Below are positions 1 through 46,493 of a stretch of 46,493 bases of DNA, piece after piece. The number at the start of each line of letters is the position of its first letter. Position 1 is the first letter of the stretch. The stretch lies in the NCBI GenBank assembly GCA_030833525.1, contig JAURGZ010000013.1, positions 1-46,493 on the forward strand, written 5' to 3'. Origin of the DNA: Bacteroidota bacterium. Its GTDB lineage: Bacteria > Bacteroidota > Bacteroidia > NS11-12g > UBA955. The translations under genes and the position numbers were made by a program. The notes beneath the pieces are model-generated. The model had not been told where the DNA came from. It ran no database searches and worked only from the letters and a program-made list of their open reading frames with translations.

Positions 1-1
1 A

Positions 2-49
2 TTGCAAGAGTGGTTGAAATCGCTGGTCATCGTAAAAGGAATGGGCTGA
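2..49 (+). CDS. C-terminal tail of an upstream gene (partial)
   Basis: Frame 2 is open from the window edge and ends at TGA 47-49, giving the tail LQEWLKSLVIVKGMG. It stops four bases before the TTG start of the next gene, the tight spacing usual in this window, so it is probably the end of the preceding gene of an operon. Only 15 residues are visible and I cannot assign a family. It could also be chance. Confidence 0.3.
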   Translation: MQEWLKSLVIVKGMG

Positions 50-53
50 GGTT

Positions 54-659
54 TTGCTGTTTGACGATTCATATTGGGAATTAGAAGGGCCCACAGAGGC
101 CCAATTGCGCGAAAAGGGAAGTCGATTTTTTGCCTATGCTTACCCGGTTCACTCGGAAGCAGAAATCAAAGAACATTTGGCTGCATTGAGGCTGAAATAT
201 CCCGATGCGACCCACCATGTCTATGCGTATTCCTTGGGGCCGAGCGGAGAGGCGCAACGCGCCAATGATGACGGGGAACCCAGCGGCTCATCGGCTAGGC
301 CCATTTTGAGAGCCATTCTATCGGCGGGTCTTACCAATACCTTGGTGGTGGTAGTGCGCTATTTTGGAGGGACCTTGTTGGGCATTCCTGGGCTTATTGC
401 CTCGTATGGCGGGGCTGCCCAGATGGCTTTGGAGGCAGGAAATAAGCAAGAGCGACTGATCGAAGATGATTTTTGGATTCGCGGGGAATATGAGCAGGAA
501 CAAGCCATTCATTTGTTGTTGCGGCCCTTCTCTGTTCGCATTGTCGATCGCCAATACGATTCAGGAGTGGCCTACCGAGTGGCTGTTCGCAGATCCGATA
601 CCCTTCGATTTGAAAAAGCGGCGGCAGCGTCTTATCCCTTGCGTGTTAAGAATGCATAA
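54..659 (+). CDS. YigZ/IMPACT family protein
   Basis: A 201-residue protein of the YigZ (UPF0029/IMPACT N-terminal) family, a conserved cytosolic protein linked by homology to IMPACT, a regulator of translation under stress; its bacterial role is unsettled. The family signature is plain: a DGEPSGSSARPIL segment around residue 73, then VVVVRYFGGTLLGIPGL around residues 98-114. Length is typical. An in-frame TAA at 33-35 leaves TTG at 54 as the first credible start. The gene follows closely on the tail of an upstream frame, so it is probably the second gene of an operon that began before the window. Confidence 0.9.
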   Translation: MLFDDSYWELEGPTEAQLREKGSRFFAYAYPVHSEAEIKEHLAALRLKYPDATHHVYAYSLGPSGEAQRANDDGEPSGSSARPILRAILSAGLTNTLVVVVRYFGGTLLGIPGLIASYGGAAQMALEAGNKQERLIEDDFWIRGEYEQEQAIHLLLRPFSVRIVDRQYDSGVAYRVAVRRSDTLRFEKAAAASYPLRVKNA

Positions 660-664
660 AGGCA

Positions 665-695
665 TTGCATCGATGTAGGCTTTCGCTTAGATTTG
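665..695 (+). promoter_or_regulatory. promoter of the TM2 lipoprotein gene
   Basis: TTG at 665-667, a 20-base spacer and an exact TAGATTTG at 688-695 form a full Bacteroidota-type promoter. The start codon follows 16 bases later. A short inverted repeat, GATTTGA/TCAAATC, spans the -7 box and the leader. Confidence 0.6.
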
Positions 696-711
696 AGTTC
701 ATTCAAATCCT

Positions 712-1335
712 ATGAAAAGATTCATTACTGCATTTAGTTTGTTTATTGCCGTGGCCCTGGTGATCAGTGCCTGTTCAAGCAATGTGAGCGTTGTTAAGCG
801 CCAGTACAACAAGGGCTGGAACATCTCCCTGGGTGGTGGTAAAAACGGCCAATTTGAGCGTCCTACGCGTTTGGAGCGTGTAAGCCCTGAGGCCGTGGCC
901 AAGGCCGAAGTAAGCCCCGAAGTTATCGAGGTTTCAAGCTCCAGCCTCGAGGCTGTCGAATCACCCGCTCCTAGCGCAGCGGTTGTGGCTAGCCCTTCAA
1001 CGCCAGAAAACCCTGCCGCTAAAGTGGCCGTTGCTGCTCACAAGGCTGCAGTCGCCAGCAAAGCTGTGGCTAAAGCCCAAGCTCAAAAACAGGCTCCTGC
1101 TGAAAAGAAAAAAGCTGAACAGAGCAGCTCCAGTGGCAAAAGTCAATGGATAGCCCTGGCTTTGGTTCTGTTGCTGCCCAGCATTCACCGCTTCTATTTG
1201 GGTTATTATTTGGAAGGTGTCTTGTTTATCTTGACCGCCGGCGGATGCGGAATTTGGTGGATCATCGACCTGGTTCGCATATTGACCGGTGACTTGGGTC
1301 CTGCAGACGGAAGCGGGTACACCGAAGAAATTTAA
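712..1335 (+). CDS. TM2-domain lipoprotein
   Basis: A 207-residue membrane protein. Residues 1-20 form a lipoprotein signal (LVISAC, lipidated Cys21). Residues about 60-140 are a low-complexity Ala/Val/Lys/Ser/Pro linker. Residues about 143-193 form a TM2 domain: two membrane segments joined by a tight turn, with the typical HRFYLGYYLEG motif. TM2 proteins of Bacteroidota are often tethered this way and their function is unknown. The gene ends one base before the DUF2752 gene, a pairing I know from other Bacteroidota, so the two are probably co-transcribed from the promoter at 665-695. Confidence 0.85.
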   Translation: MKRFITAFSLFIAVALVISACSSNVSVVKRQYNKGWNISLGGGKNGQFERPTRLERVSPEAVAKAEVSPEVIEVSSSSLEAVESPAPSAAVVASPSTPENPAAKVAVAAHKAAVASKAVAKAQAQKQAPAEKKKAEQSSSSGKSQWIALALVLLLPSIHRFYLGYYLEGVLFILTAGGCGIWWIIDLVRILTGDLGPADGSGYTEEI

Positions 1336-1336
1336 C

Positions 1337-1645
1337 ATGAACAAACGCGACCCTCGTTGGTCTGCGCTAGCCATCGGCGGGCTGTGCCTCGGGCCATTGG
1401 TGCTCGGTGCATTGCCTGCCGATTTTTTTGATACCGGCACAGTCGTTTGCCTCTCCCGTCGTTTGTTTGACCTGGAGTGTTGGGGCTGTGGCATGACTCG
1501 GGCTGTCATGCATGCCATTCACGGGGAATGGTCGCAAGCTTGGGCCTTCAATCGATTGGTAATCGTGGTCTTGCCCTTGATGGTTCTGTTGTGGGTTCGT
1601 TATTGCAGAATGCACTGGGCCCGCTGGAAAAACCGAGACCGTTAA
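1337..1645 (+). CDS. DUF2752 membrane protein
   Basis: A 102-residue protein with a hydrophobic N-terminal segment (about 8-28), the cysteine-rich DUF2752 signature ECWGCGMTRAVMHAIHG (about 46-62) and a second membrane segment (about 70-90). The family's function is unknown. I start it at ATG 1337, one base after the TM2 gene's stop, and not at an earlier in-frame codon inside the TM2 gene. The last four bases overlap the convergent aat gene. Confidence 0.8.
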   Translation: MNKRDPRWSALAIGGLCLGPLVLGALPADFFDTGTVVCLSRRLFDLECWGCGMTRAVMHAIHGEWSQAWAFNRLVIVVLPLMVLLWVRYCRMHWARWKNRDR

Positions 1646-2223
1646 CGGGGACTTAAAGCCTGTTCGAGCCGCTCCAAGAACGCTTCGTGTTCGATTTCAT
1701 AGGCCCCAAACTGCGCAATGTGGTCGTTGAGGTATTGAGAATCCAGCAGTTCAAATCCTTGTTCGCGCAAAAATTCCACCAAGAACACCAAACAGAGTTT
1801 GGAAGCGTCTCGGCGCTTGTGAAACATGCTTTCGCCAAAAAAGGCTCGGCGCAAGGAAACACCATACAAACCACCCACCAGTTCGTCGCCGTCCCAGGCC
1901 TCGAAACTATGGGCCAGTCCCAATCGATGCAGTTCGCAATAGGCCACAATGATATCTTCAGAAATCCAGGTGTCGCCTTCGCGCTGTTGGGCACACTGGC
2001 GAATCACTCCTTCAAAATCCCGGTTGATGCGCATCTCGAAGGGGTTTTTGCGGTACAAACGCATGAGGTTTTTCGAGGCTTTGAATCCCTCGTCTAAGGG
2101 AATGATGCCCCGCTTTTCAGGCATGTGCCAATGAATGGCCCCGTCTTCTTCAGGATCAGCCATGGGGAATGCACCAGAGGCATAGGCTTGAACCAGTACT
2201 TCGGGAGAGAGGGGCAAAGACAC
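1642..2223 (-). CDS. aat: leucyl/phenylalanyl-tRNA-protein transferase
   Basis: Transfers Leu or Phe from aminoacyl-tRNA to proteins with N-terminal Arg or Lys, marking them for ClpS/ClpAP degradation (N-degron pathway, cytosol). The 193-residue product carries the family motifs: an N-terminal SGAFPMAD, IHWHMPEKRGIIPL, the WISEDI segment and the long conserved block GGLYGVSLRRAFFGESMFH. It is slightly shorter than the enterobacterial enzyme but complete. The start is GTG at 2223, supported by a -7-like box ending four bases upstream. The gene is divergent from trmB. Confidence 0.95.
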   Translation of the reverse strand: MSLPLSPEVLVQAYASGAFPMADPEEDGAIHWHMPEKRGIIPLDEGFKASKNLMRLYRKNPFEMRINRDFEGVIRQCAQQREGDTWISEDIIVAYCELHRLGLAHSFEAWDGDELVGGLYGVSLRRAFFGESMFHKRRDASKLCLVFLVEFLREQGFELLDSQYLNDHIAQFGAYEIEHEAFLERLEQALSPR

Positions 2224-2227
2224 GGCG

Positions 2228-2235
2228 CAAAATTC
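2228..2235 (-). promoter_or_regulatory. -7 box of aat, four bases from the start
   Basis: On the minus strand GAATTTTG (one mismatch to TAnnTTTG) ends exactly four bases before the GTG start of aat, implying an almost leaderless mRNA. No clear -33 TTG is visible. Confidence 0.4.
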
Positions 2236-2297
2236 GCAAACACTTGGAGCAATTGCACAAGTACTTGCATTTTTGCAGGCACAATTGCCGAGAATCA

Positions 2298-3017
2298 GTG
2301 GGAAACGCCAAAAACAAATTGCTCAAGTTTGCTGAGTTTGAAACCTTTAGCAATTGCTACGATTATCGCCACCAACTCAAAGGACAATGGCATGAGGTCT
2401 TCGGCAACTCTAACCCCATAGTACTCGAGCTTGCCTGCGGCAAAGGAGATTATGCCTTGGGTCTTTCTCAGCTGCATCCCGAGTACAACTACATTGGCGT
2501 AGACGTCAAGGGGAATCGGCTATGGGCCGGGGCCAAAAAGGCCTTGGAATCAGGGTGGAAAAACGTGGCTTTTTTGCGCATCGAAATCGATCGCTTGGCT
2601 GATTTTTTTGACGCGGGAGAGGTCGACCAAATTTGGATCACCTTCCCTGATCCGCAGCCGCGCAAAATGCGCAAGCGATTGACCAGTTTCAAATTCTTGA
2701 ATGTGTATAGGCAGGTGATGACCCCGCTCGGTCGGGTGCATTTGAAAAGCGATTCCCTGCTCTTTTGGGAAAGCACCTTGGATCAAATTGCTCAAGATGG
2801 TCTTCGCATTTTGGAGCAAGTTGACGATGTCTATGCCTTGGATCCGCTTCCTGAAAAATTGGCCATTCAGACCTTTTACGAAAAGATATGGTTGCTCAAT
2901 GGGAAGACCATTCGCTACGTCCAATTTGAAATAGGTGCGGTGAAAAGCGAACCCCTTCCCGCCCGCGAAGAAGATCGAACCGAATTTTTTCAAGACCGCG
3001 GCGCGAGACGCGTGTAA
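2298..3017 (+). CDS. trmB: tRNA (guanine46-N7)-methyltransferase
   Basis: Methylates G46 in the variable loop of tRNAs using S-adenosylmethionine. SAM-binding motif LELACGKGDYALGL follows residue 45; the TrmB signature WITFPDPQPRKMRKRL lies in mid-protein, and FYEKIWLLNGKTIRY near the end. I start at GTG 2298, giving VGNAKNKLLKFAEFETF, the usual N-terminus of Bacteroidota TrmB, and a normal 239-residue length. A longer in-frame extension back to 2169 would run into the divergent aat gene and matches nothing. A weak -7 box (CATTTTTG, 2268-2275) lies upstream. Confidence 0.93.
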   Translation: MGNAKNKLLKFAEFETFSNCYDYRHQLKGQWHEVFGNSNPIVLELACGKGDYALGLSQLHPEYNYIGVDVKGNRLWAGAKKALESGWKNVAFLRIEIDRLADFFDAGEVDQIWITFPDPQPRKMRKRLTSFKFLNVYRQVMTPLGRVHLKSDSLLFWESTLDQIAQDGLRILEQVDDVYALDPLPEKLAIQTFYEKIWLLNGKTIRYVQFEIGAVKSEPLPAREEDRTEFFQDRGARRV

Positions 3018-3124
3018 GCTTGGATTGAATCCATCTTGGGTCTGAATCCCTTCTGATTTTGACTGAGCGGGACTTTGCCTTTCATGAAAACATCGAATAG
3101 GCCAAGAAATCGGCGAATTTTCGG

Positions 3125-3132
3125 CAAATTTG
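3125..3132 (+). promoter_or_regulatory. -7 box of the cyclase gene, four bases from the start
   Basis: CAAATTTG (one mismatch to TAnnTTTG) ends four bases before GTG 3137. The position matches that seen before aat, ruvC, merR and the Asp-box gene. Confidence 0.4.
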
Positions 3133-3136
3133 TTCT

Positions 3137-3925
3137 GTGCAGTTTCATTTCCAATTTCAGGAAACCCCATACCGAGCCGATTTGAGTCGAGCGGTAGATT
3201 TATCCTTATCCATCGGCCCGAATGGCGACAATCCTCATGCGTTTGGCATTGCTCCCGCCCAATTTGAGCCCATTCGAGTGGGAAGTTTCGTGGGTCGGGT
3301 CTCAGAAGGAGGCTCAGCGAACTGCGAGATTTTGACGTTGTGCGCCCATGGCAACGGAACCCATACCGAGTGCGTTGGGCATGTTTTGAAGCAGCGTTAC
3401 ACCCTGCCTGAGGCCTTGGACAGTTCCTTTTTTTTGGTTCAAGTACTCAGTGTGCAACTCACCCAAGGAAAAGAGGGCCGCTCGTATTTAGATGCTCCCG
3501 AATTGCAAGGGCGCTTGCAGCCGGCTCAAGCTTTGTGTTTGCGCTCTCTTCCCAATTCGGAGTCCAAGCGATCGGCTGTGTGGAGCGGCCAGGAGCCTCC
3601 TTTTATTGGGGTTGATGCCATGCGCCTCATTGCCCATCAGGGCTATACTCAGCTCTTGACTGATTTTCCTTCGGTCGATCCTGAAGAAGATGCTGGGGCT
3701 TTGGCTGCTCACCGCATTTGGTGGAATATGCCCAGTCGAGAACAGACGCTCGCTGAACCTGAAGGAGCTTGGCTGAAGCAAGTTCGTTGGAAGGCCTGCA
3801 TCACCGAATTGATTTACGTTCCTGAAACGGTAACCGATGGCCTTTACCTGTTGCAGATACAGGCTCCTAATTTGTGCAGCGACGCTGTGCCGAGCAAACC
3901 CCTATTGCACCCTTTGCTGCCTTGA
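3137..3925 (+). CDS. cyclase/kynurenine formamidase-like hydrolase
   Basis: A 262-residue member of the cyclase family (PF04199), metal-dependent amidohydrolases that include kynurenine formamidase. The metal-binding motif appears as HGNGTHTECVGH (about residues 74-85), a variant of HxGTHxDxPxH, and there is a second conserved segment FIGVDAMRL. The substrate cannot be deduced: no tryptophan-degradation genes are nearby. The start is a GTG just after a -7-like box. The stop TGA overlaps the probable TTG start of the glycosyltransferase, so the two are likely translated together. Confidence 0.75.
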   Translation: MQFHFQFQETPYRADLSRAVDLSLSIGPNGDNPHAFGIAPAQFEPIRVGSFVGRVSEGGSANCEILTLCAHGNGTHTECVGHVLKQRYTLPEALDSSFFLVQVLSVQLTQGKEGRSYLDAPELQGRLQPAQALCLRSLPNSESKRSAVWSGQEPPFIGVDAMRLIAHQGYTQLLTDFPSVDPEEDAGALAAHRIWWNMPSREQTLAEPEGAWLKQVRWKACITELIYVPETVTDGLYLLQIQAPNLCSDAVPSKPLLHPLLP

Positions 3926-4971
3926 GTCCCGAACAGCGCTTATACCTGGCCAATGCCCTGATGAACCCGATTTGGAATGGGGTTGGTACAGGGTTGGGGG
4001 CGGCCGCGAGGCGAAGCCCGCGGCGCATTCTCTGCGTAAAATGGGATGAGATTGGCGACATGCTGGTCTGCACCCATGTATTTGCGGCATTGAAAAAGGC
4101 GCAGCCCCAAGCCGAACTTCATGTTTTGTGCAAACCCTTTGTGGCAGGAATGTTGGAATTGGATCCCCATGTAGATCGGGTTTTAACCTCTGTTTCGGAG
4201 TGGAATTCCCGCTACGACTGGGTGTTTGAACTAAGGGGGACTTGGGCCACTTTCTGGAAGTCGTTTCGATATTGGCCCGCTTTGCGCCGCGAACGGGGTT
4301 CAGTTCGCTGGAAAAACCGCGGCCAGCAGCGGCATGAAATGGAAACCAATTCGGCTTTGCTACAGGGATTGCCTGGGGTTAGCGTAGAAGAGCCCGAGTT
4401 GTTCATTTCCCAAGATCTCCAGCAATGGGGCGAGGCAAAGGCTCGGGAATGGGGGCCATTCGTGGCGGTTCACCCCGGCGGGCGCAGTTTGCTTCGCAGA
4501 TGGCCGGCCGTACGGTACGCTCGGCTTTGCGATTGGCTGCAACAAGAGCAGGGCTTGAATGTGCTTTTGCTGGGCAGCGAAGAGGAGCGAGAATTGCTGG
4601 AATCGATTCGAAGTCTTTGCAGCTCTACCCCTAGGTCCTCCTTGGAATTGGAATCCAATTCCCTGCTCCATACGTACAGTTTGCTGCTGCAGGCTCGACT
4701 CTTTGTGGGCAATGAAAGCGGGCCCTTGCAACTGGCTGATCGTGCGTCTGCGGCCGGATCCACCTTGGGCATCCTGGCCCTTTACGGCCCGGGCGTAAAA
4801 GACGTCTTCTACCCGCGCTCGCTTCGCTCGCGCATCCTCCACGAAGTCTTACCCTGCAACCCTTGCGATCAGGTACACTGCGTACGACCCGACGATACCT
4901 GCATGATGCGCATTTCAGAAGCACAGGTTTGGGCCGCAGTTCAAGAATTGCTATCCCTAAGCGCCAACTAA
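3922..4971 (+). CDS. glycosyltransferase family 9 (heptosyltransferase-like)
   Basis: Resembles ADP-heptose:LPS heptosyltransferases, which act at the cytoplasmic face on the lipopolysaccharide core. Seen: N-terminal RRILCVKWDEIGDMLVCTHV, the FVAVHPGGRS motif in the middle and the nucleotide-sugar site GNESGPLQLA. Two features are uncertain. The start may be TTG 3922, whose TTGA overlaps the preceding stop, or GTG 3874, which would overlap the upstream gene by 52 bases. A GC-rich hairpin at 4003-4024 is embedded in the coding sequence just before the first beta strand, giving an Ala/Arg-rich insert. Confidence 0.85.
   Translation: MSPEQRLYLANALMNPIWNGVGTGLGAAARRSPRRILCVKWDEIGDMLVCTHVFAALKKAQPQAELHVLCKPFVAGMLELDPHVDRVLTSVSEWNSRYDWVFELRGTWATFWKSFRYWPALRRERGSVRWKNRGQQRHEMETNSALLQGLPGVSVEEPELFISQDLQQWGEAKAREWGPFVAVHPGGRSLLRRWPAVRYARLCDWLQQEQGLNVLLLGSEEERELLESIRSLCSSTPRSSLELESNSLLHTYSLLLQARLFVGNESGPLQLADRASAAGSTLGILALYGPGVKDVFYPRSLRSRILHEVLPCNPCDQVHCVRPDDTCMMRISEAQVWAAVQELLSLSAN
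4003..4024. repeat. GC hairpin inside the GT9 gene
   Basis: GCCGCG pairs with CGCGGC; inside it GGC pairs with GCC around a GAA loop, with one bulged A. It is one of a set of short GC-rich perfect or near-perfect hairpins with three-base loops found in this window. Confidence 0.5.
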
Positions 4972-4986
4972 AATTTCGGCCACTCA

Positions 4987-5034
4987 GCTCTAAGCAGCGT
5001 CATGCCTATGGCTAATCTAGAGCCCTGATTTTTT
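4987..5034 (+). terminator. possible terminator after the GT9 gene
   Basis: GCTCTA (4987-4992) pairs with TAGAGC (5018-5023), with a further AGC/GCT pair inside, and a run of six T follows at 5029-5034. The loop is long, so this is only a candidate. Confidence 0.35.
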
Positions 5035-5086
5035 ACAAAGCCCCGGCTTTCTTTACCGCCGGTTTACGCAGCCGTGATTTTCGGTT

Positions 5087-5094
5087 TATCTTTG
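5087..5094 (+). promoter_or_regulatory. -7 box of rnz
   Basis: An exact TATCTTTG ends six bases before GTG 5101. It supports GTG 5101 as the start: an earlier in-frame GTG at 5074 would lie upstream of the promoter. Confidence 0.5.
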
Positions 5095-5100
5095 AGATGC

Positions 5101-6018
5101 GTGCAAAAACCCTTTGAACTGACCATTTTGGGAACCTCGTCGGCTACGCCGACTCGGCACCGTTATCCCTCGGCTCAGTACCTGCGCATGGACGGCGCTT
5201 ATTTCTTGATCGACTGCGGGGAGGGCACGCAAATGCGCTTGGTTCAATACAACCTGCGCATGCAGAAGATTCGCTACATCTTGATTTCCCATCTTCACGG
5301 CGATCACTTTTTTGGGCTGCCAGGATTGCTGACTTCCATGAGCCTGTTTGGGCGATTGGATCCGCTGACCTTGGTGGGCCCTCCTGATCTCGAGGCCTGG
5401 TTGAACCATACCTTGGAAGCCAGCGATTCACGTTTGACTTTCCCCTTGCATTTTGTGCCGACTCAAACCGAAAAGGCTGCCACTGTATTGGAGGAAGAAG
5501 GATTTAGGGTGAGCAGTTTTCCGCTTCGGCACCGCATCGCCTGTACAGGATTTTCATTCGAAGAAACCGGCCCAGAACTTCGATTGAACGTCGATGCTTG
5601 CCACTCCAAGGGTGTTCCTGTTGAGGCCTATCAAGCGGTCAAAATGGGAGAAGATTACCGCAAATTAGACGGAACGCTCATTCCCAATGCCGAATTGACC
5701 TTGCCCGGTCATAAAAATCGACGCTACGCCTATGTGTCTGACACCGCCTTTACGCCCGATTTGGCCCCGCTGCTGCAAGGGGCTGATTTGATGTATCACG
5801 AGGCCACCTTCATGCACGACCTTTTGGAGCGGGCCATTCAGACCTTTCACAGCACCTCCGTTCAGGCGGCAGAAATGGCGAATCTGGTAGGCTGTAAGCG
5901 ATTGTTGGTGGGTCACTTCTCGGCCCGTTATAGCGATTTGCAACCCTTGTTGGAAGAGGCCAGAACGGTGTTTCCCGGGACCGAATTGGCCATCGAGGGC
6001 TTGGAGATAAGCCTCTAG
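5101..6018 (+). CDS. rnz: ribonuclease Z
   Basis: Endonuclease that trims the 3' end of tRNA precursors; zinc-dependent beta-lactamase fold, cytosolic. From GTG 5101 the protein has 305 residues, the normal length, and begins VQKPFELTILGTSSATP, the family N-terminus. The zinc motif HLHGDHFFGLPGLL follows at about residue 63. Later metal ligands appear in YVSDTAF and YHEATF, and the closing HFSARY motif is present. A small inverted repeat (GTCGGC TAC GCCGAC, 5139-5153) lies in the conserved TSSATPT codons and may be chance. Confidence 0.93.
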   Translation: MQKPFELTILGTSSATPTRHRYPSAQYLRMDGAYFLIDCGEGTQMRLVQYNLRMQKIRYILISHLHGDHFFGLPGLLTSMSLFGRLDPLTLVGPPDLEAWLNHTLEASDSRLTFPLHFVPTQTEKAATVLEEEGFRVSSFPLRHRIACTGFSFEETGPELRLNVDACHSKGVPVEAYQAVKMGEDYRKLDGTLIPNAELTLPGHKNRRYAYVSDTAFTPDLAPLLQGADLMYHEATFMHDLLERAIQTFHSTSVQAAEMANLVGCKRLLVGHFSARYSDLQPLLEEARTVFPGTELAIEGLEISL

Positions 6019-6120
6019 TCTTTCCAATTCCCCAGTGAATGATTGTTCTTGGGTAAAGCCCTAGCATTCGTGTTTGTTTGCCTCAACATACACTATCGCC
6101 GAGCGTGCAAAACCTTTCGC

Positions 6121-6134
6121 GCTCGCGCGCGAGC
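6121..6134. repeat. 14-base perfect palindrome in the ftsK promoter region
   Basis: GCTCGCGCGCGAGC is its own reverse complement. It ends seven bases before the -7 box of ftsK, so it covers the -20 to -30 zone. It could be an operator or another member of the GC-palindrome family. Confidence 0.5.
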
Positions 6135-6141
6135 TGTCGGG

Positions 6142-6149
6142 TAAATTCG
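6142..6149 (+). promoter_or_regulatory. -7 box of ftsK
   Basis: TAAATTCG (one mismatch) ends seven bases before ATG 6157. The 14-base palindrome 6121-6134 lies immediately upstream. Confidence 0.4.
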
Positions 6150-6156
6150 TTGGTTC

Positions 6157-8766
6157 ATGGCAGCTCCCAAAAAGAAAACCGCCTCCAAAAAAACTGATTT
6201 TCTCAAAGAAAAACCCGGCGATGCCCAAGAGCGCATCAGCAGTGAAGATCTTTGGAATGCGGCAACGCTGCAGCACGAACCCACGCGGAAAGCGGTGGGC
6301 TTTGTTTTGTTGATTCTCACGGCTGTGCTATTCATCAGCTTCATCAGCTTCTTTTTTTCTTGGACGCAAGACCAAAGTTTTTTAGCCGACGGTGACTGGG
6401 AGGCTTTTCGCGAGCACCAGGGTAAAATTGCCAATGCCATGGGTTATTTGGGTGCGCGTTTGGCATTCTCGCTGGTCCACAACGGTTTTGGCCTCGGGGC
6501 TTTTGCCTTGTTGCCTCTTACAGCCTTCGCGGGCTTGCAATTGTTGTTCGATTATCGGCCTTTTTCGCTGCTGCGCATTGGCATTCACAGCGTTCTGTTT
6601 GCGGTGTGGTTCAGCCTTTTCTTGGGTTTTGTTTTTCAAACTTGGCAGCCTGTTCTCGGCGGCGGATTCGGATATTATTCCGTTCAAAAACTGCAAGATG
6701 CCATTGGGGGAATCGGGACCTTTCTCTTCGTTGCAGCTTATGCCGTGGTGTATTCCATGCTGTTTCTAAACATGAATCCGTTTCGGCGCATGCAGCTCAG
6801 AGCGGCCGCTGAAACAGCCTTGGATGGCCTGATGGTTGAAGAAGATTTGGCCGATGAATCTGATTCCCAACCCGAATGGGAAACCCCAGAAGAACCTGAA
6901 CACGAAGCCAGCATCATCATCGATGATCCCGAAGAGGGCGAGTACCAATTGGCTCCTGAAGAGGAAGAAGAAGAGTCCAGTGACTTGAATCAAATCACCC
7001 TCAAGCGAAAAGAGGAGGAGCTGCCTGTCGCGGTTTCGACCGATGCGGTTCCCGATGGCTACAAAGAGCCTGAGGAGTTTTTCTTGGAACCGGTACAGCC
7101 CGAGCCTGCGCAGCCTGCTGTTGAGTCTGGAGCATCCCAAGAGCTGACTTTAGATCCAGGTTTTCAGGTGCAAGACCTAACCCAAAACGAGGAAGAGACG
7201 GTTGATGAAAACCAGGGCGATCCTTTCGCTGAGAAAAAGCGTTTTGGCTTGGATACCTTGTTTGATCCGACCTTGGAGTTGAGCAACTATCGATTCCCAA
7301 GCTTGGAATTGCTCAAAGATTATGACCAGGGCAAGCAGGAGATTGACATGGCCGAAATTGCCAAGAGCAAGGACTTGATCACCACGACCCTTGAGAACTA
7401 CAAAATCGGCATATCCAGCATCAAAGCCAGCGTAGGTCCTACGGTGACCTTGTATGAAATCGTGCCGGCTCCAGGGGTCAAAATATCCAAGATCAAGAAC
7501 TTGGAAGATGACATAGCCTTGAGTTTAGCGGCTTTGGGCATTCGCATCATTGCCCCCATTCCCGGTCGGGGAACCATTGGCATTGAAGTGCCTAATCGCA
7601 ATCCGGAGATGGTGCCCATGCGCACAGTGCTGGCTTCAAAGAAATTCCAAGATAGCGATGCTGCTCTGCCCGTGGTATTGGGTAAAACCATTTCGAACGA
7701 AATCTTCATAGTCGATTTGGCCAAAATGCCCCACCTTTTGATGGCAGGGGCCACGGGACAGGGTAAATCAGTGGGCTTGAACGCCATCCTGGTTTCGCTT
7801 TTGTACAAGAAACACCCGGCCTATGTGAAGTTCGTGCTGGTTGACCCGAAAAAGGTTGAATTGACCCTTTTCAATAAAATTGAGCGCCATTTCCTTGCCA
7901 AACTACCCGGCGATGGCGACGCGATTATCACCGACAATTCCAAGGTTATCAATACCTTGAATTCGCTTTGTGTCGAGATGGATGATCGATACAAACTCTT
8001 GCAAGACGCCATGGTGCGCAACATCATCGAGTACAACGCCAAATTCAAGGAACGCAAGTTGAATCCCGAAAATGGCCACCGCTACCTGCCCTATATCGTT
8101 GTGGTGATTGATGAGGTGGCTGACCTGATCATGACGGCCGGCAAGGAAGTAGAGACTCCCATTGCCCGATTGGCTCAATTGGCGCGAGCCATTGGCATTC
8201 ACTTGATTTTGGCCACTCAGCGGCCTTCGGTGAATGTGATCACGGGTATGATCAAGGCCAACTTCCCCGCGCGCATTGCGTTTCGCGTAACGTCAAAAAT
8301 CGACTCGCGCACCATTTTGGACGCGAATGGGGCCGACCAGCTCATAGGCAAGGGCGATATGCTCTATTCGGGCGGCAGCGACATGATTCGCCTTCAGTGT
8401 CCCTTTGTGGATACCCCTGAAGTTGAACGGGTTTGCGAATTCATTGGCGAACAACGGGCCTATTCGACGGCCTATGTACTGCCCGAGGTGAAAGAAGAAG
8501 GAGGCAGCTTAAGCGGTGGTGGGAATTTCGATCCTGACGAGCGTGATTCTTTGTTTGCCGATGCCGCGAGGGTCGTGGTTCAGAACCAAGTGGGCTCAAC
8601 CAGCATGATTCAGCGCAAACTTAAAATTGGCTACAACCGGGCCGGTCGACTGATGGATCAACTCGAAGATGCAGGGGTGGTAGGTGCCAACCAAGGAAGC
8701 AAGGCTCGGGAAGTATTAATTCCCGATGAGATGAGCTTGGAACACTTTTTGTCTAACATGGACTAA
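6157..8766 (+). CDS. ftsK: DNA translocase FtsK
   Basis: ATP-driven DNA pump at the division septum that clears chromosome ends and activates XerCD at dif. An 869-residue protein with a Lys-rich N-terminus, four membrane segments (about 46-70, 97-130, 137-160, 186-207), an acidic linker (about 225-370, rich in Glu and Pro), and the motor. Walker A is GATGQGKS (531-538) and Walker B ends VVIDE (649-653). ATQRPSVNVITG follows, and the last 65 residues form the gamma winged-helix domain that reads KOPS-like sequences. The linker is much shorter than in E. coli, as usual outside Proteobacteria. The LolA-like gene follows after 11 bases, so the two are an operon. Confidence 0.97.
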   Translation: MAAPKKKTASKKTDFLKEKPGDAQERISSEDLWNAATLQHEPTRKAVGFVLLILTAVLFISFISFFFSWTQDQSFLADGDWEAFREHQGKIANAMGYLGARLAFSLVHNGFGLGAFALLPLTAFAGLQLLFDYRPFSLLRIGIHSVLFAVWFSLFLGFVFQTWQPVLGGGFGYYSVQKLQDAIGGIGTFLFVAAYAVVYSMLFLNMNPFRRMQLRAAAETALDGLMVEEDLADESDSQPEWETPEEPEHEASIIIDDPEEGEYQLAPEEEEEESSDLNQITLKRKEEELPVAVSTDAVPDGYKEPEEFFLEPVQPEPAQPAVESGASQELTLDPGFQVQDLTQNEEETVDENQGDPFAEKKRFGLDTLFDPTLELSNYRFPSLELLKDYDQGKQEIDMAEIAKSKDLITTTLENYKIGISSIKASVGPTVTLYEIVPAPGVKISKIKNLEDDIALSLAALGIRIIAPIPGRGTIGIEVPNRNPEMVPMRTVLASKKFQDSDAALPVVLGKTISNEIFIVDLAKMPHLLMAGATGQGKSVGLNAILVSLLYKKHPAYVKFVLVDPKKVELTLFNKIERHFLAKLPGDGDAIITDNSKVINTLNSLCVEMDDRYKLLQDAMVRNIIEYNAKFKERKLNPENGHRYLPYIVVVIDEVADLIMTAGKEVETPIARLAQLARAIGIHLILATQRPSVNVITGMIKANFPARIAFRVTSKIDSRTILDANGADQLIGKGDMLYSGGSDMIRLQCPFVDTPEVERVCEFIGEQRAYSTAYVLPEVKEEGGSLSGGGNFDPDERDSLFADAARVVVQNQVGSTSMIQRKLKIGYNRAGRLMDQLEDAGVVGANQGSKAREVLIPDEMSLEHFLSNMD

Positions 8767-8777
8767 TTTTGTCACCC

Positions 8778-9434
8778 ATGCTGAATGTTACCCGTTTTTT
8801 CTCAGCCGCTAGCCTGCTGTTCTCTTTTACCTTCATCGCTCAGGCTCAGGCCCAAAACGACGCTCAAGCCCAAGCCATCTTAAACCGTGTATCCCGCGTT
8901 TATCAAACCTATAGCACCATTACCAGCACCTTTTCGCTGACCACGAAAAACAGCAATGGTGGCACCACCGTTTCAACCGGCAAGATTTGGATGAAGGGCA
9001 AGATGTACAAACTCGATTACGCCGATCAGCAGATCTATTGCAACGGTACTTATATCTGGACCTACAACGAGCTCGATGCAGAGGTGACCCAAGAAAACTT
9101 CGTTTACCGCAGCAACAACATCACCCCCAACGAGATTTTCACCATTTACAACCGCGATTTTCGTTCGACCTACGACGGCCCACTGGTTCGCAATGGCAAG
9201 AATTACGATGTGGTGCTGATGGTGCCCAAAAAAGCCACCAATTACTCTTGGGTGAAGATCGAGGTAGACAAGTCAACCAATAAGGTGCAGCGTTTGATTC
9301 AGCGCTTTAAGAACGGCACAGAAGTAACCATTGAGGTGACGTCATTTGTGACCAATCAAACCTTGAGCGACGCCTTCTTTAAATGGAACCAAGCTGCCCA
9401 CAGCGATGTGGACTTGGTCGATTTGACGCATTAA
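8778..9434 (+). CDS. LolA-like outer-membrane lipoprotein carrier
   Basis: A 218-residue periplasmic protein with a signal peptide (FSFTFIAQAQAQ, cleavage near residue 26). The rest is a LolA-like half-barrel: QAILNRVSRVYQTY near the N-terminus, then TGKIWMKGKMYKLDY and later WVKIEVDKSTNKVQRL. LolA proteins carry lipoproteins from the LolCDE exporter to the outer membrane. A LolA-like gene directly after ftsK is common in Bacteroidota. I start at ATG 8778, since an upstream TTG would only lengthen the signal peptide. A strong terminator follows. Confidence 0.85.
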   Translation: MLNVTRFFSAASLLFSFTFIAQAQAQNDAQAQAILNRVSRVYQTYSTITSTFSLTTKNSNGGTTVSTGKIWMKGKMYKLDYADQQIYCNGTYIWTYNELDAEVTQENFVYRSNNITPNEIFTIYNRDFRSTYDGPLVRNGKNYDVVLMVPKKATNYSWVKIEVDKSTNKVQRLIQRFKNGTEVTIEVTSFVTNQTLSDAFFKWNQAAHSDVDLVDLTH

Positions 9435-9454
9435 GGCTTGGCCAAAGGCCGCAT

Positions 9455-9487
9455 AAAAAAAGCCCCGATCGCTCGGGGCTTTTTTTA
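9455..9487. terminator. bidirectional terminator between lolA and sucD
   Basis: An A run leads into an eight-base stem, AGCCCCGA/TCGGGGCT, with loop TCGC, followed by seven T. It works in both directions and separates two convergent genes. Confidence 0.9.
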
Positions 9488-9503
9488 TAGGTATAATCGG
9501 GAA

Positions 9504-10376
9504 TTACCCGTTCAAAACATCAAACATTTTCTGGCCGATCTCAGCAGGTGACTCTACCACGTGAATGCTGCATTCAGCCATGATGGCCATTTTAGCAGCA
9601 GCGGTATCGTCTTTTCCACCTACGATGGCACCGGCGTGGCCCATGCGGCGGCCTGGAGGGGCTGTTTGTCCTGCAATGAATCCTACAACAGGCTTGGTGC
9701 CGTGTTCTTTGATCCAGCGGGCGGCTTCGGCTTCCATGCCTCCGCCAATTTCACCGATCATCACGATGCCGTGAGTGTCGGGGTCATTCATGAACATTTC
9801 AACCGCTTCTTTGGTGGTGGTGCCAATGATGGGGTCACCGCCAATTCCAATGGCTGTACTCTGGCCTAAGCCCAATTTCGTCAATTGATCCACGGCTTCA
9901 TAGGTCAAGGTGCCTGATTTGGAAACGACACCAATATGGCCTTTTTTGAAAATAAAGCCGGGCATGATGCCGATTTTGGCCTCACCTGGGGTGATGATAC
10001 CGGGGCAGTTGGGGCCGATCAAAGTGCAAGACTTGTCTTTGAGGTAAGCCTTTACCGAAACCATGTCTTTGGTGGGGATTCCTTCGGTGATGCAAACAAT
10101 CACCTGTATACCCGCATCAGCAGCTTCCATGATGGCGTCAGCGGCAAATGCAGGGGGTACAAAAATGATGCTCACATTGGCGCCGGTGCCTTTTACGGCT
10201 TCCTGAACCGTGTTGAACACGGGGCGATCCAAGTGCAAACTGCCGCCTTTTCCAGGCGTAACACCACCGACTACGTTGGTGCCGTATTCAATCATTTGGG
10301 TGGCGTGAAAGGTTCCTTCGTTACCGGTGAAACCCTGCACGACGATTTTCGAATCTTTATTAACGAGAATACTCAT
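9504..10376 (-). CDS. sucD: succinyl-CoA synthetase alpha subunit
   Basis: TCA-cycle enzyme: interconverts succinyl-CoA and succinate while making ATP or GTP, in an alpha/beta complex. The 290-residue protein has the CoA-binding Rossmann start [18 protein letters not shown], the [10 protein letters not shown] segment, and the phosphohistidine loop GHAGAIVGG, where the His is phosphorylated. The start is ATG 10376, not an in-frame codon 18 bases upstream. The beta subunit gene is not in the window; in many Bacteroidota the two lie apart. A second TCA gene, aconitase, lies at 19456. Confidence 0.97.
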
Positions 10377-10391
10377 GCGAATTAAGAGCCG

Positions 10392-10399
10392 CAAAAATA
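10392..10399 (-). promoter_or_regulatory. -7 box of sucD
   Basis: An exact TATTTTTG on the minus strand, 15 bases before the sucD start, in the loop of a small AGCCG/CGGCT inverted repeat. Confidence 0.5.
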
Positions 10400-10429
10400 C
10401 GGCTTGAGCTCCAAAATGCCTTGGCTCAA

Positions 10430-11005
10430 TTATCGATTGATGGCTTCCAGCAATTGGGGGTCGTTCGGACTGATGTTCGAAGGGTAATACGCCATCATAT
10501 GTCCATTCTCGTCGATCAAGAATTTATTGAAATTCCAGCTAACGCTTGCATCCAAAGCACCATTCTCTGATTGGTTGCACAACCAGCGGTACAAGGGGTG
10601 CTGGTTTTCGCCTTTGACATCCAGTTTTTCGCTCATGGGGAAGCTCACTTGGAAGCGACTGCTGCAAAACTGGGCGATTTGCTCAGAACTGCCAGGCTCT
10701 TGACCTCCAAACTGATTGCAGGGGCAACCCAAAATGACCAGGCGTTCCTTTTCGGCTTCATACAGCGATTGAAGGCCTTCGTATTGGGGCGTGTAACCGC
10801 ACTCGCTGGCGGTATTGACTACGAGCAATTTCTTGCCTTTGAATTGACTCAAATCCAATGGAGTGCCGTCGAGGGCCTTCAAGGGAATGTCGTAAATCGA
10901 TTGAGAGGGAGTTTGTGCCATGGTGGGGTTAGCGGTTTTGGGTTTTCCAAAAAAACAGGAGCTCAAAGCAAGGCTCAGGCTCAAAGCAAGGATGGAAGAT
11001 TGCAT
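10430..11005 (-). CDS. glutathione peroxidase-family lipoprotein
   Basis: A thiol peroxidase that reduces hydrogen or lipid peroxides; bacterial members of this family usually use thioredoxin. A lipoprotein signal ([11 protein letters not shown], lipidated Cys17) places it in the cell envelope. The family motifs follow: [15 protein letters not shown] with the peroxidatic Cys, [10 protein letters not shown] with the conserved Gln, and WNFNKFLID with the conserved Trp. The catalytic residue is Cys, not selenocysteine. It is divergent from the Omp28 lipoprotein, and both -7 boxes lie in the 47 bases between them. Confidence 0.92.
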
Positions 11006-11015
11006 AATGAGGAAA

Positions 11016-11023
11016 CAAAATTA
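11016..11023 (-). promoter_or_regulatory. -7 box of the peroxidase gene
   Basis: An exact TAATTTTG on the minus strand, ten bases before the start codon. Confidence 0.45.
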
Positions 11024-11039
11024 AGTGCATTGGGTTTTG

Positions 11040-11047
11040 TACCTTCG
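11040..11047 (+). promoter_or_regulatory. -7 box of the Omp28 gene
   Basis: TACCTTCG (one mismatch) ends five bases before ATG 11053. Confidence 0.4.
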
Positions 11048-11052
11048 TTTCC

Positions 11053-11916
11053 ATGCGAAAAGCTGGCCTTTTTTGTTTGCTTACAGTCTTCGTTTTTTGG
11101 TCTTGCGAAGAAGAGCCCCCCTACATCAAATTCACAGAGAAACCCTTGTTGGATACGGCCTATTTGTCTACGGCTCCTGCGGCTCAAGATAAACGGGTAT
11201 TGGTCATGGATGTAACCGGTGTGCGTTGCAACAACTGCCCGCGCGCTACCAAAGTGGCTGAAGATTTGGTTAAGCAAAATCCAGGTCGAGTGGAAGCCTT
11301 GGCCCTATATGCCAGCTCCCCAGCCTCTTTGACTCGCCCTTGGCCAGACTTTGATACTTTGTCCAATGCCGATGCGACCCAAATCATTTCCTCGCTTGGG
11401 TCTGTGATTTCTTTGCCCATAGGCAGTGTGGATTATGCACCTGATGGAACCGGGAACCGATTGGTCGCCGCTACCTCTTGGCCTTTGATGGTTCAAGATC
11501 GACTCAAATTGAAGTCAATTTGGAACTTGGAACTTCGCACCGAATGGCAGGCCGATGAGGATCGCGGTCGTTTGGAAATCAAGGCCATTGCCAACCAGGA
11601 TTTCAGCGGTTCTTACAGCTGGGTCATTGGCATTGTGGAAAGCAAAATCATTGGCAAACAATCAGATGTAGATGCGGCCGGTGGTTATACCGATGAATAT
11701 GAGCACAACCATGTTTTGCGTAAAACCATGGGTTCGGCATTGGGAGATGCCATGGTGATTCCAGCGGGTTTGAATCCAGTGGCAGGTTTGACCGTTGAAA
11801 AGCACCTGTATGTGCCTCGGCGTTACAACTGGAAAGCCGAAAACCTGAGCGCGATGGTCTGGATCATCGACAATAGCAACGGTCAGGTGGTGCAAGTGGC
11901 TCACGCTGACTTCTAA
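11053..11916 (+). CDS. Omp28-family outer-membrane lipoprotein
   Basis: A 287-residue lipoprotein (signal MRKAGLFCLLTVFVFWSC, lipidated Cys18). Residues about 48-130 look like a thioredoxin-fold segment with a Cys pair, RCNNCPRA (Cys59 and Cys62), in the place of the thioredoxin CxxC. The C-terminal half is beta-rich. Omp28 (P. gingivalis PG28) is a surface antigen of unclear function, and the Cys pair hints at a redox or metal-binding role. It stands back to back with the envelope peroxidase, which may share that role. xerD follows after 12 bases, probably co-transcribed. Confidence 0.8.
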   Translation: MRKAGLFCLLTVFVFWSCEEEPPYIKFTEKPLLDTAYLSTAPAAQDKRVLVMDVTGVRCNNCPRATKVAEDLVKQNPGRVEALALYASSPASLTRPWPDFDTLSNADATQIISSLGSVISLPIGSVDYAPDGTGNRLVAATSWPLMVQDRLKLKSIWNLELRTEWQADEDRGRLEIKAIANQDFSGSYSWVIGIVESKIIGKQSDVDAAGGYTDEYEHNHVLRKTMGSALGDAMVIPAGLNPVAGLTVEKHLYVPRRYNWKAENLSAMVWIIDNSNGQVVQVAHADF

Positions 11917-11928
11917 TCCCTGCCGCCT

Positions 11929-12828
11929 ATGAAATGGGGGCAGGCCTTGCAGCAATTTGTACAGCATTTGATGCTCGAGCGCTCCCTTTCGGTCCATTCC
12001 ATTGAGGCCTACAAACGCGACATTCAGAAATTGCAAAATTGGGCCGAAGCGCGATCGTTGGGTCCCTTGCAATTGAAGCAGCAGGATTTGGAATCCTTTG
12101 CGGCACAATTGGCCGAAGCCGGATTTGAAGCCAGTTCTCAAGCGCGCATGGTATCGGGCCTTCGTGCTTTTTATCGCTTTTTGGTTTTGGAGGAAGCCTT
12201 GGCTGAAAGTCCCGCTGATTTTTTAGAGCCACCCAAATTGGGGCGTAAGCTACCGGTGGTATTGTCTCCTGAAGAAATCGATGCCATGATTGGAAGCATC
12301 GATCGCAGCAAGCCCGAAGGGGAGCGCGATGTAGCCATGTTGGAAACCTTGTACTCTTGTGGGCTTCGGGTCTCAGAATTGGTGCAACTGCGCAGTACTC
12401 ATGTGCATGCTGAAGAGGGTTATGTTCAAGTGCTGGGTAAGGGAAACAAAGAGCGCTTGGTACCCATTGGACAAAGGGCTCTGAAGCACATCGAATTGTA
12501 CTATCAACAGGTTCGCAAACACGGGCCCATACAATCTGAATCGCGGGATATATTGTTTCTGAATCGGCGCGGTTCGGCCTTGACCCGTCAATCGGTTTTC
12601 CTGCTGATCAAACGCTGCGCCCAACTCTCAGGAATTTCCAAGACCATTTCGCCTCACACCTTTCGCCACAGTTTTGCTACTCACTTGGTAGAGGCAGGTG
12701 CAGATTTGCGCGCGGTTCAAGAAATGCTGGGGCACGAATCCATTACCACCACCGAGATATACACCCACCTGGATCGACAGTACTTATCAGATACCTTGTT
12801 GAAATTTCACCCCCGCTCGGGTGCCTAA
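11929..12828 (+). CDS. xerD: tyrosine recombinase XerD
   Basis: Site-specific recombinase that resolves chromosome dimers at dif with its partner XerC, under control of FtsK. The 299-residue protein has an N-terminal SAM-like core-binding domain (about 1-90) and a full catalytic set: Arg147 in CGLRVSEL, the Lys in GKGNKERLVPIG, His243 and Arg246 in SPHTFRHSF, His269 in MLGHES and the nucleophile Tyr278 in IYTHL. I call it XerD rather than XerC by overall resemblance and length. No integration module surrounds it, so it is the housekeeping enzyme. I found no dif site in the window. Confidence 0.9.
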   Translation: MKWGQALQQFVQHLMLERSLSVHSIEAYKRDIQKLQNWAEARSLGPLQLKQQDLESFAAQLAEAGFEASSQARMVSGLRAFYRFLVLEEALAESPADFLEPPKLGRKLPVVLSPEEIDAMIGSIDRSKPEGERDVAMLETLYSCGLRVSELVQLRSTHVHAEEGYVQVLGKGNKERLVPIGQRALKHIELYYQQVRKHGPIQSESRDILFLNRRGSALTRQSVFLLIKRCAQLSGISKTISPHTFRHSFATHLVEAGADLRAVQEMLGHESITTTEIYTHLDRQYLSDTLLKFHPRSGA

Positions 12829-12833
12829 ACCGG

Positions 12834-13856
12834 TTATAGAAGATCCCAGGACTTCCAGGTTTTTCTACCTCGCAAGAAGTATCCAAATACCAAGCTGGCA
12901 TTGAGCGACCCCGACAATTGGGTCAAGGGCAATGGGGCCTCGCTGCGCGTGAATTGCGATTTAATGCGCTCAAAATCGCGGTGCGCTTTTGCAATTTCCC
13001 AAATCAACCGGGGTTTGCCTTGCAACAAGAACAAAACGGCGGCTAGACTATCCAACAATTTTCGCTGCAAAATGCGTTTGTTCATGACCTCAGTAGGGAG
13101 GTTTTTATAGAGCATCAACAGGTTGTTTCGAAAGTTCAGATAGGTTTTGCGGGGGCTCTGATTGGCTAGGGTGCCGCCGCCCATGTGATAAACCTGACTC
13201 TGGGCACAACTCCAAACCTGGTATCCTTTCAATTGCAAACGCCAGCAGAGATCGATTTCTTCAAAATGGGCAAAAAAGGCGGTGTCCAATCCACCGGCAG
13301 CCATCCAAGCATCTCGTTTGATGAACAAGGCCGCACCGGTCGCCCAGAACACGCGGCGAGAATCGCTGTACTGGCCTTGGTTCTCTTCCACTTGCCCAAA
13401 AATTCGGCCACGGCAAAAGGGATAGCCATAACGATCCATGTACCCGCCGGCTGCGCCGGCGTACTCGAACCGCTGGCGATGCTGATAGTCCAAAATATGG
13501 GGCTGGGCACAGCCAAATTGAGGGTTGTTTTCGGCCAGTTCAAGCAGGGGGCTGAGCCAGTTTTCGGCGGGTTCAGCATCGCTATTGAGCAGCACAAAGT
13601 AATCGTGATCGAGTACTTGCAGGGCTTGGTTATAGCCGCCGGCATAGCCCAGGTTCTCGGTCAACTCCATAACCCGTATTTCGGGAAAGCTATCCCTCAC
13701 AAATTCGGCGCTGCCGTCGTGGCTGCAATTGTCAACCACAATGACTTCGACCCCTGGGTCCCGCGATTCGCGCAACACCACAGGCAAGCATTGGGCCAGC
13801 AAGGCGCGTGTGTTGAAATTCAAAACAACAACAGCTATGCGGGCCTGATTGCTCAT
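12834..13856 (-). CDS. family 2 glycosyltransferase
   Basis: A GT-A fold enzyme of the rhamnosyltransferase type (340 residues) that adds a sugar from a nucleotide donor to a cell-surface glycan. The N-terminal ARIAVVVLNFNTRALL, the EVIVVDNCSHDGS donor site, the DxD equivalent in VLLNSDAEP (about residue 95) and the ED-like acceptor region HFEEIDLCWRL are present. A C-terminal stretch with SLAAVLFLLQG may sit at the membrane. The ATG at 13856 overlaps the preceding stop (ATGA), so it is translated with the small coiled protein and the exported propeller. A hairpin (13445-13461) sits inside at YAGAAGGYMD. Confidence 0.9.
   Translation of the reverse strand: MSNQARIAVVVLNFNTRALLAQCLPVVLRESRDPGVEVIVVDNCSHDGSAEFVRDSFPEIRVMELTENLGYAGGYNQALQVLDHDYFVLLNSDAEPAENWLSPLLELAENNPQFGCAQPHILDYQHRQRFEYAGAAGGYMDRYGYPFCRGRIFGQVEENQGQYSDSRRVFWATGAALFIKRDAWMAAGGLDTAFFAHFEEIDLCWRLQLKGYQVWSCAQSQVYHMGGGTLANQSPRKTYLNFRNNLLMLYKNLPTEVMNKRILQRKLLDSLAAVLFLLQGKPRLIWEIAKAHRDFERIKSQFTRSEAPLPLTQLSGSLNASLVFGYFLRGRKTWKSWDLL
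13445..13461. repeat. GC hairpin inside the GT2 gene
   Basis: CGCCGGC pairs perfectly with GCCGGCG around a TGC loop (GCA on the minus strand). Flanking GTAC copies extend the symmetry apart from one extra base. Confidence 0.55.
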
Positions 13857-14209
13857 GATCGGAATGGTTTGAATATGAAACGGGTAAACTCGCCGTTGAC
13901 CCAAAACAGACACAATTGCTGAGCAGGGTCGCCCCAAGTTTGTAGGAAGGCGACTTTGCGGTCTTCGCTCAGCAAACCCAGTTCGATGAATCGCTCCAAA
14001 GTAGTGGCGTTTAAGGAATAGGGGAAGTCGAATTCGGTGCGGTCCAAGATGCAATCTCCCACCGAGGAGACCTCTTGGTGAGCTACAAAAATGGGGTATT
14101 GGCTGAAGCCGGCTTTGCGCACATCGTCGCTGACCTCTCGAATCAAATCGTTCAGCTCATTGATTTGAGCTTCTAGGGCTTTGAGGTTTTTTTCTACCTC
14201 TGGATTCAT
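13853..14209 (-). CDS. small conserved protein of unknown function
   Basis: A 118-residue soluble protein. Residues 1-33 are a Glu/Lys/Asn-rich helix with heptad spacing (VEKNLKALEAQINELNDLI), a probable short coiled coil. The rest (about 34-118) is mixed alpha/beta and ends LFWVNGEFTRFIFKPF. I do not recognise the family. It has no signal peptide, so it is probably cytosolic. Its start overlaps the Asp-box gene's stop by ATGA and its stop overlaps the GT2 start by ATGA, so three proteins come from one message. That placement suggests an accessory to glycosylation or export, but this is inference. Confidence 0.7.
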   Translation of the reverse strand: MNPEVEKNLKALEAQINELNDLIREVSDDVRKAGFSQYPIFVAHQEVSSVGDCILDRTEFDFPYSLNATTLERFIELGLLSEDRKVAFLQTWGDPAQQLCLFWVNGEFTRFIFKPFRS

Positions 14210-16665
14210 GGTTGTTTGACGAACGATTGCGTGTAGGTGCCATGTATACTTTGGCCCTGAATGAAGTAATTCCCAGCGGGAAGCCCTTCCATGGAAATGC
14301 GCTGCAAACCGGCTGCAGCTTGGCCGCGCTTCAGGCACTGACCTTGATGGTTGTAGATGCGGTATTCCATGTTCAAGGGAAATTCCACTTGAATGGCTTG
14401 GGTGGCAGGGTTGGGAAACAATTTCAAGGAAAGTCGAGCCTCGAGGTTGGCGCTGCGATTAACTTCTGGTTTGAGCTGAATGGCCCACATGCCACGACCG
14501 TGGGTGAACAAGAACAGGGTGCGGTCTGAGGCGCGAATTTTAATTTGGTGCACCGCCACTGAGGGGATGTCGTAATTCTTTTCCCAGGTTTTACCGCCAT
14601 CGAGGGTGTAATAAAATCCGTAATCGGTAGCCGCGAAAATGCGGTTCTCGGGATCATTGGGGTCGGCACAGACCATGTTGACTGGCAGGCCGCTGGGCAA
14701 GCCGCTCGACACTTCTACCCACGTGGGATTGGTGTTCAAATTCGTTCCTCTCCAAATGCGGGGTTGGGTGCTGTAATTGGAGAAAGCGATGTAGCAGGTA
14801 TTGGGGTCATGGGGGTACAACCAAATGCCTTTGATGACGTCATTGGTGACCGAAGAAGGGATGGAGTTGTTCAGCGACACCTCACTGCCTGAAGCAGCCG
14901 AAAGGGCGCTGTCGATGCGGTACAATTGGGCCGCTGTGCCACCAAAGTAAACCACTGGATTCTGCTCGTAGGAGATGGCAATGGCCTTGATTCCCGTGCG
15001 AATTTTGGAAATGGGGTTCCAGGAGGTTCCCATATCGGTGCTCTGATACAAGTAGCGATTGGTGCGGTAGTACAATTGCCCTTGGTCGTAATCGCTCACC
15101 TCGTACAAGTTGATGAAATCAACTCCATCGCTGGCAAAGCGAGAGTCATTGATGCCTACGGTTTGTTGCCAGCTAGGAGCCACCTTGGGGTTGAAATTGG
15201 GTACGCGGCGTATGCCCTCGTTTTGGGTAGAAAGGTAGGCGACTGAACCGTCTTGCTGGCCAATGGCACAGTAGGCGCCGTCGGCCCCATAAAATTTGCT
15301 GGAAACCAAGCGACCCGTTGAAACGTGAGTGCCGTTGTCTTGGGCACCGGCAATGGCCGTGTATCCCGAGTAACCCATACCCCCGGCGTAAAATTGTGTA
15401 ACCTGATAGCCTGCATTCAAGTTGGCCTGAACTTGGGAATTGCCCCATTTGTAGCGGTAAACACCCCCGTCCGTGCCAATCAGGTATTGACCATTGGGCA
15501 GGGCTGCATACGAATGGTGATCGGAATGGCCGGTTTGTTTTTTGATCCAGGTCTGACCGCCGTCGCGGGTTTCGGTGATGCCTACACCGCCCACCACCAC
15601 TGAATTGCTATCGGTGGGATGTACACCCAGCATCACGCAATAAGCCTGGTAGCCAGCTCCCATGTCGGTGGGGGTTCGCTGTGGGGTCCAAGTAGCGCCC
15701 CCGTCGCTGCTTTTGTAAAAGGCCGCCGGCGGATCGGAAAAGCCAAATCCCTCAAACACGGCATAGGCTACGTTGGGAAATTGCGCGCAATAGCCCATTT
15801 GAATTCGACGGTAGGTTCCAGCCACAGGAGCATTGGCGAATTGAGCGAGCACGAAGGTGCCTGGAGCCCCGTTGTCATCGCTATAATAAACTTGATTGGC
15901 CTGCATGCTCAAAATCACTCGGCCGCTGGGCATGCAAATCACATTGTTGACTTGTTTATTGCCACCACTGAAGGCCACTTCCCAGCTATTGCCACCATCG
16001 GTGCTTCGAAAGAGGCCTTTGGTATGGCTACCCACAAACAGAGTTTGGCTGTCTGTGTAAGAGTGTGCAATGTCCCAGATGTCGCTGAAGCCAGCCGTTG
16101 AAACGGTGCTGCTCAGTTGCTGGAATGATTGGCCCCCGTCTGTGCTTTTGAATACCCCGTCGCCGTCGACATCAGCGCTGTTCGCGCGGCTTTCACCGGT
16201 GCCGTAATAAATTTCAGAAGGATTGAACGGGTTGTAGGTGATGCAGCTGGCCATGAGGTTTACCTCGTGGTCATTCAGGGGTTTCCAACTGCTGCCTGCA
16301 TCTTCGCTTCGCCACATGCCGCCAGAAATCGCAGCTGCCAAGATGATTTGGCTGTTGTTGGGATCTACCCAAAGAGAACGGGTGCGCCCGCCAATGTCGC
16401 GTGGTCCCAATTCCAATACCGTATCAAAGAAACCCGAGCGGTTGCGCACGCTCAATCGACGATCGGCCTGGGCCCATTGGCTTCGAATGTATTCGGGCCA
16501 AGTGCCATCTGCACTTTTTTTCTCTTCGAGCCATTGCTCAAAATAACCGGGGTGTTCGCCGCGGCTATAGGGTTTTTGATTCGAAAGGAACAGGGGGCTG
16601 AACGCTCCTACTGCTAGCAAGCTGATTAGGAGTGTAAAGGGGGCCGATTTCTTCAAAACATGCAT
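14206..16665 (-). CDS. T9SS-exported Asp-box beta-propeller (sialidase/VPS10-like)
   Basis: An 819-residue secreted protein. An N-terminal hydrophobic signal (about 8-27) sends it to the periplasm, and the last 75 or so residues are a type A T9SS sorting domain (LKLFPNPATQAIQVEF ... GLPAGNYFIQ). Between them, at least seven Asp boxes (SxDxGxxW) such as SEDAGSSW, STDGGNSW, SSDGGATW, TRDGGQTW and TLDGGKTW mark the blades of one or two beta-propellers like VPS10/sortilin or sialidase. I see no sialidase Arg triad, so a ligand-binding or glycan-binding role is as likely as catalysis. It has a perfect -7 box and heads a coupled three-gene operon. Confidence 0.85.
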   Translation of the reverse strand: MHVLKKSAPFTLLISLLAVGAFSPLFLSNQKPYSRGEHPGYFEQWLEEKKSADGTWPEYIRSQWAQADRRLSVRNRSGFFDTVLELGPRDIGGRTRSLWVDPNNSQIILAAAISGGMWRSEDAGSSWKPLNDHEVNLMASCITYNPFNPSEIYYGTGESRANSADVDGDGVFKSTDGGQSFQQLSSTVSTAGFSDIWDIAHSYTDSQTLFVGSHTKGLFRSTDGGNSWEVAFSGGNKQVNNVICMPSGRVILSMQANQVYYSDDNGAPGTFVLAQFANAPVAGTYRRIQMGYCAQFPNVAYAVFEGFGFSDPPAAFYKSSDGGATWTPQRTPTDMGAGYQAYCVMLGVHPTDSNSVVVGGVGITETRDGGQTWIKKQTGHSDHHSYAALPNGQYLIGTDGGVYRYKWGNSQVQANLNAGYQVTQFYAGGMGYSGYTAIAGAQDNGTHVSTGRLVSSKFYGADGAYCAIGQQDGSVAYLSTQNEGIRRVPNFNPKVAPSWQQTVGINDSRFASDGVDFINLYEVSDYDQGQLYYRTNRYLYQSTDMGTSWNPISKIRTGIKAIAISYEQNPVVYFGGTAAQLYRIDSALSAASGSEVSLNNSIPSSVTNDVIKGIWLYPHDPNTCYIAFSNYSTQPRIWRGTNLNTNPTWVEVSSGLPSGLPVNMVCADPNDPENRIFAATDYGFYYTLDGGKTWEKNYDIPSVAVHQIKIRASDRTLFLFTHGRGMWAIQLKPEVNRSANLEARLSLKLFPNPATQAIQVEFPLNMEYRIYNHQGQCLKRGQAAAGLQRISMEGLPAGNYFIQGQSIHGTYTQSFVKQP

Positions 16666-16669
16666 CGCT

Positions 16670-16677
16670 CAAATTTA
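16670..16677 (-). promoter_or_regulatory. -7 box of the Asp-box gene, four bases from the start
   Basis: An exact TAAATTTG on the minus strand ends four bases before ATG 16665. This is the cleanest example of the short-leader arrangement. Confidence 0.55.
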
Positions 16678-16710
16678 CCCGTTTATAGGGGTATTTGCGA
16701 ATTCATGATG

Positions 16711-16718
16711 TAACATTG
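16711..16718 (+). promoter_or_regulatory. -7 box of the serine hydrolase gene, four bases from the start
   Basis: TAACATTG (one mismatch) ends four bases before ATG 16723. It faces the box of the divergent gene, 33 bases away. Confidence 0.4.
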
Positions 16719-16722
16719 ACGC

Positions 16723-17928
16723 ATGAAGAAAGCGTTGCGAATCGCCCTTTACTCAGCGGGCATAGTGGGACTCTTGATTTTACTCATGTGGTTGTCGCCT
16801 TATCGGTACCTGATCAAAGGCATTCAACTCACCTACTTGCGCGGGCAAACCACTTCCCATTACTTGGATTGGAAGGATTTTGACACCCGTGAAGTGGCCC
16901 ACGATCCCGAGCAGGTGAAGCCTTTTGCTTTGGCACCTGATCGCTTCGATCAACCCCTTAGCGAAGAACTGCAAGCCATGTTGGAAAGAACCCACAGCGG
17001 CTCCTATTTGGTGGTGTTGCGCGACACTTTGGTGATGGAACGTTACTTCGAGCCTTTTAACGAAGGGGAGTTGGCCAATTCCTTTTCCATGGCCAAAACC
17101 ATCACCGCTTTGCTGACGCAAATAGCCATACAAGAGGGTACAATTGCCTCTTGGGATGAGCCTGTTCGCCGCTATTTGCCTTGGGTAGGGCAGCTAGCTG
17201 GTGAAAAAAATCAGGCCTATGAAAAATTCGCCGAGTCCTTGACCCTTCGCCACCTCATCACCATGACCGCTGGACTGGATTGGGACGAGAGTTATACCGC
17301 TGCTTTTGGCATTACGGCCAAGGCCTATTACGGGTCAGATGTCGAGGCGACCATGCGCCAAATTGCTGTATTTCGTCAGCCCGGTACCGTATACGAGTAC
17401 CAAAGTGGAGCGACCCAGCTGCTCGGGTTGGCTTTGAGTCAAGCCGTGGGTAAGCCTTTGGCTGAATTTGCCTCTGAGAAATTGTGGACCCGAATTGGGG
17501 CTGAAGCGCCTGCCCGCTGGCAGTTGGATCGAGAAAACGGAAAGGAATTGAACTACTGCTGCTTCGATGCCCGTTCCCGCGATTTTGCCAAACTGGGCCG
17601 CTTGGTCTTGCACCACGGTGAAGGTCTGGTGGATTCAGCCTTTTTGGCCATGGCTCAAGTTCCATTGGATCAAATCAAACTGCCCGGAATAGGCGGGGAA
17701 ATGACCCACAAATACGGCCATTCTTTCTGGTTGTTCGATCTGGAAGAAGGGGGCAAAACCTACAAATTGTCTTGTTTTCAAGGCCACTTGGGCCAGTTCA
17801 TCATTTGTGTTCCCGAACTGGACATGGTGGTGGTGCGCAACGGAAACGGATTTGAACGCGATCCGGGGAACATGCATGCCTGTGCTCAATTGTACACCCG
17901 GGAGGCTATTCGCCGATTTGCGCGCTAA
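16723..17928 (+). CDS. membrane-anchored serine hydrolase (class C beta-lactamase-like)
   Basis: A 401-residue protein with an N-terminal membrane anchor (about 5-25) and a periplasmic serine hydrolase domain of the PBP4/AmpC-like type (PF00144). The nucleophile motif is SMAK (SxxK, about residue 123), followed by a Tyr motif YQS (Y-x-N variant) and a His-containing GHLGQFI in place of the usual K-T-G. Such proteins can be peptidases, esterases or cell-wall amidases, so the substrate is open. A second member of the family, with a T9SS tail, lies at 22456. The 3' end overlaps the convergent gene by four bases. Confidence 0.85.
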   Translation: MKKALRIALYSAGIVGLLILLMWLSPYRYLIKGIQLTYLRGQTTSHYLDWKDFDTREVAHDPEQVKPFALAPDRFDQPLSEELQAMLERTHSGSYLVVLRDTLVMERYFEPFNEGELANSFSMAKTITALLTQIAIQEGTIASWDEPVRRYLPWVGQLAGEKNQAYEKFAESLTLRHLITMTAGLDWDESYTAAFGITAKAYYGSDVEATMRQIAVFRQPGTVYEYQSGATQLLGLALSQAVGKPLAEFASEKLWTRIGAEAPARWQLDRENGKELNYCCFDARSRDFAKLGRLVLHHGEGLVDSAFLAMAQVPLDQIKLPGIGGEMTHKYGHSFWLFDLEEGGKTYKLSCFQGHLGQFIICVPELDMVVVRNGNGFERDPGNMHACAQLYTREAIRRFAR

Positions 17929-19451
17929 GGCGTTGGCTTAGGATCTGCCCAACTGGGGCTATCCAGTTGCAAAATCTGCAGAAATTCACGCAGGGATTTT
18001 TCGCGTTTACTGCGAATTTGGTATAGAGTGCCCAATCCGCTGGGGATGCGATTCCAAATCAAATCGGGGTGACCCAGTATGTCAGATTTTTCCTCCAATT
18101 CGACATCGAGCAGCAGCAGTTCATCAACCGCCTTGTCCAAATCGGAATTCAAGGCAAACAATCGGCGTTCATAAACGGGGCGGTAGGAAGGGGGTAGATC
18201 GACCACCAAACCGTAGCCTTGGCTGCCCGCTTCGATGACCCAGTGATTTCCCACTATGACGCAATCAGAAGATTCGCTGGCCCGAAGCACCTCATGGGCA
18301 TGTTGCTGAAAAGTAGCTCGGTGATAGACCATGACGGGGCTGTATACGAGTCCAAAATGACGAATGCTGCTGAACTCCCACAATGCATAAGAGTAGGTCA
18401 GGAAAACCAGCAACCAAAGGGGTATACGCAATCGAAAAGAAGGCCAGGTGCCCAAGGCAGAAGCCAAGGCTATGGCCAGTGGAAGACCCAAAAAGAAGCG
18501 ACCGTATGAGTAGAAAATATGGCCTGTTCCATCGCCCAATTTGGGCAGGCCCAGTGAAAGTAAGATGGCCAAAAGCAGCGCTATGCCGGCCCAGACTTGC
18601 TGAAAACGATGAAGAAGGGCGATGCAGAATACCAGGCCCAATGCCAGACCTGCCCAGCCGGGTAGCCAATTCAAATGGGCCATCAAATCGGGCAAAACAG
18701 TCAAGTGTTGGCCGAGTGCTTTCCATTCCCAGCTGAGATTGGGCATGCCATGAACCCACTGGGGACTGAGCACCTGGCTCCAGTTTTTCAGGGCCGCATA
18801 AAAGGCTCCTGCTAGGGCCCAACCGGGCAAACTGGAGAGTAGCGCTTTGCTCGAGCATTCCCGAAGCAAACTGGGTATGGCCAGCGCAAGCAACAACAGC
18901 GCATTGGGATTGGCCATCATGGCCAGTGCTGAGCATAAAGTCAGTAAGCTCCAACGTGCGGGCACGTTTTTATAAAAAGCATACAGGCCGATGGCGGCCA
19001 GGGCTAGTCCTTGCACAAACCCCCTGGGAAGCAAGCTGATTTGGGTGTAGGAGACGGGCCATAAAAAGCTGCTGAGCAAAACAAAGGCTCTTTGATTGGG
19101 GTTCTGAGGCAACTGTGAAAACAAGACCCAGGGCAATGCCGAAAGTACGGCTGTAACCAAGGGCAAAGCCCATAATGGGGGTGTGCCAAAGGCAATTAAG
19201 GGCGCCGACAATAAGGCCTCAATAGACAGGTTGTAACCTTGCCCGTAGAAATACGGAGAGTGCCATTGGCCCCGAGCAAAATCCCACGCTTGCCGGGCCA
19301 AAACGCATTGATCAGAATCGATGTAATTGCCATTGAAGTAGGCGAATGCAAACAGGCGAAAGGCTATAAAAATGCCAAGCGCCCAGCCGTAAGGCTGGGC
19401 GCTCATGGAGGCTTTTATCCAGGAAAAGGGTTTTGTCAATTCCTGGCGCAT
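17925..19451 (-). CDS. multispanning GT-C-like glycosyltransferase or membrane protein
   Basis: A 508-residue protein with about ten predicted membrane segments and a soluble C-terminal part after about residue 385. The first extracytoplasmic loop has an acidic motif, YIDSDQCVLARQAWDF, where GT-C enzymes using lipid-linked sugars carry their catalytic acid, so a GT39/ArnT-like role is plausible but unproven. The start is ATG 19451, four bases after the aconitase stop; an alternative ATG at 19406 is followed at once by a perfect 11-base-pair hairpin. It is co-directional with aconitase, with no evident functional link. Confidence 0.6.
   Translation of the reverse strand: MRQELTKPFSWIKASMSAQPYGWALGIFIAFRLFAFAYFNGNYIDSDQCVLARQAWDFARGQWHSPYFYGQGYNLSIEALLSAPLIAFGTPPLWALPLVTAVLSALPWVLFSQLPQNPNQRAFVLLSSFLWPVSYTQISLLPRGFVQGLALAAIGLYAFYKNVPARWSLLTLCSALAMMANPNALLLLALAIPSLLRECSSKALLSSLPGWALAGAFYAALKNWSQVLSPQWVHGMPNLSWEWKALGQHLTVLPDLMAHLNWLPGWAGLALGLVFCIALLHRFQQVWAGIALLLAILLSLGLPKLGDGTGHIFYSYGRFFLGLPLAIALASALGTWPSFRLRIPLWLLVFLTYSYALWEFSSIRHFGLVYSPVMVYHRATFQQHAHEVLRASESSDCVIVGNHWVIEAGSQGYGLVVDLPPSYRPVYERRLFALNSDLDKAVDELLLLDVELEEKSDILGHPDLIWNRIPSGLGTLYQIRSKREKSLREFLQILQLDSPSWADPKPTP
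19378..19403. repeat. perfect 11-base-pair hairpin inside the GT-C-like gene
   Basis: AGCGCCCAGCC pairs perfectly with GGCTGGGCGCT around a GTAA loop. On the minus strand it begins directly after an in-frame ATG (19406-19404) and encodes SAQPYGWAL. Confidence 0.65.
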
Positions 19452-19455
19452 GGCC

Positions 19456-21720
19456 TTAGGCTACGCTTTTGCGAATGATGTTCAAGGCTCCACCGGCTTT
19501 GAACCACTCGATTTGCTGCTGGTTGTAGCTGTGGTTGACCGTGATGGTATCGCTGCTTCCGTCGCTGTGGTTCAAGACCAATTGCAAGGCTTTGTCAGGG
19601 GCAAATTCGGTCAGACCCAAGATGTCGATGCTATCGTCTTCCAGAATCTTGTCATAATCAGCCTTGTCGGCAAAGGTCAAAGCGAGCATGCCCTGCTTTT
19701 TCAAGTTGGTTTCGTGAATGCGGGCAAAGCTCTTCACCAAAACGGCGCGCACACCCAAGTGGCGAGGCTCCATGGCAGCGTGCTCGCGGCTAGAACCTTC
19801 CCCGTAGTTTTCGTCACCCACCACGATAGAGCCCATTCCGGCTGCTTTGTAAGCGCGTTGCGTATGAGGAACGGGGCCGTATTGACCGGTCAACTGATTT
19901 TTAACCTCGTTGGCTTTTTCGTTGAAGAAGTTGATGGCACCAATCAACAAGTTATCGCTGATGTTGTCCAAGTGACCGCGAAACTTCAACCAAGGTCCAG
20001 CCATGGAAATGTGGTCGGTGGTACACTTGCCTTTGGCTTTGATCAAGAGTTTCAGGCCGCTCAAATTGCTGCCTTCCCAAGCTTGGAAGGGGTCGAGCAA
20101 CTGCAAACGCTTCGAATTGGGGGCTACTTGCACTTGCACAGCCGATCCATCGGCAGCAGGAGCAATGAAACCTGCATCTTCAACGGCAAAACCCTTGCTG
20201 GGCAATTCGTCGCCTTTAGGAGCGTCCAACTTCACGGCTTCGCCATTTTCGTTGATCAAGCTGTCGGTCAGAGGGTTGAAGGTCAAATCGCCGGCAATGG
20301 CCAATGCGGTTACCATTTCGGGCGAGGCTACAAAGGCGTAAGTATTGGGGTTGCCATCGGCGCGTTTGGCGAAGTTGCGGTTGAAAGAATGAACGATGGT
20401 GTTCTTTTCTTGCTTTTCAGCTCCCGCGCGGTTCCACATGCCGATGCAAGGACCACAAGCGTTGGCAAATACCTTGGCTCCAATTTGGTCAAAGGTTTCC
20501 AAGAACCCGTCGCGCTCGATGGTGTAACGAACCTGTTCAGACCCAGGGGTAATGGTGAATTCAGCTTTGGTTTTGAGGTTTTTCTCAGCCACTTGCTTGG
20601 CCAAACTTTCGGCACGGGCGATGTCTTCGTAAGAAGAGTTGGTGCAGGAGCCAATCAAACCTACCTCAATTTTGGTGGGCCATCCGTTGGTGGCAGCCAC
20701 TTCCTTCATTTTGGAAATGGGGGTGGCCAAATCGGGTGAGAAAGGACCGTTTACATAGGGTTCCAATTCGTCCAAGTTGATTTCGATGACCTGGTCGAAG
20801 TACTGTTCAGGATTGGCATAAACCTCGGCATCGCCATTCAGGTGTTCGCGAATGCCGTTGGCCAAATTGGCCACATCGGCACGGCCCGTTGAGCGCAAGT
20901 AGCGCTCCATGCTATCATCGTAACCGAAGGTAGAAGTGGTAGCTCCGATTTCAGCTCCCATGTTGCAAATGGTGCCTTTGCCGGTGCAGCTCAAAGCTGA
21001 GGCACCTTCGCCGAAATATTCTACGATGCAACCGGTTCCACCTTTTACAGTCAAAATACCGGCTACTTTCAAAATGATGTCTTTGGGAGCCGCCCATCCG
21101 CTGAGTTTACCTGTGAGTTTCACGCCGATCAACTTGGGCCATTTGAGCTCCCAGGGCAAACCGGCCATGACGTCGCAGGCATCAGCACCGCCTACGCCAA
21201 TGGCAATCATGCCCAAACCACCGGCGTTTACCGTGTGGCTATCGGTACCGATCATCATGCCTCCAGGGAAAGCGTAGTTTTCCAATACCACCTGGTGAAT
21301 GATGCCGGCTCCGGGCTTCCAGAAACCGATGCCGTATTTGTTGGAAACGGAGGCGAGGAAATCGTATACTTCCTTGCTCTCGTCATTGGCCACAGCTAAG
21401 TCCTTATCGGCGCCTACTTGAGCCGTAATCAAGTGGTCGCAATGCACCGTTGAGGGAACCGCCACTTTGGGACGGCCGGCTTGCATGAACTGAAGCAATG
21501 CCATTTGAGCGGTGGCGTCTTGCATGGCCACGCGGTCAGGAGCAAAATCGACATAATCAGCACCGCGCTGGTATCCAGCCTGAACGGGGTTTTCCCACAA
21601 GTGATTGTACAGGATCTTCTCGGTCAAGGTAAGGGGGCGGCCCAACAACTCGCGGGCAGCTTTTACGCGCTCCGGCATGCGGGCGTATACGTTTTGAATC
21701 AAGTCTAAATCAAAGGCCAT
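19456..21720 (-). CDS. acn: aconitate hydratase (mitochondrial type)
   Basis: Isomerises citrate to isocitrate in the TCA cycle using a [4Fe-4S] cluster. The 754-residue protein has all four aconitase domains: the substrate segment [17 protein letters not shown], cluster ligand Cys in [13 protein letters not shown] and Cys-x-x-Cys in [10 protein letters not shown], then [20 protein letters not shown] and the swivel domain [17 protein letters not shown]. Length and sequence fit the mitochondrial type, not AcnB. A -7-like box lies 26 bases upstream. With sucD at 9504 it adds a second TCA step to the window. A very long open frame on the opposite strand is a shadow of this gene. Confidence 0.97.
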
Positions 21721-21746
21721 GTCTCAGTTTTTCCAATTTGCTGCCG

Positions 21747-21754
21747 CAAATTTC
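21747..21754 (-). promoter_or_regulatory. possible -7 box of aconitase
   Basis: GAAATTTG on the minus strand (one mismatch), 26 bases before ATG 21720. Confidence 0.3.
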
Positions 21755-21787
21755 GGTTTTTTTTCCCGCATTCTGTGGCCCGTTCTG

Positions 21788-21795
21788 CATCTTTG
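21788..21795 (+). promoter_or_regulatory. -7 box of ruvC, four bases from the start
   Basis: CATCTTTG (one mismatch) ends four bases before ATG 21800. It supports that start over an in-frame ATG at 21719, which lies inside the divergent acn start. Confidence 0.45.
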
Positions 21796-21799
21796 TGTC

Positions 21800-22393
21800 A
21801 TGAGCGAAAGCCGCGTGATTTTAGGCATTGACCCGGGAACGAACCTGCTGGGTTACGGCATCATTCGTGCCGAAGGGAAGAAGGCTGAGCTATTGAGTTT
21901 GGGGGTGCTTCGCCTGGGAAAAATCGAAGATCACGGTCAGAAACTCTTTCACATCTTTGAGCGAATCGTGCAATTGGTAGAGGGCTTCGAAGTAACCGAA
22001 GTGGCCATTGAGGCTCCGTTTTACGGCAAAAACGTGCAGTCCATGTTGAAATTGGGCCGGGCCCAGGGGGTGGCCATAGCGGCGGCCATTTCGCGGCAGC
22101 TCCCGGTTTACGAATACGTGCCTCGAAAGATCAAACAGTCCATTGCGGGCAATGGAAATGCCTCAAAAGAGCAAGTATTGGCCATGTTGACGGCTGAATT
22201 TCATTTCGAACAGCGCCCCGAGACCCTCGATGCCTCAGACGGATTGGCCGCGGCGCTCTGCCATTTGTACCAATTCAGTCCTCGTAAGTTTGGAGAAAAC
22301 AAAACGGGCCAAGCTACAGGCAGTGCCCGTGGCAAATCCAAAGCCTCAGCCTGGGCACAATTCGTGAAAAACAACCCGGATAAATTGGGTTAG
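21800..22393 (+). CDS. ruvC: Holliday junction resolvase RuvC
   Basis: Dimeric RNase H-fold nuclease that cuts Holliday junctions made by RuvAB during recombination. The acidic catalytic set is visible: Asp in ILGIDPGTNLLGYG (about residue 11), Glu in VAIEAPFYGKN, and Asp residues in DASDGLAAALCH. The 197 residues from ATG 21800 include a basic, Gly/Ser/Lys-rich tail (about 165-197) beyond the usual core. The last 17 codons and the stop lie in the first unit of a 66-base tandem duplication, so the second unit repeats a reading frame almost identical to the RuvC tail. Confidence 0.95.
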   Translation: MSESRVILGIDPGTNLLGYGIIRAEGKKAELLSLGVLRLGKIEDHGQKLFHIFERIVQLVEGFEVTEVAIEAPFYGKNVQSMLKLGRAQGVAIAAAISRQLPVYEYVPRKIKQSIAGNGNASKEQVLAMLTAEFHFEQRPETLDASDGLAAALCHLYQFSPRKFGENKTGQATGSARGKSKASAWAQFVKNNPDKLG

Positions 22394-22474
22394 TTGACCT
22401 AGATATTGGCCTCAGCCTGTGCACAATTCGTGAAAAACAACCCCGATAAATGGGGTTAGTCGATCCAGATTTTG
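22343..22474. repeat. 66-base tandem duplication at the convergent ends of ruvC and a hydrolase
   Basis: Units 22343-22408 and 22409-22474 match at 59 of 66 positions. Unit 1 contains the ruvC stop; unit 2 contains the stop and last codons of the minus-strand hydrolase. Each unit holds a hairpin with loop GATAAAT (22373-22391, 22439-22457). The inner pair is G.T in unit 1 and C-G in unit 2, so pairing is kept while both bases differ. Confidence 0.9.
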
Positions 22475-23745
22475 GCCTTTTGGCCCTGCCCGTTCACCAG
22501 GACATACCAGCCGCTTATTTCAGGCGTGCGAACGCGGCCTTCGGCCGCTTCAACCCGTACCACCAAACGCCCTTGAGCATCCCAAAAGGACAGTTTCTCT
22601 CCCTGATGGAATGACCCATAGAGCCAGGCGCCCGCAGCCGCAGGCTGCGGGTACAGAGAACCCATGCTCGCCGAAGTTGCCAGGTTAGCACTGTTTTCGA
22701 GTGCGTTGAGGTAGGTCCAGATTCGGTCGCAAAACAGGTTGGGCACTTGGTCAATTCCCGTTCCGTTCCAGCGATCACCGATGCGCACCCACACGCGGTT
22801 TTGGGATGGAATGACGCAGATGATTTGGCCATTTTTGCCCATGGCTGCGTAGGCGTCTTTGGGTGCAGATGGCAATAGTGAGCCCGGAATGCGAAGGCTG
22901 CTGCCCGGCAGCATATAGGCCGATTGACCGTTCAACCAAGTCAAGTACCCGTAACTGGGGTTGAGGTTTTGGCTGGAATGGGTCATGTTGTATAGGTATT
23001 GGGTATCGGTCAAAACAGGGCTGCCGTTCCACCAACCTTTGGCTAGTAGAAGCAAGCCGAATCGCCCCATGCTTCTCATTTTGGAGAAGAATACGTTGTT
23101 GTCTCCGATCGGTACGAACAAACCGCTGATACCCGTCTTGTATGAAATCTGTTGGGAGACAAAACCGTTGAGGGTTTGGCCGGTCGCATTTTCAATGATG
23201 CCATCCATGAGGGTGTAAGGCGCATTGTGGTAATACCATTGTTGCCCAGCGGGTGCTTTGTAAAACAAACAGCTCGGAGCGGTACAGTCGGCATTGGCGA
23301 CTCCGTAATCCAAACCGGTGGTCATGGTGAGGTGGTGCCAGACCCGCACACTGTCTTCTTGTTGGCTGCTCATGGAACTCCAGCCGCTCCCGAGATAGGA
23401 ATGGCTGGGTGCTTGTATATCCAATAAGCCTTTTTGCGCGGCAATGCCCGCGGCAAAAGCCGTGAGGGTTTTACCCGCTGAGGCCCAGTACCAAGAGCTA
23501 TCTTGGGTGAAGGCGCCAAAGTACTTCTCGAGCACAATTTTCCCGTCTTGTAACAGCAAGAAGCCCTTGCTGTTGTTGGTTTCCAAGAAGGCGTAAAGGC
23601 TGTCAATTCGCTGTTGGGAATAGCCCAAGCTACTGGCCGAGGTTTGTTCCCAAGTGCTGCCCAACAGGGGAGGGAAATACAGGTTTTGGCTCTTTGCAAT
23701 GGGGGTAAAGCCCAGCAAGGCAAGGGCAAGTAAAAAGCGTTTCAT
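22456..23745 (-). CDS. T9SS-exported serine hydrolase (class C beta-lactamase-like)
   Basis: A 429-residue secreted member of PF00144. A signal peptide (MKRFLLALALLGFTPIAKS) is followed by the hydrolase domain with nucleophile motif SAGK (SxxK) and Tyr motif YHN (YxN). A T9SS type A tail covers about residues 355-429 (LYPQPAAAGAWLYGSF ... ISGWYVLV), so the enzyme should reach the cell surface or medium, unlike its membrane-bound relative at 16723. The ATG overlaps the argS stop as TAATG, suggesting re-initiation. Two short GC hairpins (22534-22548, 22631-22651) lie in the T9SS-tail region. Substrate unknown. Confidence 0.85.
   Translation of the reverse strand: MKRFLLALALLGFTPIAKSQNLYFPPLLGSTWEQTSASSLGYSQQRIDSLYAFLETNNSKGFLLLQDGKIVLEKYFGAFTQDSSWYWASAGKTLTAFAAGIAAQKGLLDIQAPSHSYLGSGWSSMSSQQEDSVRVWHHLTMTTGLDYGVANADCTAPSCLFYKAPAGQQWYYHNAPYTLMDGIIENATGQTLNGFVSQQISYKTGISGLFVPIGDNNVFFSKMRSMGRFGLLLLAKGWWNGSPVLTDTQYLYNMTHSSQNLNPSYGYLTWLNGQSAYMLPGSSLRIPGSLLPSAPKDAYAAMGKNGQIICVIPSQNRVWVRIGDRWNGTGIDQVPNLFCDRIWTYLNALENSANLATSASMGSLYPQPAAAGAWLYGSFHQGEKLSFWDAQGRLVVRVEAAEGRVRTPEISGWYVLVNGQGQKAKIWID
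22534..22548. repeat. GC hairpin in the hydrolase T9SS tail
   Basis: GCGGCC pairs with GGCCGC around a TTC loop; it encodes part of EAAEGRV. Confidence 0.4.
22631..22651. repeat. GC hairpin at the hydrolase/T9SS-tail junction
   Basis: CCCGCAGCC pairs perfectly with GGCTGCGGG (nine base pairs) around a GCA loop. It encodes PQPAAAGA, the first part of the sorting tail. Confidence 0.6.
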
Positions 23746-25625
23746 TACATGCGTTCGACGGCCTGAATGCCCAAAAGGTTTAATGCATTGCGTAAAGCAT
23801 GCGCTGTCATGCTCGCCATCTTCAAGCGGCGCTTCATGAGAGAGGCGTTGGTCTCTTTCAAGAAGCTGTGTTCGTTGTAGACCCGATTGAAGGCTTTGGC
23901 CAAATCCAACAGGAACTGCGCTACTAGGGCAGGAGAGTATTGCAGGCATGCTTGATTCACCGTATCGGGGAACTGCGCCAGGGTTTTGAGAAGGTTAATT
24001 TCAGTCTCACTCATGGCTTCTTCAGCCTCAGGTGCCTGGGTCCAATCGGCGGGAGCCGAGCGCAAAATGCTGCGAATGCGGGCATGGCTGTATTGCACAA
24101 AAGGCCCTGTGTCACCTTGGAAATCAATGCTTTCTGCAGGGTTGAACAACATGCGCTTTTTGGGGTCCACTTTGAGAATGAAGAATTTCAGGGCAGACAA
24201 AGCCAGGGATTCGTACAGCGCGTTCAGTTCTTCTTGCGGAAGACCATCCGTTTTGCCCAAGGCTTCGGTGGTTTCCCTTGCGGCATCGACCATTTCTTGC
24301 AGCAAATCATCGGCGTCAACTACGGTTCCTTCTCGGCTCTTCATTTTGCCAGATGGCAAATCAACCATGCCATATGAGGCGTGGTACATGCCTTTGGCGT
24401 AGGAGCGGCCTAAACGTTCCATGATCAGGAACAAGACCTTGAAGTGGTAGTCTTGTTCATTGCCGACCACATATATGCTTCGATCAACGGCAAATTCCTC
24501 GTATTTGAGTTGGGCCGTTCCAATGTCTTGGGTGATGTAAACCGAAGTTCCATCCCCGCGTTGAACCAATTTTTCGTCCAAACCATCATCGCGCAAATCG
24601 ATCCAAACACTGCCATCTTCTTTGAGGTAGAATACACCCTTGTCCAATCCTTCCTGAATCAGGTCTTTGCCCAAGGTATAGGTATCGCTTTCGTAATAAA
24701 ACTTGTCGAATGAAACGCCCATGCGCTTCCAGGTGCTGTCAAAACCCTCGTAGACCCAGCCATTCATGGTTTTCCAAAGGGCTAAGGTCTCAGCATCGCC
24801 AGCTTCCCAATCGCGCAACATGCTTTGACAGGCCAGCATCAATTCAGATTGGTTGCGCACCAATTCCTTGATGTCGTCTTTGATTTTGGCGATTTGCTTC
24901 TCTTCTTTGGCTTCCTGCAGCTTGGTCCAGGCTTGGTTGTATCGCGTTTGAACGACTTGGTTCTCGTGCTGAAACTGGCCTTGCAAGGCAGCTTCAATAG
25001 CAGGGCCACTTTGCTCCCTCAATGCGTTTTCAAAGACTACATAGTATTTGCCTACTAAGTGGTCGCCCTTCAAGCCGCTGCTTTCGGGCGTTTCACCATT
25101 TCCAAAACGCTGCCAGGCCAGCATGCTTTTGCAAATGTGTATGCCCCGATCGTTGATCAAATTGGCCATGACTACGTCGTAGCCGCCGGCTTTGAAGAGT
25201 TGAGCCAAGGAATAGCCGAGGAAATTGTTGCGCATATGCCCCAGATGCAGGGGTTTGTTGGTGTTGGGCGAAGCGTATTCGACCATCACTTTCTCCGTTT
25301 TTGGGGTTCCAAAACCAAAGCGATCCTGGTCCCAGTGTTGTTCGAGGAATGCGCCCCAGTTGCCCGATTGTATGACCAAGTTGAGAAAGCCTTTGATCAC
25401 GTTGAACGAGGCGATGAGGGAGCTGCGCTCCAAAAGGGCCTCCCCAATCTGCTGAGCGGTTTCTTCGGGTCCTCGTTGGGAAGCGCGCAGGTATGGAAAT
25501 ACCACCAAGGTGAAATCACCTTCAAATTCAGGCCGGGTCTGGTCCAATTTGGGCCCCTGGTCCAACCCGTACAAATCCTTCAATACGGCTTGAATATCAG
25601 CGGCCAACGCGCTTTCGATGTTCAT
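23745..25625 (-). CDS. argS: arginyl-tRNA synthetase
   Basis: Class I enzyme that charges tRNA-Arg. The 626-residue protein opens with the ArgS-specific N-terminal domain (about 1-110), then the HIGH motif as PLHLGHMRNNFLG, the KMSKS-like loop as SGKMKSREGTVVDADDL and the C-terminal anticodon-binding DALR domain ending ALNLLGIQAVERM. It has a perfect -7 box five bases before the ATG. The stop overlaps the next gene's start (TAATG). The 123 bases upstream of it, up to rlmH, hold nothing else I can identify. Confidence 0.97.
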   Translation of the reverse strand: MNIESALAADIQAVLKDLYGLDQGPKLDQTRPEFEGDFTLVVFPYLRASQRGPEETAQQIGEALLERSSLIASFNVIKGFLNLVIQSGNWGAFLEQHWDQDRFGFGTPKTEKVMVEYASPNTNKPLHLGHMRNNFLGYSLAQLFKAGGYDVVMANLINDRGIHICKSMLAWQRFGNGETPESSGLKGDHLVGKYYVVFENALREQSGPAIEAALQGQFQHENQVVQTRYNQAWTKLQEAKEEKQIAKIKDDIKELVRNQSELMLACQSMLRDWEAGDAETLALWKTMNGWVYEGFDSTWKRMGVSFDKFYYESDTYTLGKDLIQEGLDKGVFYLKEDGSVWIDLRDDGLDEKLVQRGDGTSVYITQDIGTAQLKYEEFAVDRSIYVVGNEQDYHFKVLFLIMERLGRSYAKGMYHASYGMVDLPSGKMKSREGTVVDADDLLQEMVDAARETTEALGKTDGLPQEELNALYESLALSALKFFILKVDPKKRMLFNPAESIDFQGDTGPFVQYSHARIRSILRSAPADWTQAPEAEEAMSETEINLLKTLAQFPDTVNQACLQYSPALVAQFLLDLAKAFNRVYNEHSFLKETNASLMKRRLKMASMTAHALRNALNLLGIQAVERM

Positions 25626-25630
25626 GGGTG

Positions 25631-25638
25631 CAAAGGTA
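25631..25638 (-). promoter_or_regulatory. -7 box of argS, five bases from the start
   Basis: An exact TACCTTTG on the minus strand ends five bases before ATG 25625. Confidence 0.5.
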
Positions 25639-25748
25639 GGGTTCCCGCTGTTTTTTCAGGGCCATAGCGCTCAATCCCGGCTTGGAATTTTTGCAGAATG
25701 TACGGCGCTGGTCGAATGCGCTTGCGCCTGGGGCACGATCCCCGATCC

Positions 25749-26210
25749 TCATTCGTGGTGATAGGCGCTGCCTTTGGCAATTTGGGCAGCCCGGTAGAGT
25801 TGTTCGATCAATACCAATCGAGCCAATTGGTGGGGGAATACCCAATCGCTCATGCGCAGGGCTTCATATTTGCGGCGGGCCTCTTCGGTGAATCCGTAGG
25901 CGCCCCCAATGGCAAAAATGACCCTGCCGCGAACGCTGTTTAGATCGCCTTCCAGCTGCTGAGAGAATTGCAAGCTGTCGCTGCGTTTGCCCCGCTCGTC
26001 GAGCAAGTACAATTTATCTCCGGGCTTTATGACTTTTTCCAAGCTAGCGGTTTCTTTTTCCTGCTGAACCTTGGGGTCTTGAACTTTGGCGGCAGGAAGC
26101 AATACCAACTCACATTTGTATTTGCCGCTTAAGCGTTGCAAGTACACCTGGCAGAGGGCTTCAATCTCGCGATTGCGGTGGTTTTCGATGGCCGCGAGAA
26201 CAATAGCCAC
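25749..26210 (-). CDS. rlmH: 23S rRNA (pseudouridine1915-N3)-methyltransferase
   Basis: SPOUT-fold enzyme that methylates pseudouridine 1915 in helix 69 of 23S rRNA on the 70S ribosome. The 153-residue protein has the typical length, and the knot's SAM loop appears as VIFAIGGAYGFTEEAR (about residues 97-112), followed by SDWVFPHQLARLVLIEQLYRA. The start is a GTG at 26210 directly after the stop of the OmpA lipoprotein gene, so the two are translated in series. Confidence 0.95.
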   Translation of the reverse strand: MAIVLAAIENHRNREIEALCQVYLQRLSGKYKCELVLLPAAKVQDPKVQQEKETASLEKVIKPGDKLYLLDERGKRSDSLQFSQQLEGDLNSVRGRVIFAIGGAYGFTEEARRKYEALRMSDWVFPHQLARLVLIEQLYRAAQIAKGSAYHHE

Positions 26211-27173
26211 TTAATTCTCGTTGAGGATTTCCAAGATCTTATCCAACTGGGGGGTCAGTACAATCTCGGTGCGTCGGTTTTTAGCTCGGCCTTCAGGCGT
26301 GCTGTTTTCAGCTACGGGCTGGGTGTCGCCTCGGCCCACAGCCGCAATATGCGCCGGATTCATGCCCCCGCTAATCATGATGCGGGCAATGCTGGTGGCT
26401 CGCAGTACGCTCAAATCCAAATTGTCTTTGATGGTGGCGCTTTTCATGGGAACATTGTCGGTATGTCCTTCAACGGCCATGCGCACATCGGTTTGGCTCT
26501 TCAAAGCTTGTGCAATTTGCAGAATGGCTTCTTGACCTTTGGGGTCGACGTCGATGCTACCGCTTTTGAATAGGAGTTTTTCGGGCAAAATCACATAGAC
26601 TTTGCCGTTTTTGAATTCGACGGCAATGCCCAAATCAGAGAACCCTGCTAGGGCCTGGGTAATGGCTTCTTTCAAGCGGGCCACGGCTTCTTCTTTGCGG
26701 CGCAGTTCGGCTTCCAATTCCTTCACCCGGGCCGATACGGCTTCCAATTCTTTGCGCAGGGTTTCCAAGCGCAAGCGCTCGGCCTCGGCCTTGGCCAAGG
26801 CATCGTTCAGTTCAAGTTCTTTGGCTTGTAGGGTTTTGTTTTTCGCCTCGAGTTCGCTCGCCAGATTGCGGCGCTGTTGGTCCAAACTGCTGCCCAAGTT
26901 TTGAATGTAAGCGTTGTTTTCTTCGAGCTTGTTTTCGCAGATAAGAATGCTGTCGTTCAAGGCTGAAACTTTGAGTTCCAAGGCTGTTTTTTGGAACTGC
27001 AAATCTTCCAAGACACCGCTCAGGGCTTGGTTTTGGTCATTGCAGTCTTGGAGTTTGGCGACCTGTGCTTTTTCCAAAGCAGCCTTTTCGTCCAACACTT
27101 TTTGGTACTCTTTTTTGCTCACGCAGGAACTGCCCAACAGGGCAACGGCTGCGCCAATCCAAAGCCATTTCAT
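26211..27173 (-). CDS. OmpA-family lipoprotein with long coiled coil
   Basis: A 320-residue outer-membrane lipoprotein (signal MKWLWIGAAVALLGSSC, lipidated Cys17). Residues about 20-180 are a long coiled coil of Glu/Lys/Leu heptads. Residues about 200-310 form an OmpA C-terminal domain that binds peptidoglycan: ILLQ-type helices, VEGHTDNVPM and GRAKNRRTEIV near the end. Such proteins tether the outer membrane to the wall. I start at ATG 27173 and not at an upstream in-frame codon, since it gives a clean lipoprotein signal. A GC hairpin (27189-27210) sits just upstream of its -7 box. Confidence 0.88.
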   Translation of the reverse strand: MKWLWIGAAVALLGSSCVSKKEYQKVLDEKAALEKAQVAKLQDCNDQNQALSGVLEDLQFQKTALELKVSALNDSILICENKLEENNAYIQNLGSSLDQQRRNLASELEAKNKTLQAKELELNDALAKAEAERLRLETLRKELEAVSARVKELEAELRRKEEAVARLKEAITQALAGFSDLGIAVEFKNGKVYVILPEKLLFKSGSIDVDPKGQEAILQIAQALKSQTDVRMAVEGHTDNVPMKSATIKDNLDLSVLRATSIARIMISGGMNPAHIAAVGRGDTQPVAENSTPEGRAKNRRTEIVLTPQLDKILEILNEN

Positions 27174-27179
27174 CAAGCA

Positions 27180-27187
27180 CGAAACTA
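27180..27187 (-). promoter_or_regulatory. -7 box of the OmpA lipoprotein gene
   Basis: TAGTTTCG on the minus strand (one mismatch) ends six bases before ATG 27173. The GC hairpin 27189-27210 begins one base upstream of the box, in the spacer and -33 zone. Confidence 0.4.
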
Positions 27188-27188
27188 A

Positions 27189-27210
27189 GGCGCGCCCGCT
27201 AGGGCGCGCC
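27189..27210. repeat. GC hairpin upstream of the OmpA lipoprotein gene
   Basis: GGCGCGCCC pairs perfectly with GGGCGCGCC (nine base pairs, loop GCTA). On the minus strand it is preceded by ATTGACGGC, close to the ATTGAAGGC that precedes the hairpins of the array at 43323, so it is probably the same element. Confidence 0.7.
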
Positions 27211-27251
27211 GTCAATCTCTTCACATGTGCCCGAGAGTGGACACTTTCAAT

Positions 27252-29792
27252 CTACCAGTTGATTTTGTAATAAAATAGGGGCAACAGGCCCAGCTGGTAA
27301 TCGGTCTTGATGTAAGGGGGTTCATTCACGTAGGAATATTTGAGAATGTTCTGTCGATTGCTCGCATTGACAATGTCTATGGCGATTTCATGAGACACGT
27401 TTTGGGCCTCTATGCGGTAGGCAATGCGCAGGTCGAAACGTCGGTAGGGATTGCCGAATCGCTCGGTGTTTTTCAAGGCATCCACCTCGATGAATTCGCG
27501 GGCATTTTGAGAAGCTACCGTATCCATAGGAGAGTAGCGTCGAGCCCCGGCCAGGGTCAGTTTTCCGCCGATGTTCAAGCTGTTTCCATTCGACAGGTTC
27601 CATTCTTTGGCAAACAAGGCATTGGCCGCGTAATCGGTGTTGAAGTCGGTGCTGCGCCATACCCCGTCGCTGCCTTGGTACTGAGCGTTGAAAACCGAAG
27701 CGGAAAGCAAGTAATAGTACCCGGCGTTGAAGAAGCGTTCCAGGGTAAACTCGGCCCCTATATTTTTAGCTACGCCCGTATTTTGGAGGGTATCGGGAAA
27801 GAATCGGCTAAATCCAGAACCAGAGTTGGCCAAGCTGAAGGAAGAAGCACGGGTCTCTACCGGTATTCCATTCAGCGACTGTTGGTAAGCCTCTATCTTG
27901 ATGCGGCTACCGGGTTTGAGTGTGTGATCCCAACCCAGCACCAAATGACGGCTGTAGCTCAGGCCCATGCTCAAGTTGTGGGGGGCCATGTTGCCGGGCA
28001 TGCGGTAGAAATACACGTAGGGTGACTGGGTCTGGGCATGCAAGCCGTACCCCAAATTGAATGCATTCTTATTGTCGTGCTGATAGCGCAAACTGGCTCG
28101 GGGCAAAAGGGGAGTAGGGGTGCCTTTCTCTCGCTTCAAACCAGCGACGTGCGTGTAGCGAACCGGTTTATAGGTCCAGCCGGCAATCCCGCTCAAGGCT
28201 TCACCTTGGGGGTCGTACAAGGTCGTGAGCTGGGCCTGAACACCAGCGGTTAAGGTCAGACGCTTGTACAAGCGGTATTTCCAATTGACATAGGGAATGG
28301 CCGTGAGGCTTTGGGCGTCTGAGGCCCAGCGGGTTGACCACTTCCAATAGGTTTGAGGATCAGCGGGGTTGTAGTTCAAACCGCTGTCGTGGAAGTGGTA
28401 GAAATATTGGTTCAACTGCACGCCATATTTGAGTACGCTGCGTGCTGAAATTTTGCGATTGATGAAAAAGTGCCCTTGCACAGAGCTTACGACAAAATCA
28501 TAGTCCAAGTTGGGAACCAAAGAGTCAATGGCATAGCGGTACAGCGTTTCGCCGTCGCGCTCAAGGGTATCGGTAATGTGACGAAATACCAGTTGGTGGT
28601 CGGCGCGTACAGCCTGCGAAGTGGCCGAAACGATGGCCTTGAAATAGCTTTGATTGCTCAAGGGCTTCATGTAAGAGGCCCCCATAACTCCCATGTTGGA
28701 TCCAAAAAGTTGGTCGCGGTCGTTGTCTCCGTAAATGTTGGGAGCACTTTCCAATTGGTCAGAAATGAGAATGTTGATCTGACTTTTGCCCCCAATGCCA
28801 AACAAGTCAAAGGTGGAATTGTCTTTCAAGGGTACGTGTACTTTGAAGAAAGCATCTTGATAAGCGGGAACAGCGTCGGTACCTACGGCAATGTTGAGTT
28901 TGGAAAACAGACTCAAGGTAGAGTATCGATAACCTGCTACGAATGAGGCTCCTTTCTTTCCCAATGGAGCCTCTGCATTCAAATCCCAGCCCAAAAAGCC
29001 CAGTTGCGAACTGAATTCGGCTTTTTGATTGTTGCCATTGCGCATGCGCAAGTCAAAGGCACCGGCCAATGAATTGCCGTATTCGGCCGGCATGGCACCG
29101 GTGAAAAAGTCGCTGTTAGCCAGCATCTTGTTGTTGATGATGGATACGGGCCCCCCGGTGGTTCCGGGAATGGCAAAGTGGTTGGGGTTGGGAATGTCTA
29201 TGCCTTCTAGGCGCCACAAGATGCCCTGGGGGCTGTTGCCACGCACCACTATATCGTTTCGGGAGTCATCGGCCCCTTGAACTCCGGCGAAGTTGCTGGC
29301 CATACGGGCTGGGTCTCCGCGTGAACCCGCAAATCGATCGGTCTCTTCTACGGTAAAGGCCCGAGCGCTGATCAAAGCCATTTCATTCTGGGCATCGCCG
29401 CTGCTGCGTTTGGCTTGGATTTCGACCGCCTCCACTTTTTCAATGGAGCTGCTGAGTTCAATTTGAACCACGGTTTCTTTGCCGGCTTGCAGCATAAGGC
29501 CCTGGGCTAGGTAGGTTTCATATCCATCAGCAAGGGCTTGCAAACTATACCGCCCCACCGTTTGGGCTTCAAAGGCGAAGGTTCCGTCGGCCGAGGTGAC
29601 AGTTTGGAATGCGTTCGTACTCGATTCCGATTGCAAGGTCACTTGAACACCTTGAAGGGGCCTCTGGGTCTCTCGATCGAGAACCGTTCCACGCGCAATT
29701 TGGGTTTGAGCAAATGCCGCTGAGTAACCCAAAAACAACCAAAGGGTTAGAGCCAAAATGGCTTTTGTTGCACTTTTTGAAAAAAGTTTCAT
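27252..29792 (-). CDS. TonB-dependent outer-membrane receptor with CarboxypepD-like domain
   Basis: An 846-residue receptor that imports a large or scarce substrate across the outer membrane with energy from TonB-ExbBD. Order: signal peptide (LTLWLFLGYSAAFAQ, cleavage near residue 29), a carboxypeptidase regulatory-like domain (about 30-115, ARGTVLDRETQRPLQGVQVTL), the plug domain (VVRGNSPQGILWRLEG, IPNPNHFAIPG) and a beta-barrel ending FYYKINW with the terminal aromatic. No SusD-like partner is next to it, so a polysaccharide-utilisation system is not indicated. I start at ATG 29792, where a signal peptide begins. Confidence 0.9.
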   Translation of the reverse strand: MKLFSKSATKAILALTLWLFLGYSAAFAQTQIARGTVLDRETQRPLQGVQVTLQSESSTNAFQTVTSADGTFAFEAQTVGRYSLQALADGYETYLAQGLMLQAGKETVVQIELSSSIEKVEAVEIQAKRSSGDAQNEMALISARAFTVEETDRFAGSRGDPARMASNFAGVQGADDSRNDIVVRGNSPQGILWRLEGIDIPNPNHFAIPGTTGGPVSIINNKMLANSDFFTGAMPAEYGNSLAGAFDLRMRNGNNQKAEFSSQLGFLGWDLNAEAPLGKKGASFVAGYRYSTLSLFSKLNIAVGTDAVPAYQDAFFKVHVPLKDNSTFDLFGIGGKSQINILISDQLESAPNIYGDNDRDQLFGSNMGVMGASYMKPLSNQSYFKAIVSATSQAVRADHQLVFRHITDTLERDGETLYRYAIDSLVPNLDYDFVVSSVQGHFFINRKISARSVLKYGVQLNQYFYHFHDSGLNYNPADPQTYWKWSTRWASDAQSLTAIPYVNWKYRLYKRLTLTAGVQAQLTTLYDPQGEALSGIAGWTYKPVRYTHVAGLKREKGTPTPLLPRASLRYQHDNKNAFNLGYGLHAQTQSPYVYFYRMPGNMAPHNLSMGLSYSRHLVLGWDHTLKPGSRIKIEAYQQSLNGIPVETRASSFSLANSGSGFSRFFPDTLQNTGVAKNIGAEFTLERFFNAGYYYLLSASVFNAQYQGSDGVWRSTDFNTDYAANALFAKEWNLSNGNSLNIGGKLTLAGARRYSPMDTVASQNAREFIEVDALKNTERFGNPYRRFDLRIAYRIEAQNVSHEIAIDIVNASNRQNILKYSYVNEPPYIKTDYQLGLLPLFYYKINW

Positions 29793-29803
29793 AAAATTTT
29801 TAT

Positions 29804-29811
29804 CGAATCTA
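29804..29811 (-). promoter_or_regulatory. -7 box of the TonB receptor gene
   Basis: TAGATTCG on the minus strand (one mismatch), 11 bases before ATG 29792. A dyad at 29825-29843 lies upstream, where the -33 element would be. Confidence 0.4.
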
Positions 29812-29824
29812 GGTTGAGAATCGC

Positions 29825-29843
29825 AATTCATTGATAGTGAATT
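29825..29843. promoter_or_regulatory. dyad upstream of the TonB receptor gene
   Basis: AATTCA and TGAATT flank seven bases. The spacing (6-7-6) equals that of the larger rhodopsin-side dyad, though the sequence differs. It may be an operator, or chance in an AT-rich stretch. Confidence 0.3.
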
Positions 29844-29897
29844 TATCCACTGCTGACGGGGCTTTCCGCAATTTTGGACTCCAATCAACTTGAATTA

Positions 29898-29929
29898 TGT
29901 GTAATTGTTGTTGTGTTTAAATTACACAA
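29898..29929. promoter_or_regulatory. dyad upstream of rhodopsin
   Basis: TGTGTAATT (29898-29906) is the exact reverse complement of AATTACACA (29920-29928). A second, overlapping dyad, TTGTGT-N7-ACACAA (29911-29929), shares the right arm. It looks like an operator or a switchable pair of hairpins 60-90 bases before the rhodopsin start. No classic -7 box was found close to that start. Confidence 0.5.
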
Positions 29930-29988
29930 ATCCGACAAACCTAATTATATTACCGACGTTTTACCATTCTCAACCAACACAAAATCAT

Positions 29989-30744
29989 ATGATTACCACT
30001 TTACTCACAGGAGAAGCATCCAGCACCGCGTTGGAACTTCTCACCGGAACAGGCCTGAATTCTTACACGGCCTTCACCTTCTTCGTAGGCACCATGGCCA
30101 TGATGGCCGCTTCGGTGTTCTTCTTCTTTGAAATGCGCAACGTCGATGAAAAATGGAGAACCTCCATGTTGGTCTCTGGCCTCATCACCTTCATCGCTGC
30201 TGTGCATTACTACTACATGCGCGGGTTCTTCATGGACCACCAGGAGTCTCCCACTTTCTTCCGCTATGTTGACTGGTTGTTGACTGTGCCCTTGATGTGC
30301 GTCGAGTTCTACTTGATCACCAAAAAGGCCGGTGCGAAAATCGGTTTGTTGTGGAAGTTGATCTTGGCCTCTGTCATCATGTTGGTGACCGGTTACTTCG
30401 GTGAGGCTGTCGATCGTGGCAACAGCGTAATGTGGGGCGTTCTTTCTGGCGCTGCTTACTTCTACATCGCTTACTTGGTATGGTTCGGCGAAGTGGCCCA
30501 ATTGGCTGCCAGCGCTGGTTCTGCCGTAGCGAAGGCTACCAAGACTTTGGCTTGGTTCGTATTGGTAGGTTGGGCTATCTATCCCTTGGGTTACATCATC
30601 GGTACCCCCGGCGGATTGTTCGGAGCCTTCGGTTCTGAAATGAACAACCCCATGATGGACGTAGTGTATAACATCGGCGATGCCGTAAACAAAATTGGCT
30701 TTGGCTTGGTGATCTACGCCTTGACTCAGAGCAAAAACGACTAA
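29989..30744 (+). CDS. proteorhodopsin-type proton pump
   Basis: A 251-residue seven-helix light-driven outward proton pump. Helix C reads RYVDWLLTVPLMCVEF: Asp95 (proton acceptor), Thr99 and Glu106 (proton donor) form the DTE motif, and Met103 occupies the tuning site where Leu means green and Gln blue light, so a green-absorbing form is expected. His73 (proteorhodopsin His75), Asp231 and the retinal Lys235 are present. Helix E has Gly150 in MWGVLS, aligned with bacteriorhodopsin Trp138, as in rhodopsins with a carotenoid antenna. Most Phe codons are TTC, a sign of high expression. It stands alone with its own terminator; no retinal-synthesis gene is in the window. Confidence 0.97.
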   Translation: MITTLLTGEASSTALELLTGTGLNSYTAFTFFVGTMAMMAASVFFFFEMRNVDEKWRTSMLVSGLITFIAAVHYYYMRGFFMDHQESPTFFRYVDWLLTVPLMCVEFYLITKKAGAKIGLLWKLILASVIMLVTGYFGEAVDRGNSVMWGVLSGAAYFYIAYLVWFGEVAQLAASAGSAVAKATKTLAWFVLVGWAIYPLGYIIGTPGGLFGAFGSEMNNPMMDVVYNIGDAVNKIGFGLVIYALTQSKND

Positions 30745-30785
30745 ACAGTTAGCGATTATTGGTTGATCGCTTGTTGTGTAACGAG

Positions 30786-30813
30786 AGGGTCGGCGAAAGC
30801 CGGCCCTTTTTTT
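30786..30813 (+). terminator. terminator of the rhodopsin gene
   Basis: AGGGTCGGC and GCCGGCCCT form a stem around a GAAA loop, followed by seven T. It gives the rhodopsin its own transcription unit. Confidence 0.9.
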
Positions 30814-30893
30814 ATGTCCACGGTCCAAGAATCACCAAATAGGACGACCCCACTGATTCAAGGTAACATCATAAGAAAGTCGATGGTAGGGAA

Positions 30894-32450
30894 TCAGGCC
30901 TTGCTGATGGCTTGGCCTTGGGCGTTTTCAAAATGAAAAGTAGCCATGCCCATGGAGGCATCGGGCTGCAAACGCAACCAATGGCCATGCTTGCGGTACC
31001 AGCGCATGCGCAAGGAAGGGAAACCAGATCGAACAAAACCGGTAACCAGAGGATTGGCTTTCAGGGTTAGATTCTTGTGGTTGAGGTTTTCCCAGAGATA
31101 AGTCACTTCGTTTTCCAAGCGATCGATCAGCTGCATGCTGGAATCGATGCGGCCGCTACCGTTGCAGGTGGGGCACACCTCGCTGGTTACGATTTCCATG
31201 GCGGGACGCACGCGTTCTCGGGTGATCTGAACCAAACCAAATTTGGTCATGGGCAAAATGTTGTGACGAGCCCGATCGGTTTTCATGGCTGTTTTCAGAG
31301 CCTGGTGAAGAGCCGATTTCTTTTTGGGGTCCCGCATGTCGATGAAATCGATGACGATGATGCCACCCATGTCTCGCAAGCGAATTTGTCGGGCCACCTC
31401 ATCAACCGCTTCGAGGTTGATTTTCAATACATTTTCTTCCCGGTTTTGGGGGTCAAAAGAGGTATTGCCGCTGTTGACATCAATGACGTGCAGGGCCTCA
31501 GTATGGTCGATGACCAAATAAGCGCCTCCGCTAAAGGGCACATTCTTGCCAAAGGATGATTTAACCTGACGGGTAACCCCGAATTGGTCAAAAATGGGGG
31601 TCTTGCCTTGGTAATGACGAAGCAGCTTGGATGCGTCAAGGCCAAAACGCTCAATGGTTTTCTTGAGCTGATTGTGCAGGTCTGCATCATTGACTGAAAT
31701 CTGAGTGAAACTCTCGTTGAGAATGTCACGCAACAGGGTTTCTACCCGGTTGCCATCGCCCAGAATTTTGGTTCCAGGACTGGCCTTGCCCAGGGCTCGA
31801 ACCATGTCATCCCATTTTTTTAGCAAATCCCGAATGTCACGGTCAAGTTCTTCCAAGGCTACACCCTCGGCTACCGTGCGAATGATGATGCCAAAATTGC
31901 GTGGTTTGAGGCTGTTAGCCAAGTCCTTGAGTCTGGACTTTTCGGCTGGATTGCCAATTTTCTTTGAGATTGAAATCTGCTTGGAAAATGGCACCAACAC
32001 AAAAAAGCGGCCAGCCAATGACAGGTCGCAGGTGATTTTGGGGCCTTTCGAAGCAATGGGTTCTTTGATGACTTGAACCAGAATGCGTTCCCCAGCTTTC
32101 AAAACCTGGCCTACTTTGCCAGTTTTAACTGTGGTTTCTTCCAATTCAAAACCGTCCAAATCAGAGGCCAAACGGCTGTTGCCGTCCATGATGGCCTTGG
32201 TGAATTTTTTAACCGAACGAATGTTGGGACCTAGATCGAAATAGGTCAAAAATCCATCCTTCTCACCCCCTACGTCGACAAAAGCCGCGTTCAGAGAGGG
32301 CGATAGCTTGCGCACCCGACCTAGGTAGAAATCACCTACTTGAAAGGTGGAATCAACAGATTCTTTGTGAAATTCTGCGAGCTTTCCATCGCTCAATAGC
32401 GCAATCTCAACCCCAGCCGAGTTCTTTTTGATGATTAACTCGTTGGTCAC
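30894..32450 (-). CDS. rng: ribonuclease G
   Basis: RNase E/G-family endonuclease that matures 16S rRNA 5' ends and cuts mRNA. The 518-residue protein has an S1 domain (about 35-130), the catalytic metal-binding aspartates in HVIDVNSGNTSFD and VIDFIDMRD, and the zinc-link pair Cys426/Cys429 (CPTC) that holds the tetramer together. No long C-terminal tail follows, so it is the short G type. It ends a minus-strand run with HU, a TPR protein and an mS38-like peptide, an order I know from other Bacteroidota. Confidence 0.95.
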   Translation of the reverse strand: MTNELIIKKNSAGVEIALLSDGKLAEFHKESVDSTFQVGDFYLGRVRKLSPSLNAAFVDVGGEKDGFLTYFDLGPNIRSVKKFTKAIMDGNSRLASDLDGFELEETTVKTGKVGQVLKAGERILVQVIKEPIASKGPKITCDLSLAGRFFVLVPFSKQISISKKIGNPAEKSRLKDLANSLKPRNFGIIIRTVAEGVALEELDRDIRDLLKKWDDMVRALGKASPGTKILGDGNRVETLLRDILNESFTQISVNDADLHNQLKKTIERFGLDASKLLRHYQGKTPIFDQFGVTRQVKSSFGKNVPFSGGAYLVIDHTEALHVIDVNSGNTSFDPQNREENVLKINLEAVDEVARQIRLRDMGGIIVIDFIDMRDPKKKSALHQALKTAMKTDRARHNILPMTKFGLVQITRERVRPAMEIVTSEVCPTCNGSGRIDSSMQLIDRLENEVTYLWENLNHKNLTLKANPLVTGFVRSGFPSLRMRWYRKHGHWLRLQPDASMGMATFHFENAQGQAISKA

Positions 32451-32477
32451 GGGAATGATGCGTTCGATTATTGAAGA

Positions 32478-32567
32478 TTACTTCTTCTTATGGCGATTCT
32501 TACGAAGACGCTTCTTACGCTTGTGGGTTGCGATTTTATGACGCTTTCTCTTTTTTCCGCTTGGCAT
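32478..32567 (-). CDS. mS38/AURKAIP1-COX24-like small basic protein
   Basis: A 29-residue protein, mostly Lys, Arg and His, beginning MPSGKKRKRHKIATHKRKKR and ending with three Lys. It matches the tiny Bacteroidota AURKAIP1/COX24-domain protein, named after mitochondrial small-subunit protein mS38. By that homology it is probably bound to rRNA of the small subunit, though I know of no proof for this one. It lies nine bases after the TPR gene stop and 27 bases before the rng start, so all three are co-transcribed. It is short enough that gene finders often miss it. Confidence 0.9.
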   Translation of the reverse strand: MPSGKKRKRHKIATHKRKKRLRKNRHKKK

Positions 32568-32576
32568 AGTTTATAA

Positions 32577-33392
32577 TTAATTCGTTTGTTTCTGCGTTCG
32601 TTGTGCTTTTACCGCCAAATCCAAGTAAATCTTGGCGCTGGTGGAGTCTCCCAAAAAGCCGTAGAGGTCGCTGGTTTGATACAACCAAAAAGGATTTTCG
32701 GGTTGCAAAGATACCAATTTCTTGCATTTATCGAGCGCTTTTTGCCACTGTTGGCTCTTTTTCAAGAGGTTTAAATGAATAAAATGCGTTTCCACGTTGC
32801 TCGAGTCGATGGAAAGGGTCTCTCGCAGGGTGCCCAAAAATTGCATGGGAGCATTGAGGTATTCACTCTGGTAGATGATCAGTGCGTTACGCAATTCAAT
32901 GTCGTTGGGGTTTTTCTCAAGTCCTTTGTCGATCCAAAGTTTTCCTTGCTGAAATAAAAAGGCCGCAGCTTTGGGGTTCTCGATGTTTTCAGCCGCAGAG
33001 AAAACCAAATTACGGGCAATTTCAGTTCCTTGGTCGCCCTTGCCAAAGCGTTCAGCCATATCGGCCATGAGCAAAGCAGCCAGTGCCGAATTCTCCGTTT
33101 CCTCTGCCCAAGAGAGGGCTACTTGCAAGCTGTCTTGAGACCAGGTTTCAGGAGCGCTGGTAATGATCTGGGCTACCCGATCACTGGGGCGCGATTCGGC
33201 AAATACCGCGTTGTAAAAAGAAATGCGATCGATGGGATCTTGAGGCAAACTTCCTTCCATGGCCGGCATACCGGCCTGTTCTGAAGCGGGCTCAAGGGTG
33301 CTCGAATCGGTCAACCATTTGTTGGCCAGAAACGAAGAGAAAATAAGAATAGCTACTGCCAAAGGCAGGCGCAAAGGATTAGGAATCTTCAC
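32577..33392 (-). CDS. TPR-containing membrane protein
   Basis: A 271-residue protein with an N-terminal membrane anchor (about 9-26) and helical repeats from about residue 80 that look like TPR units (NSALAALLMADMAERFGKG; WQKALDKCKKLVSLQPENP; FWLYQTSDLYGFLGDS). The soluble part is on the far side of the inner membrane. Function is unknown, but its place between HU and rng recurs in Bacteroidota. The start is a GTG at 33392, with GACCTTTG (one mismatch to the -7 box) five bases upstream, though the gene could also be read from the HU promoter. Confidence 0.8.
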   Translation of the reverse strand: MKIPNPLRLPLAVAILIFSSFLANKWLTDSSTLEPASEQAGMPAMEGSLPQDPIDRISFYNAVFAESRPSDRVAQIITSAPETWSQDSLQVALSWAEETENSALAALLMADMAERFGKGDQGTEIARNLVFSAAENIENPKAAAFLFQQGKLWIDKGLEKNPNDIELRNALIIYQSEYLNAPMQFLGTLRETLSIDSSNVETHFIHLNLLKKSQQWQKALDKCKKLVSLQPENPFWLYQTSDLYGFLGDSTSAKIYLDLAVKAQRTQKQTN

Positions 33393-33413
33393 GCTTCCAA
33401 AGGTCGGAAATTC

Positions 33414-33713
33414 TTAGAGCTTCTCGCTCAAAACCTTGCTATCTTTCACCTGAATGGCGAATTCCTTAGCAGGCTTGAAACGGGCAACGTAGTGCGCAGG
33501 AACCACCAAACTGGTATTGCGCTTGATGTTGCGGGCTACTTTGGTTTTGCGCTCTTTCAATTCGAAGGTTCCGAACCCGCGCAAGTAAATATTATTTCCA
33601 CCGATCATGGAGTTCTTCACTACTACGAAGAAATTGTCAATGGTGTCAGCGATGGCCGTCTTCTCCAGGCCCGTGCGCACAGCGATTTCGTTTACGATTT
33701 CAGACTTTGTCAT
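33414..33713 (-). CDS. HU/IHF-family DNA-binding protein
   Basis: A 99-residue histone-like protein that binds and bends DNA in the nucleoid. MTKSEIVNEIAVRTGLEK opens the helical dimer body; RGFGTFELKERKTKVARN leads to the arm (about 44-70) that enters the minor groove, and FKPAKEFAIQVKDSKVL closes it. The start is ATG 33713; a longer in-frame extension upstream overlaps mutY and matches nothing. It heads the minus-strand run, divergent from mutY across 45 bases. Confidence 0.93.
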   Translation of the reverse strand: MTKSEIVNEIAVRTGLEKTAIADTIDNFFVVVKNSMIGGNNIYLRGFGTFELKERKTKVARNIKRNTSLVVPAHYVARFKPAKEFAIQVKDSKVLSEKL

Positions 33714-33758
33714 GATTTGATGCTGCAAAACAAATACGTATGGGCGTGATTTGCACCA

Positions 33759-34853
33759 TTGATTTGGCAAAGAGTTATCCCGAATTTGTTGACATGGTAC
33801 CGCAGCCATGCTCGCTCCATGCCTTGGCGCGAAACTCGAAATCCTTATCACATTTGGATTTCCGAAATCATTTTGCAGCAAACCCGCGTGGAGCAAGGTC
33901 GTGAATTCTATCTGAGGTTCATCGACGAATTCCCCAAAATTTTAGACTTAGCAACGGCTTCTGAAGAGGCTGTATTGAAGGCCTGGCAAGGCCTGGGCTA
34001 TTATTCAAGGGCACGAAACTTGCATAAGGCAGCTCAGCAAATTGTGCAGGAAATGGGCGGGGAATTTCCGCATGACTATGATCAAATTCGCAGCTTGCCG
34101 GGCATAGGCGATTACACGGCTGCAGCCATCGCATCTTTTGCATACAGCCAGCCCAAAGCGGCCTTAGATGGCAATGTAAAAAGATGGTCATCCCGCTTTT
34201 TCGGCATTCAAACCGAACTGTCTAAACCGGCATTTTCCAAAGAAGTCCTGCCTTTGTTGCAGGTGGGAATCGAAAACAGCGGTGATCCCTATAGCTTCAA
34301 CCAGGCCTCCATTGAACTAGGCTCTCAAATTTGCACCCCCCAATCGCCACGTTGCGAATCCTGTCCTTTGCAAACAGATTGTTTTGCCTATACCCATGGC
34401 CGCGTGAGTGAATTTCCCAAGGTCACGCCCAAAAAAGCACCTCAAATCTGGAATTTACATTTCTTAGCCCTTCGATGGAAAAATGAATGGTGCATCATGC
34501 AGCGCCCGGCCAAAGGAATTTGGGCCAGCCTGTATGAATTTCCCAGTCTGAGTTGCGATACCCCAGAACAAAGCCTTCCCGATGCCTGGGCAGAAGCTCT
34601 GAGTAGTTCAATTAAGGTCCTTGAACACCGCCAGTCGACCCATTTGCTGAGCCATAAAAAAGTACAAGCCCAGTGTTGGTATGCAGAATGGATCGACCCT
34701 GTAATTTCTCCCTTAGACCTGCAGAAAGAGGGCCGCTTTCTTCAAAATATGAGCGATTCAAATAATTCGGAAGTTTGGATATCTTTGAGTGAGTTGCGCC
34801 GCGTGCCGGTGCATCGTTTGATGGATTCATTTATTGACGCATTACCAACATGA
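33759..34853 (+). CDS. mutY: A/G-specific adenine glycosylase
   Basis: Removes adenine opposite 8-oxoguanine in base-excision repair. The 364-residue protein has the catalytic Glu in ISEIILQQTRVEQG, the helix-hairpin-helix with Asp in LPGIGDYTAAAIASFAY ... ALDGNVKRW, and the [4Fe-4S] Cys set C-x6-C-x2-C-x5-C in ICTPQSPRCESCPLQTDCF. A NUDIX-like C-terminal domain for 8-oxoG recognition follows (about 230-360). An in-frame TGA at 33747 leaves TTG 33759 as the first start. The stop overlaps ssb by ATGA. Confidence 0.95.
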   Translation: MIWQRVIPNLLTWYRSHARSMPWRETRNPYHIWISEIILQQTRVEQGREFYLRFIDEFPKILDLATASEEAVLKAWQGLGYYSRARNLHKAAQQIVQEMGGEFPHDYDQIRSLPGIGDYTAAAIASFAYSQPKAALDGNVKRWSSRFFGIQTELSKPAFSKEVLPLLQVGIENSGDPYSFNQASIELGSQICTPQSPRCESCPLQTDCFAYTHGRVSEFPKVTPKKAPQIWNLHFLALRWKNEWCIMQRPAKGIWASLYEFPSLSCDTPEQSLPDAWAEALSSSIKVLEHRQSTHLLSHKKVQAQCWYAEWIDPVISPLDLQKEGRFLQNMSDSNNSEVWISLSELRRVPVHRLMDSFIDALPT

Positions 34854-35260
34854 TTAACAAAGTATTACTCTTAGGTCGATTGGGGAAAGATCCCATCATT
34901 CGTCGCCTGGACAACGGTCGAGTAGTAGCCAACTTGACCCTGGCTACCAATGAATCGTACAACCGCGACGGGCAGCGAATGGAGTCAACCGAATGGCACA
35001 ATTTGGAGATGTGGGACAACCAGGCCAACACCGCAGAGAAGTACATGAAAAAAGGCGATCTTTTGTATGTCGAGGGTAAGATTCGCACCGATCGCTATAC
35101 CGATGCTGAGGGTCAAGAGCGTCAAGTTCGCAAAATTCGGGTGACCAGTTTTCAAATGATGGGAAGCCTCTTGTCCGGACCTCCCAAATCAGGCGATTCT
35201 TCCTCTGAGGCGCAATCTTCGGCCTCGGCTTCTGAAGCGGGTGATGATCTGCCCTTCTGA
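34850..35260 (+). CDS. ssb: single-stranded DNA-binding protein
   Basis: Coats single-stranded DNA in replication and repair. The 136-residue protein has an OB fold (about 1-104, INKVLLLGRLGKDP ... LYVEGKIRTDRYTD), a short Ser/Ala-rich linker, and the acidic tail DDLPF that docks repair enzymes. The start overlaps the mutY stop by ATGA, so repair glycosylase and SSB are made from one message, and the gldE-gldD gene follows after five bases. Confidence 0.95.
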   Translation: MINKVLLLGRLGKDPIIRRLDNGRVVANLTLATNESYNRDGQRMESTEWHNLEMWDNQANTAEKYMKKGDLLYVEGKIRTDRYTDAEGQERQVRKIRVTSFQMMGSLLSGPPKSGDSSSEAQSSASASEAGDDLPF

Positions 35261-35265
35261 TTGGC

Positions 35266-37203
35266 ATGGAGGACCCGGGACCGATCATATCGATGCTGAG
35301 TGTGCTGCGCCCCCTAGATGCAGACGCTTGGAGCCAACTCTTCCCTCTGGGTTTGGGCATGTTGGTGTGCATGACTCTGTCGGCTCTTTGTTCCTCGTCT
35401 GAAAATGCATTTTTCTCCCACAAGGAGAGTGACTTGGAAGATTTGCGCGAAGACCGAAGTGCCTCGGCACGGGCGCTGCTGAATCTCTTGGAAAAACCCA
35501 AGCAATTATTAGCCACCATTTTGGTGCTCAACAGTCTGGCTAACGTAGCCTTCGTTTTGCTTTTCTTGTTCTTCAGTCAAGCCTTATTCAACTTCGAAGA
35601 CCATGCTTGGTTGCAGTTTTTGATTGAGGCCGTAGGCGTAACCTTGATCATTTTGATTTTTGGTGAGGTGATACCCAAGGTTTATGCGACCCAAAACTAC
35701 CGTCAGGCCGCTCGATTTTTGGCCTTGCCCATGCGCGTTTTTCAGGGTCTCTTATGGCCCTTGACCTCGGGTTTGGTCAAAATGGGTAGTGTGTTGGAGC
35801 GCCGCTCCAAACCCCAGTCAAGCGAATTGACGCCTGAAGAATTGTCTGAGGCCATTGACATGACCAGCAGCACCGAAGAAGACGCCGAACAAGAGCGCGA
35901 AATACTCAAAGGAATTGTGAACATGGGCAACATTCAAGCAAAGCAGATCATGCGTTCGCGCTTGGATATGGTCATGCTCGATGAGACCTTGAGTTTTGAC
36001 AAGGTCCTGGAAACCGTTCGCGAAGAAGGCTATTCCCGCATGCCCGTTTTCAGAGGAAGTAGCGACCAAATCATGGGCATTTTGAATGCCAAGCGATTGA
36101 TACCCCATCTCGATGCACCCCACGATTTTGCTTGGCAATCCCTGTGTTCAGATGCCTTTTTCGTGCCTGAAAATAAACCCATCGATGACTTACTGGCTGA
36201 GCTGCGTCAAAAGCGCACCCATTTGGCCATAGTGGTCGATGAATTTGGAGGCACCAGCGGCTTGATCACCATGGAAGACATCTTGGAAGAGGTGCTGGGT
36301 GAAATGGACGACGAATTCGACCGCGAAGACAACCGGGACATTCAGCGCCTTAACGCCCATACCTATTGGGTGGAGGGCAAAGTGTTGCTGGTTGATTTCA
36401 TTCGTGAATGCGATTTGCCACTGGGTGTTTTTGACGATTTGGAATTGGAGTCAGACAGCGTGGCGGGTTTGCTCACCGAGCAATTGGGGCGCATTCCCCG
36501 GCGTGGCGATAAAATAGATGTACAAGGTTTGACGTTCTTGGTAACAGCGGCCGATGCTCGCCGCGTCAAAAAAGTGAAAGTCACGCTTCCTTCCTCAACG
36601 TCATCGCCTGCTTCGTCCATGGCGTCCCTATTTTGGGCCCTGTGTTTGGGTTTGGGACTGGTGGCCTGTGCAGGAGAGGAACAATACGTTCCCAAGCCGC
36701 ATGGCTATCCTCGAATGGTGTTACCGGTGAAGGCCTATCAGGAATATTCCCCGGCCGATGCTCCTTTCTCCTGTCGAATTCCCGCCTATTCGCACATGGA
36801 TTTTGATACTCTTCACACGACTCAAGATCCTTGGTACAACTTGCAATTTCACGGATTCAACGCCACGCTGCACTTGACCTATTACCGAGTGTCTGATTGG
36901 AATTTGTTCGATTCGCTTTTGTTCGATAGCCGTCGATTGGTCTACAAACACCTTCAACGAGCCGATGACATTGTGGAGTTCCCCGTGAGCCAGATCAATC
37001 CCCAAATGAGGGGTTTGGTCTTTGACATTGTGGGAAATACAGCCACCAATCTCAATTTTTTTGTTACCGACAGCGCCCGAAATTTCGTTCGAGGCGCCTT
37101 GTATTTCAATCAACAGACCAACTTGGACTCCATAGCTCCTGCATATGCGTTTCTGCGCCAAGACATCGATACTCTCTTGAGCAGTTTTCGTTTTCGTCGC
37201 TAA
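35266..37203 (+). CDS. GldE-GldD fusion (gliding motility/T9SS)
   Basis: One open frame of 645 residues that covers two proteins normally encoded by adjacent genes. Residues about 1-445 are GldE: DUF21/CNNM membrane segments (LCSSSENAFFSHKESDL), a CBS pair (about 200-330, AIVVDEFGGTSGLITMEDIL) and a CorC_HlyC domain. Residues about 452-645 are GldD: Met452, signal core LFWALCLGLGLVAC with lipobox Cys468, then YVPKPHGYPRMVLP, the GldD start. GldE ends in the cytoplasm, so an Nin-Cout signal and signal peptidase II cut before Cys468 would release a periplasmic lipoprotein. An internal start at ATG 36619 is an alternative. I see no stop or frameshift between the two halves. Confidence 0.9.
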   Translation: MEDPGPIISMLSVLRPLDADAWSQLFPLGLGMLVCMTLSALCSSSENAFFSHKESDLEDLREDRSASARALLNLLEKPKQLLATILVLNSLANVAFVLLFLFFSQALFNFEDHAWLQFLIEAVGVTLIILIFGEVIPKVYATQNYRQAARFLALPMRVFQGLLWPLTSGLVKMGSVLERRSKPQSSELTPEELSEAIDMTSSTEEDAEQEREILKGIVNMGNIQAKQIMRSRLDMVMLDETLSFDKVLETVREEGYSRMPVFRGSSDQIMGILNAKRLIPHLDAPHDFAWQSLCSDAFFVPENKPIDDLLAELRQKRTHLAIVVDEFGGTSGLITMEDILEEVLGEMDDEFDREDNRDIQRLNAHTYWVEGKVLLVDFIRECDLPLGVFDDLELESDSVAGLLTEQLGRIPRRGDKIDVQGLTFLVTAADARRVKKVKVTLPSSTSSPASSMASLFWALCLGLGLVACAGEEQYVPKPHGYPRMVLPVKAYQEYSPADAPFSCRIPAYSHMDFDTLHTTQDPWYNLQFHGFNATLHLTYYRVSDWNLFDSLLFDSRRLVYKHLQRADDIVEFPVSQINPQMRGLVFDIVGNTATNLNFFVTDSARNFVRGALYFNQQTNLDSIAPAYAFLRQDIDTLLSSFRFRR

Positions 37204-37263
37204 GCCAATGGAGTGGCATAATGCTTGCCCTATCCCGTTGATTTGTAGTTTTTGCAAAAAGGC

Positions 37264-39204
37264 ATGAAGAATAAAATTGCATGTTTCGCCAAATGCTCCT
37301 TGTTAAGCCTGGCCTTATGGGGTGTCATTTCCGTTTCATACGCTCAAAGCAGCGGCAACCGCAAAAAAGCGGTTAAATACATGACCCAAGCCAATGGGGC
37401 TTTCGATATGGGGGAATTCAAACAGGCCTTGAGCTTGTCTGAAAAAGCGGCTTCTGCCGACCCCAGTTATTCAGATGCGTTTGCGCTGCAGGCTGCCATT
37501 TTTGAACATTTTCGCGACAGCGCTCAAGCGCTCAAGGCCCATCGCGCTTGCATTCAAGCCGACCCCTTGTACCAGCCCAGCTATTATTACGCGGCCTCTT
37601 ACCTGTTTCAATTGGGACGCCTCGATGAGTCGCAGGCTTACATGGATTCCATGCGCGCGGTAGCACAAAAACCCGAGTTTCAGGCCTCAGAACATGCCGG
37701 TTCTCGGGGCATGCAGGCGCGCATGCAACGCCTGCAAGAAAGCTTGGATATGGCCATGGTCGATTTCATGGAAACCAAAGAGTTGAACATTGAGAATTTA
37801 GGTCCTAAAGTGAATTCCAAAGGCCATGAATACTGGCCCGGTTTGAGCATTGATGGCCGCACCTTGGTGTTCACGCGCCTGGTCGACATGCAGGAAGATT
37901 TTTACGTAAGCTATGCTCAAGACGGCGATTGGAGCAGTGCCAAGGCCGCACCTGGCGATATGAATACACCCGAGAATGAGGGTACCACCGCCATGAGCAG
38001 CGATGGCCGTACCCTGATCTATACCGTGTGCAACCAAGGGGGTTATGGTTCATGTGATTTGTTCATGAGCCATTTGATTCCCAGCAGCAATGGCGCTGAC
38101 CGTTGGAGTGCGAAACAGAACTTGGGGCCTTTGGTCAATTCCAAGTATTGGGACGCACAGCCTTCCCTTTCAGGTGACGGTCGCATCTTGGTGTTTGCCA
38201 GTGCTCGACCAGGCGGTTTGGGCGGCAAAGATTTGTGGATGTCAACCTGGGTCAACGGCCGTTGGACCGAGCCCAAGAACCTCGGTAGCCCCATCAATAC
38301 CACTGGTGATGAAGAAGCTCCTTTCTTGCACTACGATGGCATGACTTTGTATTACTCTTCAGATGGGCACCCCGGTTATGGTCAAAAAGATTTGTTTGTA
38401 AGCCGGCGATCGGCCGATATGACTTGGTCTGAACCCAAGAATTTGGGTCGTGGTTTGAATACTCCCAAAGACGACATTGGGATTTACATCGATGCCAAGG
38501 CTCAACGTGGATTTTTCGCATCTGATCGCGAAGGAGGACAGGGCGGCATGGATTTGTATCGTTTTCAAGTTCCAGAAAGCCTCAAGCCTCAAGCAGTGAC
38601 CTATGTGCAGGCGCGCATTTTCGACAGCAAAACCCGTCTGCCTTTGGCGGCTCGCATGGGGTTGGTCGAACTCAAGCAGAACCTCAATCTGCTGACCGAT
38701 AGCACGCAGCAAATATTGGTTCCCTTGGTGCCCGGGGGTAATTATGCCCTCAATGCCTATGCCGACGGATACCTTTTTCAGTCTCGCAATTTTCAGCCTT
38801 CTGAACAGAGCTTAGACAGCCCTTATACGGTTGATTTGTACTTGGATCCCATTGTGGCCAATCAGCGATTGGTGCTCGAAAATATCTTTTTCGATACCGA
38901 TAAGAGCAACCTCAAAAGCGAATCAGAGGCCGAATTGCAGCGTGTCTTTGATTGGCTGGAGCAGAACCCCAAACTGCGCATCGAAATCAGCGGGCATACC
39001 GACAGCGAGGGCAGCGATGCCTACAACCTGGATTTGTCCAAACGCCGAGCTGGAACAGTGGCGCGCTACCTGGTTGAAAAAGGCTTGAACGCTCAGCGCA
39101 TACAGTTTGAAGGGTATGGGGAAACCCAGCCCATGGCCAGCAATGAAACCGAAGAAGGGCGTGCGAAAAACCGCCGCATTGAAATGAAAATCATTACCTT
39201 GTAG
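37264..39204 (+). CDS. PorE-like T9SS protein (TPR, PD40 propeller, CRD, OmpA)
   Basis: A 646-residue envelope protein with the order of P. gingivalis PorE: signal peptide (GVISVSYAQ), TPR helices (about 30-150), a PD40/WD40 beta-propeller (about 175-430; repeats like GHEYWPGLSIDGRTLVFT and YWDAQPSLSGDGRILVF), a carboxypeptidase regulatory-like domain (about 440-520) and an OmpA domain (about 535-646, ISGHTDSEGSD, GRAKNRRIEMKI). PorE anchors the T9SS to peptidoglycan. Its place directly after gldE-gldD strengthens that role. I start at ATG 37264, after a weak TAnnnTTTG-like sequence. The LOG gene follows after two bases. Confidence 0.9.
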   Translation: MKNKIACFAKCSLLSLALWGVISVSYAQSSGNRKKAVKYMTQANGAFDMGEFKQALSLSEKAASADPSYSDAFALQAAIFEHFRDSAQALKAHRACIQADPLYQPSYYYAASYLFQLGRLDESQAYMDSMRAVAQKPEFQASEHAGSRGMQARMQRLQESLDMAMVDFMETKELNIENLGPKVNSKGHEYWPGLSIDGRTLVFTRLVDMQEDFYVSYAQDGDWSSAKAAPGDMNTPENEGTTAMSSDGRTLIYTVCNQGGYGSCDLFMSHLIPSSNGADRWSAKQNLGPLVNSKYWDAQPSLSGDGRILVFASARPGGLGGKDLWMSTWVNGRWTEPKNLGSPINTTGDEEAPFLHYDGMTLYYSSDGHPGYGQKDLFVSRRSADMTWSEPKNLGRGLNTPKDDIGIYIDAKAQRGFFASDREGGQGGMDLYRFQVPESLKPQAVTYVQARIFDSKTRLPLAARMGLVELKQNLNLLTDSTQQILVPLVPGGNYALNAYADGYLFQSRNFQPSEQSLDSPYTVDLYLDPIVANQRLVLENIFFDTDKSNLKSESEAELQRVFDWLEQNPKLRIEISGHTDSEGSDAYNLDLSKRRAGTVARYLVEKGLNAQRIQFEGYGETQPMASNETEEGRAKNRRIEMKIITL

Positions 39205-39206
39205 GT

Positions 39207-39923
39207 ATGCTGAGCGATAAAGACAAAAAACGCATCAAACGGGCCTTTGCCAACAAACGTTGGCCCGAAGTGGCTTCTACCAACTCGTGGAGCATTTTCA
39301 AGATCATGGCAGAGCTTGTCGATGGCTATCAGAATTTGGCTCGCATTGGTCCTTGTGTTTCGATGTTTGGTTCGGCCCGTACCGAGCCGGGTCATCGCCA
39401 TTATGAGCTGGCACAAACCATAGCCCGCCGTTTGTCTGAAGCGGGTTTGGGCGTCATTTCTGGCGGTGGGCCCGGTATCATGGAAGCGGCCAACAAGGGA
39501 GCCAAACAGGGAGGCGCAGCCTCGGTGGGCCTCTGCATCAACCTTCCTTTTGAGACTAGCAACAACGAGTTCATAGACAAGGACAAAGCCCTGATGTTCG
39601 ACTATTTCTTTGTGCGTAAAGTCATGTTCATGAAGTACGCCCAGGGGTTTGTGGTCATGCCCGGCGGGTTTGGCACCCTGGATGAACTGTTTGAAGCGCT
39701 AACCCTGGTGCAAACCGATAAACGGGCCAAATTCCCCATAGTCTTGGTTGACAAGAAATTTTGGCAGCCTTTGGTCGATTGGATGACTCAGTCTTTGATT
39801 GAAGAATACGCATACATTTCTCCCGGTGATACCCAGTTGTTTCACCTGGTTGATTCGGCCGATGAGGCCGTAGATATCGTTCTGGATTTTTATTCAGAAT
39901 ATAGCTTACGCCCCAATTTCTAA
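39207..39923 (+). CDS. LOG-family nucleotide 5'-monophosphate phosphoribohydrolase
   Basis: A 238-residue Rossmann-fold protein of the LOG/TIGR00730 family. These release free base from nucleoside monophosphates, such as cytokinin riboside phosphate in plants or purine monophosphates in bacteria. The signature is complete: GGGPGIMEAANKGA (about 90-103) and PGGFGTLDELFEAL (about 150-163). In many bacteria the role is nucleotide salvage. It sits two bases after the PorE-like gene, so it rides on the T9SS operon without evident link. Confidence 0.9.
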   Translation: MLSDKDKKRIKRAFANKRWPEVASTNSWSIFKIMAELVDGYQNLARIGPCVSMFGSARTEPGHRHYELAQTIARRLSEAGLGVISGGGPGIMEAANKGAKQGGAASVGLCINLPFETSNNEFIDKDKALMFDYFFVRKVMFMKYAQGFVVMPGGFGTLDELFEALTLVQTDKRAKFPIVLVDKKFWQPLVDWMTQSLIEEYAYISPGDTQLFHLVDSADEAVDIVLDFYSEYSLRPNF

Positions 39924-39932
39924 GGGCCAAAC

Positions 39933-40889
39933 TTAAGGGTGATGGTCCCAATCTTCATCGGTCCACGAGGGAGATTCGTTGCCATCGTCTGATTGGCCTA
40001 CAATAGCGGGTTCTCCGGCCATGACCCATGCCGTGTACCACAGACTGGCCACTGTTTCCACTGAGGCCCGATACTGCGCCAACAACAGGGATTTTTGTGT
40101 CTTTCCATAGGCTTCCGCCATGGCCCAACTGGCCATCTTTTTGCGCCGATTGCCTTGCCAAACAAAGGCGAACTGGGCCCAAGCAGGCACTTGTAGGCGC
40201 GCTTGCGTTTCGGCTGCAAAAACCGACGTTAGCGCTGCATGGGCCGTCTCAATTCGCGCATGCAGATAGGAGGGCAGATCATGAATCACTTCGGCGAATA
40301 GAGCGATGCTATCTAAAGATTCAGCGAAGTAGAAGGGTAGCTCGGTTTCCCAAAGGGCATGTATGCCGTATTGATCGGTGAATTGGCCGTTGTAATTGCT
40401 ATGCGTGTGCAAGGGTACATTGGCATCAGCGGCATAGTGACCCAAGTCAGCCGAGTAACGCAGCAAAGCTTCGGTGTTCTTTTGGGAAAAAGCCCACACC
40501 AATCGGTAAAAGTGTTCCTGGCATTGAAACGGGACAATGCCGTGCAGCCGCACAAAAGAATCGCCAAATCGAGCCACCGCTGAGTCCATCAGCAAGGGTA
40601 GGGAATCAAGGGGCAGTGATTGGTCGTAATGATCGGCGTCAATGAAATGCCGGCACGCTTCATCAGGTACCGAATAACGACGGCTGTCAGCGTCGGTAGC
40701 GTGCATTTCCAAATAGGCCATATGCTGCCGGTAAAACGTGCCCAAGGGTTCAGGAATGGCTTGGCAAGCGGCCCGGTTGATGCGCCGATGCATGGGGAAT
40801 CCCCAAGCTTCGGTCTGGTTGGGTACAATCCAAAGTAGAAGCCACAAGGCCGTTTTCGCCCCATTCAGAAGCCACTGACCTACGCGCAT
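39933..40889 (-). CDS. zinc-dependent phospholipase C-like protein
   Basis: A 318-residue secreted or periplasmic protein of the zinc phospholipase C/P1 nuclease fold. A signal peptide (about 12-31, LWLLLWIVPNQTEAWG) ends just before the conserved Trp that leads the mature enzymes. Likely metal ligands appear in GFPMHRRINRAA, HFIDADHYD and LGHYAADANVPLHTHSNYNG, close to the family pattern. The reaction could be on phospholipids or nucleic acid; the sequence alone does not choose. The last 30 residues are acidic. I start at ATG 40889. Confidence 0.75.
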   Translation of the reverse strand: MRVGQWLLNGAKTALWLLLWIVPNQTEAWGFPMHRRINRAACQAIPEPLGTFYRQHMAYLEMHATDADSRRYSVPDEACRHFIDADHYDQSLPLDSLPLLMDSAVARFGDSFVRLHGIVPFQCQEHFYRLVWAFSQKNTEALLRYSADLGHYAADANVPLHTHSNYNGQFTDQYGIHALWETELPFYFAESLDSIALFAEVIHDLPSYLHARIETAHAALTSVFAAETQARLQVPAWAQFAFVWQGNRRKKMASWAMAEAYGKTQKSLLLAQYRASVETVASLWYTAWVMAGEPAIVGQSDDGNESPSWTDEDWDHHP

Positions 40890-40944
40890 GGTCAAGGCTG
40901 CCGTTGCCCAGAACGGAGCCCAAATTGATGGGTTCGTGCAGCGA

Positions 40945-41694
40945 TTAGTGCGACTCAGAGGCCGTTAACAATTTAGCCCGGTACATTTGAATGGTGTTGT
41001 GCAAGCCCAGGTACAAGGCATCGCAGACCAGAGCATGTCCTATGCTGACTTCAGCTAAAAATGGGATTTGCTCAGCCAAGTATTGCAGGTTGTGAAGATC
41101 CAAATCATGGCCGGCATTGACGCCCAAGCCGCAGGCTTGAGCACGTTGGGCTGTCAAGCGATAGGGAGCAACTGCAGCCTCTCGGTTTTGCGTGTAAGCG
41201 AGTGCATACGATTCCGTGTACAACTCAATGCGATCAGCCCCGGTTTCGGCGGCCGCCTGAACCCAATCGGGCTGGGGGTCTAAAAACAAACTCACCCGGC
41301 AACCCTCAGCTTTCAAATCGCTGACCACCTCTTTCAAGAAGTCCTTGTATTTAGGGGTGTTCCAACCGGCATTGGAGGTCAAAACTCCTGGAGGGTCGGG
41401 TACCAAGGTTACTTGCGCCGGTTGCGCTTTTTTTACCAAGTCCAAAAAGTCGGGACTGGGATAGCCTTCGATGTTGAATTCGGTTTTCAAATGCGGTTTC
41501 AAATCCAATACATCCTGGTAGCGAATGTGGCGTTCATCGGGTCTTGGATGCACGGTGATTCCCTGTGCGCCGAAAGATTCACAGTCCAATGCCACTTGCA
41601 AGACATTGGGATTGTTACCCCCGCGTGCATTGCGCAGAGTCGCGAACTTGTTGATGTTCACGCTGAGTTTGCAAATCGAATTCAGGCTTTCCAT
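40945..41694 (-). CDS. pdxJ: pyridoxine 5'-phosphate synthase
   Basis: Condenses 1-deoxyxylulose-5-phosphate with 3-amino-2-oxopropyl phosphate to make pyridoxine 5'-phosphate (vitamin B6). The 249-residue TIM barrel has [16 protein letters not shown] at the start, [31 protein letters not shown] and [10 protein letters not shown], all canonical. I start at ATG 41694. It has its own -7 box at 41705, inside the end of the upstream barrel gene, which it overlaps by 13 bases. Confidence 0.96.
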
Positions 41695-43256
41695 TGTACT
41701 TGTGCAAACATACGAAGCAATGCGGCTTGCTGAGGTTGCCGAGGGCCCCAGGTGGCTTGAATTTGCAACTCGGCTCTTTTTCCAAGGCTGATTTGGTGGC
41801 AGCCTCGCAGGCAAATTCCATTCCCGCTCAGGGCCATCCATGAGGATTGATAGGGAAGGCTGGGGACTTGGGCCCATTGAATTCCGTCACCCCTGTATAG
41901 CACGCAGGCCAGGGACCTGGTACCCCATTTGACCTTGAGGTTCCATTGGCCTTGCGGTTCCAGGGTTTCCAACGCAGCATGGGGGCCCAATTGGCGAATC
42001 TGAGCGGTCCATTGGAGGTGGTGGTTTTGCGAAGGGGCGGCTAGCGCCCAGCGCAGCTGGGCGCGGGATTGAACCACCCAATTCGAGCCCGATTGACTCA
42101 GTCTAAGGTCCAAACTCCACATGCTCAATTCCCCGGGTTTGGCTTTCCTATGTTCGCTTTTAACACCCAATCGGTTCTGCCAATTCGGCCCCACAAGTGC
42201 TTCCATTTGCCATTGGCTGCTGACATAAACATGCCTCCAGGCAGGGCCTGCATTCCACAACAAAAGGGCCGAAGTTCCCTCGGGCAATTCTTCTTCGGCT
42301 CCTATGCGTGATAACGCGGGCAATCGGCCTGAAACTTGGCTGAATTGCAGCCCCCAATCGCTCCAACGACTCAAGGCCTGGCTGTATTTGAATACCCACG
42401 AACCTGGTCCCCCAAGGCTGACTTTCGCCCATTCCCAAGCCAAATGGCCATACCCTAGCGGCCCTCGCCCCCAAACTTGAACATCGGTGAATCGCTGTTC
42501 AAATGAGGCTTGGGCTTGCCGAAATCCATGCAGACCCCATCCAATACCCCAAATCCAGGCCGGTTCGCGATTGTTTTCAAGTTTGTGGAAACTGCCCTCG
42601 GCAAAAAGCAGCAGACTCCTTTGCCTGAGATTTTCTCTGCGGCTCATGGCTAGCAGACTGCTGCGATCACCCGACAGGTCCAAAGATTGAAACTCACTTC
42701 CTAGGAATCGAGCGTCCAGTTTTCGCTGGCCTGCCGCGAATCCCCAGCGAAGATGTTCACGGGTCCAAGTTTTGCCCAATCCGCGTAAAGCATAGCCCTC
42801 CCGAAACCCCCTGTATGGCTTCAATTGCAGACTCCATTTCTCCATTCCCAAAGGGCTCATTCCCGCGAATGGACTCGACCCTTGACCCCGCATCAATCCT
42901 TGTCCCAGCCAGATTTGCATGTCGCCCAGGACCCAATTTCGGGCACTCGCAGAAAAGCCGCGGTAATCGATCCCTTTTTCAAATGCATCTTTCTGCAGGC
43001 TCAGGGAAAGCGATTCCCCGACCGGGCCTTTCCAAGCCCCTTGCGCTGCATAAGCCCAACCCGAACCCACGGCCCCAACAGGCGCGGCTGCGCCGCGCCC
43101 TATACCCCATCTCCCTTGAAGGGTCCCTGCTGTCCAATCCAGAGACTCCTGCACATCGCTGAGCCAAACCCGAGGTTCCCACTCTACTTGGGCCCAAACG
43201 AGCGGGTAAAAACCCATGCTCAATGCCAAGGTAAGGGTGGTCTTTTTGCCAAACAT
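41682..43256 (-). CDS. outer-membrane beta-barrel like that of HhH-domain proteins
   Basis: A 524-residue protein with a signal peptide ([14 protein letters not shown]) and many short beta segments. It resembles the barrel part of Bacteroidota proteins that carry N-terminal helix-hairpin-helix repeats: the hallmark stretch [17 protein letters not shown] (about 145-161) is followed by [15 protein letters not shown]. No HhH domain is seen at the N-terminus, so this is a barrel-only version. Function unknown; DNA uptake and surface export have been suggested for the HhH relatives only by analogy. Two GC hairpins lie inside the gene (42044-42064, 43081-43099). Confidence 0.75.
41705..41712 (-). 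promoter_or_regulatory. -7 box of pdxJ
   Basis: An exact TATGTTTG on the minus strand, ten bases before ATG 41694, within the 3' end of the upstream gene. Confidence 0.45.
42044..42064. repeat. GC hairpin inside the barrel gene
   Basis: GCGCCCAGC pairs perfectly with GCTGGGCGC (nine base pairs) around a GCA loop. It encodes part of AQLRWALA. Confidence 0.65.
43081..43099. repeat. GC hairpin inside the barrel gene, 5' part
   Basis: GGCGCGGC pairs perfectly with GCCGCGCC (eight base pairs) around a TGC loop, GCA on the minus strand. Confidence 0.6.
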
Positions 43257-43322
43257 GTTGCGAAATACCCGGATTGGAAAGGGTCCAAATGGAGCGTAAA
43301 CGGATATAAACGATTGAGACTT

Positions 43323-43530
43323 GGCCCCCGCGCCCGCAGGGCGCGGGGGCCTTCCATTGAGGTACAACTTGTTTCGCGCCCGCAGGGCGCGGGAGCCTTC
43401 GAATGGGGGATTACGCGGTACTTCGGGAGCCGAGAATGAGGTTCGGCTTCTCTAGCGCGCCCGCAGGGCGCGGGAGCCTTCAATAGGGGTAGGACTTGTT
43501 ACGCGCCGGCAGGGCGCGGGGGCCTTCAAT
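43323..43530. repeat. four-copy GC-hairpin array between two barrel genes
   Basis: GCGCCCGCAGGG or a near copy begins at 43330, 43376, 43457 and 43503, spaced 46, 81 and 46 bases. Each is followed by a G-rich run and CCTTC. In the first copy the hairpin reaches 13 perfect base pairs (43323-43335 with 43339-43351, loop GCA). In the last copy the CCTTCAATAGGG tract contains the stop codon of the upstream gene. This fills most of the 269 bases between the genes. Confidence 0.9.
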
Positions 43531-44269
43531 AGGGCTTCAGCGACTGCCGATATCCCAGGGCCAGAGAAGGGGGTAGGTGGCTGTGCAATCGAAGGGCAGC
43601 CTCCCAGCAGCCGGTTCGAGTCGGGTGGCGAAGCAGCAGCCGCAAGGGGTATGGGCCGCTTTCCCAGGCCAACAAGGATTCCAGGGGTAGGTTTTGCCAG
43701 TGCTGTTCCCAGGCCAGACCCCAGGCGGCTCGCTCAGCATGAAGGCTGATTTGGGCTTGGATCGAGGCTCCTGGTGCTGTTTTCAGTTCTTGCTGGTAGC
43801 GGCTAATCAGGGTGCCGTGGTGGCTGCGGGTGCCGGCGGGCAGGGCGCTGAACGAACTCAGTGGATAGCCCCATGTTGATCCCGCGTCTAGGCTGTACAA
43901 CAGGCGGTATTTCGATTCCCATTCCAAGCCTAGGGCGGCAATGGGAGTGATTTGCACGTTTTGAACCTGTGAAAGGCCGAGCTGAACGATTACGCTCAGG
44001 GCGGGTGAAAGGGCGATCTGGGTTCCTGCAAATGCTTGGCGGCGGTTTTGGTCGCGGTTGCCTTCTTGCCAGGCGCCTAGATGGTAGACGCCTGCCTTCG
44101 CTTCTGCGGCCCATCGGTACAAATCAGCCGGTCCCCAAGCCAGGTAGGTGCCCAGCTCCTGCGCGGATGTGGCATGGCACTGCCATCCTCCCAAAGCGAA
44201 GGGAGAACTTGCAATTTGTGCAAAACAATTCGGCAAAAAGGCCAGGCACAGCCCGGCGCGCTTGATCAT
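43526..44269 (-). CDS. probable outer-membrane protein of unknown family
   Basis: A 247-residue protein with a signal peptide (MIKRAGLCLAFLPNCFAQ, cleavage near residue 18) and alternating aromatic/hydrophobic stretches that suggest a small beta-barrel (about eight to ten strands). I do not recognise the family. Its ATG overlaps the merR stop (ATGA), so translation is coupled to a transcription regulator. Its last codons and stop lie inside the final unit of the GC-hairpin array. The next gene on the strand is the HhH-like barrel, so both may be surface proteins of one system. Confidence 0.65.
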   Translation of the reverse strand: MIKRAGLCLAFLPNCFAQIASSPFALGGWQCHATSAQELGTYLAWGPADLYRWAAEAKAGVYHLGAWQEGNRDQNRRQAFAGTQIALSPALSVIVQLGLSQVQNVQITPIAALGLEWESKYRLLYSLDAGSTWGYPLSSFSALPAGTRSHHGTLISRYQQELKTAPGASIQAQISLHAERAAWGLAWEQHWQNLPLESLLAWESGPYPLRLLLRHPTRTGCWEAALRLHSHLPPSLALGYRQSLKPY

Positions 44270-44595
44270 TCCAGTTGCTTTTTCAGATCCAATAGTTGCT
44301 CTTTGAAGGCGCGAAGTTGCTTGACCAGTTCCAGCTTGGGATCGCTTAGATCCGCGCTGCGCCTCATTTGTTTAGAGGCTTTGGCCAGGTGCATGCCCTT
44401 CTCCTTAACAAGATAATGAATGTTGCGAAGCAAGTCAATGTCTTTGAGGTGGTAGATGCGGTCGCCTTTCTTGTTCTTCATAGGCTGAATCTGGGGGAAA
44501 TTCTTCTCCCAGAACCGCAGGGTAGAGGCCGGAACGCCCAGCATTTCGCTGACTTCCCCAATCTTGAAGTATTTCTTCGAGCTACCCGTCTCCAT
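44266..44595 (-). CDS. MerR-family transcription regulator
   Basis: A 109-residue DNA-binding protein with a MerR winged helix (about 8-75: YFKIGEVSEMLGVPASTLRFWE, then the RIYHLKDIDLL wing) and a helical C-terminal segment that would form the dimer coiled coil. There is no obvious effector domain or Cys ligand set, so it is a short MerR. It has the best promoter in the window (TTG, 20 bases, TAGGTTTG) ending four bases before its ATG. Confidence 0.92.
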   Translation of the reverse strand: METGSSKKYFKIGEVSEMLGVPASTLRFWEKNFPQIQPMKNKKGDRIYHLKDIDLLRNIHYLVKEKGMHLAKASKQMRRSADLSDPKLELVKQLRAFKEQLLDLKKQLE

Positions 44596-44599
44596 GCTG

Positions 44600-44630
44600 C
44601 AAACCTACACCTTGCCCCCCTCGCATACAA
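44600..44630 (-). promoter_or_regulatory. promoter of merR, -7 box four bases from the start
   Basis: On the minus strand TTG (44630-44628), a 20-base spacer and an exact TAGGTTTG (44607-44600), then four bases to ATG 44595. Both elements and the spacing are consensus, so the predicted mRNA is leaderless or nearly so. Confidence 0.65.
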
Positions 44631-44710
44631 GCGTTTGCGTGCTTCTGTTTTGGGAGGATGATTCAGGGGTGCTCATGGCTGAGCAACTCAGCCAGGAGTT
44701 CAGGGCTCGA

Positions 44711-45670
44711 TCAATCGAAGCGCGTCGACTCCTGCTGGGCCATTTCCAACATTTCGCGGTACTCGGCATCGCTGAGATCGTTGCGGTAGAAGAAGGCCGG
44801 GTTCAACGGGCGATTGCCCAAGCGAACCTCATAGTGCAAGTGTGGACCGGTCGAACGGCCCGTAGAGCCTATGTATCCGATGAGTTGACCGCGCTTAACC
44901 TTGGTGCCCGGTTTGACCGCAAATCGGCTCAGGTGGGCATACAGGGTGGTGTATCCGTAGCCGTGGCGAATCACGATGTGATTTCCATAGCCCCACCGTT
45001 CTGACTTCACCTCTATGACCACGCCGCTACCTGTGGCGTATACTTCGGTGCCTATTTCAGCGGTAAAGTCCATGCCGGCATGGAAACTCGAAGTGTGGTA
45101 AAAGGGGTCTTTTCGATAGCCAAATCCAGAGGCCATTCGCCTCAATTCCTTATTGGCGATGGGCATGATCGCGGGCATGGCATCGATGAGGTCTTGGCGG
45201 TTCTTGGCCAATTTTTCCAACTGCGCATAGCTGGCTACTTGGGTCTCGGCCAACTGTTCCAAGCGGTCCATTTTCTCTTTCAGACGCTTGACAATTTTGC
45301 CTTGGGGCAATTTGAGCAATTCGGCGTAATCGGCTCCCCGGGGATCTTTCTTCTTCGGCGGATTGACGTTGTAGATGGCCCGGTAGATGTTGACGTCGCG
45401 ATCATTGAGTTCGCTGAGCTGATTTTCCAAATTGTCAATTTGGCTCTCCATGAGATTGAGTTCAGCCTTGAGCGCCCGGTTTTGCTCGCGAACCAGGCGA
45501 TCAGCGGGCGTGCTGAAAAAGCGATCAAAAATGAAACTGGAGGCGAGTACGATCAAGATGAGCAGCGACACCATGCCCGCCAAGCGCCAGCGTATGTAGC
45601 TCGCTTTTTGGGAGACCCGCTCGAACATGAGGGTCTTGGGGTTGTACACATACTTGGGGGAACGCGCCAT
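44711..45670 (-). CDS. M23 peptidoglycan endopeptidase
   Basis: A 319-residue cell-wall enzyme, LytM/M23 family, that cuts peptidoglycan peptide bonds at a zinc site. N-terminal membrane anchor (about 28-48), a coiled coil (about 55-100), then the peptidase domain (about 190-300) with HAGMDFTAEIGTEVYATG (HxxxD), HGYGYTTLYAHLS and the HLHYEV motif (HxH). All metal residues are present, so it should be active. It is anchored on the periplasmic face. The gene has a -7 box 17 bases from its ATG and stands 115 bases before merR on the same strand, with nothing evident in between apart from the merR promoter. Confidence 0.92.
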   Translation of the reverse strand: MARSPKYVYNPKTLMFERVSQKASYIRWRLAGMVSLLILIVLASSFIFDRFFSTPADRLVREQNRALKAELNLMESQIDNLENQLSELNDRDVNIYRAIYNVNPPKKKDPRGADYAELLKLPQGKIVKRLKEKMDRLEQLAETQVASYAQLEKLAKNRQDLIDAMPAIMPIANKELRRMASGFGYRKDPFYHTSSFHAGMDFTAEIGTEVYATGSGVVIEVKSERWGYGNHIVIRHGYGYTTLYAHLSRFAVKPGTKVKRGQLIGYIGSTGRSTGPHLHYEVRLGNRPLNPAFFYRNDLSDAEYREMLEMAQQESTRFD

Positions 45671-45687
45671 CGGGGCTCACATTTCAC

Positions 45688-45695
45688 CAAAAATA
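45688..45695 (-). promoter_or_regulatory. -7 box of the M23 peptidase gene
   Basis: An exact TATTTTTG on the minus strand, 17 bases before ATG 45670. Confidence 0.45.
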
Positions 45696-45713
45696 ATGCC
45701 AAGAACGGGAGTA

Positions 45714-46253
45714 TCAGCCCTCGTTTTGGATTTCTTGGTAGAACTGAAGGTAGGATTGGGCTCTTTCGACGTATTCTTGGGCGTTTCGGTGTATGCGGTC
45801 TACCGATTCGGGTCCCAAGGTTTTGACTACTTTGGCGGGGGTTCCGAGCACCAAAGAAAAGGGTGGGATGTCCATGCCTTGGGGAACCAGTGCATTGGCC
45901 CCTATGATGCTTCCTCTTCCTACGGTGGCTCGGTTGAGCACCACGGCATTCATGCCCACCAAAACATGGTCTTGGAGTACGGCGCCGTGTACCACGGCGC
46001 CATGGCCTATGACACAGTCGTGGCCCAGCAAACAAGGGTCTCCAGGATCGGCGTGGAGCACGGCGTTATCTTGAATGTTGCTGCGATCGCCGACCTCGAT
46101 GCGGTCGGTATCGCCGCGCAGCACGGCCCCAAACCAGAGCGAAACTTGATCGCCGAGTTTGACGCGCCCAATGGCTGTCGCATTGGATGCTATAAAACAG
46201 CCATTCCCTTGTTCAATGGGCTTTTTCAGAATTTCAATCAGGTCTTCAGGCAT
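45714..46253 (-). CDS. gamma-carbonic anhydrase family protein
   Basis: A 179-residue left-handed beta-helix of hexapeptide repeats (about 25-150) that forms trimers and binds metal at subunit interfaces. The His ligands are seen in VLHADPG and GHDCVIGHGAVVHG, as in gamma-class enzymes. A closing helix (VDRIHRNAQEYVERAQSYL) is present. Many members (YrdA, PaaY-like) have no proven carbonic anhydrase activity, so the call is family only. I start at ATG 46253, since an upstream in-frame extension has no hexapeptide pattern. It is divergent from hutI. Confidence 0.9.
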   Translation of the reverse strand: MPEDLIEILKKPIEQGNGCFIASNATAIGRVKLGDQVSLWFGAVLRGDTDRIEVGDRSNIQDNAVLHADPGDPCLLGHDCVIGHGAVVHGAVLQDHVLVGMNAVVLNRATVGRGSIIGANALVPQGMDIPPFSLVLGTPAKVVKTLGPESVDRIHRNAQEYVERAQSYLQFYQEIQNEG

Positions 46254-46264
46254 AGGAACTGCCT

Positions 46265-46272
46265 CAAATATG
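46265..46272 (-). promoter_or_regulatory. -7 box of the gamma-carbonic anhydrase gene
   Basis: CATATTTG on the minus strand (one mismatch), 11 bases before ATG 46253. The complementary region upstream of hutI holds a seven-T tract. Confidence 0.35.
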
Positions 46273-46287
46273 CTTTTTTTGCAAGCG

Positions 46288-46493
46288 ATGCGCAAACTAT
46301 TCCACGGTATTTCCCAGTTGTTGGGTTCCCTGCCTGAGGGCGAACACTTCAAAAGCGGGGCTGATATGGCTTCGGTATCGGTTTTGAAAAATGCCTATCT
46401 GCTGGTCGAAGACGGTTTGATTGCAGAAATGGGCGAGGGGGCTGGTCCCAGGGCTGACCAGGTTGTCGATTTGAAAGGAGCTGAACTGATGCC
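46288..46493 (+). CDS. hutI: imidazolonepropionase, N-terminal part (cut by window end)
   Basis: The frame stays open to the window end and reads MRKLFHGISQLL, then SGADMASVSVLKNAYLLVED and GLIAEMGEG, the typical start of Bacteroidota imidazolonepropionase, the third step of histidine breakdown. Only 68 codons are visible, so the metal site lies outside the window. An earlier in-frame ATG at 46270 is possible. The family call rests on the N-terminus alone. Confidence 0.6.
   Translation, partial: MRKLFHGISQLLGSLPEGEHFKSGADMASVSVLKNAYLLVEDGLIAEMGEGAGPRADQVVDLKGAELM

Follow-up and report, generated by a model that had tools for sequence, protein, structure and literature searches.

In a 46,493-nucleotide stretch of DNA from a Bacteroidota bacterium (here called the window), GldE and GldD are encoded as one polypeptide, and stop-free fusions of the same kind are present in at least 27 of 395 genomes of the class, spread over at least eight families. 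We propose that the C terminus of GldE is cytoplasmic, that a hydrophobic core at the join acts as an internal signal, and that Lgt and LspA release a lipidated GldD. Reading from sequence, we give this proposal a probability of roughly two in three.

Positions 35266 to 37203 of the forward strand form a single stop-free frame of 645 codons, from an ATG at 35266 to a TAA at 37201 to 37203, and the product runs in order through a full GldE, an 11-residue linker, a hydrophobic core, the lipobox LVA-C468, and a full GldD. The GldE part (residues 1 to 441; 35266 to 36588, + strand) comprises a CNNM/DUF21 membrane domain, a CBS pair, and a CorC_HlyC domain (PF01595, PF00571, and PF03471), with hydrophobic segments at residues 24 to 44, 81 to 110, and 114 to 139. 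It belongs to GldE over its full length by TIGR03520, which matches residues 33 to 441 with 450 bits against a cut-off of 376. The GldD part belongs to GldD by TIGR03512 (residues 462 to 643; 171 bits against a cut-off of 120) and by PF25593, or GldD_lipo (165 bits against 27), and the Pfam matches as a whole are consistent with the NCBIfam assignment of both halves. Between them lie the uncharged linker PSSTSSPASSM (residues 442 to 452; 36589 to 36621, +), which ends in Met452 (36619 to 36621, +), the sole ATG able to start a separate GldD, and a core of residues 453 to 467 (ASLFWALCLGLGLVA; 36622 to 36666, +) with a mean Kyte-Doolittle value of 2.09. Cys468 (36667 to 36669, +) is the predicted site of lipidation and of cleavage by signal peptidase II; it follows a small residue at -1 and the hydrophobic core, and it opens the mature GldD part (residues 468 to 645; 36667 to 37203, +, including the TAA). 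The earlier note had described one open frame covering a full GldE and a full GldD, with a core and a lipobox Cys468 at the join, and both observations were borne out by the frame reading and the family models. GldD usually has its own N-terminal signal with a positively charged n-region and a lipobox, a trait that the models do not demand; here the lipobox is present, the signal is internal, and K and R are absent between Met452 and the core.

Modeled alone, GldD reached a pLDDT of 82, and its predicted fold (36667 to 37200) resembles the PsbP family, the Foldseek match being CyanoP 2lnj (E value of 6.9e-5; TM score of about 0.5). A search of the open-access literature found no paper covering both GldD and PsbP. 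The AlphaFold model of the full-length fusion (pLDDT of 65; pTM of 0.34) was too weak to judge an interface between GldE and GldD; the region from 445 to 484 fell below a pLDDT of 50, and a helix was placed at 453 to 462 within this low-confidence model.

The surroundings of the fusion are those of ordinary gldE-gldD loci. The ssb gene (34850 to 35260, +; PF00436) ends 5 nt upstream, and the order mutY-ssb-gldE-gldD is common to relatives, the mutY side being supported by an HhH-GPD match; the downstream neighbor encodes an OmpA-family protein. No second GldD was found in the window's genome, which is 94% complete, and the only other match was a CNNM/CorC paralogue at 28%. The genome encodes LspA, and among core genes of the type IX secretion system (T9SS) and gliding, GldL and SprA score above their cut-offs, while a GldJ-like gene falls below its own. 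We note that the pdxJ frame elsewhere in the window (40948 to 41877, - strand) has about 70 codons ahead of the PdxJ domain, whose match begins at residue 70, and its true start probably lies further in.

The stop-free join is present in all three genomes of the window's genus. The frames of the other two (L003 from genome G001 and L004 from G002) share 82% amino acid identity with that of the window and are likewise free of stops; as they differ from each other by only two residues, the genus gives two lineages rather than three. The three form one clade on the GldE tree with support of 100/100. Between the window and its sister species, the linker carries substitutions and one whole-codon, in-frame indel, and substitutions at the 10 aligned linker codons are distributed 5/2/5 by codon position, a stretch too short to give a signal of coding constraint. 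The earlier note had itself raised the danger that a stop or frameshift between residues 440 and 455 is masked by a sequencing error, and the window's genome is a draft in 93 contigs. The other assemblies of the genus, however, show the same frame, and 26 genomes of other families show the same arrangement. Because the join is stop free in independent assemblies, sequencing error or chance is excluded, and we regard an artifact as vanishingly improbable. Elsewhere in the window's order no fusion was found, as each other locus that was read has a stop between gldE and gldD. Separately, two metagenome records titled Chitinophaga pinensis (L005 and L009) sit within the window's family on the GldE tree, and their names look wrong.

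Beyond the order, the fusion recurs. The class-wide sample of 395 genomes was searched with GldD alone, and a sample of the same size was then searched with the fused query, with further loci read. The GldD search returned open frames of 644 to 671 amino acids in other families, and each of the 17 candidates retrieved was a chain of GldE, linker, core, lipobox, and GldD without a stop. By family, the fused genomes number at least seven in f82, six each in f81 and f106, three in f66, two in f60, and one each in f61, f75, and f1; the total of 27 is a lower bound taken among the matches listed, from which weak matches are absent. Automated open-frame lengths merge neighboring matches, and each fusion was therefore re-read from sequence. 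Apparent fusions in G013, G019, G261, and G446 were rejected on re-reading because they contain stops, and G051, G085, and several others have in-frame neighbors separated by one or more stops. In G019, moreover, the 3' part of gldE (locus L034) contains 72 N and a frame break, and the locus was left out of the fused count. A survey of the order and a first survey of the phylum had suggested a single genus-level event, an impression that came from which families had been sampled and that the wider class searches overturned. The earlier note knew of no description of this arrangement, which is not a one-off but recurs in at least eight families. We found no published description of a GldE-GldD fusion or its internal lipobox in the open-access literature.

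The earlier note had also proposed that fusions be sought across genomes and mapped on a tree. On a GldE tree of 70 rows, 11 changes between the separate and fused states are needed, and at least 10 are forced by well-supported branches. Most of these look like gains. One locus of f106 (L180 in G743) is a separate pair with an ATGA overlap nested in a fused clade, and it may be a reversal of fusion. In f60, fused G652 and separate G545 share 88% DNA identity on either side of the join; the sequence at the join has been replaced, and the fused copy lacks the ATG of gldD.

The gldE and gldD genes overlap at 37 of the 61 loci of the whole set, and in near relatives the overlap is usually 1 to 20 nt and out of frame, which we infer to be a sign of translational coupling. 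In a few pairs from other families, and in G085, gldD lies in the gldE frame with one stop between. Loci L057 to L061, L042, and L032 have such a single stop and a spacing of 0 to 21 nt, and losing that stop would be enough to fuse each of them. The fused gene would have arisen from overlapping or adjoining genes once the gldE stop and the frame break had disappeared.

Whether GldD is also, or solely, started at the ATG at 36619, leaving the open join incidental, is a question that the earlier note had posed against itself. Both lineages of the genus retain Met452, and the frequent overlaps mean that gldD begins inside the end of gldE in many relatives. The start context of Met452, however, scores -7.66; each of the genome's 48 confident starts does better, and about 95% of 890 internal ATGs equal or exceed it. 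The equivalent Met of L003 and L004 is nearly as poor (92% of internal ATGs). Since GldE's own ATG is also poor (-4.45), the start-context test has limited power. The n-region argues in the same direction: among 59 distinct separate GldDs, 55 carry K or R after the nearest start, a count that rises to 58 when alternative starts further upstream are admitted, whereas the window and L003 have none. The window lacks K and R over the 28 residues ahead of Cys468, a weaker signal than that of most fusions; because 24 of the 27 distinct fusions do have K or R in the linker, the absence characterizes the window's genus rather than fusions as a whole. Finally, 18 of the 27 lack a Met 13 to 40 residues before the Cys, and in four (L121, L124, L154, and L179) no ATG, GTG, or TTG occurs 13 to 35 residues before it, such that their GldD can be made with a signal only from the precursor. 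Thus, a separate start at Met452 is weakened for the window and impossible for its counterpart in those four, and we consider internal initiation quite improbable. For the window's genus we infer a single translation product, together with its topology, lipidation, and cleavage.

How the chain would be processed follows from its order. One polypeptide would be translated from the fused gene, and the GldE part would insert with its C-terminal CBS and CorC_HlyC domains facing the cytoplasm, as expected from the topology of CNNM proteins, which puts the Bateman and C-terminal modules in the cytosol (PMC6429129). That orientation fits an internal N-in/C-out lipoprotein signal at residues 453 to 467, which would export the GldD part through the inner membrane. 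Lgt would then lipidate Cys468, and LspA would cut before it, freeing an ordinary lipidated GldD; the GldE left behind would end in a short tail inserted in the membrane. Alternatively, the chain might stay intact, with the core as a transmembrane helix and GldD permanently tethered 1:1 to GldE in the inner membrane. The core is hydrophobic enough to serve equally as an anchor, fusion by itself would be enough to couple the two proteins, and its recurrence suggests that cells tolerate a stable complex. An anchor would not need a lipobox, however, and a Cys with A, G, or S at -1 is retained in 27 of 27 distinct fusions, across many independent changes and in the deep clades f81 and f82 whose cores have strongly diverged; moreover, LspA is present. 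We therefore think a permanent tether unlikely. The N-in/C-out signal followed by signal peptidase II, as the earlier note had it, stands as the most economical reading of the encoded LspA and the retained lipobox, although the cut itself is a prediction. The note's term "self-cleaving" is wrong, as LspA would make the cut, and the equal amounts of GldE and GldD that it expected would follow only if cleavage were complete and the products equally stable.

The function of GldE is poorly known. The genes have switched between separate and fused some 10 times, which is strong comparative evidence for joint action of GldE and GldD in the membrane, and an arrangement that recurs is of more interest than a unique one. 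Repeated fusion suggests that the two proteins function jointly, with the usual lipoprotein signal peptidase cutting the chain. Should the fusion be processed, it would be a natural polyprotein with signal peptidase II as its protease, and it would fix the topology of the GldE C terminus relative to GldD. We find it somewhat better than an even chance that GldE-GldD is a recurrent bacterial polyprotein matured by LspA at an internal lipoprotein signal and that the two parts act as a unit, which would place GldE in the lipoprotein-dependent assembly of the T9SS and gliding machinery. GldD is required for the stability of GldJ and GldK in Flavobacterium johnsoniae (PMC9127263).

The nearest known system is the separate gldE-gldD pair, for which F. 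johnsoniae is the reference (Hunnicutt and McBride 2001, as cited in PMC9127263). Separate pairs share with the window the same two proteins, their order, the mutY-ssb-gldE-gldD neighborhood, and the lipobox, whereas the window has no intervening stop, no good start for gldD, and an internal signal. The GldE part also shares its CNNM, CBS, and CorC_HlyC domains with the CNNM/CorC membrane proteins, but none of the listed relatives of solved structure has an attached lipoprotein. A further parallel is FbcH, the cytochrome b/c1 precursor of Bradyrhizobium, which pairs a membrane protein with an exported one in a single precursor that is split at an internal signal peptide; our search of the open-access literature found no description of it. 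The window's fusion is a single frame, and four other fusions lack a usable internal start, which would fit one product with an internal export signal. GldE-GldD would then work in the manner of FbcH, as a membrane protein and an exported one in a precursor with a predicted cut at the internal signal. The two differ in that FbcH has a nonlipoprotein signal and delivers a c-type cytochrome, whereas GldE-GldD has a lipoprotein signal with a predicted signal peptidase II site, and the protein families are unrelated.
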